Origin: Diphasiastrum complanatum
Lineage: Eukaryota; Streptophyta; Lycopodiopsida; Lycopodiales; Lycopodiaceae
Assembly (NCBI GenBank): GCA_029204225.1
Contig: CM055110.1
Coordinates: 46,825,003-46,889,002, forward strand
DNA length: 64,000 bases
Reading direction: 5' to 3'
Below the pieces are notes generated by a model. It saw nothing but the letters and a program-made list of their open reading frames with translations. It was not told the origin of the DNA and searched no databases. This document shows positions 1 through 64,000 of the stretch, piece after piece. The stretch's first letter is position 1. Each line of letters begins with the position of its first letter. The position numbers were made by a program, and so were the translations under genes.

Positions 1-551
1 TAAATTTTTTAAAGAGTCATCATTGTTTGTCATTGAAAATGACATTTGTCCTTGAGTTGTGTTTCTATAATTCCATTCACTGATGGATTTGAGATTTTTT
101 CGTCATTGCACACGTTTGAGCTTGTTGAAGTAGCGGGCATGGATATATAGTTGGAAAAGTGTGGATTTTGTATCACTTACGTAAAATCAACTGCTTATTT
201 GAAGGTGGTTGTGGTTTTGTGAACATTCCATCTTGTTGGGAGAATGGATCTTTTGTTGGATAATATTGGCAGCCAATAATGTGCTCCATTGGTTTCCAAA
301 TAGAGAATTGTGTTGTGAAGTCCCTTACCTGCTTTTTTCCAACCTGTATGTTGTTTCTTGGGAGTCCACTCATGAAAATTACTGCTTGGAAGCTTGTGTG
401 AGTGGTCTATGGCTTGTGTCTTCTGAGTAGTAATTTTTTTCTCAAATTTGAATTGTGCTTTTGTCGCACAAAATCGCTTGTGAAGAATAATTTGTGTTGG
501 CCGCACACCGGTAGATAATATCTGATGGAGTATGGTGATAATGGCGGTGCA
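1..551. other. no gene seen
   Basis: I see no recognisable gene or repeat here. The open frames are short and have no family resemblance. The homology of the inverted-repeat arm described next begins at about 552. Confidence 0.5.
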
Positions 552-2120
552 CAAGGCAATGTTGTTGTGTGATCTTTCTGAATTTGTACAACAATTAAAT
601 GTTTCGAAATAGAAGCTGAAAGTTATGCCTGAGTACTTTAAAGATTCTTTGACTAACACACATGCAAGAAAAAACATAACGTAAAAGTGTGTAAAAAGAA
701 AAGTAAGAGCAAAACTAAAAGAACATGATCACAAGACAACATAGATTATGGACTTAGAAACATCAATCAGTAAATCTCCCAGAAGTAACACAACTATGTC
801 AGAGCAAACATGAAGAGCAAATCCTTAACATGGTGTTCAATGCCACAATTTTCACAAGCTGGTGGAAAACGAAGTTTATCTGGGGTAGCGAATACTAGGA
901 TGTTTACTGCACAGATAAAGCATCCACGTAGTACGGGAAATTGTTGCGTCGTGAACACAACTTGGTTTGGATCGTAAATTGGAGCATTAGGATCATACAA
1001 ATAATATACCACCAGTTCAGAGGAGTATCCTGGTGGAGTAGTGTCGTCCACAAAATAAGTTGCTGGATCTATGGAATTTGGATTATAAAAAATTCACAGC
1101 TGGTTGTGAAATGGGTTGATTAACGACAAACTATTGGCGTGGTTGGAATTGATTGGGTGCAGTTGGTCATGGTTGATAAACTCCTAGTAGTGGCATGGAT
1201 TGTTGTGGAGGTGAAGGGGCAGTAATGATGAGGACATAGGTCTGGGTGCTAATGAAAAATGGGTTTTCAGTTTGGGGCACTCATTAGCAGTGTGATTCTG
1301 CGACAAATAGGACACCAGACATTTCTTCTTGTTGAAAAAGATTTATCAGAAATATTTTTTATAGCATTTTTGAAATCAGCAATTAGTTTGTCCATGTGAG
1401 TTTGTTGAGCTTTCTGCCAAGTTTCCATTTGATGTAGAAGTTCTGAAGATTGAGCTCTATTCTCAATCTTTTGGTTGTGAAAACGTTTGGATTGCTTGTC
1501 GTGGTAATCAAAGTCTTCATCAGACCCCTCATCTTCTTCGCGAATGGCATCAGTCATGACATCCTTAAGTTGATCATAAAGATCAACTGGTTTTAGTTCT
1601 CGGCGGATACATTTAGGGAGTCCAACTAGAAACAATTTGATCGCCATTCGTTTGGTGATATTATCATCAACACATTCTATCTTGAGACATATAAAATGTT
1701 CAATGTAGCTTCTTCTAGACTCTTTGCGACAGATCTTGATATGTGTGATTTGGATGAATGGGCTTTGAGTCAGTTTATAAGGTTTGAAAGGGTATTCCAA
1801 GAAATAAGATCAAGAACTTCTAGGTTGAGATACCACTCTTTGGCTATTCCATAGAGCACCATAGGAAATAGTCTGAGCTTTTCAGTGTCAGAGGTGTCTG
1901 CATAGAAGTGACATGCATTATCAAAGTCTTGAAGAAATTGAACTGGGTCAGATTCTCCATCATACTTTGGTGCAGCAATGGGTGGGATTCTACGTTCTAG
2001 GCGTGGAGGTGGAGGATTAGAAGATTCAGCACAATCTCTTGACATGATGCAGAATGAGGAACAGAATAACAGTACAAATGATCAAACTGTACTGTACTTG
2101 GCCACAAAAGGTCAAATCAC
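552..2120 (-). repeat. left arm of a 1.57-kb inverted repeat (gypsy-type gag region)
   Basis: This arm reads as the reverse complement of 2829-4411, with scattered substitutions and small indels. For example, the sequence at about 552-570 mirrors 4393-4411, and the word GGCCACAAAAGGTC near 2100 is mirrored near 2835. The arm carries a gag pseudogene reading leftwards, away from the central spacer. The arms differ at several amino acids, so they are not a freshly copied or identical pair. Confidence 0.88.
794..2045 (-). pseudogene. retrotransposon gag relic (Ty3/gypsy type), left copy
   Basis: The reading begins at an ATG at 2045 and runs leftwards through three frame segments (2045-1770, 1800-1267, 1051-794). 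The first part resembles the retrotransposon gag capsid domain (pattern PKYDGESDPVQFLQDFDNAC, then KEWYLNL). An acidic stretch EEDEGSDEDF follows, then a glutamine-rich coiled segment and a zinc-knuckle-like CPICRR segment. A second knuckle, CENCGIEHHV, lies near 820-860. Frameshifts and a lost knuckle cysteine show that it is dead. No protease, RT or integrase follows, so this is a gag-only unit. It is the mirror copy of the gag at 2899-4155 and is homologous to the gag at 36359. Confidence 0.8.
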
Positions 2121-2139
2121 TTTTTCCACTATTATCCTT

Positions 2140-2700
2140 GTATGTCAACAAAACTTCCTATCAAAATTTGTGAACCATACCAAGAAATCGTCCACAGTCT
2201 GCACGATTTCTATACATCCTCTGCGAATTCTGTCCTTTACAAAAAATCCAAAATAATTAAAAAATCCATATTTTGTCAGTGAAAACTCTCTATCAGAATT
2301 CGCGGACCATACTACAAAATCGTCCACAGTTGCACGATTTCTATACATCCTCTGCGAATTCCATCCTTAACAAAAAAATCCAAAAAATTTAAAAGATCCA
2401 TATTTTTTCAATGACAACTCCCTATCAGAATTTGCCGACCATACCACAAAATCGTTCACAATCTGCACAATTTCTATACATCTTCTGCGAATTCTGTCCT
2501 CTAAAAAAAATCCAAAAAAATTTAAAAAATCCATATTTTGTCAATAAAATCTCCCTATTAGAATTCGCGAACCATACCACAACATCTTCCACAGTGTGCA
2601 CGATTTCTATACATCTTCTGTGAATTCTGTCCTTAGCAAAAAAAAATCCAAAAAAACTAAAGAAAATCCATATCTTGTCTGTGAAAATTTCCTATCGAAA
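2140..2700. repeat. tandem repeat, about 132-bp unit, about 4 copies
   Basis: Similar blocks start near 2158, 2290, 2422, 2553 and 2690. Each contains the order CTATCAGAATTYGCG, ACCATACCACAAAATCGTC, CACGATTTCTATACATC, an A-rich stretch, then AATCCATATTTTGTC. The copies are diverged. The array fills the spacer between the inverted-repeat arms, directly upstream of both divergent gag starts. Confidence 0.85.
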
Positions 2701-2828
2701 TTTGTGAGTACTGTATTTTGATTTAACAGATTGTTTGCGAGTTCTACTCTTGTCTGCAAATTCTATTACTCCAGAAAAGTGTAGATTCTTGTCCAAATTC
2801 ACTGTCTTGCAAGTAAACCACCTTTTTT

Positions 2829-4411
2829 TGACCTTTTGTGGCCAAGTACAGTACTGTACTAATCATTTGTATTGTTATTATGTTCCTCATTTTGCATCAT
2901 GTCAAGAGATTGTGCTGAATCTTCTAATCCTCCACCTCCACGCCTAGAACGCAGAATCCCACGCATTGCTGCACCAAAGTACGATGGAGAATCTGACCCA
3001 GTTCGATTTCTTCAAGACTTTGATAATGCATGTCACTTCTATGGAGACACCTTTGACACTGAAAATCTCAGACTATTTCCTATGGTGCTCTATGGAATAG
3101 CCAAAGAGTGGTATCTCAACCTAGAAGTTCCTGATCTTATTTCTTGGAATACCCTCAAAGACGCTCTTATCAAGCGTTTCAAACCTTATAAACTGACTCA
3201 AAGCCCATTCATCCAAATCACACATATCAAAATGCATCGCGAAGAGTTTGTAAGAAGCTACATTGAACATTTTAAACATCTCAAGATAGAATGTGTTGAT
3301 GAGAATATCACCGAACGAATGGCCATCAAATTGTTCACTGGTTGGACTCCCTAAATGTATCCGCCGAAACTGAAACCAGTTGATGTTTATGATCAACTTA
3401 AGGATGTCATGACTGATGCCATTCGCGAAGAAGACGAGGGGTCTGATGAAGACTTTGATTACCGCGACAAGCAATCCAAACGTTTTCACAACCAAAAGAT
3501 TGAGAATACAGCCCAATCTTTAGAACTTTTACATCAAATGGAAACTTGGCAAAAAGCTCAACAAACTCACATGGACAAACTAATTGCTGATTTCCAAAAT
3601 GCTATGAAAACTATTGCTGATAAATCTTTTCCAGCAAGAGAAAATGTCCGGTGTCCTATTTGTTCGCAGAATCACACTGCTAATGAGTGCCCCCAACTGA
3701 AAACCCATTTCCCATTAGCACCCAGACCTATGTCTCATCATCTACCCCTTCACTCCACAACAATCCATGCCACTACTAGGAGTTTATCAACCATGACCAA
3801 CTGCACCCAATCAGTTCCAACCACGCCAACAGTTTGTCGTTAATCAACCCGTTTCACAACCAGCTGTGCATTTTTTTTAATCCAAATTCCATAGATCCAG
3901 CAACTTATTTTGTGGACAACACTACTCCACCAGGATACTCCTCTGAACTAGTGGTATATTATCCGTATGATCCTAATGCCCCAATTTACGATCCAAACCA
4001 AGCTGTGTTCACGACGCAACAATTTCCCGTAATGCTTTATCTGTGCAGGTAAACATCCTAGTATTCGCTGCCCAGACAAACTTCGTTTTCCACCAGCTTG
4101 TGAAAATTGTGGCATTGAACACCATGTTAATAATTGCTCTTCATGTTTGCTCTGACACAGTTGTGTTACTTCTAGGAGATTTACCGATTGATGTTTGTAA
4201 GTCCGTAACCTATGTTGTTTTGTGATTATGTTCTTTTAGTTTGCTCATCTTTTTACTTTTCTTTTTACACACTTTTACGTTATGTTTTTTTCTTGCATGT
4301 CTGTTAGTCAAAGAATCTTTAAAGTACTCAGGCGTAACTTTCAGCTTCTATTCCGAAACATTTAATTGTTGTACAAATTCAGAAAGATCACACAACAACA
4401 TTGCCTTGTGC
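2829..4411 (+). repeat. right arm of the 1.57-kb inverted repeat
   Basis: This is the mirror of 552-2120. It starts in the GACCTTTTGTGGCC region and ends near 4411, after CATTGCCTTGTG. Past that point the flanks (541-551 and 4412 onwards) no longer match. It carries the rightward-reading gag copy. Confidence 0.88.
2899..4155 (+). pseudogene. retrotransposon gag relic (Ty3/gypsy type), right copy
   Basis: The ATG at 2899 opens a gag-like frame: capsid domain with PKYDGESDPVRFLQDFDNAC and IKRFKPYKLTQSPF, then the acidic EEDEGSDEDF segment, then CPICSQNHTANECP, a zinc-knuckle-like CX2CX3HX4C, near 3652-3695. A stop at 3352-3354 interrupts the frame, which resumes at once in the same phase. Two frameshifts follow (about 3840 and about 4040), and the end regains the original phase with a second knuckle, CENCGIEHHVNNC, before a TGA at 4153-4155. 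The two-knuckle layout matches the gag at 36359. There is no polymerase region. In the family this protein packages element RNA; this copy is unlikely to work. Confidence 0.85.
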
Positions 4412-4439
4412 CAATGAACTCTCAAAAATAATCTAAGTG

Positions 4440-4760
4440 TTCACTATGGAGGATTCACTACATAGAAAAGCCTCTTCCTTTGTAAAGTTAGATGAATTTC
4501 TATCATGTTTTAAGGAAGTTGATTTGGCTTTCTTTCCCTAATTTTCCATTCTAGCCTCATTCCTAGAGTCATGCCAAATAGGTGGCTAGTTGGTCAATTT
4601 TCTCCATAGGATCCTATAAAGTATGAATCACTACCAAATTGACTTGACCCACCTTTTACATATGATCTAACCTACACTAGGATAGGTTTCTCACGTGGCT
4701 CCATGGCCTCACACATGTGGAACTCACCTATGTACAATCTACATGATTTTGATCGAGCAT
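4440..4760 (-). mobile_element. LTR relic, related to the LTR at 17.28 kb
   Basis: Read on the minus strand, this stretch matches about 17280-17600. Shared words include ATTCACACATGTGAGGCC-like sequence near the start and GAAATTCATCTAACTTTAC (17533: GAAATTCACCTAACTTTAC) near the end. It begins right outside the inverted repeat. No internal retroelement sequence is attached, so it is a solo or truncated LTR. Confidence 0.6.
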
Positions 4761-5490
4761 ATTTGCCAAAATATAGAGGTTGGTTGTTGCAAAGGTATAA
4801 ATTGGAGTGGTGGCCATGGGGGATGGATTGCCAAGTAGAAGAAGTGTCATTTTTCTCTCTTGTAGTGGGGGTCATCATTTGATACAGTTCCATCACTTGC
4901 TCATTCCAGCTCACAAAATCATTTTCTGTTTGTCACCTTATGGAGATTCTATGTCCACTTCCAATGTTCTACTTGCATTCCTATTGCTTGACATATTTGG
5001 TAGGATGGTTGTCGGAATTATTGTGAGAAGTGAGCTTCTGATAAGGATAACTGCAGCAGATGAAGCTGGAAGTGGTTACAACGGTGGATGGCTGATATGT
5101 ATTGTGGAAAGCATGTTAGGCGCTCGAATTAGCTTACAGAGCCGGCAGTCATGTACATTGGTAGGAAGGTAGAGTGGCCATAATTGTTGTTTGGGCTTAT
5201 AGTGGACAGGTGGCAGATTTTAATTGGATCTGACCACAAATGTTTAAACTCATATGAATTTGGGCCTTTCAATTAAAAGACCCAAACTTTAATTATGCCC
5301 ATTAGCAGGATTGAGCAAACCTGCTACCTAGCAACATGCACCCAATCACCTATCTTTAGTATCTATTTCCTGGTGACAGGTATAGTGCTTCATGTATTGT
5401 GAAGCTGGATCAAGAGCATGGCGAAATTCAAAATAGGTGAGCTCGCCTTCACTTTACAAATACCTAGCTTGCGTACGTATTAAGCTGACA
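4761..5490. other. no gene recognised
   Basis: A plus-strand frame at 4807-5172 opens on GTG and has no family resemblance, so I did not call it. No RNA gene or repeat was seen. Confidence 0.4.
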
Positions 5491-6441
5491 CTACGGATTC
5501 TCGGTTCCTTTATCACTAGGTGCAGACTGGCTGGCGTGAGCGTATTGAGTAGGGGCCGTGGCATCCTCCTTTTCCGCACCAACAAGTGTCAAAAGCGCAT
5601 CATTTTCTGCTTCTGTACAATCAGGAGACATTTTATAGGCGAGCTTCTTTTCAGTCCCATCAACTTCCGAGGCTGTATAGAGAAGCTCACGGCTGAAGCA
5701 GATGAGAGTATGTCCTTGAAATATATGCCTAAAGGAAACAGCATCCTCTTTTGAAGAGGTCACAGTCCATGTTCTAACTCTTTTTACCGCGGGTATGTTC
5801 CAGAAAAAAAATTTCGGATCATGAAAGCAGAGATTGATTGCCAATTTGAACCGGAATCTAGGCAAGGTAGGATCACTTGTGGATGCAGGAATCTCTTCAA
5901 TCTTGAACTCAGTGACCTGAACACCGAGGAAAATTGGCCTATGGCAAATGCAGGAGAATTCATCTTTGTTGCATGTATTGCACCAAACTCTGAATATTAC
6001 ATTGCTGATATCGAGCCAATGAATGAAATCCGCTGATGTGGAACCACCCCAACGAGATATTTCCCCCTGCTTCAAGACCTCCTTTATCTTGTCAATGCCA
6101 GCCGCATACTCTTCTGCTCTTGCAATAGCTGATTGATTTTCCTTATCATCAGACTCGTCAGGCTTCTCTTCGTTTGGCATAAATGATCGAATGTGCCATG
6201 TGATCAGTATTTGGCCAAGTTTCTTACTTGAAACAAGTCCCGTGTTGTCAACATTATCAATGATTTGTTTATTTTTTTCCCCTGCGGGATTTGCTTCCAT
6301 TTCGAGCATCTTAGCAATTTCTGGATCATCCTCCGAAGAACTTTCAATTGAGCGGATGGAAAAAGTTTCTATCTCTGAATCAGTTCCACCCTTGTTTGCT
6401 GCTGAGTTTCTTTCCCGTACGGCTGAAAAGCGTGTTTGCAT
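5491..6441 (-). CDS. hypothetical protein, 316 aa, cysteine-rich motif
   Basis: An uninterrupted ATG-to-stop frame of 316 codons. I do not recognise the family. The N-terminal ~110 residues are acidic and serine-rich (SIRSIESSSEDDPE), likely disordered. The middle and end look folded, with many aromatic residues. A cysteine cluster CNTCNKDEFSCICH (about residues 158-171) has the spacing CX2CX6CXCH and could bind zinc. I see no signal peptide or membrane segment. A frame this long without stops in an AT-rich, relic-filled region suggests a real or recently live gene. It could also be one exon of a longer gene or the coding part of an unrecognised element. Introns, promoter and poly(A) signal could not be fixed. 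Confidence 0.5.
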   Translation of the reverse strand: MQTRFSAVRERNSAANKGGTDSEIETFSIRSIESSSEDDPEIAKMLEMEANPAGEKNKQIIDNVDNTGLVSSKKLGQILITWHIRSFMPNEEKPDESDDKENQSAIARAEEYAAGIDKIKEVLKQGEISRWGGSTSADFIHWLDISNVIFRVWCNTCNKDEFSCICHRPIFLGVQVTEFKIEEIPASTSDPTLPRFRFKLAINLCFHDPKFFFWNIPAVKRVRTWTVTSSKEDAVSFRHIFQGHTLICFSRELLYTASEVDGTEKKLAYKMSPDCTEAENDALLTLVGAEKEDATAPTQYAHASQSAPSDKGTENP

Positions 6442-6519
6442 TTTAAATAAGGCAAAATCTTTCTCACCACTGTTCGGAGAAATGTTACTATATCGTATGT
6501 GTGGGTGTTTTAGATATAC

Positions 6520-7187
6520 AGCGGGGTGAACTCTAACGAGATCATGTTTATGCTGGCCAAATAGTTAAGTTGAATGTGGAGTATGCTGCTCACATGGACT
6601 CGCTGCAGCAAGCAGCTACTATATCAATCGGTTCACTACAACTACACGTCTTGTAGCTGATATCCCTTCCTTTCTTAGTTCGAAATATTCTCCACTTTTT
6701 GAGCTAAATGGTCATTCTCCTCTTATTCTTGCATCCCTGCATTCATCTTTTTGTTTCCTTTTGCATGATGCAGTACCACTTTCCTTGATGCCACTGATCA
6801 CATCAAGCAGCCAAGTAACGATACTCTCACCTCAACTCCGCATCAATCCTAATCACTTAAGCCAGCCAAGTAACAACCCTCTCACAAATATACGGGAGCT
6901 TACCGTCGCATTGGATCCTCACTGAAAAACTGTCACAAGATCACACACACTAGTTCCAAGGCGACAGCAATGTAGTTGTCTCGCAACACTAGCTTCTTTA
7001 ACATCCAAGGGTGCCCTACCTAGTATAGTACGTTATTACTCGAATCGCAGAAAGACGAGGTGAAACACCTCTCAATATAACTAGTTGCAGACAAAAACAC
7101 ACCACCAGTCTGCGCTTAAAATTTACGATCCTCGTGAGTGACAACTCAGTATCAACTATTATCAGAGAGTAGTATGCATGCGGAAGC

Positions 7188-7190
<3 letters not shown>
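6520..7190. other. upstream region, no gene seen
   Basis: This interval lies upstream of the 316-aa minus-strand ORF. It holds no recognisable coding sequence. I could not identify a convincing TATA box placed for that gene. Confidence 0.35.
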
Positions 7191-7237
<47 letters not shown>

Positions 7238-7238
7238 C
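7191..7238. repeat. (GA)n microsatellite
   Basis: An uninterrupted AG/GA run of about 38 bases, extended by GGAGAGAGAG to about 7238. It gives rise to spurious serine-leucine frames on the minus strand. Confidence 0.97.
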
Positions 7239-8040
7239 GTAGTTCTGTGTAGTAATATTAGAATAATAGAATACAAAGCTAACTGTGTGTGAGAGAGAAG
7301 AAGGCGAAAAGGCGTCCAAGAGATGCAACGTTGGGGATCCACGGATATTCGTACTTAACTGTTTATACTCTTTCCGTTATCTCACGACAATATGATAGCC
7401 GAGAGGAGGAGAAAAAACGCAGGGTCGCCCAATGAGAGCCGTTCACAAGGGCTTTGTTATTTTTGGGGGCCCCCATGTAACGTGTGAGCCTTTTTGGGCA
7501 AGGCCAGGCCTTTTTGAGCCTCCCCCGTTCTCTTACTTGGCACCACGTCAATAAACCCCGACACCATACAATTGTCCCATGAGTACGAAAGAGCCCAGCT
7601 TTTCAAAAATAAGTTGCATGTTACATCATCCCATATACATATCAAAACCTACCAAGAGTCTCCTGTGTGTGCGCATGAAAGCACAAGCCAGAGGCTTTAA
7701 GATTTCTACATGGTTGCATGGAGAGAGATGGAGAAAGAGAAAAACTACAAAGAGCACTTGCACCCGCAATACCTTCACTTATAATATTTGAGCTTGGAAT
7801 AGTGATAACTTGTAATTGGACCAAAGATCTTGATTTTAGTATAATTAATTTAACATTCATCGATATACATCATACATTAATATTGGACAACCTACACTGG
7901 TTTTTGTGACTACAAGTTTGATGTATCGGGAACAATGTGAAGAAACAGAATGTTTCTAATGTCAAAGCTTTGCTAGCTTTCAATCCTGAAATTTTTGACA
8001 AAAGGCTACACGAGACGACACGAAATCATTCGTGCTCCTC

Positions 8041-8620
8041 AACTGACCAAGAAGATCAGCCAAGTACCATGGGGTACACATATTTGATCAGATGTCATGA
8101 CATCAGCAGAAGTAATCTAGATCGTGGCTAATCTGCCACTCTTGTAATTCGAGATTAGTTGTAGATGTCTAATCCTTCTGATCCGGAAGTTACACGACGC
8201 GACACGAAAAAGTTCGCGAACTATATACTTTCTGTTTGATGCATAATACAAAGAAGAAGATACAGAAGACGAAAATATACAGAATACATGTCCGCCTGTG
8301 AGCGAGACAATTTTGTAGAGGATCTGTAGATCCAGAAGTTCGCTAGTAAGCGAGACACTATTCGTGAGAGAGCTGTATTTCTCTCACGCCAATGCACTAC
8401 GTGGATTTGTCATGTAGTGCTCGAAAAACCAGAAGATCAATAGTTAATATTGTAGCTGTTATGCACTTATTAATCTGTATGATTGACTGATCTCGAATGT
8501 ATTTTTGTCTGATATTATTCGTGTGTCTGATTCACTTGTTTATTTAATTCCGCACATTGGTCTGATTTGTTGAGTGCCAGATTAATTTGTTAACGAAGAT
8601 CAGCAGTGTCTAACTACACT
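8041..8620 (+). mobile_element. LTR-like relic (copia type)
   Basis: The block CGCTAGTAAGCGAGACA, then TTCGTGAGAGA and TTCTCTCACGCC (about 8342-8390), recurs at 28920-28975 next to a copia fragment. A TATA-like CTATATACTT lies at about 8221. I found no PBS or internal domains, so the ends are approximate. Confidence 0.4.
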
Positions 8621-8693
8621 CTGAAGGATTGTAGGAATGACATAGCCGACAGTGACCAGTAGTCATATCTGAATTCCTGACGAACTGATTTTG

Positions 8694-8852
8694 TTCGCGA
8701 ATGTTTTCGCTTTGTGCTTCGTTTCGTTCCGCTTCGTTTCGCGATCACTTGGCTATAAGCGTAAATCAATTTCAGAGCTCACTTAAGTTTCGCTTCGCTT
8801 CGTTTTGTTTTCGTCTAGATTTCGTTTCGTTTCATTTTGTTGCGTTATAGAG
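8694..8852. repeat. TTCG/TTTCG-rich low-complexity tract
   Basis: Irregular reiterations of CGTTTCG, GCTTCG and CATTTTG-type words over about 160 bases. It is not telomeric (no TTTAGGG). Confidence 0.6.
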
Positions 8853-8865
8853 CATGATTGATCCT

Positions 8866-8950
8866 ACACGAATTATTCTCGAACACAAATAATTCGATCA
8901 TGTTACGTTATGATCCAACACGAATTATTCTCGAACGGAAATAATTCGAG
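8866..8950. repeat. duplicated short hairpin (about 48-bp period)
   Basis: Two direct copies of ACACGAATTATTCTCGAAC followed by AAATAATTCGA start near 8874 and 8920. Within each copy CGAATTATT and AATAATTCG are complementary, so each can fold on itself. Confidence 0.75.
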
Positions 8951-9452
8951 TTCGCGGATCTTTTGCGAATTGTTCGTGAGGCCTTTTATTAGTTTGTCAC
9001 CAGAGTTCTGGCTAGAATTTGCATTTTCAGGGTGCAGATTTGTTATCACAATGAGCCTGGGAAAAATGTGTATACAAGCACTAACTGTAGTTGTACTTTG
9101 TCTGACTCAATTCCCTATATAGGATCTTTCCACAATATGGCCAAAGAGTGAGTATCATTTACCAGTAGTTCAAAAGAATCAAAGCGCATAAGCACTATTG
9201 TTTGTTAACATCAACGCGTAAGCAGCTAGTCAAAGGTGGGAATTGCTACCAGATTTAAGGTATTGCCTTGGTCAAACAGCATCAAATCAAACTTAAATCA
9301 TCCTTGACCTCTTTGTGAGACAGTAAATGATGCATGTTTTGTTACGGTTTGAGTCTAAAGAGAACTGATATTTTTGCAAAAGGGTGTTAAACTTTCCACA
9401 AAATATTACCAGCAACTAGATGAACAGTCACTGTGGCCTTCTATTTTTGGTA

Positions 9453-10179
9453 TTATCTTGAAAAATTGTCGGACAAATGACGTCTGCCAGTGGTGGGCAT
9501 CACCTCACATTGAAGCCAAAAATGTTGTTCCATCCATGCAACACAATGTTGAGCAAGGAAATCAATATTTTGAAGAGGCGTTCTGATGTAGCCACATTTT
9601 TGTATCCTATAAGCAATCCTTTGTAAATGATTGTTGCCTAAGCTTAAACCTAATTTGAAATGTTTTGCGACAAGTACACCATTCAAAGAGTACTCAAATT
9701 GCTTGTTCAAACACAAAATAATATTCGCGGACAAATAGACATCTTGTTGGTCGGCATCAAGATCGAAGTAGTATTCTCGAATAGCCTTCAATTTTTTCTT
9801 CTCTAACTTAACCAAACAATTTTTTACACAGCAACGACACCGCATTGCTCTGCAAAGCTCTCCATGAGTCATAAGATGTCAGAATATCAATTGAAAAACT
9901 ATGCACACTACCTAAAGGAGAGATTTTAGGTGTTGTAGATGTGATACTTGTAAAAGGCAACACATATTGACAAGAAGAAAAGGAGAGATTGGATGAGGTA
10001 ATACTATTTTTAGAAACTGGAACTGGTGATTCATTATATAATGAAAAATTTGTAAGACCATTTATCGAGATATGAGACACAATTGATTGTCTCCTCTCTT
10101 CACCATTGTTCACAACCGAGAGCTCATTTGAAAGAAAACTACTACATGACGTAAATGACAACTGATCCATGAGCGTCAA
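9453..10179 (-). pseudogene. N-terminal fragment of a DDE-transposase-like gene
   Basis: Two overlapping minus-strand frames run 10179-9808 (serine-rich, starting near MDQLSFTSCSS) and 9872-9453. The second has a cysteine block CRCCVKNCLVKLEKKKLK and then GVLVAKHFKLGLSLGNNHL. This matches my memory of the N-terminal part of a transposase-like family found in seedless plants, cnidarians and arthropods, with a C(C)xxxCL block followed by a short helical domain. The catalytic part of that family is present elsewhere in the window, on the same strand at 14081-16242. Here the sequence drifts out of recognisable homology after about 9600. The frame change and missing catalytic core mark it as a relic. 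The assignment rests on motif memory, not on a search. Confidence 0.5.
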
Positions 10180-10890
10180 TCACACAAAACTAAAAACCTG
10201 TTTATAGTAAAATGGATATGATAAAATGATTTACATGCATAAATATAAATCTATGGATGGCGGGTAATCATTCTCAATGTAAAAAACAAAGTTCATTTCT
10301 CAAAATCATAATTGCTAAGTTTCTTGACCGTTAAAGAGGCATTTATGAAAATCTTGTAATTAATCTAAAATTGTCATAACCACATATATATTGATTAGTA
10401 ATTATTGCCTAGGCTATACATTGTAATCATTTATTAGGCCATCATGTCGAAAATAAATGTTGAGACTTAAATGCATTTATTTCAGCATAATTACAATATT
10501 ATTAATCTAAATAAGTAATCATTATATTGATTAATAATTAAAAAGAATTAATAAATAAAAAAATAGAGGTAATCATTTAACTTTCTCATATAAAAGAGTT
10601 CTCATTTCTAATTTCCACGTCTCGCTTTGAAGAGATTCGTGGATGTTTGCGCTCATTTGTCGTCTATCCATCAACGATATTTTCAAGCTATTTTCACCAT
10701 CGGTTCGACGAGGCGACGATACTCATGTCCAACATTCACGAAGAGGTACTGTTTTAAGAGAGAATATTTTAATGTTTTATTTATTCTGAATAGATTTTAA
10801 TTCAAAAGGGTGGCCATTTTTTGAAAACACTTTATATTAAAAACATTGCCTAAATTTGGAACTTATTTAGTTTTCATAAATGTAGCTTCT
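10180..10890. other. AT-rich intergenic stretch between divergent relics
   Basis: Very AT-rich to about 10620. A short, less AT-rich stretch with an ATG at about 10724 followed by a GGTACT-type potential splice donor comes next. It could be the leader of the plus-strand relic at 11.4 kb, but I cannot show this. Confidence 0.3.
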
Positions 10891-10900
10891 TCGTTGATTA

Positions 10901-11257
10901 TCACAGGGAATTCGATACACAGAATCGGATTCTTTGTGAAATCCGTAATCTTACCAAAAACAATGAAAACTTACTTATTTCACAGAGAATCTGATATGGA
11001 GTATCGTGTTCTCTGTGAAATGATACTTGTAAACTTCTTCACGTATTCAACTTCACAGAGAATTCGATACACAGTATCGGATTGTCTGTGAAATTCGTGT
11101 GTTTTTAACAGAGAATTCGGTACACCACCGTATCTAATTCTTTGTTAAGTGTATTTTTTAACAGAGAATTCGATACACCGTATCGAGTTCTCTGCGAGGT
11201 TTAATTTGAAATTCATGTTCAAACGAAATGCGATACACCGTATCTGATTATTCATGA
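10901..11257. repeat. array of six imperfect palindromes
   Basis: Six related inverted repeats lie at 10901-10939, 10978-11020, 11052-11092, 11105-11148, 11159-11196 and about 11224-11257. The consensus half-site is CACAGAGAATTCGATAC, facing its complement GTATCGAATTCTCTGTG across 2-6 bases. The last copy is degenerate. Centre-to-centre spacing is about 45-80 bp. The array lies 150-500 bp upstream of the ParB-like relic. No promoter or gene lies inside it. Confidence 0.85.
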
Positions 11258-11399
11258 AAATGCAATTTGGAAAATGATTGCATGAATAATCTTCTATAAT
11301 TTTAGTTGGAAACTCAATGCAATGCAAAGAACTGGTCATTTTCAACTTTTTGTCCCAAATGTGTTGTCTCAAGCATAATTACTCACAGGAAAAAGGGCT

Positions 11400-13640
11400 T
11401 TTTCTTTTTATTTCGAGAAAACCAGATGTTGCATTGGATATGAGCGACAATAAGTGTTGTGGGCTTGTAACTTGGGTGGATTACGAAGGCGAAGGTGATA
11501 TTGATTCAATCATCTTGATTGTTGAAGACCCTTGATCAAGTTCAAAAAGGCTATTTAGCTTAAATGAAAAATTGTGCATAATTGATCATTGTTCCCTTTC
11601 AAAGCGCCTCCGATCCACAACAAATTTGATAGTTTCATTAGGCCCATTCGCTAGGAAGAAGGTACCAGTAGAACCTCCCGTTGATGAAGAGGGCCGCCAT
11701 GAAAACAGACTTGCAATTTCTGTTGAGAAACCAAGGAGGTAGAAGCTATTAGGAATAAAAGGTATGACTGAGTCATCAAAAGAAGCTGTCGTGGTTTCAA
11801 AGAATGCTCCGGACGTTGTGTCAAAGAAGGTTCCAGCCAAGTCTTCCAGAAAGCAGAAAGAGGTAGTAGAAGAAGAGGAAGAATCAGAGGAAGATTCCAA
11901 AGAAAAAAGCCTCTCTGTTTTCCTTGTCACGACTGGGATTTTTAGCAGTGAACAAAACAAAATTCGAGAAAAAATTGATGTGGAAAAATTAGTGAGCAAA
12001 AAAAGCTTTCAACTTCCAATAGAGAAGATTCATAGACCTCCGATTGATGAGGACAGAGGATGGAGGCCCATGCAAGTGAGAGCCCTACATAAGATTCATG
12101 TTTCGAACCTGATGAAAAAAATGAAAAGCAATCCTCATATTGTAGTCCCCTTTATAGTCATTGTGGATCCAAAGGATTGTTTCACAAAAGATGGTTTTGA
12201 TCAATCTCAAGCTTTGAGCTATAATTAATTTGTTACAGGAGGATCACATTTTGCAGAGGCCCGTAGGCAGCTTCGTGCTATGCACCCTCATTCTGTTGTC
12301 TTTCATTTATTGTAAAATTTTTGTTAGCCTCACCTCGGAACAGACAAAACTCTTAGCCTAGAACCATAATAACGATAACGACTATCGTGCAAAAATGTCA
12401 TTTATTGAAAAAAAAATCCGTTTTTTCCATCATGAGTTTGAAGATTATGTTTTGAAACATGAAAAGCCTGATGTGAATTTGAGACGACAATGTCTTACAA
12501 AAATTGGCATTTTTATAGATGAGTCCGAGAAATCAGAGGGCCTTCAAAAATTTGATCCTTTATTCCAGGTTGCTTTTAAGAGGGGTGACATTTGGGATCT
12601 GCAGAACCAAATACTTACAATGTGAGAAAATAAGCAATTAAAAAATCAGAAATATGGACGAATAAAAGATGACTTTGTAGGTGGAACCAAGTCCAAAAAC
12701 AAAATGAAAGACCTGATCATTGAGGAGTTGTCCGATGAGATGAAAAGTCATTTGTGGAGATCTTTGCAAGGTGTTAGGGATGAGATGTCTTTAAATCCAT
12801 CTTGACAAGGGTTGTGAAAAATGAGCTCTCCTTAAAGGAGATGGCAAAAGAGTTTGCAAGGTAAATGATTTAATCAATTTTTTAGGTTTCATGTTTCTAA
12901 TTATTCATAGCGCCACAACAATGTTAGTTTACATATATTTTGTCTTTTTTTTAAATATGTGTTTCTAATGTATTCTATTAATTTTTTTACACATACACAA
13001 AATTTTTATGAGAATTCGAGAAATTATGGTAAAAAGACTTGCATGTTCATCTTGGGATGAAGTTGTGGAACATTATCCTATTTCGAGCTCGCATACAACA
13101 TTGTCGGAGTATTTTCTCTTCTTCAGAAATTTTAAGATATGTGTATCTAGAATTTGATTGAATTCATTCATCATAATCTAAATCTAAAACCTTTTGCTGA
13201 TTTGCTCTTATAATTCGCAGCCAAAGCGTGCTAAGAGCCTAGATATACTTGATTGCCCGCCTAACTTTTTAATGCATATCGAAAGGGCAAAACAAGAAAA
13301 GCTGATGGCCACAATCTCAATTTTCCTCCATGAGTGACGATGAGGTCCTCGATTACATGGATGGGATGTCTCATGAGGACTGCAGGCTCGATGAGAGGCA
13401 GGGAGTTCCATTAGGTGGCTGTCAACCTCCTCTCGCTCTGAGGAGATCCAGTCTCCACGACCCCCTTCAATTGAGGTGTTTTCCCTTCCCACGAGAAACT
13501 CTCTAGCCGGAGTCCCTCCCCCCTGTATGATAATACCAGTGCCTCTTCTCGGCATTCTCAAAAGTGTATGATGTATGGTCCATTCCACTTCCAACCATAT
13601 TTTTATGGCATTGATCAGTTTGTGTCTAGTATCGTAGTAA
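11400..13640 (+). pseudogene. ParB-like domain gene relic
   Basis: One reading phase runs from about 11400 to 12315, broken by in-frame stops at 11533, about 11737, 12226 and about 12313. Downstream, 12325-12800 shows LTSEQTKLLA, then NHNNDNDYRAKMSFIEK (one stop between). Further pieces lie at about 12780-12865, 13010-13150 and 13215-13335. AGGTAA near 12860 and a CAG near 13220 look like splice borders, so the ancestor had introns. Residues SFQLPIEKIHRPPI and then FVTGGSHFAEARRQL resemble the start and the G-x-H-R region of ParB/sulfiredoxin-like nuclease folds. The LTSEQ..LLA..HN block is typical of a family I recall from seedless plants and corals. An acidic, lysine-rich linker (about 11800-11930) precedes the fold. 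The function is unknown to me. The stops show decay, unless some gaps are introns. Confidence 0.5.
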
Positions 13641-14080
13641 AATACAAGTTAGTAAATTTATAGTTGGTGATTTTCCTATTATGGATGGCTTTCATCATTT
13701 TTTTGAAATCTTTTTGGCAAGTAACACGATGACATTTGTTTTGGGACTTTGACCTTAAAAAGAATAACCTTTTTTGGTACTTTTTAATGGTCCTAGTTTA
13801 AGGCCAAAATCATGGTTTTTTTTAAGGATTCTCTAACTTGCAATAAAAAAATATATTAAAAAGTGTCTATTTTCAATGAAGCAATGTAGGTTTTTTTTTG
13901 CAAATTTCATAAAACCATCATAATTACATTCTGCATAACATTTCAGCTTACATTATATTATACATATATTTTTTTCAAAGTACATTTTCTTAGGAATTTT
14001 CACTGATGCCTCTCAATTCATAACTTGACATATTTTGAACACTCTTGTTTTCAATCGATGAGGTGGAAGACCCGTCTTCG

Positions 14081-17020
14081 TCATCTGAGTGACTGACATA
14101 TCGTCCTCAGAATCCGCATCCAATGTTGATAAAAAAAATCTTGTAAGTCAACTTTTCTCTGTTGTTGACAAGTTGACGATGATGGTTGTCTCATCAATCC
14201 AAGTCGTTCATTCAGTATGGCTATAATTGACTTTCGTAGATTATTGGTCATTGTTAGCTCAAAATTAAAAGCCAAAACATCTACATCTTGTAAATTCAAA
14301 TCATCAACTCTCGGTTGGTTTTTTGACAATTGTTTTCTCTTGCCCTTTGGATCTACTTGCAACATTTCAAGTTCGTACCTTCCCCAAAAAGCATTCGTTG
14401 AAGTGGTGCGCAACCAATGGACACGTCGTACTTTTGTCTGATTGTTATTTTGAATGAAACCAAGTACTTTGGCAATCCAAAATGGATGTCTTTCTGAAGC
14501 TAGAAGTGCAACAAGGCTTCCAATTTGGATTTCATTCAGATCATCGTTCCACTTCATTTTTGCAACTTTTACACTTTGCCTATTCTTCTTTGAGCCCACA
14601 TAAATTTCACGTTCCTCACTTTGCACAAGGTCCAAGAAATCATCATATCGAGATACATTTGAAGGTTCGACAATTGTAGTTTAAGTTCCTAATTTATGAG
14701 GCCAATGAAGTTCTTCAGTTGTTGATGCGTGTTCATGATTGAGCGAACCGATTTTTTGTTCCTCGAAAAAGTCCATTCACCAATGCTGATCAAACTCATC
14801 AAAAAATTGATAAGTTGTTTGAATACTTGATTTCAAGAAATTTCATGAGGCAAATGGGTCAATCTCACGATGCTCTCTTTGTGCTTTTTGTTCTTCTAGC
14901 TTGGACTTCAAGGGAGACAACGCAGCAAGCTTGATTTGACCAGATGGCATATTGAACAAAAACCATACTCCTTCGATAGGTAACCATGAAACTGAATTTG
15001 AAAATTGTTTGCCCCATAGCAATGTGATGTCAGTTTCATTACATTTGATTTTGAACTGATGTTGAAAGCTAATCATTAATAGTAGCAACACAACGATTTG
15101 TTTCATTGGATGCCTTAATATATTCACGAAAATCATATGTATGCCTAATTAACGACACATTTGGCTTTGGCATGTATGATACTTCAACAATGTTCTAAAG
15201 TACTGGTAAAGAAAATGCCTTCTTGCGTCTTAGTCTTTTGGAAAAACAACTAAAACATCTGATCAATTTGATCATGGGTGTGACCTACCAACAAAAATCC
15301 TATTTTTATTTTTTTGAATTTTTTTTCTCTACCAACATGGGCAAGAAAGCCAGTACAATTTGATTTTTATTTATCCTAGCAATGTTGTCAAATTGCAAAC
15401 ACAGTATTTCTGGAAGATCATCACCAAATTCGCAAATTATCTTTTGTATAATGGTGATGGTCAAATTTGGATCATTTCGCACATTGGGATAATTGAAAAA
15501 TACTTTCGACTCCAATGTGCCATTAAACACAAGTGCTCCAATGAGATGAACCCGAATCAAATCTGCCTCGTTCAAATTTTTTTGTCAATCTAACAAAATG
15601 AGGTAACATCATTTTCTTCTGATCCATACCATCAATGACAAGGCCTAGATACTTTTGTGGACATTCCAAGCATTTCTTTCGATGTTTCGCCAATTTCTGT
15701 CTTTCAATTGTTTGTTGATCTCTGTGCACTTGAAGCGCTTTTGCAACATCTACTACAAATGTAACAATTAAAATATTTAATAAAATTATGGTAATATCAT
15801 AGCATTAATAATTTGAAAATTCAAAAATCAGCAAAACAATAAATTTTTTAAAGTATTGAAAGTTACTTAATTTTTGCCTTTCTCAACATTGGTCTTTGCT
15901 AGTTGTTTGGTAGATTTTAACAACTCGCATATGTCGAACAAACTATCATTCGTGATTTTTTAGGAATCTTCACCAAGCCAAAATCTCTCTTCCAAGTCCT
16001 AAAAAATATGAGTAACTTAAATAGGCAACATTTTTGGTCTTAGCAAACTCCTTATACATAAAAAATATCTCCAATTTTGTAAAATTATCTAGCAAGTGAA
16101 AATATAATGACTTTGGTAATTTCTCTCCATGCACATCCACAAAATGCTTTAGCCAAGCCATAGCATTCAAAGCACCAGGAGACACAGTTCTACCCTGCAA
16201 TGATCCTTGCAATGTTGGATCTTTTTGAAGTCGTGCGTGCATTCTATGAAAGCATGAATTTCCAATTGCATGAGGCTTTTCAACAACCTCTGTTGCATTA
16301 AAAAATATGTATGCGAGTTTTTGTCAGGTATCACTGTGGCACACAATTAGTAATTATTTTCATCTTTACTTCGCAAAAAAAAAATTATCTCAATTCTTCG
16401 ATTTCTTTGTTGTTTAATTTCTGTAAGCAAGAGGATGAACAACAAATAATGCATCATACCTTCCGAATCTCTTGTTTTGTAATCAATTTTTTTGACGTTT
16501 TCTCAAAATAGGTGAAGATTTCAATTCGTAAATTGATCCCGTGGCACTTGTAGTTGTTGGAACAGGTTGAAAAAAAAGGTGTGAGAATATTTGCCTGAAC
16601 ATCAGGTTGTTATTTATTTTCCTCAACTGGTTCTATCATGTCAGAAAAATCAGGATTCTCAATAACTATAGCTCTTTTGGATTTGATCGAATTCGGGATT
16701 TGAGAAGTGGGTCTTCTTCAAATATGTGAAAAACTTGCAACTCGAGGATCAATTGGTTGACGGAAATATGTAGATTTACTTGAATCCCTGATTGAGTGAA
16801 TTGAATCCTGTGAATCATCACTCCCTAACTCTTTTGATTCGTCAAGATGATTTTGCAATGTTGTTTCTCTAATATTTGAATCTGAAGACGAAGAACTCAA
16901 ATTTGTAACAGGTTGTGTCAAAGGAGTCATTTCCTGAAAATTAGTAAAATGAGAAATTTGATGTTGTTGACGGGAAAACACAAAGGGTAATAGGATGAAA
17001 ACCTGAAGGAGTGGCTTCAC
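14081..17020 (-). pseudogene. DDE-transposase-like gene relic
   Basis: Read leftwards, the parts come in family order. A serine/acid-rich N-terminus (17020-16600, one stop) comes first. Next is GRTVSPGALNAMAWLKHF (16200), then ERQKLAKHRKKCLECPQKYL with VIDGMDQ (about 15640), then ALVFNG and ITIIQKI with LCLQFDN (about 15395). A region with WLPIEGVW (about 14990) follows. Last is a C-terminal domain IGSLVALLASERHPFWIAKVLG that looks like a small chromo/Tudor-type barrel. IDGMDQ and LQFDN carry the two aspartates I expect of the DDE core. I believe Pfam calls this domain DUF7869, which needs checking. Frameshifts near 15570 and several stops between blocks show inactivation; some gaps may be introns. 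The gene converges on the ParB-like relic. Confidence 0.6.
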
Positions 17021-17279
17021 AATTTCATTAGGAATATCAGAAGAGGATGACTCAGATGTGGCTATGTACTGAGTTACAACTACATAAAAAAAAAGAAAAA
17101 TAACTACTTGCCATCACAAAAATATAAAAAAATTGATTCTATTCCTATGCCAAGCATAGACAGAAATAAAAATATGAACGTAAAAATTTCACAACAAACA
17201 AAATTTTTACATTATGCTATGCTAGTCATAGAAAGAGTTGTGATAAATTGCCTATATTGGCAAATCTAGCCATGTAGTC

Positions 17280-17917
17280 TAATGTAAATTTTGTACATAG
17301 TTCAATTCCACACATGTGAGGCCAAGATGCCACGTGGAAATCCACTCGTAATATAGGTTAGGTCGAGTCAAGAGTGATGGGTGTGTCTATTTGGTAGAGA
17401 TCCCCACATTATGGGACCTACCTCTTGATTTGTGATTGACCAACCATCTACCTACCAAGCATGGCTCCAGGAAATAGACTAGGGTTTCATTTTAGGGCAA
17501 AAAGGGTGAGTTAACTTTCTTATTACATGCTAGAAATTCACCTAACTTTACAAAGGAAGTCACTTTTGCTATGTATTCCAAGCTCACATAGTGAGAAGAT
17601 AGATTTTTTTTGGAGCTCATTGGCAATCTCGAGTTTGCTCTCCATGTACATTGATTCTTTGTGATCCAAATAAAACCAGGACTTATTATACTTAAAACAT
17701 TGTCTATAGGCCGTACAGCAGGCTGCTCTTCACACGTGCCACTCGGATTTGTATTTATGTTCAATGATTTAATTGTCAATGCTTGTTGTTTGTCAAATTG
17801 TCAATCTAGATCAATTTTTTGATGACTAGTTTTTTGATAGATTGTTAAGCAAGTACACAATAACTCTTGTCGATATTTCTAAGATCCATTTATGGTCCTA
17901 GAGTATATATTTTCACA
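17280..17917 (+). mobile_element. 5' LTR of a copia element
   Basis: The sequence ends in TTTTCACA directly before a tRNA-Met-like primer site. An inverted relative lies at 4440-4760. The left end is uncertain, because no clear TG start with a matching target duplication was seen. Confidence 0.55.
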
Positions 17918-17930
17918 TGATATCAGAGCC
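17918..17930 (+). other. primer-binding site, initiator tRNA-Met type
   Basis: TGATATCAGAGCC differs by one base from TGGTATCAGAGCC, the usual copia primer site complementary to the 3' end of initiator tRNA-Met. It lies one base after the LTR end and 617 bases before a gag start. Confidence 0.75.
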
Positions 17931-18547
17931 AAGTACAAGGGCTTTAATCATTGACCAAATCTAATCCATTTTTAGCAAGTATTGGTGCTAAAACCTAGTC
18001 TTGTGAGGGTGAGCTAGAAGCTAAGTTTTGGTGAGGGGATTTGATTCCAAACTTGGTAGGCATCCAAATCCATATTGTTTACACGTGTGGGCACCTCTGA
18101 ACCTACATTTAATGCATAATATTCATTTGATCCACAAAATTTCAATTTGAGAGACCTTGATGTAATTTTTGGTGGGAATCCTAGGATAAGCTACCAAGAT
18201 TGAGTGCCATTAATTGGATTTCAATTTGATTCATGAGATCTAATTAATCTAGGCTGAAATCAAGTCCTTCTGAAGTGATTTACAGGTCTTGAAAGTACAT
18301 CAAGCAGTGTGAGGGAGATTGAGTCATTTTTTGTCCAAAAAAAAGCCAAGATTGGCAAGATTTGATTCTTAGTAGAATTCACATCATCTAATCTTCATTC
18401 CATCTTTGTAAGGGAGTGCTTGAACTGAGATTATCAGCCCATTTGTTGGATTAAAAATATAATTTGAGTGAAACACTACAAGATAAACCTTTGTGAGTTT
18501 CTAGAGTCAATCAAGTCCATTTCTTGTTTGTAGAAATCACTAGTAAG

Positions 18548-18763
18548 ATGGGATCTATTGGTGCATACATTCTAGAAGCTAGTGAGAGATTGAATTCTAC
18601 AAATTATGCTATTTGGAAGGTTAGGATGGAGTCACTAATGGTGCTCCAAGACCTTTATGAGTTCTTGATTGAAGATGAAGATGAACCTCTAGGTGCACAG
18701 GAATTGGACTTGACCCACAATCGATATATGGGCACTCGTCTCGTAGTTGGCTACTTCGATTAG
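18548..18763 (+). pseudogene. copia gag, N-terminal fragment
   Basis: The ATG at 18548 (MGSIGAYILEASERLN) is followed by STNYAIWKVRMESLM, the hallmark of copia-type gag starts (LNGxNYxxWKxxM). The frame ends after 71 codons and the rest of the element is missing. A gypsy relic on the other strand begins within about 20 bases. Together with the LTR and PBS at 17.3-17.9 kb it forms the truncated 5' end of a copia element. Confidence 0.75.
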
Positions 18764-18779
18764 CTGGGTAGCCACAGTG

Positions 18780-19995
18780 ATAGGAAATTGGCCTAGTACA
18801 ATTGTATTTTTTGACAACTTTTGCTATGCTCTGGTTCATGCCTTGAGTCAGTCGAAATTTTAGCCCATGTTGGTCTATTAGTTGGACATGTGCCAATTTT
18901 AGTGCGTTGACACTTGTCATGCCCATGCAGTTAGGGCTTTCACTATATGTATTGATTTCCTTTGTTATACAATCAACTTTTGCTTTGCCATCTTTGAGAG
19001 CTTGAGGTGTTTGAGCTATGGTGATTGTGATTGTGATTTGCATACTACAGTGGATCTTTAGAAAGTTAACTCTATGTACACCTAGGTGACCAACACAAGG
19101 TGCATCATGACATTCAAATAAAGTCTTTCTTCTGAAAGCATCGCGCCTTGTTACACATACTTTTCCACCATGAAATAACAATTTGTTACGAATGGAAAAA
19201 TGATCTTTCACCGTTTTGCCTTCCCTTATGATCTAAGCACGTTGCAATTTAGATCCAACAACATTGTGAACCCCACTGCCTGGATAGTACTTTTTGCCAA
19301 CTATGTCCAAAATACGGATCTTTATCACAAAAAATTCAAAGATAGATCAAAATTTGTAGAGATTATTTGTGAAAGAGAATTCACTCACTTCATAGACACT
19401 GCTTAGAGTATTTGCAACTTGATTTCTAATTGCTTTAATATACCACTCCATTAATATACCAAACTTTGAACTCAAATTCTTGCTTCAACTCAATTCATCG
19501 AGCCTTCCTCTTTCTCAAATCACTTTGATTGCAAGAATATCTTAGACATTGATGATCAATGTTCACAGTGAACTTATTACCATATAGGTGATATCTCCAA
19601 CTTTTCAATGCATGATTCACAAAGAAAAGCTCCTCTTTATGAGTAGAATACTATGCTTGCACATTATTCAACTTGTTACTTTTAAATAACATAGGCTTTT
19701 CAATTTGCAACAATATCACTCCAATTGCAAAATCACTAGCATTAATTCTCACCTCATAAGAAAGATCTGGACTAGTGATATGCAAAACTGGAGCTGAAGC
19801 TATGAGATTTTTCAAAGCTCAAAAGCTCTCAATTAACAATTCACTCCATTTTATTGGAGGGCTAGGCCTTCTCTTCGTGCTTATCAATATACAAAAAATG
19901 GCAAAGCTATGAGATTTTTCAAAGCTCAAAAGATGTCAATCAAAGATTCACTCCATTTTATTGGAGGGCTGTGCCTTCCCTTATCGATATACAAA
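18780..19995 (-). pseudogene. Ty3/gypsy RNase H and integrase zinc-finger relic
   Basis: Read leftwards from about 19990: a KWSES..ALKNLIASAPVL segment, then INASDFAIGVILLQ (RNase H start). Next come STHKEELFFVNHALKSWRYH and GNKFTVNIDHQCLRY, then KQEFEFKVWYINGV, and VANTLS at about 19410. These are the successive blocks of gypsy RNase H and its tether. The next part (about 19210-19080) has KLLFHGGKVCVTRRDAFR, then HDAPCVGHLGVHR, the zinc-binding start of the integrase. Several in-frame stops are present. The integrase core, LTRs and RT are not visible. The plus-strand copia gag abuts it. Confidence 0.8.
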
Positions 19996-20012
19996 AAATG
20001 GCAAGAAGACTT
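19799..20012. repeat. tandem duplication, 107-bp period
   Basis: GCTATGAGATTTTTCAAAGC starts at 19799 and again at 19906. Both copies continue through TTCACTCCATTTTATTGGAG to ATACAAAAAATGGCAA. The duplication lies in the RT/RNase H junction of the gypsy relic, so it arose in or after that copy. Confidence 0.9.
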
Positions 20013-20563
20013 CAATAGATTAACTGGCCATCCCATAGCTACCACTACATGTTCTTTTCCTGGGATGCTCATGCTAATTACAAGGAGGAGAGAAAAGAAA
20101 GAGATAATTTCAAGGAGGAATCATGCTTTTATAATTATAAAGCAACATATATGCAAAATGTTAAAACAATCCTCAAGGTTGGAGGTGGTGTGCATCCCTT
20201 GTTGGTAGCAACTAAAGGAAGCTGGCCAGGTTCAATGTGAATGTTGCCAACATAAAGAGAAGCTACTTAGTTGTGTAACGACTAGAACAACCATAATTTT
20301 TAAAACCGTCATGTCATTAGAACAACAGTTTCAACTTTTAAGTTAAGCTTGTCATTACAGCTTAAACAGATTCAGCAAAATTTTGATTTGTTAATCTTTA
20401 CAACCAAGTTCAGTTATACAGAAATGTAGGATCTGTTATTACAGCAAGCTAGTTAGTCAATGGACCATTATCCAGCCCTACTTTAGTTAACACCAATTCA
20501 CAACTGGATGTATCACCCGATGGTTTGGTTAACTGCAGGGCGCTGTGGAGCAAGTGCTTGTAT

Positions 20564-21130
20564 CTACAATGTGGCAGAACCGTGGAATGTGATGCTTCCA
20601 TCGGAAGCCGGTGGATCGAAGTACTGGACATAGCCTGATGAAGTGTTGTTCTTCTTGGCATCATATGAAGAGGGAAGTACCAGAAGTAGTGGTTAGATCC
20701 ATCTGTTTGCAGGCCCAGCTGTTTCATCATGTCCACAGCTTGGTCGAAATGCATCATCACTCCACCCTTCTTATTGGCAGTGTACGTGAAATCAAGCCCA
20801 CCTGCTGCATCATACACGAACCACTTCCCCCCTATATATGGACCATGTTCCCGCTGGCTTCCCAGTAGGTGGAGGAGGCCCGCATATAGCTGAGGCTGAG
20901 AGCGTACCAGTGCCTGTGTAAGAACTTTGATAATCCACAGAGAGGGATAGCAGTCCGCTTGCTTCGCCTAAGCTGGGAACGACCACGACGTTGTTAACGC
21001 TGGATTCAAAGCCGGTGTTAAATGGTGAGCGTAGTTGTAGCTGAGCTCGCCGGTTTGAGTCTGAGAGCAGGTTAAAGCACCATGCGTTGCATCGCAGGTC
21101 TGCGAAGACAGGATCCCCGAAATGGCCGGC
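20564..21130 (-). pseudogene. unassigned decayed gene fragment
   Basis: Less AT-rich than its surroundings. Three minus-strand stretches in different frames look protein-like: FNLLSDSNRRAQLQLRSPFN to GTGTLSASAICGPPPP (about 21060-20840), then GGKWFVYDAAGGLDFTYTAN to MMKQLGLQTDG (about 20825-20700), then SGYVQYFDPPASDGSITFHG ending at a stop at 20564-20566. Frame changes between them suggest indels or small introns. I do not recognise the family. It may be a pseudogene of a host gene rather than an element. Confidence 0.35.
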
Positions 21131-21364
21131 CGGCCGGGAAATTTTTGTTTGTTTCCTACATAGGAAAAACGTGAAATTCTTTCTTTCACAAGATTTTTCC
21201 TTGTTAAGAAATGAATTTGGATGCATTATAAGCCCCTTCTAATTTCTAACCAGGAAAATCTATTTCCTAATTATAAAATGTATGTGGATCAATTTCATCT
21301 AGGGAAACCTTTAATTCCCTAGATACATTGCTACCATTTGTAATTAGGAAAAAGTTTTCCTAGC

Positions 21365-21446
21365 ACCAGAATTCGAGTCATCAGAACTCGAATCATTCGA
21401 GTTCGACTCATTCAATTCCTGAGCACCAATACACTATGTAGATATG

Positions 21447-21522
<76 letters not shown>

Positions 21523-22340
21523 GACACTGCAGCCTTACTCTTTCAAGTCGAACGTCTGTGCAATCAATCAACTGGAGCAGAAACATGATCGACATCGAAT
21601 TCTTTGAGTTTGAGGTCTTCGAGTTCTACATCTTCTTCGACCTCCTTCAAGTTTGAGGTCCATGTCATCCACACTGCCTTGCGACGCAGACCACGTTATA
21701 GTTCACTTTAGTTCTTTTTAGTAACTGCGTTGTTTCACGCTCGTTGCTCGCACAATCTTGTAACTGTTCTCTAGACATAACAGCAATTCACGAGCATAAA
21801 TATATAGATGTAAGATGATTATAAGTAGTGAAGAGTGAATCAGAGTTCCTGCATGAACTCCATTGTGTCTTAATTATTTGATTCCTTAGAATCAGAGATA
21901 TCCAAGAGAGTGAAATCTATTCAAGAAATAGAGCTAGTTATTTAATCAGTAGCTGGCTAAGTAAGATCATTGCACATAGTGCGCCACTACTGTGAACCAT
22001 TCTTGGGCACAAGATCGTGATCTGATCATTGTATTCACAATAAGCTTAGTTGAGATTCTCTATTTTCTTATGTGTATTACACTACGAATGCTTTCTAATA
22101 ATTTTCTTTTTAAATTGATGCTCACTCAATTCGGAATGTCTAATCTCGAAGGAAGCATGGCTGTCTTTAGACGCCTAATTGTTTCGCTCCCTTCATGGTT
22201 GTCTTTGACACCTACCAGACATTCCTCCATTCGATCTAGTCAATGATTGATGTTGTAGTTTGGTAAATTTCATGTTCTAGTTCTCTATGTTGGAGCTCTA
22301 TTTTCTATTTCGCACCTAATTTCTTCGAGGGCCTCCAACA
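21365..22340 (+). mobile_element. 5' LTR of a copia element (5'-truncated)
   Basis: The first ~85 bases (ATTCGAGTCATCAGAACTCG, then ATTCGAGTTCGACTCA) match the 3' LTR at 26330-26415. It ends in CTCCAACA just before a primer site. Compared with the 3' LTR, the first ~30 bases (from TTGGAATTAAGC) are missing. Confidence 0.75.
21450..21518. repeat. (CT)n microsatellite inside the 5' LTR
   Basis: About 69 bases of uninterrupted CT. A matching tract lies at the same LTR position in the 3' LTR (26417-26475). Confidence 0.97.
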
Positions 22341-22342
22341 GA

Positions 22343-22355
22343 GTGATATTAGAGC
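22343..22355 (+). other. primer-binding site, initiator tRNA-Met type (degenerate)
   Basis: GTGATATTAGAGCCATTG around this position resembles TGGTATCAGAGCC with two or three changes, placed directly after the LTR end. It supports the LTR border at 22340. Confidence 0.65.
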
Positions 22356-22414
22356 CATTGTTCCAAACTACTATTAGGATTCAAAACCGTTTTACTATAC
22401 TTAGATCATTCATC

Positions 22415-25400
22415 ATGGAAGGAACATCTTCAGAAATCTGCTTGATCAACAAGTTCAACGGTGATGACTTCCACATGTGGAAGTTTAAGATGAAGATGAT
22501 ACTCACAGAAAAAGAACTCTGAGGATACATCAACAGTTCGATAACCAAGCCGACTGAACCTAACATGCTGACCACTTGGGAAGGTAACGATCGCAAAGCT
22601 TTGCCATTGTATCTCTGAATCTTAAAAATTCACAAATAGCTCATGTAGCTAATTGTTCCAGCTCCAAAGAGGCATGGGACATTCTTACTAGTCTATACGA
22701 AAGAACAGATGTATCAACTCGTATCTTCTTGAGAAAGAAGTCCATGTCACTCAAGATGAGTGAAGAAACCTCAGTCACTGATCATCCAAATGAGTTCAAA
22801 CAGCTACTCAATCAGTTAGCTGCAATAGGTTCGCCAGTATCGGAGGAAGATGCTAACATGTCTCTTCTGTCCAATCTCCCTCCCTCTTATGACAATCTTG
22901 TATTGCTACTTAACAATGCTCCTGAACTGTCTCTGCAAAAGGTGACAACAAGCTTATTGCAGAAAGAAGTAAGAAGGAAAAGCTTATTCACATTGAATTC
23001 GAAGACATTTGCTCTCTATTCAAATAAGCAAAATCTCCAGAAGAAGAAATCTTCGAATGACAAGAAGACAAAAGCTGATCAAAGTGATTTAGACTAGCAA
23101 TCACAATAACACAATCAACAGTATCAAAAGCCTAAGACCAAACTCTTCTGCAAGTATTGTAAGAGAACCAATCATGACATAAAAAATTGTCGAGTTCTCA
23201 ATCACAATGAAGCAAAAAAGAAGATGTAGCGGGATGGAGGATCTGATTCTGCTAGAACCTCTCATGGAAGTCCAACTTTGCTAATGATACAAGACGAACC
23301 CATTAGAGATGCATTAGATTGGTATCTCGATTCTGGTACTTCTCAACACATGACTTCATGTAAGTCCTTACTCGAAGACCTCACACCAGCAAATTCAAAG
23401 TATGTCTATTTTGGTGACTCAAGTGCACTACAGATTGAAGGCAAAGGATCTATTCGCCTTTATCTTCCAAATGGTAAATTGACTTTGCTCAAGGATGTAC
23501 TTTACGTACCCAAACTGACCAAAATTTATTGTCAGCCAGCAAGCTCATTGATCAGGGCTGTAGAGCCTTGTTCAATTCAAAGCAATGTACCACTTTGGAC
23601 AAGAATTGTAAATAAGTCCTCTCTACAAATAGAGAAGGTAATTTGTACATTCTAAGTCACGAATATGCACTTTCTACTAATGTGAGTACTTCAAATGTCC
23701 AATTATGGCATCAAAGATTAGGACACTTAAACATCAGATCAATCTTGTATATGCATCATAATAGTATGGTCAAGGATTTAAACTTTAATGCTGCCTCCAC
23801 TAACATTCACATGTCTGTGAGATGTGCCTACTAGGCAAACAACCTAGATCAAGATTCTCAAAAGGACATGCCACTAGAGCTAAGTCCATTCTAGAATTGA
23901 TACATAGTAATATGTGTGGCCCTATGAGTACTCCCTCTTTGGGTTCAACACTATTTTTTTTATCACTTTTATCGATGATTATTCGAGATTTACCAACATT
24001 ATGTTCATTAAGAACAAGTCTGAGGCATTCAATTATTTCAAAGATTTCAAACAATCTGTTGAGACACAGACTGGTCAACAACTCAAGACCCTGTGTGTAG
24101 ACAGTGTGGTGGAGAGTTTCTATCAAATGAAATGTTCGACTATTAGGCATTATTTGGCATTCATCATCAGTTCACCACCAGCTACACACCACAACAGAAT
24201 AGAGTAGCTGAAAGGAAGAACCAAACATTGCTAAATGCAACACGAACAATGATGTCAAATGCTCAGCTCACCAAGAATTTTTGGGCTGCAGTTGTTTCAA
24301 CAAAGCAGTCGACTCAAAGTCTCTTTTCGAAGCTTTCTATGGCTACAAACCGATTCTAAGACACCTTTGAGTGTTTCCTCTGATCTGAGAAAGAAGCTTG
24401 ATCTTGTCAGCTACAGGAGTATCTTCATTGAATACTCGACATCACACAAAGCATATCAAATTTTTGATGTTGAGTCAGGCTAAATCTCAATTAAGTTGAG
24501 ATGTTGTCTTTCTCAAAGACAAATTCTTCGACTTCAAGCAAAAGCGGCAAATGCAAGAGTTCGTCCCAACAACTCACATCACCATCGACAGGCCTCGACC
24601 TGCAACTGCTATAACGAACATCGAAGATACCCCTGTCACACAACAAGGAGAATCATCATCTCAGCAACTGACTATTGTTCGAAGATCTGCTCGACATCGA
24701 CAAGAATCTGATCGTTTTATCCCTCAGGCATTCATCAACAACGATGAACCTACTTCAGTAATAGAAGCATTGTTGAGTTCAAATGCAGACAACTGGCGTG
24801 CGTTCTGCCATGCATGCTGAGTACAATTCATTGAGGAAGAACAAGACTTGGCATCTTGTCGAAGCTCCTACTGATGCAAAGATCATCGATACCAAGTGGA
24901 TCTTCAAGTTAAAGCTCAATCCAGATGGTTCGAAAGCCAGATGAAAAGCTCGACTAGTCGTCAAAGGTTACGAACAAATCTATGTGATTGACTACATTGA
25001 GACATACATTCTGGTCATAAAACTTCAGTCAATTCGATCTCTATTCGCTATCACAGCTGCCGAAGCCAGAAGTTCACCAGATGGATGTTCAGACAGTTTT
25101 TCTGAACGAATATATACAAGAAGACATTTACATCTATCAACCTGAAGGTTACATCCTTCAAGGCCAAGAATATAAGGGTATGTATCCTGCAAAGAGCTCT
25201 TTATGGGCTAAAGCAAGCTCCAAGGGCCTGGTTCAGTAGAATCAATCGATTCTTGTTGCAGTATAACTTCATCCCAAACTTTGCTGACTCTAATGTTTAT
25301 CTCAAACATAGAGGCTCAAGCAATGTCATAATATCTCTATATGTTGATGACTCACTGATCATCAGCAATTCGATTCAGTTGCTTCATGAGATGAAGACAC

Positions 25401-26285
25401 TTTTGTCAAAGGAATTCGAAATGACCGATTCAAGCCCTGTGCACTACCTTCTAGGAATCGAGATAACTAGAGACAGAGCAAAGAGAAGTATCACGTTAAG
25501 TCAAGAAATGTATCTAACCAATGTACTCTACAGATATGGCATGGAAAACTGCAAGTCAATAGACTTGCCTATGGTCCTAGGATTTGAATTGTCAAAATAT
25601 ATGTGCTCGAAAACTGATGCAGAGAAGAAACATATGTGCAGGTACCCCTATCAATCGATAGTTGGATTGATCATGTATGCCATGGTCTTCACTCAACCCG
25701 ATCAAGCATTTATAGTCAACACATTGTCACAGTTTATGTCTGGAAGGCTCTACTCAGAGTACTAAGATACATTCAAGCTACTAAGCATTATGCTTTGTGT
25801 TATAATAGAAATACAGAAGATGCCTTGATATTACTTACTTATTCTGACTCTTATTGGACTGGTAATGTGGACACAAGAAAATCCACATCTGGCTATCTTT
25901 GCTTTCTAGCAGGATGACCCATTTCGTGGAATAGTTGAAAGCAAAAATGTATTTCCTTGTCCTCCACAGAATCAGAATATGTCGCAGCTACCTCTCCAGT
26001 GAAGAAAATTATCTGGCTCAGAAGATTGCTTCAGGATTTTATGATACTCTATTGTGACAATCAAAGCTGCATTGCTCTATCTATGAACCCACAAACTCAC
26101 TCTAGAACTAAACACATTGAAGTTCAATTTCATTTTCTTAGAGAGAAAGCTCAGAATAAAGATGTCAAATTAAGTTATTGTCCGACTGCCAGTACGTTGG
26201 TTGATATCTTGACTAAGCCTCTGTCAAGAGAAAAGCATGTTGCATTATGTAGCTTGCTTAATTTCATTCAAGATCCTAGGGGTTA
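22415..26285 (+). pseudogene. copia gag-pol relic, nearly full length
   Basis: The order of parts is that of Ty1/copia. Gag comes first (22415, INKFNGDDFHMWKFKMKMIL; continued 22729-23097), then the zinc knuckle CKYCKRTNHDIKNC (about 23144). The protease is at about 23320 (WYLDSGTSQHMT). The integrase HHCC region is at about 23705 (LWHQRLGHLNIRS) and the core starts at about 23945 (ITFIDDYSRF). The core's end is scrambled near 24240-24330. The IN/RT linker lies at 24480-24800. RT runs 24830-25765, with LYVDDSLIISN at about 25340. RNase H has STESEYVAA at 25960, and the tail LTKPLSREKHV lies near 26210. Many stops and frameshifts, including the loss of several core integrase residues, make it inactive. 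It lies between a truncated 5' LTR and a truncated 3' LTR. Confidence 0.9.
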
Positions 26286-26299
26286 AGCTTAAGCGGGGG
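26286..26299 (+). other. polypurine tract of the copia element
   Basis: AAGCTTAAGCGGGGGG lies between the RNase H end and the 3' LTR start (TATTGGAATTAAGC). This is the expected place for plus-strand priming. Confidence 0.65.
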
Positions 26300-26413
26300 G
26301 TATTGGAATTAAGCATCACTCCAACTCACCAAATTCGAGTCATCAGAACTCGAATCATTCGAGTTCGACTCACTCGAATCCAATTCATGTGCACCAATAT
26401 ACTATGTAAATAT

Positions 26414-26477
<64 letters not shown>

Positions 26478-26480
26478 GGT
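26300..26480 (+). mobile_element. 3' LTR of the copia element (truncated after the CT tract)
   Basis: It starts at TTGGAATTAAGC and matches the 5' LTR through ATTCGAGTTCGACTCA up to the (CT)n run at 26417-26475. The sequence after the run does not match the 5' LTR, so the LTR is broken at or near the microsatellite. Confidence 0.7.
26417..26475. repeat. (CT)n microsatellite inside the 3' LTR
   Basis: About 59 bases of CT, the counterpart of the tract at 21450-21518 and shorter by about five repeats. Confidence 0.97.
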
Positions 26481-26966
26481 GCTTTACTTTATGGTGATTG
26501 CAATTGAAGAGCAAAACTCGTGAAAGCTACTAGAAGAGCAATCGTGTGAGCGATACTACAAACTAAGGTGAGAATGATGTGAGGAATAATAGCTCGTTGA
26601 TAACGAAGGTTGTATGTTGTGCTTTATGATTTGGAATGGATGCTTACAACTTGCTGTGATTATCGTTGTGTAGTAGCAAGTTTTGGCTTGCAAAACTGTG
26701 ATTCGATACTCTTGCAATCAAGCGCTGCCTCAAGGAGCAGTAGTGGGCATTGTTACAGGTATTTTTCTACCTCTATTAATATATGGTTGGCGTTGGACAA
26801 CGATCAGATGTTGGCAACAAATATTAAAGCACCGTAAAGCGAAACCTATTTCAAGACATTTTGCCACCATCCCACCACACAAAACCATGCAAGCTAGCAC
26901 AGTGATAAAGACATGTGTCAATGCTGAATGTTAGTTGTTATCCATGTATAAAATAAGTATAGCAAC

Positions 26967-27450
26967 TTAGCCTTTATTCAGGTCGTTCCTTAAAAATTTT
27001 CTATAGATAATTCCAGTATTCATAGGAATAAGATGCCCAAAACTTTCATCAATAAACTCTTTAAAATGTTTAGAATTTGAATAGGTACAAGGTGGAATAT
27101 TATCAATATCAAACTCACAAAAGACTTGAAACATGGATCAATCACGGTAAAAATTTAGCTTTCTGATAGGAAGATCCTCTTTGCCACCACTGCTTTGCCC
27201 CTCATTGCCTTTATTCGGAAAGTATTTCTTCTTCTTGTTGCCACTGCCTGAGATGAATGAGCTTGAATTATTCAGATTGAAGGACCCTATTTTCTTGCTT
27301 GTATTCTGGAAGTATTTATCTTGTAAGGTAGAGAAGTTGGGCTTTTTAGGAAGGCGTTCAATTTCAAGTATATTTTTGACATCACCAAGGTGTGCTAGAA
27401 GCTTGGCAATAGGGTTAATGAAAAGTTCAATGACAGCTTCAATCATGTGT
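26967..27450 (-). pseudogene. unrecognised coding relic
   Basis: A single minus-strand phase runs from about 27450 to a stop near 26967, broken by one TGA at about 27138. Readable parts are AKLLAHLGDVKNILEIERLP, the lysine-rich NKKKKYFPNKGNEG and DLPIRKLNFYRD. After the stop come FQVFCEFDIDNIPPC, then FKEFIDESFGHLIPMNTG and IYRKFLRNDLNKG. The composition and phase continuity say coding. I do not recognise the family. It is cut on the left side of its 5' end by the plus-strand copia fragment that begins at about 27490. It could be a host gene fragment or part of an unfamiliar element. Confidence 0.4.
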
Positions 27451-27489
27451 TGTTTGATGTATATAATATGTAATGTTGTTGATGCTAGC

Positions 27490-28894
27490 ACCAGTATGCT
27501 AATCATGCAAGGTAGACGAAAGGGAAACATGTATCATTTGAGGGTACGCCTACTGACAGATCAAGCACACCAAGCTCATGACTATGCAGATGTTTTGTGG
27601 CACAGGAGACTATGCCAAATGAATTCAATGGCATTGTATCAGGCAAGCCAACATGGAGTTATCACAGGGGTAAGCATCACAAGTGCAACCGATTCGACAA
27701 CCTGCGATGCATGCATGAAAGGGAAGATGTCTTGAACTTCTTTTACCATAGACTCCTACAGAACAACAAAGATTCTGGAGCTGGTACATTCGGACATCTG
27801 TGGACCTTTCGATGTGATTTCAACAGGAGGCTCGAAATACTACATCACCTTCATTGACGATTATAGCAAGTTCGCCAGAGTCTACTTTATACACAACAAA
27901 TCAGATGCACTCGACAAGTTCGCAGAATACGTGAAAATGAGCGGAAAGATACACATGAAGCAAGGTGAAGCAATTAGGAGTGATCGTGGTGGAGAATACA
28001 TCTCAAACTGCTTCACTGACTTCTGCAATGATCGAGGAATCCTTCACAGAAGGACCGCATCCTACACACCACAACGCAATGGTGTGGCTGAGGACACTCA
28101 TGGAAGCCGCAAGGTGCATGATGGCCTACTCGAAGGCACCAAGAGTGCTATGGGCTGAAGTAGTAGCTACAGCTGCCTACATCCAAAATAGAATAGGCAA
28201 GTGTTTATCACACGAACTATGGTGGGGTAGAAAGCCCAATCTGACACATGTTCGGATTTTTGGTGGTGCAGCTTATGCACATATCCCTAATAAGCTTCGA
28301 AAGAAGCTTGATGAGAAAGTCGAATTAGGATATCTCGTCGGGTATGACAATTATTCGTCATACTACAGGATCTACATGCTAGAAACGAAACTAGTGAAGA
28401 CTGTCAGAGGCATCAAGTTCGATGAGACCAGAACAATGGTCGACAATGATTCTACCAACTATGAAGTCCTAGGAAAGCAGTACTACGACCTGCCAACCAT
28501 GATAGAGAGAGCAGAACCTGAACACTCAAACGAAGATGTTCGAACTCCACATCAGCTGAGCGATGAAGCAAATGAAAAAAGGACCGCAAGCCTACCTACA
28601 GCTACAACTCCTGTAAACCGAGATGGTTCCGGATCTAGCCGAAGAGACAAAGGCAAGAGCATTGTAGTACCCGAAGAATCTCCAAGGAGATCAACAAGAG
28701 AAAGAAGAGCGCCAACAAGATTTGTGCCAGACAGCTCGACTTCAACATCCGAAGAGTTTTGTGGATTCAGTGGCGAACCGCAGACATTCGAGGAAGCCAT
28801 TGACAGTCCAGACAAGGACAAATGGATCCAAGCCATGAACGAGCAGATTGAATCCATGAAGAAGAATGAGAACAAACAAGAGAGAACAGGTTGA
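27490..28894 (+). pseudogene. copia integrase fragment (second copia family)
   Basis: The reading starts in the pre-integrase zinc region (GNMYHLRVRLL, then VLWHRRLCQMNS and CDACMKGKMS). It passes into the integrase core in shifted frames: SKYYITFIDDYSKFARVYFI (27825), EAIRSDRGGEYISN (27970), TPQRNGVAE (28065). The C-terminal region follows (YIQNRIGKCLSHELWWGRKP, then FGGAAYAHIPNKLRKKLDEK). DD and E positions of the core are visible, but two frameshifts separate them. The IN/RT linker, rich in R, S and P, runs to about 28800. The first RT block (WIQAMNEQIESM) then starts and is cut at a stop at 28892-28894. No RT or RNase H remains. Confidence 0.85.
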
Positions 28895-29000
28895 ACATCA
28901 TATAGATGTCCAAGAAGGCCGCTAGTAAGCGAGACAATTTATGATTCGTGAGAGACATAGATTCTCTCACGCCGACGTGCTGTGTGGGTTTATCACAACA
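28895..29000 (+). mobile_element. LTR-like end joined to the truncated copia fragment
   Basis: CGCTAGTAAGCGAGACA, then TTCGTGAGAGA and TTCTCTCACGCCGACGTGC, match the LTR-like block at 8342-8395. It follows the broken RT start directly, so RT and RNase H were lost by an internal deletion down to the LTR, or this is a chimera. Confidence 0.5.
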
Positions 29001-29595
29001 ACGCTTAAGAAATTCACTGACAATGTTATGCAGATGATTTTCTTATCTTGAATACTTTGATTTCCAATTGTTATCTGTTCGTAATCAACTATTTATTGGC
29101 AAATTATTATGTTCACAATTCTTAGTCTTTTAAATCCCAATATGAAAGCTTAGTTTTACAATTGTACAAACTTTAACTACTACTGTGGTAGTGATTGTGA
29201 TTGTGTAAGCCCTTGCAACTAAAAACATTAAAAAAAATAAATGAATCATCACAATAACTTGACTTATTTGATACTTATCTCTTTAGCAAAAAAGCTAAAC
29301 CTCAAAGAAAAAAACGGAAATTTTTAATAATTTTTTTCTCAATCCAACAATTTCATCATTATGGCAAGGCCCTTGTGGTATAATACCACAGCGTTCTTGT
29401 TTTTTTTTTATTTATTTATTTTTTTTTTCTTGTTTTTGTTTTTTTCCTTTGTATTTCACATGCACTTCTCATAACCTGATGCTTGGGTTGAGGTAGCAAA
29501 TGCTAAACATAAGTGGACGGAGTGAATGCCCAAATGGCCGTAGAGATTTTGAGCCACTACACCCAACAAAAAGGCACAGTGGAGGGGCAAGAAAA
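29001..29595. other. no gene recognised
   Basis: AT-rich, with a T-rich tract near 29399-29450. No coding sequence or repeat family was seen. Confidence 0.4.
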
Positions 29596-29690
29596 GGGGG
29601 TTTATACTTTTGATCATTTGTTGTAAGCGGATATGGTCTTGCAATCCTAGTGGTAAAAAAAGGGGGTTTATACTTTTGATCATTTGTTCC
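29596..29690. repeat. short direct duplication, about 63-bp period
   Basis: AGGGGGTTTATACTTTTGAT continuing with CATTTGTT occurs near 29596 and again near 29660. It lies about 500 bp upstream of the BAHD gene. Confidence 0.85.
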
Positions 29691-30177
29691 CCTGGGGCCA
29701 GCTCATGCATTCAAGCTCTCCAGTGCGTCACTTGCGACATATTCTACGAGCTACCTAGCTCCTATATCCTACATTCTCTTCTGCCCATCAACATCCTTTA
29801 CGTATTCAGAAAGCAGCTTCTGCTACAAACTGTCTGCATGCTTGCTTGCATGCATAATGCCATCTATCATGACAGCGGTCAAACTGTAAGCTGCATGTTC
29901 ACCCAAAACCTGTGCATACAAGCTTTCAATTCTGGAGAGCTGCATGTAATATATCCATTGCTCAATATACTATTGTTTGTTTTGCAAATGAAAACCTCTT
30001 GTAGCAATTAGCTGGGATTCAGTCGGTTTGTTTGTGTACCCTTCCACCATTGCATTTGGATGCTGCAGCATCAGAAGCATTAATCGATGATACATTGTTG
30101 TTGCGTGTTTTTCTTGAAGAAGTTCAGGTGCTATTGATCTCTTTAGCAAGCTGCTTTGAAATTTCCGTGGTATCTAC

Positions 30178-31682
30178 ATGGAGTCCAAATTGTCTACAGC
30201 AAATAGTCTCAACATCAGATTGGTCTCTGAGACCATGGTCCGTCCTGCAGCTGATACAAAAGAAGGCACTCTTTTTCTAACCAACATCGACCATCTTCTC
30301 ATGTTTTACGCTCAAACTATCTATGTGTATCCCCATGTTTCCGAAGCAGAGAGTAAAGATGTGATTGAAATCCTGCGCAATGCTCTGGCCAAGGTGTTGG
30401 TGCCTTTCAACTTTATGGCAGGCAGGCTGAGGATGAACGATGATGAGGAACGGCTGGAAGTCCACTGCAACAGGGCTGGTGTTCTGTTTTCTCACGCGGA
30501 AACTGAGATTATAATTGCCGATATGGGAACCTTGGACTTCCTCAACCCTCTTCTCCCCAGACTTACAGCAGACCTGCAGCTTACTGACCAGCTTTCGGAC
30601 TGCCCATTGATGATCCTAAAGGTAAGGATTATGGCAGCTCTTATGAGACAATTGGTTTTGATATAGGATGAGAAAGGGGTGCAAAGATGCTGAATATTTG
30701 GCTTAAATTATTCTTGCAGGTGACTAAGTTCAGGTGCGGAGGCTTCATTGTTGGGCTATCCATCATACATGCATTGCTTGATGGGCAGTCGGGAGATATT
30801 TTTATGAACCAATTCGCATCTATCTCTCGAGGAGATGGTCTCACAGCACTGCCATATCTTAACAAAGAGGCTTTGAGAGCGAGAGATCCTCCTCGACCCA
30901 TTTATGAGCATCCCGAATTTATGAAAGCTTCTGTCCTTCAGGCATTCATGGCCAATTCAGACCCCAACGACCTTACTAGCCCTCAAGCTCTCTGGCCTCT
31001 TTCAAAAAATCAATGGAAAAGTTTTAGTTTTTGCACAAAATTTATAAACTATCTCCAAAGCAAGGCTCTTGAGGACGAAAGCCTGGTCAAAAAGTGCTCA
31101 AAGTTTGATGTTTTGGCAGCTTATCTCTGGCAGGCACGCACTAAAGCTCTAGATATGAGTCCAAACCAAGTATCTCAGCTCATGTTTGCAGTGGACTTCC
31201 GCCAACGATTCAATCCACCTCTTCCGAAAGAGCTTATTGGCAACGCTGTCGCTACATCATGCATCAGAACGAGTGCAAATAAAATCATAAACAGCCCGCT
31301 ATCATTTTGTGTGAAGCAGATTCAAGATGCTAAAGGCAAAATCACTGAAGCATATGTCAGGTCTACAATAGACTGGCTGCAGCTGAACAAAGGTAGTATT
31401 CTATCTGCTTCTGGTGGAATTATCATATCCTCATGGTCAAGGTTCATAACTTCGCGTATGAATTTGGGATGGGGTGCACCAGCCTACTCAGGTCCTGTTT
31501 TTCATGGTGAACAACTCAAGAACTTTGTCATTTTACTCCCCAAAAAGCAGCAAGAAGAAAGCATTTTTCATGTCTATCTAGCTCTCGAGGAACACCAGAT
31601 GGACAAATTCACACAAATATACCAAACATCATGTGAGATGGCCGAGCTTGACAGAAACGTGTGCATGCAGTGTAGACTGTAA
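30178..31682 (+). CDS. BAHD acyltransferase (omega-hydroxyacid/fatty-alcohol hydroxycinnamoyltransferase-like)
   Basis: Two exons, 30178-30621 and 30720-31682, flank a 98-bp intron with GTAAGG donor and TTGCAG acceptor; the spliced product is 468 aa, normal for BAHD enzymes. ATG at 30178 is the first in frame. Exon 1 has the usual N-terminal pattern (LFLTNIDHLLMFYAQTIYVY, then LVPFNFMAGRL). Exon 2 begins with VTKFRCGGFIVGLSIIHALLD. HALLDG is the catalytic HXXXDG; its histidine deprotonates the acyl acceptor. The second motif, usually DFGWG, reads NLGWG here. LMFAVDFRQRFNPPLPKELI and GNAV are the typical central block. The CGGFIVG and DWLQL/SRF context resembles feruloyl transferases that acylate omega-hydroxy acids or fatty alcohols for suberin and cutin (HHT/ASFT-like). 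Shikimate or spermidine transfer cannot be excluded. BAHD enzymes are cytosolic and use CoA esters. Confidence 0.88.
30622..30719 (+). other. intron of the BAHD gene
   Basis: GT..AG borders: AAAG|GTAAGG and TTCTTGCAG|GTG. Phase 0. Its position just before the VTKFxCGG block is the common BAHD intron site. Confidence 0.85.
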
Positions 31683-32215
31683 GTGTAAGTGGATTACATG
31701 CAACAGTTGTAGCTGTACGTTAGCGTAATCAGCTAAGATGCTAAAAAATATGCTTTTGCTGACCTGAAAGGCTTCCTAGTTTAGAGAGAAATAACTCCAT
31801 AACTTAACTGATGTAGAGGGCAGTTGCTAAATTCAATGAACCGTTTTTACTGATCTGAGAAGCTTTCTAGTTTAGATAGAAGTAATCTCGTTAGTTAACC
31901 CATGTTAAGAGAAGCCTCCAGTCTAGAGAGAAACAACTTCACTAGCTAACCCATTTCAGATTTATCATGATAAATTACTACATTTTGCAATACATCAACG
32001 AGATTCATTTTGCTTTGATGAATATCATATGTGTAGCAATGTGGATCAGAATTTTCCTTTGTCTCTTATAGCCTGATCAAATTGAGGGCAAGGATTTGAA
32101 GAAGCATTTGACAATATTTATAATTTGTTTAATTTTTACTTGGTCTACTTCCATCCAAATATGTGACCTCATAATTCATTTCAGTGTCATGGAGGAGGCT
32201 CGAGGGAAACAAATC
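31683..32215 (+). other. 3' flank of the BAHD gene with short diverged repeats
   Basis: GAAAGGCTTCCTAGTTTAGAG (31767) recurs in altered form at 31857 (GAAGCTTTCTAGTTTAGAT) and 31912 (GAAGCCTCCAGTCTAGAG), each followed by AGAA(G)TAA or AAACAAC. This is a loose three-copy tandem with period about 55-90 bp. No clear poly(A) signal could be chosen. Confidence 0.5.
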
Positions 32216-32480
32216 AAAAGAGAGGGGGGGGGGGGAGAGTGCGGCTCCTCGGCCCTTCCGCCCTGGAAGGTGCTGCACCCGAGGGCATTCTGCCAGTGGA
32301 AGGTTGCTGCTCCCTCGGGCCTTTGCCGCAACCTTCTGCCACGTGAATTCAGTTTTTACATTTTTTCTTAGGTAATTTTTTTTTACATGCACCTTTCAGA
32401 ATGTGCGTGTAAAAAAAAGTAAATTCGTTTACGTGCACCTTCTGGCGTCCTGAAGGTGCTTGTAAGAAACATTTGCCCCA
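32216..32480 (-). mobile_element. dispersed repeat, copy 1 (MITE/SINE-size, about 260 bp)
   Basis: The reverse complement resembles 59905-60170. Shared features in order are ACGTGCACCTT, GAATTTAC, TTTTTTACA(T/C)GCACATT, GTAAAAA, AAATGTAAAAAC, GAATTC.TGG, a GC-rich part with CTCGGGTGCA, then GGGCG(A/G)AAGGGCC. The AT-rich half and the GC-rich half keep the same order in both. I found no coding capacity. The TIR and target duplication are not certain. Confidence 0.75.
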
Positions 32481-32782
32481 CAGATTACGTCCAGTGAGGC
32501 ATCACCATTTCCTTTGTAAAAATTTGAAAACTGATTTTACGTTGAGAGAATTGCCTTGTGTTCAAACAATTTCAGTAATAGGCCGCTCTAGTATCCCACC
32601 TATCTTTTCGTTCTATTTTTCCAGTTTTCTTTGGACTAGCCTTGACAAAGGTAATGACAAAGAATACTATTATTATTATTTTTCTTTTTTTGGGGGAGCT
32701 AATTCTCTTGAAAAGCATCTTATAAACCTTGGCATCCATAGAGGGAATCTTATTATACATAAAATATGGCCCATAAGAACGA

Positions 32783-32808
32783 ACACACACACACACACAC
32801 ACACACAA
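32783..32808. repeat. (CA)n microsatellite
   Basis: About 26 bases of uninterrupted AC/CA. Confidence 0.95.
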
Positions 32809-33214
32809 TTGCAACCCATAAAGAAAAGTCTGGCCATTGAGAAATTTCAACTATAAATAGTATGACTCATCATCCTTCGTACCTAGTAAAGATTTTTGAT
32901 GATCTTTTTGCCAGGTTCACAACCATACATTCATGGCTCGATGTTACAACCTCAACAAAACTTTACAAGCCTTTTACCTAGTGAAAAAGTCATCAAGAAA
33001 TCAATTCTCTAAAACACAAAAGTGTGGGCTCTTCGACCAATTAATTAGTGATTATATCATAATATATATGTATTTTTTTTTCAAATGTAGGCGCTACTCT
33101 TTCCACCCAGTGCATCCATGTGGCACTTCCAAAGTGGTTAGTCAGAGTCAAGCTGCTTATTACGTTTCATGTACATGTGAAAAAAATTCATGATACCCAT
33201 TATGCAATGGAATG

Positions 33215-33335
33215 CGCCGGCAGAGGACATTTTGCCCGGTTCGGCTTTCCAAAAATATTTAGGCTCGACCCCACTAAGCCTTGCCTAAAATATTCTGGAA
33301 ATCCTTACCGGGCAAAATGTCCTCTGCCCGACACC
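33215..33335. repeat. foldback hairpin, arms about 48 bp
   Basis: The left arm (about 33215-33264) begins GGCAGAGGACATTTTGCCCG. The right arm (about 33283-33333) ends with its perfect complement. The outer 22 bases pair without mismatch and the inner ~25 pair with a few mismatches (TTTCCAAAAATATTTAGGC against GCCTAAAATATTCTGGAAA). The loop is about 18 bases. It could be a small foldback element or a hairpin-RNA locus. Confidence 0.85.
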
Positions 33336-33448
33336 TTCAATAATAGTTAGAAATATAATTGCAAAGTACTTGCAAACTAGACTAGTAATAGCCAATTGCC
33401 TTTTGTAGCATGAAACAAGTTACAACATATAGATAAAACATTGCAACA

Positions 33449-33637
33449 ATTTTTTTATTTTTTTTGATACAGAGTTACGCCACTAGTGGGTTATACACAA
33501 TATATGCAGCTTGGCCATGCCATCTGGGCAATACCAAGAGCGGAGCAAGCTCCTTACAATGTCACTATGCAGCAGCTGGGATTCGAGCCTGCGCCATGCT
33601 GGTCACAGTCAACCACTCTACCCAAGCACCGCGCTGC
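33449..33637 (-). mobile_element. tRNA-derived SINE
   Basis: On the minus strand the element starts about GCAGCGCGGTGCTTGGGTAG. Pol III boxes follow: A-box-like TGGGTAGAGTGG (33613-33624) and B-box GGCTCGAATCC (33579-33589). A tRNA-unrelated body of about 110 bp comes next, then a 3' tail TATCAAAAAAAATAAAAAAA. A tRNA-like head, body and A-rich tail are the SINE layout. A clear target-site duplication was not found. The head is too diverged past the B box to be a functional tRNA. Confidence 0.78.
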
Positions 33638-33725
33638 GATGGACAAACAACTTTCAAATTCATTTAAAATAAAACAGTAAGATATGTCATTAGCAATATC
33701 AAATGATTAACATAATATTGGGGAG

Positions 33726-33756
<31 letters not shown>

Positions 33757-33950
33757 CTTCAACATGTATGCCAATATAAACAAAGTTAAATATATTAAGA
33801 GACATTCAGTATGAGGCTTGCACTTAAAAAAAAATCTACTAAAATGCCCATGACTAGTTATCTTCTTCATGTTTTTTGTTCTTATTATCAAGTAGACCAT
33901 ATCCAATGTGTTATGGCCATATTTAGCTAAGGACATGAAATAGTCCTAAT

Positions 33951-34387
33951 ATGGTAAACCGGCCCTTCGGTATTCGAGATTATTTGGTTACGTCTCAATT
34001 TAATTCCATGTCAGGGCCAATTTTGTAACCAATAAGCTTGAGACGACCCAGACGCACATGTGGAGCGGTGAATGGCTTGAAACAGCCTTGTGCATGAGGA
34101 TTGCATGGGAAAATGTGGCCTATGTTTGGATGGACTGCATGAGAGGTTGCATGGGTGCATTTACAGAATTCCTACCCCTATGTATACGGGTAGGGACATG
34201 CCTTCCTCCATTCTAATTAGCTTTTGGATCTAGGTTGCCAGTTTCTCTCCTCTCCTCAGGTAGTCACTTTTGGATCAAGGGTGAGGTGTTTAGATACATC
34301 TCAATTGGATGGGTGGATTGGCTCCCACTAGTCTCTATGTGTGTTGATTTTGTCCTCATCTTAGTAGTTTTCCCAGTGGTCTTTACA
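33951..34387 (+). mobile_element. 5' LTR-like sequence of a copia-type element
   Basis: It ends in GGTCTTTACA directly before a tRNA-Met primer site. A palindromic TATA-like CCCTATGTATACGGGTAGGG lies near 34176. The left end is uncertain. Confidence 0.5.
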
Positions 34388-34388
34388 T

Positions 34389-34400
34389 TGGTATCAAAGG
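34389..34400 (+). other. primer-binding site, initiator tRNA-Met type
   Basis: TGGTATCAAAGG differs from TGGTATCAGAGC in a few positions and lies one base past the LTR-like end. Confidence 0.6.
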
Positions 34401-34529
34401 CCGACTAAGATGTTGTCTTGGATGGGATTGAACGAAAGCTGTACATGAGATTGGAAGTTGGAAGCGCTTGGATTGACATCTCAGATTGGAGTGCTGATTT
34501 TTTCAAGGGAAGTTCGAATAGGAATTCCA

Positions 34530-34715
34530 TAATTCCTGGTTGAAGCATGCTTTTCAAAATTGTTGGTAGAGTGCTTTTCTACACATGTTCTATGTCCCTT
34601 CGGGTTCACTCGAGGACCAAATGCTCTCACAAGGATGCTCCAGAAGATTGAGCACACAGCCTATTTCAAATACATCGATCCCTCAGTGGACAAATGGAAG
34701 AATAAAGACGGGTAC
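34530..34715 (+). pseudogene. short coding-like fragment between two retroelement ends
   Basis: A plus-strand frame with CPFGFTRGPNALTRMLQKIE, then YFKYIDPSVDKWKNKDG, looks protein-like and stops where the next LTR begins (about 34716). It lies about 140 bases after the tRNA-Met primer site. It may be the start of that element's internal region. I cannot place the family. Confidence 0.3.
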
Positions 34716-35547
34716 TGTTGTTGGGGGTATTCCCAACAAAGTGTAAATAAATATAATTGTCCAATAAAATGTGTTGTGAGGGCATGGCATCCTGCGCGTA
34801 TAAGCCCATGGCCCAGTGAGCACGCAAGCCAAAGTGTAAATAAAATAAAATAGACTTGGGCCTTTGTAATTAAAATAAAACTTGAGGCCCAAAGTCAATT
34901 TTAAACTTAGAGTTTATTGTTTAGAGTTGGGTCCAATTTTGGACTCACATGAATCTTGTGATTTCCAATGTACTTTTTGTGGACCCTTGGATCAAGTTGG
35001 GTCCAAGATGAATGGATAGGATCAATGTGAATATTAGCCAATAGGATTGAGGGGCAAGGGCCTTCCCCATTTTATAAAAAAGACACCATTTGTACACTAT
35101 TTGCATGCTTAATAGAGAGGAGGAGAATCTACTATTTTGAGAGCTCAAGCATCCTCATTTGCTAATCAATCTTGCTTATGCTATTGTTGTGTTTGCTTGT
35201 TATTTCCATTTCTTCCATGCTTTTTGTTTGTGATTAGTTAAGGTTTCTCCATAAGCAATGACATTGAGCATTTGAGCTAACCTCCATCTCATCTCTCTCT
35301 CTTTCTCTCTTCTCTTCTCTTCTCTCTTCCTCTTCTTGTCTATCCTTTCCCTTCACCCAAAAGCATGATGAATGTTAGTGTAGAGGAGTAGAGTTAAAGG
35401 AGGGTAGTGTTAGTGGTGAATAGAATTAAGGGAGAAAGTAGAGAACTAACTAAAAATAGTATCTATGCATAGTTAGGTACCTATCCAGTTGTCTAACCCT
35501 TGTTGACAGGCGGGAGGGCTATACTACGCGAGATCTTCAACCCTACA
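34716..35547 (+). mobile_element. 5' LTR of a Ty3/gypsy (Tat/Athila-like) element
   Basis: It starts TGTTGTTGGGGG (or three bases later at TGTTGGGGG) and ends CCCTACA. A tRNA-Asp primer site follows one base later. Length is about 830 bp. Low-complexity CTCTCTCTTTCTCTC occurs near 35290-35340. Confidence 0.75.
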
Positions 35548-35548
35548 G

Positions 35549-35567
35549 TGGCGTCGTTGCCGAGGAT
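35549..35567 (+). other. primer-binding site, tRNA-Asp type
   Basis: TGGCGTCGTTGCCGAGGAT differs at two bases from TGGCGCCGTTGCCGGGGAT, the complement of the plant tRNA-Asp 3' end used by Tat/Athila-type gypsy elements. Confidence 0.82.
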
Positions 35568-35844
35568 AGGTTTCCACTAACTAGTTTAGCTACATTTTAG
35601 CTATTTTCTTGCTTTTTAGAGTAGTTTTAGGTAGATTTTTGGGTGTTTAGAGTTAGTTTTCTGTATTTTTTTTTGTGTTTGGACTGTTCACAGCTAGCGG
35701 AGGAGGTGTGAGAGGGTAGAGGAGGCCCTGAACAGCCTCTAAGGGCTTGAAACCCAAACCAACCAGCCAAAAAACCCAAAAAACACATCAAACTGCATTT
35801 TTGGAGAGATAAAAAGCCTAAAATCTCAATTCAAATCTTCATAA

Positions 35845-36240
35845 TAACTCTCGTAGAGCCCTCTGAAGTTCCATCTCAGTGAGACCAGGACACAAAGAAG
35901 CTTGCGAGAGTTAGTTTGATGTCTAAGTGCCTGTGCAAGAGTTACCAGTGAAAAAAAGATGGGAAAGTACCAGTGAACCCTCACAGACAGCAAAATTTTC
36001 AATTCCAGTGGTCAAGAACTCTCGTAGAGGATTCTGAAGTTCCATCTCAGTGAAATTAGGACACAGAAGGGCTTGCGAGAGTTAGTTTGATTTCAGTGAG
36101 GAGAAAATTGGATTTAAGTGCAAAAAAATCACTAAAAAGTGAAGATCTACAAATCCTTCCAGTAAGAACTCTCGCAGACCCTCTCAATCAATTTAAAATG
36201 ATAATTTCCATCAGTGATGAAGCCTGCGAGAGTTAGTTTT
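35845..36240. repeat. three diverged repeats in the gypsy leader
   Basis: AACTCTCGTAGAG..CTCTGAAGTTCCATCTCAG..(A)GGACACA..GCTTGCGAGAGTTAG units begin near 35848, 36009 and 36167, at about 160-bp spacing. They lie between the primer site and gag. Each unit ends in a complement of its own start (CTCTCG..CGAGAG), so each can fold. Confidence 0.75.
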
Positions 36241-36358
36241 GAGATTTGGTCAAGCCTAAAATTCATTTCAGCCGATCAGATCGACCAGATCCTTGAGATC
36301 CAGACTGCATCCTACTGTATAAGCAAGATCCAATCACTTTGCAACTCATGACCATCGG

Positions 36359-38300
36359 ATGAATCTGAGATCGGGACGATCAATAGCACGAAGGATAGCA
36401 AATCAAGCACCACACCTTTACAGATTAGCAGCTATGCAACAAGAGGCAGAACTAGAACTAGCACCAATGGATCCAATGGGCCAACCCGTACTTGTCGCTC
36501 CCTTGCAAGCAGTTCGGAGAGCACCACGGATGGAAATACCAAAATACTATGGATCATCAGATCCCATCCGATTCCTCCAGATCTACGAGCAAGCTTGTGA
36601 AATCTACGGTGAACGGACACCTGCGGAGAAGCTGATGTTGTTTCCCATGTCTTTATTGGCAGTGGCTCAGGATTGGTTTTTCATCCTGTCAGAGGAAGAA
36701 AAATCTACCTGGGAAGCGGTTAAAACGGCTCTCATTACGCGCTTTAAACCACGAAAGTTCCTAGAAGACCCGTTCCTCCTGCTGAGCAAAGTCAAGATGG
36801 GAAAATGAGAAAGGGTCAGGGACTATATTGAGCGGGTCAAACACTTACGATCCAAGTGCAGTGCAGCCCTAACTCCCGATCACATGGTGATCATGTGGTT
36901 CCTAGCCAGACTACCACGAAGCATCAGAAGATAATTGAAACGACAGGAGCAGTACGCTACTCTGCAAGAAGCTATGGAAGATGCCATCAAGGAAGAGGAT
37001 GAGGGATCTGACGACGAATATCCATCCACCCACACCTCTACTCCCTCGATCGCATCATCATCATCAAATGCATATGCTCTATCCACAGAACTGTTGTTGG
37101 AGCAAATGACAAAATTACACAAACAGCAGATGGAGCAACTTACGACGTAGTTTGACCAGAAACTGAAAGTCTTACAGGGAGTTGTAGCACTAACGCCACA
37201 TCAACCGAAACCGAACCAACTACAGTATCCAAGACAGGAGAATATATGGTGTTCAGTGTGCATGCAAAACCATACAACGAACGAGTGTCCAGTCCTAAAG
37301 CAAAGTATGAGACTGACACATAGATTCTGCCATCTGTGCAATGCAACGTTGATGATATGGCATTTTGCCCGTTTAACCTCCGAATTGTTCAATAGAAGAG
37401 AAGTCCTTATCAGAATTCTTATCCTTACCATCAAGGGGCACCCAACGCGGCACCAAGATATGGCGCACCGAATCAACAACAGCGTAAGGCCTTACCTGCA
37501 CCACCAGGGCCAACCAATCAACAAGTGGCCCATGTAAACCTGACAACAACGGAACCAGAGATGCAAATGCCACCTCAATTTGAGCAACAACAATGGTACG
37601 GACCAGATGAACCATTTATAGATCCTGCCATAAATGAATATATTGCGGCCTATGCAGCTCAAACTCAGCGTCAAGTCGGAAGAAATTACGGCTGCTACTG
37701 ATGCGGCGAAGGACACAGAATTGTGGAATGTCCCTACAAGGGACAATATACATCCTTCTGCCGAGAATGCAGTTATGGGCACTGTTACAAGAATTGTCCA
37801 TTTAAATCTGGAACCAGTGCACCTCTTAACTTCATTGCAATACAACAACCAGTAGTTCCAGCAAGGATGCCATCAGAAGGACGACAATTCCACGCTCCTG
37901 TGTTAGCTGTTACGCGAGCATAGAAGAGGAAGGAAGTGGCTCCCTCACCACCACCATCGGTCACTGATGACCAACCCTCAACTTCCGCGCCATATCCAAA
38001 TGTGAGGGAAGAAAGAAGGTAGTACCAGAAAATAAGACACTGGGTACAGAAAACACAAGTGGAGGAAAAAGAGCAAGAAAGAGACAATCCCACAGAACCT
38101 CCAGTTGGCGTCGAATGGATACTGCAAGCGGGCTCACCACTGCGCACTGATCAGAATGATCGGTTGCACCAACATGAACCACCTTTTCACGTCTTCAGAA
38201 ATAACACTCGAGATGTGTGTGGTTTCAAACAATGGCTTCATTTGTTGTTCGTCAGAAGTAGAAGAGCTTGGACCTTTAATGAAAATAATCAACTGAGGAA
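36359..38300 (+). pseudogene. gypsy-type gag relic, truncated by a copia element
   Basis: ATG at 36359 (MNLRSGRSIARR). The capsid-like domain has PKYYGSSDPIRFLQIYEQAC, then QDWFFIL and ITRFKPRKF. The acidic segment EDAIKEEDEGSDDEY lies at about 36978. The first zinc knuckle CSVCMQNHTTNECP is near 37250, and two more cysteine clusters, CGEGHRIVECP and CRECSYGHCYKNCP, lie at 37700-37800. The tail runs to about 38300. In-frame stops (36806, 36931, 37148 and others) and later frameshifts inactivate it. No protease or RT follows, because the minus-strand copia begins at about 38305. It is homologous to the two gag copies at 0.8-4.2 kb, which lack LTRs. Confidence 0.8.
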
Positions 38301-38304
38301 CTAG

Positions 38305-40554
38305 AAAGTTCATGCATCAGGAGAATCTGATAGCTTCGCTACATGGGGACTGCCCTTTCCTTTGAGGTCTTGAAACTGATCTTCGATGAAGATGACATCT
38401 CGGCTAGTGAATATCTTGGACTTGATGGGATCAAACAACTTGTAGGCTTGATCTGAAGTAGTGTAGCTGATGAAAACACATTTGATACTCAAGAAGTCGA
38501 GCTTCTTCCTTTTTCTTGAGATCACGAGGAATTTGTGCAAAGGCAATACATTCAAAAACTTGTAAGTTTGATAATGAAGGTTTGGTACCTATCCAAACTT
38601 CGAATGGTGTTTTGTTTGAGAGACCTTTAGTAGGACATCTGTTCTGAATATAGGTTGCTATTGAAACAGCTTCAGCCCAGAAGGACTTCAGAAGTATCAC
38701 ATGTGATAACATGCACTTTGCCGATTCAACTAAGGTCCTATTTTCTCTCAACAAGACCATTTGACTGAGGTGAATGAGAGGTGATGTATTGTTGCTCAAT
38801 GCCGTTGTTAAGGCAATACTCCTTGAATTCGGTGGAGAGATATTCTTCCCCGTTACTTGACCTCAGTGCTTTGATTCATTTGCCAGTTTGATTCTCATCA
38901 TGCTCTTTAAATTGTCTGAATTTGATGAAAGCCTCTTATTTTTGTTTAATGAAATAAACAGCTGTTCTTCTGGAGAACTTGTCAATGAAAGTGATGAAAT
39001 ACTTTGTATCTAATAATGAAGGAGTTTGCATAGATCTCCATATATATGTATGAACAACATCTAATAGATCTTTTGCTGCATGCCTATGATTTGATCTAAA
39101 AGAAATTCTAGCATGCTTTCCAAAGTTACAGCTATGACAGACAGGGAGATCGACCTTACCAGAAGGATAGTCGAGATCAAGAGCCATGGATTGTCTGGAC
39201 ATGTTCAAAACAGATGCATAAGTCAAGTGTCCTAAGCGATGATGCCATAGTAATATTCTATTGACTAGAACAGAGGTTTTCAAGGCTTGACTAGACTCAG
39301 AATAGCAATTTGCCAATCTACATAAGTAACCCTGCCTCTTGCTGAGTGCAAGGATCTTATTACTCCTATCAATAATTTTGCATTGATCAGATTCAGATTC
39401 TACCTCATGACCTAAATCTGTAATTCTATTTACTGATAACAGATTTGTAGATAGTTTAGAAATATATAAGACCTTTGATAGTAATCTAAATTGATCATGT
39501 TGAAATTGCAATCTTATAGTACCTTCACCTTCAATAATGTGAGTACTGTTGTCACCAAGATGAACAAATTTCTTTGTGCTGCAAGGCGTGTAGGAGTTGA
39601 AGATCTCACGTTGATTGGTCATGTGTTGAGTTGCTCCAAAATCAAGAAACCATGAATCATCCAAAATTGCGCTTTGATCTTTGACAATGAATGCACCTTC
39701 GTCCATTTTGATCTGGGGAGATGAAGAAACTGTGTTTGCTTGTTGATCAGGTTGCTTGGCTGCGTTCTTCGCTTGGAGAATTCAACAATCCTTGCTTTCA
39801 TGGTTATTGCGCTTGCAATACCTGCAAAACATCTTCTTCTTCGATTGTGGATCTGATGATTGTGCTTGACTTTGAGTCTGTTTCTGTTTCGTTGCAGCCT
39901 TCTTGGAGCTTTTCTGCTTCTGTCGCTTAGAGCCTTTGTTGACATATAGAGCTTGAGAGGAGGAAGTAGACGAAGTGTCTTGACTTCTTCTATTATCTTC
40001 TTGCAGCAACATAGTGTAACTCTAGTAAGAGTAAAATATGAATGTGTCGATATGATCATCACCCAGTTCTCATATGTAGAGGGCAAGCTTGAAAGCAATG
40101 TCATAATTGTGTCTTGATTGTCTATGATTGATGTCTATGACTGATCCGATAGTGGCCATCTGTTGCAAGAGAATCTTAAACTGGTTAATGTGACTCTGAA
40201 GAGAATCACCAGTAAACATCTTGAATGTGAAGAATTTCCTTCGTAGATGTAACTTAGTAGTTACATCCCTCACATCATATAGTGATTTCAAGATGTCCCA
40301 AATGTCTCTTGACGTTTTGGCTTCAGCTATGTGTCCAATCTGTGTATATGATATATTGAGGATAATAAGTGCAAAAGCTTAAGCGTCCTTCGATTTCCAC
40401 TTTGAGTCGTCGTCTTCAGGTTCTACTTCTATACGTGTAACAACATCCCATTATTCGTTGGCGATTAGCAAGGTCTTCGTCTTAAATTTCCACAAATGAT
40501 AATTGGATCCATTCAGCTTGTCTGCAATAAGACCAACTTTACTTTGAGAATCCA
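38305..40554 (-). pseudogene. copia gag-protease-integrase relic (minus strand)
   Basis: Read leftwards from ATG 40554 (MDSQSKVGLIADKLNGSNYH, then LWKFKTKTLL), gag continues to about 39990. Next are the zinc knuckle CRYCKRNNHESKDC (about 39800) and the protease SWFLDFGATQHM (about 39650; the usual DSG/DTG active site reads DFG). The HHCC region has LLWHHRLGHLTYASVLNM and CHSCNFGKHARI, and the core start is FITFIDKFSRRTAVYFI (38960). The integrase end follows (YIQNRCPTKGLSNKTPFEVW). The reading stops at SRDVIFIEDQF near 38370. RT and RNase H are absent. Stops in gag and frameshifts within the integrase show it is dead. Confidence 0.88.
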
Positions 40555-40749
40555 TCTGGAACTTAGTCTGTCAATTGTATCGATGATGCTAAGATGCAGT
40601 AATGCCAACAAAAGGAAATCAATTCTCTGATATTGAAAGATTGAAAAGAACTAAAGAGTATGATTATCAATTTGATATCACAAAAGATATCAAGTATTAG
40701 AGCTTTCGCTCTAATATCGAAATAATATTAGGCCCTGATAGAGATCACA

Positions 40750-40761
40750 GCTCTGATACCA
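40750..40761 (-). other. primer-binding site of the minus-strand copia
   Basis: CTCTGATACCA on the plus strand is TGGTATCAGAG on the minus strand, a perfect initiator tRNA-Met site. It lies about 200 bp before the gag start. Confidence 0.9.
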
Positions 40762-40762
40762 T

Positions 40763-41470
40763 GTCGGAAAGAGGTTTGCAGAAGTTAGGTCAAACTCGAA
40801 AAGAAATGAACTTGAAAAGAAACAAATGAAAATAATTCGAGTAACTAGAAAGAGAACTTTTTGGGCGTGGCCGAATAAACTATTTTGCTCTTTCTCTATG
40901 CATGAATATGCCTATCAATCTCAAAAAAAACAATAGTGATAGAAATCACGTTTGATCTTATAGTAACTAAGATTGAAATCATCAGTACTACAGTGATTAC
41001 GTAGCCAAACAATAATGCATTGAATTATCAGACAAACAATTTGTTGCGAATCGCTAGACAAATAATTAGTCGCGAAAAACTACAGAAAACGCATACATTC
41101 TGAGATGAAGCTGAACGCAATTAAAAATGGTATGGATTCAGTATGAAAATGAAACAAAACAATGAGTACAATCAGTTGCGGATCGAAGCCACGTACTCTA
41201 TGCTATCTCTGAGCGGCTAAAATGAAAGTCTGAATTAAGTGCAATGCTGATAAGTAGTAGCGCAATAGAAATCTTTAAAACAACTCTAAGAAGTGAGCTA
41301 GAATGCTCAGGAGTGTTCAAGCTCACAAGCTTGAGAGAGAGAGAGAGAGCTAACTATTCAAATGCTTTTTCATAACTTGAAAACTGTATGAATATGAACA
41401 ACTATATATACTAAGCAATTAGGTCGTCAATCGCGATTGCCAGTTGGTTGGTGTCCATTGACATCCATCC
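40763..41470 (-). mobile_element. 5' LTR of the minus-strand copia
   Basis: On the minus strand the LTR ends in TTTCCGACA just before the primer site. A TATATATAG box lies at 41402-41411 and a short (GA)n at 41332-41351 just inside, the same TATA-then-CT order as the 21.4-kb element. The far end is approximate. Confidence 0.65.
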
Positions 41471-42385
41471 AGTTCCTTCTCAGTGTTGGCTGATAAGCGG
41501 CGGAAATTGGCCGTAAACAGTCTGTCTGCATAAATGAATTGAAATTGTCACTCTACAGAAATGAACTAAAATTGCCACATGCAAAAAAGGTGAGAGTGTC
41601 GAGATTTTGTGAAAAAGGTGACAGTGCCATTGAATCCCATTTAGGGTAGCCCCACACTTTGCCAGAGTCATTTCCTTAACATTTGAGACACTTTGGAAAA
41701 AGCGAAAAAAAGGACTCTACATATTTACTCGTAATTCTGACAGGCGACAATGTCGCTAAAATGCAAAAAATGCGACACTGGTTTCTTACTTGTAAATCTT
41801 TAAAAGTGACACTGTTGTCAAATTCTGTGTATTTTTGCAGATTGTGTAAAAACACTTGTAAATCTGTAGACTGTGTGAGAACACGGAAAAATCCGCAGAA
41901 CTAAATAAATAATGGATGAAGATTAAAATCGATTAGTTGATTAGTAAGAAGGAGAATAATCCAACAGAAAAGACTTAGCTCTAAGTGAGTCCCTCTCATT
42001 GATGGAATATTGAAGAACACCCCTCACCTTTCTGATAGTTGTGGATTTTACAACTTCACTACAACATGCAATAGGTTTATGACGTTGGTTGGAACAAAGT
42101 GGACAATGACTGAAGGTTGCAATACTACATGCAAGCTCCTCACTTTGCTCCTTAGAGAAGGTGAGTGTTGCAAAAAGGGCACTGAAAACTGATCTGATCT
42201 TTGCCCAAATCAAGCATGCAATGGAGTGTTGGACTTGGTTTGAAATCCACTGATCTTGTTGACAAAATGTGCCTTCATGTAACAACAAAGCCTTTGCTAT
42301 CTACTTGTTGGAAAATGAAGAGGGAGTGCTAAACAAAAATGCCTATGTGCTCTCCAAAATCAGACAGTAGAAAACGCTGATAGAA
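41471..42385. other. no gene recognised
   Basis: Short frames on both strands have no family resemblance. The word GACAATGTCG and related GTGACACTG-type words recur near 41540-41860 without forming a clean repeat. Confidence 0.35.
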
Positions 42386-42389
42386 AGAT

Positions 42390-43256
42390 AGAAATGGTCC
42401 CCAAATTCAAAGCAAATTGGCCAAGGATCGAACAGTCGAAATTCGATCCAAGGTCGAAAATTCAAAATCCGATCAAAGGATCAGAAATTCAAAATCCGAC
42501 CCAAGGATCACAACAAAAAATCGATACTTACTCGGACATTGAGTCAGAACCTCAATGGATCGAACAGTACCAAAGGGTCAAAATTTAATCCAGAAGATCA
42601 AATTGACCCAAATAGCCTCCATCCCAATTCATGGATGATCCGGCCTGCTATTTTGTACAGGAACCAAACATAGTTCATGAGGCAATGTCAACACCTGATG
42701 TTGAGCAGTGGAAAGCAGCCATGGATGTATAAATCTATTCTTTGATTGAGAATCAAACACGGACTGTAACTGAGCTGCCAAAAGATCAAAATCCGATTCC
42801 ATGCAAGTGGTTGTTCAAGGTGAAGTATGATGCTGAAGGGAAAATAAATCGATACAAGGCCAGATTGGTCGCCAAAGGCTTCTCCCAGATTCTAGATTTG
42901 GATTATTCAGAAACCTTCAGTCCTGTGGTAAAGCATGCTTCAATTTGTTTACTTCTTTCCTATGCAGCTGCAGCCGACCTTAAAGTTCACCAAATGGACG
43001 TCCAAACTGCATTCCTCAATGGCACCATTGAAGAGGAGATCTACATGTCCCAGCCACAAGGATGTTACAGGGTAAGGAGCACCTAAATAAGGTATCACTA
43101 TCTCAGAGAAAAAGTACAAAGCAATGAAATTTGTTTAGTTTACTGTAGGACAAAATTACAGGCAGTAGATTACTTCACCAAGGCATTGACAAAGGAACAT
43201 CATCTCAGATTTAACAACTTGCTTGATTTGAGGATCAAATTTTTTCAAGATCCACA
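42390..43256 (+). pseudogene. copia RT fragment with internal deletion
   Basis: The IN/RT linker has a twofold internal repeat (AATTCAAAATCCGA near 42461 and 42488). RT starts near 42690 (VEQWKAAMDV). CKWLFKVKYDAEGKINRYKA, LVAKGFSQILDLDYSETFSP and HQMDVQTAFLNGTIEEEIYM (about 42990) follow. The reading then jumps near 43075 to the RNase H tail (AVDYFTKALTKEHHLRFNNL, then FFQDPH). The YVDD and RNase H catalytic segments are missing, so the deletion removed most of the polymerase. A linker stop and the deletion make it inactive. Confidence 0.85.
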
Positions 43257-43267
43257 TTAAGGGGGAG
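43257..43267 (+). other. polypurine tract
   Basis: TTAAGGGGGAG lies right after the RNase H tail stop and right before TGTTGG, the LTR start. Confidence 0.75.
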
Positions 43268-43850
43268 TGTTGGATTTCAATGCTCTGGCTCAAATCATTT
43301 GGTAATGAGCATCTTGAAAAATCTATATATACTTATTCTTGATAAAAACACAAAAAATATGAAGGCTCGAATTTCTAGCAAATGATCAAAAAAATCATAT
43401 CAAATTTTGTCAACCCAAGCCTATTTTTCGATCCAATGTCATTCTTGTCAAAGAGAGATTTTTCGACCCTAGGTCGGGTCGGATCGATTCTAATTTTTTC
43501 AGACACCTTCGACCCTAGATCGGGTCTAATTTTTCCGAGCGCCTTCAAACCTGTTCGGTTCGGATCAGCAGTTTTTGAGGTAGATTGTGATTTTCACTCT
43601 CCATGTGGTCTAGGTGCTAACACAAAATTTTGGTAAGATCATTCACACTTCTTTGGTGGTTCCCCACTTGTGTGAACATTCTGGACTTTTCATGGTACAG
43701 ATGGGCGCTATTGGCTGCAGATTTTGAAATGGTTTTCAAGCCATAAAATTACATTCTATAGAGCAATCTGCAACAAGCATTTATTGCTGTCTGTCCAGCG
43801 TATTTCAGCCACAATCAGTGTGTCAGATTCATCTCCAATTGGGCGCACTT
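43268..43850 (+). mobile_element. 3' LTR of the deleted copia fragment
   Basis: It starts TGTTGGATTTCAATGC after the polypurine tract. CGACCCTAGGTCGGGTCGG and a diverged copy of it occur at 43461 and 43511. The right end is uncertain and is set before the next coding fragment. Confidence 0.6.
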
Positions 43851-43859
43851 TTTTCAGCT

Positions 43860-44440
43860 AGATTGTGATCAAAAAATTGGTCTTCCATGAATATGACATC
43901 TCTACTTGTGAATGTCTTTTGAGTGATCAGGTTGTAGAGCTTGTATGCCTTGTGATCTAGGGAGTAGCCAATGAAAATAGATTTTATGCTCTTGTCATCC
44001 AGTTTCTTTCTTAGATCTTTAGGGATCTAAGCATAGGCAATGCATCCAAACACTCGAATATGTTTGAGTGATGGCTTTGATCTAGTCCACACCTCATAGG
44101 GTGTCTTGTCATTCAGGGCCTTGGTGATGGATCGATTTTGCAGGTAGGCAGCTGTAGTGACAGCTTATGCCCAATATCTCTTTGGAAGAGAAGCATGGGC
44201 CATCATGCTTTTGGCACTCTTAATAAGTGTCTGATTCTTCCTCTGTGCTATTCCATTGGACTGAGGAGAGTAGCTACTGGTGAATTGTTGATGTATTCCA
44301 CAAGCCTTGCAAAATTCTGGATGATTAATCAATGTAGGTGATAGTTGGTCTCCGCAGACACTTTCATTTCTTTTGCATTGTGGGACAACATTGTGTCGCT
44401 AGTTTTGTTGAGATTGAGTTCAAAAATGTGTTTCCTTTGA
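43860..44440 (-). pseudogene. copia integrase C-terminal fragment (minus strand)
   Basis: Read leftwards: CGIHQQFTSSYSPQSNGIAQ (core end, with Q in place of the usual E in NGxAE), then RKNQTLIKSAKSMM, YLQNRSITKALNDKTPYEVW and FGCIAYA. KDLRKKLDDKSIKSIFIGYS and SRDVIFMEDQFFDHNLA follow, ending at about 43860. Two stops lie in the frame. It ends at the same linker position as the minus-strand copia at 38370. Confidence 0.82.
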
Positions 44441-44650
44441 TTCTTTGAAATTGGAAGGCTTTTCCAATGTTTATCAAAATGCATGACAAAGCCCTTGTGC
44501 TATTTAAAATTCATATAAATATTGTGATTACAAATGTGAGAGAACCCAAGGAGCCATTTTGGTTGGAAGTTGGGGGATATGTGCCTCTATGGGGATGCAC
44601 GTCCTGCGTGTCCGTCCGGCAACCGTCAAAATTCAAGGTTCAAGGGGCAC

Positions 44651-44651
<1 letters not shown>

Positions 44652-44703
<52 letters not shown>
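44652..44703. repeat. (CT)n microsatellite
   Basis: About 52 bases of uninterrupted CT, followed by CCGGTAGCAGCGCAGAAGG. It lies about 550 bp upstream of the 950-aa ORF. Confidence 0.97.
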
Positions 44704-44705
<2 letters not shown>

Positions 44706-45256
44706 GTAGCAGCGCAGAAGGAGAAAATATAAGAGAGTGAGGTTCTGAGGGTAGCACAGATAGAGCATGACAAAGCTGAGGCATTGTTTGCTTCTTCTGC
44801 TTTTAAGTTTAAAGAATACAAATGCAGGAGGCTTCAAGGTGTTCGGGTAGATTTTAGGAAGCAGCCTCACTGTATCAGGGTTTAATCAAGGTCTCCTTAG
44901 GTGGGTTACATGTAACAGCTAGCCGATAGAGTGTTTTATTGCAACATGCGTATATATCTTAGGATGGAGAGAGTGGGGCTTTATCGGTATAAAAAGTTTA
45001 ATCCACCATGTGGATCACCATATGTGGTGGCCTGTAGACTGTAGTTGATATGATGTGCTTGATTTAGTTGCAAAAAATCAATTGGCATTGTGATCTGTCT
45101 TCTAGGAGACGGTCCTGATGTGCTTGGAATATATATCAGATAGATCTTAGAATGGCTTTGGTACTGGTTGATTCCAGAGTCTGCCGAGTTGACTGATAGG
45201 AAGTAGCTACAAAAGGGAACTTGCTGCGGGTAGTTTGAGGTGTGTTTTTTGCACCA

Positions 45257-48109
45257 ATGCGGAGGAGCACTCGAAAACATGCAGATACAGACTCGTCTGC
45301 CGATGGACGTCTGCAGGGAAGCTCTAAGCGTGCTAGAGACAGTTACGGAAATGCAGCACAACCTGCAGAAGCTGCAGCCTTGCAAGGCTCGGGTGTAGGT
45401 TGGGGTGCAGAAGAGCCAGATCAAGGTGCATCTGGGAGCTGCAGGATTCGCGGTAGTCCAGCCAGGAATGTAGCGAGCCCACAAGGCAGGAGATCCTTTC
45501 CTCGGCCGTTGCAAGACACATTTACTGGACAACAGCAAAATGAGGCAGCAGCTACTGATATTCAAGCACTAGAGCTATATAATTTGCAAGAATATCTTTT
45601 GTCTCCTATGCATGTGGCACAAAGAGGACACAATACAGAGTATACAATGGCCTTTTCAACACAAAAGCAAGCATCTAGTGCATTTGAGTCCCATGATGTG
45701 GCTGGCCTTCAAATTGGAAATTCGTATCAATTTACATTGCAAGATATTGCAATGCCTACAGACAATGTTAATGATGGGACACGCGAATCTTCGAGGTATT
45801 CTGCTACTGCTGAAGCAACTACTGTTCCAACCTCACTAGGCAATCCTCTCCAAAACCATCCGGTGGGAGTCCTTCAGTCCAATGATTCCCTAAACACAGA
45901 TTCCCAGGATAATCTGTTAGAATACTGGAGTACACTTTTCAGCGGGAGCACTGGTAATTTTTCACCAGTAATGGGCCGGGCATCAACTAGTGATTATCCA
46001 GAAACAGATTGTCAGAACAACCTCCCAAATGCTAATTTGGAAAACGATTTCAGCAGTGGTTTATTGCCGCTAGCTGTAAAGGGCCAAGCACCAACTAGTG
46101 CTTTTCCAGCAATAAATGATCGTCAGGACTCCCTAGGAGTTGATTGCTTTTGGCAATCAGTTGATTGTCAGGTCGATCTTATGTCGAATAACAATTATCG
46201 GGAACATTTTGTATTTGTAGATGGTGTTTGGCAACTAGGAGAGGTCCAAACACCAACTAATGATCTGCGCCAATCAACAGATGATCGTGATAATCTCCCA
46301 AACAATCAGGAAGATTATGTCGATGGCGTTCGGCAACCAATAGAGGGCCAAATACTAGCTAGTGGTTTGCCGGCAATTTATAATGACTATGATTATCTCA
46401 AAGACAGCAGCAACTTTGCGGACTCGTTTTGTTCCTCAGATAATCTCCCAAACATTTGGAAAGGTTGTTCTGATGGTGTTGGCCCACAAGCAGATGATCA
46501 GAACTCTTTGCAACCTGATGTAATTCAACAAGATGGCGCTGAAGGACAAGTGATTGACGGTAGAAGACTTTCTTCTACTCCTCAAAATCTCTTTGACCCA
46601 AGTGACAGTGTTCCTCTTGCAAATAATCTACAAGATGTTTTCAGTTTTTCTAGTTTTAATGACGATAATATTTTCAAATTTTTAGATTCCTTTCCACCAC
46701 TTACTATCTCAGAAAATCTGGAGGGTTGTTATGATTGTTCTGGGCTGCAAGTAGATCAACATGACTCTTTTCAACCCGGTGAAATTCCACGAGATGGTGT
46801 TGAAGGACAAGCAATTGACAATAAGCGATTCTCTCCTACAACTCAACATCTTGCTTACCCAAGTGAGAGTGTTCCCCTTGAAAATATAGAGGATGCCAAT
46901 ACTTTTGCTAGAGTGGATGTTTCTAATTCTCCTCGGTATCCACCTATTCACTTCACTCAAGAGCAATTCTTAAATGTCACATCACAAAATTCTCAATCTT
47001 ATCTTCAACAACTAGCTACAGATGGGGAGGATGGCACCATTACATTGCCAAACAATATTGTGCACATTAATTGTCTAGATGGCACATCTCATATTCAACA
47101 TTTGTATGTAAATGACAATATGAGTCTTGCAACACATAAAAACACTTCTTGCCATGACACCCAAACCCTAGGAAAATCTATGAACATTGCTAGTGCAAGC
47201 AATGAAAATCTGGCAACTTATTCGATTGAGAAAATTTTGAGGCATCTAGTAGGTGAAGTCAATAAAGCATGTATTGAAATCTACCAAATAATGCTAAATA
47301 AAGGCCATGATAATCGTTATCAACTGCTTCATCAAGGAAGAAAATATGTGAATGAAGCTATCACTCAAATTGACCAAAGACACACCTATGAAGACCCAAA
47401 TGCTACATCCCAATTTTTCCAAGATGCAATATCACAATGTTGTGAATTGTTAACACGACTTCACAAAGAAATCTCTAAAGAGAGAATGCATGTTGGTATT
47501 TCAACTAGAGAAGATGAGTCCATATTACCATTCCAACAAAATCAAAGTCAATCATCCATGAATCCCGATGCTTTTCCACATTATGATCTTAACACACCAC
47601 AACATTACCAATTATCTACTACACAAGCTAATTTGAATAATAATCAAGAAACTCTTTATCATAAAAAACTTAAAATTAATGAAAGAAATAGAGGTGAATC
47701 AAATTCAATGGGAGCAGTTTCCTCTTACCCCCTTCAAGATTCATCATCTATGTCTACAAATGATGCCCCCTCATCATCAGAAGAAGTAGACTTATCTTCT
47801 GAAGTAGCTACAGATCCCCTTGGAGTTACTACAACTAAAATGAATACACATATATTGCAACCACATTTTACACATCATGACTTAAATGACTACCAGTTTG
47901 ATCAAGCAAGCATTTCATTGCCTAGAGAATCCCAAGAATCAGCTATTGGTACACATGGCTTAGTAACAGTTGATCATGATCATGCACAAATACAATCTTG
48001 TCATTTTACAGCATTGAACTTTGATGAAATAGAGGAAAAGCATGCCCCAATTCCTATTGACATGCCTATACTACAAGGATATGGATCATTTATCCCAAGA
48101 CCTAAATGA
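45257..48109 (+). CDS. hypothetical protein, 950 aa, low-complexity, probably nuclear
   Basis: A single uninterrupted frame. The first ATG is at 45257 (MRRSTRKHADTDSSADGR); upstream in-frame codons lack an ATG. The N-terminus is basic (RRSTRKH, SSKRARD), which suggests nuclear import. The rest is rich in N, Q, S and D, with no domain I recognise and no signal peptide or membrane segment. A duplicated block of about 60 residues starts near residues 404 and 490 (GxQxDxxxSxQPxxIxxDG, then EGQxID). A possible helical segment lies around residues 660-745 (KILRHLVGEVNKACIEIYQI, then LHQGRKYVNEAITQID). Base use is less AT-rich in the first ~300 bases than later. 2.85 kb without a stop among relics implies selection or recent birth. 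It might be a large exon of a longer gene. Confidence 0.6.
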   Translation: MRRSTRKHADTDSSADGRLQGSSKRARDSYGNAAQPAEAAALQGSGVGWGAEEPDQGASGSCRIRGSPARNVASPQGRRSFPRPLQDTFTGQQQNEAAATDIQALELYNLQEYLLSPMHVAQRGHNTEYTMAFSTQKQASSAFESHDVAGLQIGNSYQFTLQDIAMPTDNVNDGTRESSRYSATAEATTVPTSLGNPLQNHPVGVLQSNDSLNTDSQDNLLEYWSTLFSGSTGNFSPVMGRASTSDYPETDCQNNLPNANLENDFSSGLLPLAVKGQAPTSAFPAINDRQDSLGVDCFWQSVDCQVDLMSNNNYREHFVFVDGVWQLGEVQTPTNDLRQSTDDRDNLPNNQEDYVDGVRQPIEGQILASGLPAIYNDYDYLKDSSNFADSFCSSDNLPNIWKGCSDGVGPQADDQNSLQPDVIQQDGAEGQVIDGRRLSSTPQNLFDPSDSVPLANNLQDVFSFSSFNDDNIFKFLDSFPPLTISENLEGCYDCSGLQVDQHDSFQPGEIPRDGVEGQAIDNKRFSPTTQHLAYPSESVPLENIEDANTFARVDVSNSPRYPPIHFTQEQFLNVTSQNSQSYLQQLATDGEDGTITLPNNIVHINCLDGTSHIQHLYVNDNMSLATHKNTSCHDTQTLGKSMNIASASNENLATYSIEKILRHLVGEVNKACIEIYQIMLNKGHDNRYQLLHQGRKYVNEAITQIDQRHTYEDPNATSQFFQDAISQCCELLTRLHKEISKERMHVGISTREDESILPFQQNQSQSSMNPDAFPHYDLNTPQHYQLSTTQANLNNNQETLYHKKLKINERNRGESNSMGAVSSYPLQDSSSMSTNDAPSSSEEVDLSSEVATDPLGVTTTKMNTHILQPHFTHHDLNDYQFDQASISLPRESQESAIGTHGLVTVDHDHAQIQSCHFTALNFDEIEEKHAPIPIDMPILQGYGSFIPRPK

Positions 48110-51000
48110 AGCGTGCCTAGTGAGGATATGGTTTTCTAGTTCCAACACAATTCATAGTTGTCAACAATAGTTGGTCATGATCTAATAACTTGACCATAAT
48201 TTGTATGATAACATGTCATATTTATAATGAGTTTCCAATTCTCTTACAATTTATATTTTGTCACGTTTCTTTGCATTTGGCACCTATAGAAAATATCCAT
48301 CTATAGAATTCTTTGCACAAAAATATAAAAATCTTCTCACCAAAAACTATATAGAATTTGTAGAAATGTTGTGGAAAATGCAAACAATCATATGAAGTCT
48401 ATATAATGGTCATGGAAAGTCCTGCTTAGATCATATACAAAACACCATATAAAATCCCTCATTGATTGTTACCATTTCCAAATTGAAATCCTTCATTTCA
48501 CACAACATGGTCTAATTCTTTGCCAAAATTAGTCCAAAATCTTGAACAGAGTCCTCATTCTACACACACCAATGTGCAAAAAAGATTCCTTAAATGATTT
48601 CCATATCGTCACAAATATCTCAAATTCAACACACTAATCTCAAAAAACAATCCATGTGCATGATATAACCTGGAATATGAGCTAAACTCAAAAGAATCGA
48701 ATCTAAATATTGAAGTTGACTAAAACAAGAAAGTTTGGAATATAAAAAACACTCAATGAGAGCCATAATTATTTTTGCTTTTACCTTAATGATATTTAAC
48801 AAATAGAAAGATATTATTGACTAAAGTTGTTGGGCAAAATGCTATTGGGAATTTTACATAATAAGCTCAAAATCTATTGAATAATCTTATTCATAAGGTC
48901 ATTGATTTTGTTTATTGATAACAAATTTTGTTCGTGGTTCCAATTATGTTTGTTGATGTATATGTTTTGAGTTAGGGGCTGCATGTCCCATCTAGAGTTG
49001 GGAAATTTGGGTCAAGATTTTCATGAGTAACCGAAATCTTGATTAGAGGTGGGCAACCCAAAAGCAAGGCTTATGAGTGGTAGGTAGGCAACATTAGCCA
49101 TTAAACCATGATTCGCTTTCTTAAAATCTTCAGAACGAATGAAATGGCTCAAGTTTTGATCTTGAACTATGTTAATTTTACTTAAGAGATCTTGATAAAA
49201 AGCCTTTCTAAAGTAACAAGTTAAGCAAGGGCCACAGAGAAGCTCATGGTGGCCAGATTCTAGGTCAAGAACCCAGATTCTAGGTCAAGAACATGCAAGT
49301 CGGCCAATCTTGATTTTGATCATGATGCTAACAACCCATGAATAGTTTAGGCATACCCGAAGATAGTGACCTAAACATTGTTACAATAATACTACCATGC
49401 ATCTTCTCTAATCATTGATTCCATGTCACACCATCATAATTATGTACTATTGTCCAATTATCTTCTTACATTCTCTATAGTGTAAACAATTACTCTTATC
49501 ACATTATTTTGGAGACTGATTATCAACATTGTTAACTAGTTAAATGTATACTTCAAACGAACTTTAGACTAGTTCCTTGCCTATTGTAGCATCATAAACT
49601 CTCCACTACTAAACTAAATTTATCAATTGCATCAAAAAAACGTACTTGCTTGTATAAACTTGAGAATTTGACAAATATGAGAATAATTGAAAAATTCATA
49701 GATGGTTAGACGAGCAGAATAAGCATTGAATCTACGAATCCCTATTTTTTCTCAAGCAAATACACCAAACATCATTCGTGTCACATTTTGTAATCAATAA
49801 AGACTCTTTAGTAGAAAGATCAATATTCAATCAATCATGTAAATTTTTTTTTGGCAAGTATGCTTGATTGTGAGGGCCATTAATTTATGGAATCCATCCA
49901 CCACATCAGTTACATACTTACTTTAGAATTTCCTTTGAAAGTCCCTTGCATAAATGTTTACTATAAACTTTTCTTATCCATTTCTCTTTTAGTAAATGGT
50001 CCACCCAAATCTTGAACACCAAGTTTCTCAATTTTATGATAGAAGTTCCACGTAATCATTTTAATTCTTCTATTATAGTTCTCTTATTTTAGAGAAGAAA
50101 ACTACTAGGCAACTCATAATAACTAGAAAATATAAAAAATTGTACATGGCCAAAGTTGACAATACTTCATGAATTGCTAGAGAAGAGTCCAAAGGAGAGT
50201 ATTATAGTAGAAATAGAGATAGATCACAACCTCAACACAACAAAGCATGCATTCTCAATTCTTTCTAAAACATGAAATTATGCAAAAATCTATTTTCAAA
50301 TTCCCTTTAAAAAGAATGTTAGACATCAAATACTGTGATAGAGTTTTGTACATGATGATGCACTTTGGGAGTCTAATTCTATAGAAAAATGAACTTTAAA
50401 AAAGTATCACAAAATAAAGACAAAATTGAGCATCTCCAAATATTTTTTGCACCAAAAGACAAACTACTTGGGGAAATTCCATAATTTCAAGAGATTGTTG
50501 ATATTTCATGATAATCAATCTTCAATAGATCTAAATGTAAGTAACTTTAGGAATTTTATAGCTTCATAAGACTTAGATAACAAAATTTCACATAAAAAAC
50601 AATAATTACTTGTAATTCTAGATTGATCTATAAGACTATTCCTCAACTATGAAAGTGGGTAAAACAGCCAAGTGTACCATTTTACTATAGTATATTAAGC
50701 TTGTTTGTAAGTTTCTCTTGCCTTTGGGAAAGTATCACATGTTCTTTAACAATTGTGACAAAAGGCCATTTGCATACCATATTCGGGTGGTTTTCAAGTC
50801 GAAGAGGTGGTCATCTAAAATTGTCAATAAAATGGCATGTTCATAACGTGGTATGCTTAACTCAATCAAATGGATATCTCAATTAGTGAAACATGGCCAC
50901 AACATTGGTGCAAATGACCATCAATGATTACATAAGAGCCATTATCAGATCCGAAGGTTGTGAAAAATTGGCAAAATTAGCTTGAATATTTTACAATTTC
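48110..51000. other. gene-poor AT-rich region
   Basis: No coding sequence recognised. A 22-bp direct duplication (CAGATTCTAGGTCAAGAAC, copies starting at about 49254 and 49273) is the only clear repeat. Confidence 0.5.
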
Positions 51001-51014
51001 ATGTAAGTATGGAA

Positions 51015-51740
51015 ATCTCACACGTGTGGAGCATGTTACCACGTGTGAACAGTAGTCATAATCATGTTAGATCTGTGTTGATTTAGGGGTACTTAAACTT
51101 TTGTAGACATCTATCCACTGCATGTTAGTGGGGATAGGGCCAGTATTGGCATTAGAGGCAAAATAGGCAAGCACACATGTCTAGTCATAATTAGGCCAAA
51201 AGTAGAGTGTGATGTGGCTCGAGCTAGGTTAGGCTTGTTACATTTCTCAAGATGATGTTGGATTTGTGACACTTCCCTATGTGTTGGCATGAGAGCTAGT
51301 AATCAATTAAAAAGCTACAAATCCATCAAGTTGGTCAATTTGAGGGCTCAGAAGTCACTCAACCAATCAAATTAGGAAGAGGAAAAGAAAGGGTGTCCAA
51401 TCATATTTCACTCCCCTCTACCTCGAGTTGCTACATATAGGAGCAATAGTCCATTTGTAATTAAGTTTTTTGGAGTTAATGAGAGTACCTACATTTTAAG
51501 CTATTTTGTCTTTCTCTCTCTACTCGAGGATTGGTGCTTGGTTTCTCTCTCTGCCCTGTTTTGTACTTAGTTTCCACATGTGTGAATGTACTTTTATGGA
51601 TGATATATGCATGTTTCATTGTGCTCTTGCCTTAGATTTGTGAGATATATCTTGATTTTCAATTTATGCTTGAAATCACCACATCTTAGGAGATCATAAA
51701 CACACTTTTGGGCACTCCCACACGTGTGAAATTTAAGGTC
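51015..51740 (+). mobile_element. LTR-like sequence, low confidence
   Basis: It is bracketed by CACACGTGTG words (51018 and 51720). It contains a TATA-like CTACATATAGGAG near 51433, a CT-rich stretch and a final AATGTACTTTTATGG region, the general composition of other LTRs in the window. No primer site, polypurine tract or TG..CA ends were found. Confidence 0.3.
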
Positions 51741-52900
51741 TCAGTTTGTTAGCTTGGCATCCAAAGTTTCTTTGGCCCAGGTTCAAGACCTCCTTGGAAA
51801 CCAAGATGCATAAGAGCCATTATCACTATAGGTTATGTTAATGGTCCTATAAATTGTAGTTTTAACAAGATTCATAAACAGGTAAAGCAATCCTAAACAG
51901 ATGAAATCTATTGTCACGTTTATCAGCGAATATTCCCCTATATATTTAAACCATTACCAACATTGAATCGAAAGGCCAATTTCAAGGGGAAAAAAAGTGT
52001 TTAAGGAGTCTGAAAAAGCTCTATCTAGTCATAATAAAAGCTAGATTTTGTAGAAATCCTATACCAGTTCACGAGCCAAACCATACACATGACCAAATTA
52101 GTTGCAAGCATCAATATCTTCAAAACCCATGATTCTCTTGATTGGTAGTGAAATCATTTTAGTAATGCAATAAAGCACTCAACTACAATATTGTAAGCTA
52201 TCAACAAGCACAAGGGACTTATCTAAAGACAGTTATCACCACCTACAGTTCACATAAAAAGAAACATCTTTATGAGAGCATCATGTATGAACCACAAACA
52301 TTACTAAGCCATATAATAAAGTTATCTAGGTCTAGCATATATTTTATAATATCTATTCAACATCATCAATACCATGAAAAAACTGAAGAGAGCCAAGGCC
52401 ATGCACTTTTCACCCCTATAGATAGAAAGTACTTCCCAACATTAGATGCAAATATTGAGATTAGATTTATATGTGAAATCATTGAATAGAATGTGCCACA
52501 ATTCTAGATTCAAGCAAAAATATCAATTATGATGTGCAAACCATTTCCATGATGAAAATTATATGAAATAAATAATTAAGCCATTGGTCACAATGCATTT
52601 GATAATCTACAAAAGGTGGAGACCTATTAGCAATACATTATACCACAACCCAAAATCTTCTCCATCTCCATCAACGTGAGCTACTAAGGTCCAGGGGCCC
52701 AATTTTTCTTATATTAAAGGCCCTTTGATCCATGAGACTTGTAGTCCATCTATCATACTCAAGAGTGAGAACTCTTATGCAATGATATAAGGACATTTTT
52801 AAAATGAACTACCTATACAACCTTGCATCATAGATCATGTTTATGGACAAGACATTTCTAAATATTTCAAATAAGTAGTGCAAGGCATAAGTTGGTGCCT
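51741..52900. other. no gene recognised
   Basis: AT-rich sequence without coding signals or clear repeats. Confidence 0.4.
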
Positions 52901-52984
52901 CCACAACTACACATATGGGTGTTTTGCCACATGACGCTGCCACGCGAACTCGATACTTGGTTAAAATTTTGAAAATTGTTTTTG

Positions 52985-53460
52985 GCGTGCCACGCGTGGC
53001 ACATCCACGCCAAAAATTTTCCGAGAATTCTGCCGTGAAATCCAGGCTAGAGGTGGGGTTCGGCAATAATTTTTTTTTTTGCATGGTATTGCCATGTGTG
53101 GTAGGGCCACGAAATTTTTTTTTAAACAAAAAATAAAAAAATGAGCGCCAAAATATCTTGGCGTGGTAGAGCCGCATTTGGAAGTGCCACACATGGCTAT
53201 TATTTAACTGCCTCTCATCCGGCATGTATCTCTGGAGATTTGCCACACGTGGCAAATGTTATAGAGTTTGATTTTGATATTGTCATGCATGACAAAATTT
53301 GCCACGTGTGGCGAAATAAATTTGTTGTAAATTTCTTTTTGGTTGTGACATGTATTTTTGGAGATTTGCCATACGTGGGCACTGCCACGCATGGCAAAAG
53401 TTACAGAGAGTTTGATTTTGATATTCCCACGCGTGGCGAAATTTGCCACATGTGGCAAAA
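52985..53460. repeat. cluster of GCCAC..GTGGC palindromes with a 126-bp tandem
   Basis: Palindromes built on TTTGCCAC-N2-GTGGCAAA lie near 52987-53002, 53186-53197, 53238-53257, 53297-53317, 53367-53381, 53382-53397, 53426-53438 and 53442-53459, plus TTGTCATGCATGACAA at 53280-53295. From 53232 a unit of about 126 bp (GGAGATTTGCCA to AAATTTGTTGTAA) is repeated at 53358. The centre varies (CGCG, ACAC, CGTG, CGCA, ACAT) while the flanks stay constant. Confidence 0.85.
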
Positions 53461-54215
53461 TAAATTTGTTGTAATTTTTTTTTTCACATATGTTGTGAAC
53501 AATCTGTTGATAAACAGACAACTTCATGATTAATTTAAAAGCAAATGAGACTTTTTTTGAGGTTTTGAATATGTGTGGACTAATAATAAAATGATTATTA
53601 TGTGATCATGAGTGTGGACTAAAAATGAAATGATCATTTTGTCAAATTATTATGCTTTGACGAATTGGAATTACTATCGGTGGAATATAACCTACTATCT
53701 TAAGCATTTATAGACATAATGATGTGTTTATATATTGAGAAAGTTCCATAATCAAAATTTGGCATAGTTCTCAATATGGTATAATTAGGTATAAACAGTG
53801 TGTCACTGAGCTAAATTTGCACTTGAAAGGATGCTGAGTATTTTGAGAGCCATGTGGTAGTTTGTTCCGAGAATTTGTTGATAAAAAGGATGGTATATTA
53901 TATACGTTTGTCTGTTTGCAAAGATGAATGAACAATCAAACATCGTGGCAAAGTGTATTATTATCTTTCATATTTTCATAAATTTTAACTATAATATATA
54001 AATAATCAATGTTCTATATTTTTTAATTGTTCTCTTAATTGATTCACACATCTACTAACAAGTTATTCCAATTCTAAGTGATTGTGAGATGCATTTGAAT
54101 TGAAACTTAAGAAATGCAACATCGTGTAAAGATGTAATAATTTTGAAAACAATATATATTGGCCACAAATGTATTGTTTTATAACAAAATTAATTGTGAC
54201 ATATGTACATATTTA

Positions 54216-54392
54216 TTCATCATTGCAAGATTCAAATTCATCAGCCAATACATTTTGCAACTCATCTCCGTTTAGATGATTTTCATGGTCACTATAGAAA
54301 TCAGAACCTCTCTCAATATTGTCCTCATGCAAAAAATTACTATTGTCCTCTTCATCATTTGGGTCGAAATCATGAGAATCAATCTGGGGTTT
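54216..54392 (-). pseudogene. short acidic C-terminal coding relic
   Basis: The minus-strand frame reads QIDSHDFDPNDEEDNSNFLH, then EDNIERGSDFYSDHENHLNG and a final DELQNVLADEFESCNDE before a stop. It is very acidic, like the C-terminal tail of many plant transposases. There is no start and no family evidence upstream. Confidence 0.3.
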
Positions 54393-54399
54393 TCAAGAT

Positions 54400-55855
54400 T
54401 TATAATTTACTTGAAGATATCTATACATCTTCATCATGGCACGTTTTGATACAATGAATGGCAGCCAATTATGCAAGTTTTGGCAACCTGATTCTCCTAC
54501 TTAATGTCCCAATCTGTCATTTTTTTTCTTTCTTTGATTTTCATTTTTGTTGTTTTTCACTACACTAATTGTTTTCTATTTTTTTTAAAGGACATGGAAA
54601 AAAAATTGAATGATGACCAAAAGTCAAAAAAGTCTTCATAACAAAAAAAGAAGAGGGAAAATATTTTCAAGTAATAAAAGGTAAAAAATCAATAGTGGGG
54701 CTAATTTTTTATTCCAACAGTCAAACCAACCTTCGCCGAGCTCATAATTGATTCCAAATAGTGTTTTTTAGCTACAGTGAAGTGGATAAAGGTTAGTTTG
54801 CATCAGAAGTTTGAATGATACACAAAGTGCTAAACTTTGAGCAAGATATATTGTAGCAAACATTGAGGAGGCTAAAGTTAGGAGTTTTTTTTTGTAGAAG
54901 GTGAAGTGAATCTACTATTACATGTTAAGGCTCATTTGTTTCTTACCTTTATATATTCATTTGGTGCATTACAAATTTTATGAAAAAGACTAATATTTGT
55001 GCATTTCTTGCTCTTGCACAAAAATAAGTGAATACAAAGCTCTTCCATAATTGATGATTTTATCAACAAAACAAAAGCCATTTATTTTGGAACTTCTTTT
55101 ACACTGAAGCTATTGATAATAAACTTCTATTGTCACTAGTCACTATGCACTTCATGGGGATACTACACATTTTTTCACACTTATTGTGAAAATTTTATAT
55201 CTTTAATAGATTCTATCCACTTCACCACACCATGTGGATTTTGCTTCTATAATGTGGATACCAACATATGGACTTTGTGCACATCTCTCATTGATTCTAA
55301 GCACTTCAACACATCTCACATAGATTATATCCAACCCTCCACACCTTTTTTAAGTGGAATCTACACACCCTTCTTCACTTATCATGGATTCTACCAACCA
55401 CCCCACATAAATTTGTCACTCCACCACGCCTCCATATGGATTGTACTCATCCTTCCACCAATGTAAATTTGTTGGTAGATGAAGTACATGAGTAAGTACA
55501 TTGTTTTAACAAACTCTAAAGGTGTTCACAAGTCAATACCCAACTATGCACATTTATTGTTAGATAATTTTGTTAAAAGAAAAGCCTGATTGGCATCCTA
55601 TGAGTATAAGTCCAATTCACAAGCTTATTAGAAATAAACTTAGTCTCGGTGACATATTGGTTACTTTAAGTCTGCAACTATTTGCATACAAGTTACAAAG
55701 TTAAACTTAGACTTTCTTATTAATTCAAGTTAAAATAAAAGTTTGTAGGGGTAATTGACTCTTGTCCAATCCCATGCATCACAAAACGGGTCTACAAGTT
55801 CCAACCCAAATTACTGTAAATCAAATCTCAATTTCTTTTGTGAGTACATTCGTGT
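54400..55855. other. no gene recognised
   Basis: AT-rich, with a run of CCAC-type words and CACTTCACCACACC phrases near 55200-55470 that are not a strict repeat. Confidence 0.4.
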
Positions 55856-55856
55856 G

Positions 55857-55992
55857 AACTGACAATTATACACATTATCATACTCAGATAATCTATCCAT
55901 TTGACCCAAGCTTGAAATTCTTGTAAACTGACAATAATACACATTATCATACTCAGATAATCTATCCATCAGACCCAAGCTTGAAATTCTCT
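55857..55992. repeat. tandem duplication, about 66-bp period
   Basis: AACTGACAATTATACACATT to GACCCAAGCTTGAAATTCT is followed directly by a second copy (AACTGACAATAATACACATT onwards) with only a few differences, so it is recent. Confidence 0.93.
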
Positions 55993-56719
55993 TCTATTTC
56001 CTTCCTCATTTTCAAAAACATATAGTTTCAAACAAAAATATTTTATCAATACTTGATAAGATACATGGATAAAGCAAAATTTCAAACATAGCAAATAACA
56101 TGTACGAAGGTGAGTAGCAACTTACTATACTCCAATAACATGACTACCATCACAATTTTACAAAAAATATTGACTTAACTTGGTATAGAAGCTTATCACT
56201 TCCCAAAGCAACAACCAAATTATAAAGAGAACATAATACCCCACACTGACAATTCTCTTCCATCCCTAGCTGTTTAAGGTTGTCATGTTTTCACCACATA
56301 GAAATTCAATTCATGAGATTAAATTTCCTATAGTCTCCAACTATATGTCATTAAAGGGTTTTCAACATTGGAGTCTTGAGATACCATTGTGGGATATGGA
56401 CAAATGTTAAAAGTCTATGTAAGACACCCTAATCACATGACCATTGGTTATCATTATCATAAGATATTTGATTACTTTTATTGAAATCATTTGCATCCCA
56501 TTGTACAAACTTTCCCTCAACGGAAATACTATACCAATGAGTGAGATGACTTTCCAACCTACAAATGTTTCCATAAAACTTCCACTTCATTAGCTTTTTG
56601 GGCATTCCATAATTCCAATTAACCCGAGTATCTTCTAGCTCTTTTTATAACCTTGACTTTTTCACTTAGTGCATTATGTTGCCTTGTTCTTGCCTTTTAC
56701 ATCAATGATTGAAGTAGGC

Positions 56720-57340
56720 TAAGTGGCCTGCTGTAGCGCAGGCATCCCAAAGGGAGCCGGGAACCACGACTTAGCTTCCCAGCCTTCAACTCTTGCCATC
56801 CAAACCCACTTGACATACAAGCAGCCAACTCGCCAACAACGATCAGACTTAACCAACTTGAAGTTCCAAACCAAAATTGAGATCCAACCTGGCACCATGC
56901 CAGATCGGGGGTCCCAATGTGGGTGACTTCCCTCCAAGCAAGCCGCCCGACATACATCAAACTTAACCAACTCGAAGCTTCGTTACAAACGAGTAACATC
57001 CATTCCAAGCAAGCGGTCTGACTTACATCAGACTTAACCAACTGAAAACTTCGTCACGAGCGCAAGAAGCCAACCTGGCGCCACGCCAGACTGGACAGCC
57101 ATAAACAGGTACCTTCCACCCAAGCAAGCCATCCAACTCAGCCGACAGGTTAGAGCCCGTTCCCTAAGAGCTTAACTCATTCACGTTCATGCAAGGAACA
57201 CTCAGAACCACAAGCCGCGACAGATATGGAGACAACCAGTTCCTGGACCGAATGGTCCCGACAGCATACCGCTGGCGCCACGGACCGAACGGTCCCAACG
57301 GCATACCGCTGGCGTCCTGGGATACGACCCTCAGCTATGT
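56720..57340. repeat. GC-richer block with reiterated words
   Basis: GACTTAACCAACT occurs near 56846, 56958 and 57030. A 37-bp tandem (GGACCGAA.GGTCCC.AC then GCATACCGCTGGCG) lies at 57245 and 57282. The base composition contrasts with the AT-rich neighbourhood. No coding sequence was recognised; an element end or LTR is possible. Confidence 0.55.
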
Positions 57341-57479
57341 GCCAAGTTAAAAATTTTGAAAGCAGCCTTACAACTGGCGCTTTTACCGAACACTGAAACC
57401 CAGAAGGTAATCAGAATCAGTTTGAGAAAAATCTCATTTTATTGATAGATCTGAGAAGGTTACATTTCAAGTGTGTGAC

Positions 57480-57662
57480 CAACCCTAGTCTCCGGGGCGC
57501 TAGCATGCCAAGGCGAGAGCCATGACAACATTCCAGCAAGGGAGGCTGAGACTTGGTTGGAGCTCGCCCTGAGTCGCAACCCGCACTCTCCTATAGTATT
57601 GGTGTGATTCGGCACCCCCCCTCATACCAAGCACTCTACCCAAGCTGGTAAAGCACGTTTTT
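57480..57662 (-). mobile_element. possible tRNA-derived SINE, low confidence
   Basis: The minus strand begins GCTTTACCAGCTTGGGTAGA, close to the A-box region of the SINE at 33.4 kb (CTTGGGTAGAGTG). It continues GGGGGTGCCGAATCACACC where the B box (GGTTCGAATCC) would be, but this is a poor match. The end contains no long A tail. Confidence 0.3.
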
Positions 57663-57827
57663 TTTCTCTCTCTAGGATTTTCTCTTTCTAGAAAAGTCAT
57701 TTTCTCTCTCTAGATTTTATTGATCCCCAGGTTTCCTTTAATCATGCCTAGATCGTGTGAGGTGATTGCACATCGATCTCAGCTCTCTGGACTCCGCTAG
57801 AACCGATCAAAGATTTTCAGCCATAGG

Positions 57828-57935
57828 AACTTGGCGCCGGCTGGATTCTGGTCACAGTGGCGCCGGGAGCGGCGCCGGCGCTGGGAGCAGCAGGGGCGCT
57901 GCTGGCACCGGGGACATAGCTGGCGCCGAAAGTAA
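57828..57935. repeat. GGCGCC-rich reiterated tract
   Basis: TGGCGCCGG, AGCGGCGCCGGCGCTGGGAG, CTGGCACCGGGG and CTGGCGCCG follow one another, a diverged GC-rich minisatellite of about 12-30-bp units. The initial CTTGGCGCCG also resembles a retroelement primer site, but no LTR end was confirmed. Confidence 0.5.
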
Positions 57936-58859
57936 AGCTTGTAAAGGTAGCTTTACAACACCTGCCCTGCCTATTGTTATTGAGCCCAATTAACACTATT
58001 GGAGGTATGGTAGGTGGCCCGTCAACCATAACTACTACAAGTTAAATCAACTGATTCAATTTAAACTTTGGTTTTTTGCCCATTGCTTAACCCTTATTCA
58101 AGAGCATTCTAAATAATAACTGGCGATTTGATGTAGCGTATAATTGAATTGCAAGGCTTTCAAATGTTTAGAAGATGATGTGGTTCCAAAACTTTCATAC
58201 GAAAGGGGCGAGAGCATCAACCAAGTTTTTGCAACAATCTCTAGCTGTTAACAAGCAACTATGGGTGGGGCCTGGACAACATGCAGCCGTTATCTTTACC
58301 CCATGCAGTTGAAATGCCCCGGAATAAGTGTCTCAAGTAGGAGGGGGTGGGGGAGAGGCCCCTAACAAAGCTAAGGCATCCCTCTTATACCATATGGTAT
58401 AGGGCAAGCTCATCCACAAAGCGAAGCAATAGACAATAGACAGCAATGGCACGACCACTCTCCCAGGTACAAATACTCAATGCACACCATCTCAACTCTT
58501 ATTTTCTCTCCGATCATCTGTTTTGAAGTCAATATACGATAATATGTTGTTGTACTTGTATTGAGATGCTTATTCTGAGGTTTGTTGTACTGCTGGGACT
58601 TTTGTTTTGCTGTCTAATCCTAAGTGTGCTGATGAATAGGAAGTGCATGTGTGGCATGTGCTCTTCAGCTGCAGGCTCGCTGAAAGCCACTACACTGTCT
58701 GATAGTCAATGCAGGACTGTTAGAAGCAGATTTACATGGGTTTAGGAAGGTTTTGTGAATTGGTTTTTGGGATGTTTTTTTCTCTTGTATGGCTAGGGAT
58801 GTTCTGGCCTCGTAGCAATCTGTAAATGCTTGATTATCCGACTACCCAGACGATGGGGA

Positions 58860-59745
58860 TACCCCTCTCTCGGAAGCGCTTTGCACAGCTGTTATGGCCA
58901 CAGTGAGATTGCCCCCTTTACTTCGCCGCTCAGTAAGCCTGAGATACCTGGTCCTCGCTATGCACCTATTGCTGCTCAGTAGGGCACTGCTGCAGCTCTC
59001 AAGGCCAAAAAATGCATTAAGGATGAGCCCTCTGCCAGTCGGCGTACCGTGCTAAAGCGGGGCCTGCGCTCCAAGTCCTCATCTAGCTCTTTCGGCAAAT
59101 CAGCGCTCCTAGATGCAGCTGCCTTCCTCTTCTCTTGTTTCCTCATGAACATTTATTCCTGGAATGTTAGGGGGCCGAATGCTCCTGTCCGGCACACCTG
59201 TTTGGCTCAGGTCTTGGCTACATATCCTCAACGCAATGTTGTGATTGCTCTTCAGGAAACCAAGCTGCTTGGCGTCAACCAGAATTGCCTTATCAAAAAG
59301 TTTGCTGCTTCTTTTCATTATCTCGCTTCTCCTGCACAAGGCACCTGTGTGGTGTGGTACTCACCTTGGTTTCTGGTGATTGGCAGGCGTTCTCTTTCTA
59401 GACAGACCCTGCTGGTATGCTCCATGTACTATTTTGGATAGAATTGATTTCTGGACATATCTTCCTCCTATCCTGGATGATTGCCTTATTGTCACAGGTA
59501 ACATTAACATGGTGAACTGCTTGCTTGGACTATGTTTCAGTTTGCTCATTCTCTGTCTGACGTGTAGGACCTGCTCCATGACTTCCTGCACCATTCCTAG
59601 ATTAATTGTCGCCTCGGCCCTTGCTTTTGCTCTCCTAGCATAGACTGTTTTTATGTCTATTCCGTTGCTTACTGGCTTGGTCTTCGACGCACTGAGACTC
59701 ACAATTTTACTGCCCTGTCAGACCACTGTTCTGTGCTGCTGAAGT
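58860..59745 (+). pseudogene. LINE (L1-type) relic: ORF1 tail and endonuclease
   Basis: One phase runs from about 58930 (PGPRYAPIAAQ, one stop) through RRTVLKRGLRSKSSSSSFGK to IYSWNVRGPNAPVR (59155), the classic start of an L1 APE-like endonuclease. VVIALQETKLL (catalytic Glu) lies at about 59238. The middle is frame-broken. The end motif TALSDHCSVLLKW (about 59710) carries the SDH catalytic pair. The EN domain is thus visible from start to end but interrupted. RT is not present. Confidence 0.8.
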
Positions 59746-59904
59746 GGCAATTCACCCAAGTCCCACCCTCTTCTTTTCTTTTCCCCTATTCACGAACTCT
59801 TCTTTGTTCCTATCTTCTTTCGTGAAATCAGTTTTTAAATTTTGAGAAAGGAAATGGTGATCACTAACAATATCGTAATCGTGGGGCAAATTTAAATTTT
59901 TTTA

Positions 59905-60170
59905 TGATAAACTTTTCTTTACGTGCACCTTTTGAACACCGGAAGAATGCACATAAAAGAATTTACATTTTTTACATGCACATTTCACCCGATGCCCAAA
60001 GGGTGCGCGTAAAAAAGTTTTATGTCAAAAAAAAAAATGTAAAAACGAAATTCGTGGAAGGGAATGGCCGGCTTCCGCCCACAGAAGACCCTGCACTCTC
60101 GGGTGCACACTCTTCCCGGGCGAAAGGGCCTCCGAGCAGGACCTTCCCCCCATTACCTCTCACATTACCG
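59905..60170 (+). mobile_element. dispersed repeat, copy 2 (inserted in the LINE)
   Basis: Inverted relative of 32216-32480: ACGTGCACCTT, GAATTTACA, TTTTTACATGCACATTTC, GCGCGTAAAAA, AAATGTAAAAAC, GAAATTCGTGG, then the GC-rich part CTCTCGGGTGCACACTC and GGGCGAAAGGGCC. It separates two parts of the LINE, so it is younger than that LINE copy. Confidence 0.72.
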
Positions 60171-60175
60171 ACATT

Positions 60176-60321
60176 ATGAACTCTTCCGCTTCCTTTCGCG
60201 AGAAGCTAGACGATAGTATTGCAAGGCCGGTCAAGCCATCTCGTGCCAAAATTTTGGCACTCACTATCCTTTCCAGCATTGCGGAGTCTCGTCAGCTGTC
60301 CCGTCAGAGGACGAGTCTTAG
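60176..60321 (+). pseudogene. LINE fragment continuing after the inserted repeat
   Basis: A frame with ASFREKLDDSIARPVKPSRA, then KILALTILSSIAESRQLSRQ, resembles the region after the endonuclease of plant L1 elements (helical linker before RT). It ends at a stop at about 60320 and RT does not follow. Confidence 0.5.
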
Positions 60322-60471
60322 TTGATTGTTGTACAATGTTGAATGTACATACTAGATAGTATATACTACTACATACTAGCCAGTACTGAGTAGTAACTAC
60401 TAACTAGTTATTACATAGTACAGGCTATAGCTAGTTGCAGGCTGCATCCTGGCACCTGCTATAGGTAAGAG

Positions 60472-60493
60472 GAGAGAGAGAGAGAGAGAGAGC
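60472..60493. repeat. short (GA)n microsatellite
   Basis: About 22 bases of GA repeats ending in GCGCGAGC. Confidence 0.9.
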
Positions 60494-60494
60494 G

Positions 60495-61505
60495 CGAGCA
60501 TTAACTAGTACTTGTCTCAAGGCTCGGGCTTCACTTTTTTATCCCCAAATATCAAGGTCTCATTACTCATGGACATTGGAGATTGGTCATTGGACTGAGA
60601 CTCTGGAGTCAGTGGACAAAGACATTCACGATGTAGTTTGTAGTGTGCACATGCCACATACATATTACAAAATTGAAATGAAATGCCAACATCAAGATTA
60701 ATACATTAATAAACATAGATCATGATTCATTGAAGTTTGAACAAACTGTGAACATCATCCAGAATCCAGATTCTAATATGAAATAAAATGTATCATGTAT
60801 AGATAGATTCGAGGACAGCCCTCCTAGTCCCTAGAGCTCATGGCACATGCTCCTAGTCTCTAGAGCTCACGAGTCATGACTCATAACCTCCTGGACCTCA
60901 TCTTGCCTCTGGGATGAATGCGTACCATGGCCGTTGATCTAGATGATAGACCAATTGCACAGCCTGCAGTGCTTCCTTCCACCTGCATCCACTGGTCCCT
61001 CAATCCGAATGAAGAAATCCAGTGATGGGCGATGAACTAAGAAAGAAGGCATGTCCATAGGCTTTGAAGCTGATGATGTGGGAGGATGCGGAGCCTTTGA
61101 ACTTCCTGTTCAAGAATCAAAATGGACATTAGTCATGAATCATGATTTAATGTTCACAAATTAGGAATCAGGAATCAAGATTCACATGAAACAGTGCAAC
61201 ACTGCAATGCATAATTATTAATGACAATCATTGGCAAGAGCAATTTCCAAAGCAAATGTTTAGTGAGCAAATTGCAATTTGCAATCACTAATCAATTATA
61301 ATTTTATACATATCACATAACTACTAAGTTCTGAGTTATAACAACTTGCAATGAATTTTCAAAGGTAAGGCAAAAAATAATAATGACAACTTGACAAGCA
61401 AACATCACCTACTCCTGCATGCGTAGCACGGGGACGGGGTGCATCGGCATTCGCTGCAGCGTTGCCAGGTCTTGCCAATCCAATGTCTCATATCACCTAT
61501 GTGCA
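60495..61505. other. no gene recognised
   Basis: AT-rich with loosely recurring AATCATGATT and AGGAATCA words. No coding signal was seen. Confidence 0.4.
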
Positions 61506-61510
61506 AGCAA

Positions 61511-61753
61511 CTATGTCATAGCCACGAACTCCAAGAGGTGTGCTTGGATCTGCAAAGGACCGCTTGTGTAAGTGACATTACAATATCTGCAAGTCCACCT
61601 CTTTGTACTTGAGCTGCCATATCTTGCAGCAATCGTCACATGTTTCCATGTGAAAGAGTTGTCTCTCCGAAAGCATATATGTTTTTTAAATTCATGGATG
61701 TTCAGGGCTTGATGTGTTAGAATAAGTAAGCCCGAGTTTCTCTCACAGTTCAT
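61511..61753 (-). pseudogene. BED-type zinc-finger fragment (hAT transposase-like)
   Basis: ATG at 61753. The part FTWKHVTIAARYGSSSTKRW, then CRYCNVTYTSGPLQIQAHLL, has the BED pattern: an aromatic pair, CX2C, a basic stretch and HL. This is usual at the N-terminus of plant hAT transposases, where it binds DNA. The frame ends soon after and no catalytic region is found to the left. It is an N-terminal remnant, or a short host BED protein. Confidence 0.55.
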
Positions 61754-61849
61754 GACTTTCCATGTTTAGCAGTGATTTCGAGTTTTTTACTGTCTTTACA
61801 ATAGTATGCATGTGTGCCAGTTTGACGGTAAACGTAGTGTAAGTTGGGA

Positions 61850-62030
61850 CACGCGTCCCGTAACGGGGACCGAATCGTCATGCATCGGTACCCCACAAAA
61901 ATTAGATTGTGTATATATATCTTTCAGTCTCTTTTGTAAATACAGTTCAGAAGTGTTCTCTTGGTTTTGTGTGTGATCTCTCTTTACTGTTTATCTGATT
62001 GATGTCAGATTGCTTGCAAATTAGCTGGGA
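61850..62030 (+). mobile_element. LTR-like or promoter-like stretch
   Basis: GTGTATATATATC at about 61908 is a TATA box candidate, followed by a T-rich leader ending in a 22-bp word (62005-62026) that recurs at 63158-63179 after the copia RT fragment. No primer site was found. Confidence 0.3.
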
Positions 62031-62119
62031 GTTGGTGACGAAGGGCATTTCGGAGGACGACACCGATTTGGCAAAAAAGCGGCGGGAGGTCCTGAAACTT
62101 TTTTGGTCAGACCTTAAAG

Positions 62120-63177
62120 TTGACTTTTAGAAGTCTAGATGTCTTATTTGATGAAATCCATAGATTTGGGGATGAAGAAGAGAATAATGATGAGCTATGC
62201 AAGCTTCTCAAAGAGGATGAAATAGTTCTACCACCACAGGAAGATCATGATGATGATGATGAGGGACGTGGTACTCCTCCCACCATAGAGATGAGATGGA
62301 GAGTGAGAAACAAATCTATTGGATCGGAAAAGACTGAGTTAGCAGGTGATAAAAGGAAGGAGCAAGATGCACCATGGGATTCCTATTCCCCTCGTAGCGA
62401 ATCGCCTCAACGTAAGTTACCCAAATGGTATACTAAACTCATGAGTGACAAGGAAGGGGAAATTGCCGAGCCTAGCAAGGAGGGAGAGTTGCGGCATTCC
62501 ACACGAGAGAGGAAGGAACCTGACAAGTTTCAGGTAAATCTTGCACTTATGAGTGATATTATTTCATCTACTGAACCCTCTTGCTTTGAGGAGGCCAAAA
62601 ATCAGGAGATATGGCAAAAAGCAATGCAGGAGGAGATTGATTCCATCAAACACCATGACACATGGGAGATAGTGGATCTTCCAAAGGGCAAAAGACCCAT
62701 TGGCAACAAATGGGTATACAGGACAAAGTACAATGCCGATGGAACTATTGCAAAACACAAAACAAGGCTTGTAGTGAAAGGCTATGCGCAAAGTAAGGGC
62801 ATTGACTACGAAGAGACCTTCGCTCCTGTGGCCAAGTGGAATACACTTCGCATGGTGATTGCTTTGGCGGCACTATTTGGATGGAATCTAAATCAGATGG
62901 ACGTAAAGTCTGCATTTCTGAATGGTGAACTTGAAGAAGAAGTGTACATGGAGCAACCTAGTGGCTTTGTGACACATGGCATGGAAGACAAAGTGTGCAA
63001 GCTTTAAAAAGCCTTGTACGGATTGAAACAAGCAGCACGTGCTTGGTATAGCCACTTTGATGAGCATCTCCTTTCTAGAGGTTTGATACGCACTTCTTCA
63101 GATTTCAATCTTCTCGTGACTCTAGTATCACACTGATTGTGCTGTACGTAGACGATATCAGATTGCTTGCAAATTAG
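62120..63177 (+). pseudogene. copia IN/RT linker and RT fragment
   Basis: There is no ATG at the left end; the phase opens at FRSLDVLFDEIHRFG, the first residues past the integrase (normally SRDVxFDE). The acidic linker follows (EDHDDDDEG). RT has EIWQKAMQEEIDSIKHHDTW, NKWVYRTKYNADGT, QMDVKSAFLNGELEEEVYME and KALYGLKQAARAWYSHFDEH (one stop at 63005). The catalytic YVDD is at about 63146 after a frameshift. The open phase ends just after YVDDI in a non-copia sequence, so the rest of RT and RNase H are missing. Long open phases (295 codons) suggest a fairly young copy. Confidence 0.88.
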
Positions 63178-63184
63178 CTAACTA

Positions 63185-64000
63185 TATTGCCAGTAAGATC
63201 CTTGACATGATGGACTATCATGACATTCACAAAGAATTTGGCGCCTAGTGGCATCAACTATTGAGACACACACACACTCTTCCTTTGTAGAGAAATATTA
63301 TTCTTGATGGTATGCTTTTTCCACTTATTTGGAGATCTTCACTCAAGGGTGTATCACCAACACCCCCTTCTCGGCACACTTCTAGATACCTTATCTTGAC
63401 CTCTAGATATTCTTTTGGATGTGTCACCCTCGACAATGAGTGTCCTTTTGGGTGCTCATCCTCAATATCAAGTGTACTCTTGGATGCTTTATTATCAACA
63501 ATAACTGTAGTCGTATGGTGGGCCCAATAAATGGCCATAAACTCATATATGTCTCTAATAAATGATAATAAAGACAAGGTCTGAGTAATAATAAGAAGTA
63601 TGGTCCATAGGTACATGTGCATGATACTGATCCTATATGACAATTATTTGAACTTGCATCTATGCAAATTAGCAAGTGGATCTAGACTAGCCATATTTAT
63701 ACGTGGGAGGATTAGCAAACTCCAAGAAATCATGGGTTCATTTAAAATCAAATCTCATTGCTTAAGGCCAAGGAATGCCTCTTATAGTCTCTTTGTGAAA
63801 ATCTCTTGTTTTTCAGAAAAACTCAATAATTGAGAAAATTCACATGGAACAAAGTTAAAATAAACTTTTGAATGTTTCATTGAATGTTCACTCCGGCGAT
63901 AATTGTGATTTGATTAGTGTTTCATTTTCTATCCATTTAGCATCAACTCATGATTAAATTATGATTTAATTGTTACAACTAGCTTTAGTATCTATTAACA
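63185..64000. other. no gene recognised
   Basis: CTTTTGGATG/CTCTTGGATG words recur loosely at 63408-63490. Frames are short and without family resemblance. Confidence 0.4.

Follow-up and report, generated by a model that had tools for sequence, protein, structure and literature searches.

In ParB-parS partition systems, palindromic sites lie near the gene of the ParB-like protein. A similar pairing in a plant chromosome raises the question of what such sites could be doing there. The window analyzed here (the whole 64-kb stretch, C19:46825003-46889002, of a searched genome of 1,744,706,496 bases [1.74 Gb] in 5176 contigs) contains a group of palindromes beside a decayed gene described in the initial annotation as ParB-like, the palindromes being interpreted as binding sites of the encoded protein or as subterminal sites of a mobile element.

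The palindrome array and its neighboring gene

Using a 16-nt half-site and allowing up to three mismatches, 10 matches were found in the 64 kb compared with 0.64 expected, and none of 100 shuffles reached 10. All lie at 10903-11195 as five inverted pairs, with a sixth, degenerate palindrome beyond them (Table 1). These counts and the gene pieces bear out the annotated layout of six related palindromes (10903-11260) just 5′ of a decayed gene (about 11447-13304). As the N-terminal-like pieces start at about 11447, the array ends ~190 bp before the readable gene.

Table 1. Coordinates of features identified in the 64-kb window
Feature	Position	Strand	Evidence
DUF7869-type N-terminal fragment, first relic (clade A), divergent to the ParB-like gene	9456..9704	-	Open frame 9453-9878
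Palindrome 1	10903..10937		Half-site pair
Palindrome 2	10982..11016		Half-site pair
Palindrome 3	11055..11089		Half-site pair
Palindrome 4, wider center	11108..11145		Half-site pair
Palindrome 5	11161..11195		Half-site pair
Palindrome 6, degenerate	about 11221..11260		11 mismatches to 35-nt consensus
N-terminal region of decayed gene, split between two frames	11447..11742	+	Open frames; by-eye likeness to L034 and L037 N-terminal pieces
ParB-like domain, first part, one in-frame stop	11743..12312	+	Open frames, protein matches
Rest of ParB-like domain and following region	12320..12625	+	57% identity to L047 over 12284-12577; frame 12362-12625
Start of linker leading to methyltransferase region in fuller copies	13221..13304	+	89% over 28 aa to L014:4731 onward
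DUF7869 gene relic, second element	14300..16909	-	47-81% identity to five L053 pieces
Two possible clade-C palindrome remnants	17145-17159, 17217-17231		One and two mismatches, respectively; just upstream of second DUF7869 relic

An in-frame stop and shifts of reading frame interrupt the gene. Open frames on the forward strand span 11743-12228 and 12362-12625, and the piece at 12229-12312 contains FVTGGSHFAEARRQL. DNA identity to one relative (L011) is 86% over 11376-12166, and two protein matches to another (L047), with 54% and 57% identity, fall within 11935-12577. DNA homology to a fuller copy, L014, stops at 13304-13305, short of the methyltransferase catalytic part, which was thus not located in the window.

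The proposed ParB/sulfiredoxin-like signature was recognizable by eye in the order of motifs, but no ParB match to the relic or to the relatives' pieces tried was obtained in Pfam, PHROGs, NCBIfam, or PDB searches, and the fold of a 140-residue window piece, predicted alone, had a pLDDT of 38, too low to use. The ParB-like part of the gene is a putative member of the ParB superfamily. Relatives of the ParB-like part were not identified in the viral contigs or phages searched. The sole tblastn match among plasmids, from Pseudomonas syringae pv. actinidiae, was rejected as a chance similarity (E value of 4 in the collection and 6e−7 as a lone pair); the alignment was short and gapped, and the plasmid protein matched no ParB model, giving NAD_binding_9 only (E value, 0.086). 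In L053, a separate N-terminal open stretch of ~140 residues (5160-5582, minus strand) precedes the ParB-like part and matched no Pfam family.

A second copy of positions 8001-19408 of the window, inverted and 99.9% identical, lies elsewhere on the contig at a distance of ~210 kb (L017/L018, C19:47040000-47057000), which would reflect either recent duplication with inversion or an artefact of assembly.

Fuller copies and the DUF7869 partner gene

Using the ParB-like piece at 11743-12225 as a protein query, the best 150 of 1115 candidates genome-wide were scored, and in many scored copies the matched stretch was free of stops. With the DUF7869 profile, the best 150 of 2953 candidates were scored. 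Both totals include duplicate contigs, and as one derives from a family profile and the other from a single protein they are not strictly comparable. One small contig, C1290 (L025/L026), repeats C6 (L013/L014) at 99.8%, and other small contigs also repeat chromosome copies; this suggests that they are alternative haplotype contigs, and the copy counts are inflated because of these repeats.

In eight loci (L014, L031, L035, L036, L039, L040, L046, and L053), of which L035 and L036 seem to be near copies of each other, methyltransferase-region pieces lie downstream of the ParB-like pieces and on their strand. The piece at L053:2315-2542(-) matched Pfam N6_N4_Mtase (PF01555) with 39.1 bits, above the curated cut-off of 26.7 (E value, 1.1e−9; profile positions 138-203 of 221), across the SAM-binding motif region. 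This match was made in L053 only; corresponding pieces from the other loci scanned gave none and were tied to L053 by tblastn. Three NCBIfam matches to the same piece are DNA methyltransferases, all below their cut-offs, and the best solved chains were MboIIA (E value, 0.004) and RsrI (E value, 0.006), with PvuII at 0.1 and two unrelated surface-protein chains ranking between RsrI and PvuII. Three phage records were also matched, and the two inspected carry a stand-alone N6_N4_Mtase protein beside a C5-methyltransferase. In beta-type amino-methyltransferases, the catalytic (D/N/S)PP(Y/W) motif precedes the SAM motif; the sequence IADIPYEF was seen by eye in L053:2833-3234(-), a piece that by itself has no match among Pfam, PHROGs, or NCBIfam models. 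The fuller gene thus seems to consist of a ParB-like part followed by a DNA amino-methyltransferase and seems to have introns. The initial annotation, made from a single relic, had recognized the ParB-like character of the gene and missed the C-terminal methyltransferase, the divergent DUF7869 partner, and the clade specificity of the palindromes.

The partner gene is represented twice in the window. The fragment at 9456-9704(-) shares 48.8% identity (E value, 2e−23) with L040:329-595(-), the piece immediately preceding a DUF7869-matching one in that locus. Among the loci compared, the relic at 14300-16909(-) is closest to L053 (clade C); its stretch at 15306-15584 matched Pfam DUF7869 (PF25273) with an E value of 1.6e−19 and 70.7 bits, and L053 itself with an E value of 4.9e−47 and 160.4 bits (cut-off of 26 in both cases). 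We take the DUF7869 protein to be a transposase, an assumption to which its copy number (2953 candidates) also points.

DUF7869 lies head-to-head with the ParB-like gene in four places, namely, the window, C6 (L013/L014), L040, and L053. In the window, L053, and C6 (the last with insertions), DUF7869 is on one strand and the ParB-like/methyltransferase gene on the other, with the array between them. In L040, the palindromes are in a likely intron, with none upstream in the stretch examined. C11 (L015/L016) has the DUF7869 gene and an array; the other gene is absent from the stretch examined, the nearest being ~17 kb away among the matches listed. In C18, the array is ~4.5 kb upstream of the gene, and in C4, an array beside a long run of N has neither gene in the readable stretch. 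Upstream of the ParB-like copy in L046 is a frame (2763-3416, minus strand) that resembles a retrotransposon integrase and may have displaced the array of that copy.

Copy number and divergence between copies argue for mobility of the family. An inverted-repeat search of window positions 8500-20500 gave no convincing terminal repeats, no element ends or target-site duplications were found, and the copy pairs compared gave no clear ends. What stands of the earlier proposal of binding or subterminal sites is that the array goes with a repeated family, probably a mobile one, and with the neighborhood of this gene.

For the ParB-like domain, dN/dS in clade B was 0.04 to 0.20 in six pairs (two with dS of ≥1), which indicates purifying selection. 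Values were higher among same-clade relics (0.86 and 0.53 for short pieces of the window and L014; 1.1 to 1.7 for L034, L037, and L046), and between-clade comparisons were saturated. This pattern fits a gene that was selected while the elements were active and then decayed freely. An unrooted protein tree of 16 loci parted clade B from A, C, and D (0.97) and supported groups A (0.99) and D (0.998); clade C is represented there by L053 alone, the L055 and L056 proteins not being included.

Clade-specific palindromes and candidate readers

Three palindromes, A (TCGATAC-nnn-GTATCGA), B (TCGATGC-ant-GCATCGA), and C (CCTATGC-tna-GCATAGG), share one geometry with a 3-bp center spacer. Reading outward from the center, the half-sites are cGTATCGAAT for A, TGCATCGAGT for B, and AGCATAGGTT for C, as derived from 20 A, 24 B, and 44 C hand-picked palindromes that excluded the weakest and stray hits and palindrome 4 of the window. 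Five of the 10 half-site positions are common to all three (G+2, A+4, T+5, G+7, and T+10), an agreement expected by chance at ~2 in 10,000 (1/16 per position) for a similarity chosen post hoc.

Clade-A sites occur in loci found through the half-site (C4, C6, C11, C18, and C21). In loci found through the protein, clade-B sites are upstream in L039, L041, and L043 and within a likely intron in L040. Clade-C sites were found in L053, L055, and L056. L053 was picked because of a nearby DUF7869 match; protein similarity was the sole basis for choosing L054, L055, and L056 (36 to 37% identity to the window query compared with 31% for the L053 copy). The upstream regions of L055 and L056 have 12 and 14 sites, respectively, and L054 has one weak site, no better than chance; relatives selected by protein alone can thus also bear arrays. 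Two clade-D loci (L034 and L037) have one A-like core site. Short telomere-like repeats (CCCTAA type) are present upstream in two clade-C copies (L053:6540-6583 and L055:81-122).

A site scan covered 24 loci, or 19 after near copies (L030, L036, L038, L044, and L048) were dropped; the window's own locus L027 and its twin L028 were excluded. At least two sites were present in 10 of the 19 (L031, L039, L040, L041, L042, L043, L047, L053, L055, and L056), one site in three (L034, L037, and L054), and a weak core only in L029, the C6 copy, in which the array is displaced. The remaining five (L032, L033, L035, L045, and L046), which have short flanks and are mostly decayed copies, had none. Five shuffled sets of the 24 loci gave means of 0 A, 0 B, and 0.4 C sites. 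Since the motifs were drawn from some of the scanned loci, the independent loci are L031, L042, L034, L037, L055, and L056. Relatives without palindromes, which had been expected to tell against the pairing, therefore exist beside others with two or more sites, a mixed outcome. The idea of a fixed distance between gene and palindromes was not upheld, as sites were found 5′ of the gene, within likely introns, and, for L047, ~4 kb downstream of the exon.

Genome-wide, the perfect 25-bp B palindrome occurs at 40 places and its reversed pattern at none. At least 13 of the 40 are within 3 kb of the 150 gene places listed of 1115 candidates, compared with 0.02 expected, and 27 are away from those 150 places (965 candidates being unscored). 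These 13 sites sit at 10 gene places, some of them seemingly on duplicate contigs, and so represent perhaps seven independent copies. In the window, the clade-C pattern with up to three mismatches had three matches compared with 3.15 expected, no excess over chance; the possible clade-C remnants at 17145-17231 rest on their position and a one-mismatch site.

Under a strict array criterion, arrays were called in L041, L043, L053, L055, and L056 (4, 4, 6, 8, and 8 palindromes, respectively) and not in the window, L037, L039, L045, L047, or L054. None of 200 shuffles per locus passed. Among 137 background tiles of 1.5 kb, arrays were called in five, each within the initial 7.5 kb of L009, and in none of the other 132; the five were rejected as a gap artefact, as two places inspected read N and N pairs with N in the scoring.

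Regular unit spacing (31 bp in B; 40 to 42 and 54 bp in C) could also arise if the arrays were unselected minisatellites spread by duplication within a dead repeat family. Conservation in clade-A arrays fits this explanation and counts against the binding-site reading, since the conservation of palindrome columns (74.9% in 704 comparisons) does not exceed that of spacers (78.3% in 483). However, the three sequences keep a center-anchored 3-bp spacer and partly the same half-site, and palindromes also recur scattered outside arrays; we consider a minisatellite origin improbable. Center spacings fell near whole helical turns (10.5 bp) in B (24 spacings; R, 0.80) and C (38; R, 0.69) and not in A (22; R, 0.37), but as duplicated units are not independent, helical phasing was set aside as evidence.

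In the loci compared, site type follows the protein clade of the element. This bears on the possibility that a host DNA-binding protein recognizes the arrays as parts of a promoter or enhancer. Their position between divergent genes in L053 and the window, where a shared promoter would be expected, is compatible with such a role, yet one host protein is unlikely to track three clade-specific sequences, which makes this explanation distinctly improbable. Alternatively, the palindromes could be sites of the DUF7869 protein, serving transposition or self-repression, with the methyltransferase gene a passenger acting elsewhere. Arrays also adjoin the DUF7869 gene in L053 and L015/L016, and DUF7869 candidates outnumber ParB-like ones (2953 and 1115, with the caveat given above for a profile and a single protein). 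Sites within likely methyltransferase introns (L040, L043, and L053) would nevertheless be odd for transposition, and no array was observed at element ends, as the ends themselves were not located; we regard this alternative as rather unlikely.

A possible self-addressing transposon and its known counterparts

What was observed directly is the decayed copy and its relatives, the arrangement of the genes at four places, the methyltransferase domain of relatives, and the clade-specific arrays. From these we favor, with evenly divided confidence, the reading that a DNA transposon carrying head-to-head DUF7869 and ParB-like/methyltransferase genes left its relic in the window. The array between them would be bound by an element-encoded dimer, and the methyltransferase (or the transposase) would read the array of its own clade. 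Because sites lie in its likely introns and its clade tracks the site type, the methyltransferase protein is the better candidate reader. In the proposed mechanism, a dimeric element-encoded protein, putatively the methyltransferase, would read the palindromes at many sites and mark or occupy the array, an anti-silencing activity by which both divergent promoters would stay open. The array would diverge in step with the protein, so that each clade recognizes mainly its own copies. The outcome is probably that the promoters of the element are kept open or that self copies are marked. More tentatively, and with some doubt, these elements may be plant transposons in which a bacterial-type DNA amino-methyltransferase with a ParB-like reader marks its own kind through a private palindromic address for each clade within one geometry. 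Such addresses would form a self/other code that coevolves with the protein reading it, and the enzyme could be a source of adenine or N4-cytosine methylation in a land plant.

Compared with ParB-parS systems, the sites here are many and clade specific, a methyltransferase lies within the gene, and a partition role is unlikely inside a chromosome. The partner gene matches the profile of DUF7869, a family to which Pfam assigns no function, and no papers mentioning DUF7869 were found in the partial literature searched. Likewise, among the titles and abstract openings listed, again from a partial literature, none described the present pairing. As far as the available text of the source describes it, Bce_0392 of Bacillus cereus is a bacterial ParB-methylase fusion (PMC5512222) and similarly joins a ParB-like part and an amino-methyltransferase within one protein. 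The present family differs in that its ParB part was seen by eye only and in being a repeated plant family with probable introns and palindrome arrays.

In the main text, as available, of a 2025 survey of eukaryotic adenine methylation (PMC12695648), the terms "ParB," "land plant," and "lycophyte" are absent. If our reading is right, a transposon-borne amino-methyltransferase bears on the disputed adenine methylation of plants, as it could deposit or confound the signal.

The closest parallel in array anatomy may be the VANDAL transposons of Arabidopsis, whose VANC proteins, according to excerpts of the published account, bind tandemly repeated short motifs in the introns and intergenic stretches of the elements that encode them (PMC5735166; see also PMC10398659). 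In both cases, a plant transposon carries densely arrayed short motifs, both intronic and intergenic, and the motif varies between families. VANC motifs, as given in those excerpts, are same-orientation 9-mers (YAGTATTAY), whereas the present family has palindromes, an amino-methyltransferase gene, and a DUF7869 partner. It is the array anatomy that is comparable, and a VANC-type anti-silencing function is putative. If right, this family would represent a second solution, unrelated to VANC, to how a plant transposon finds its own copies, and with three sister codes of common geometry in one genome, the coevolution of site and reader would be directly testable.
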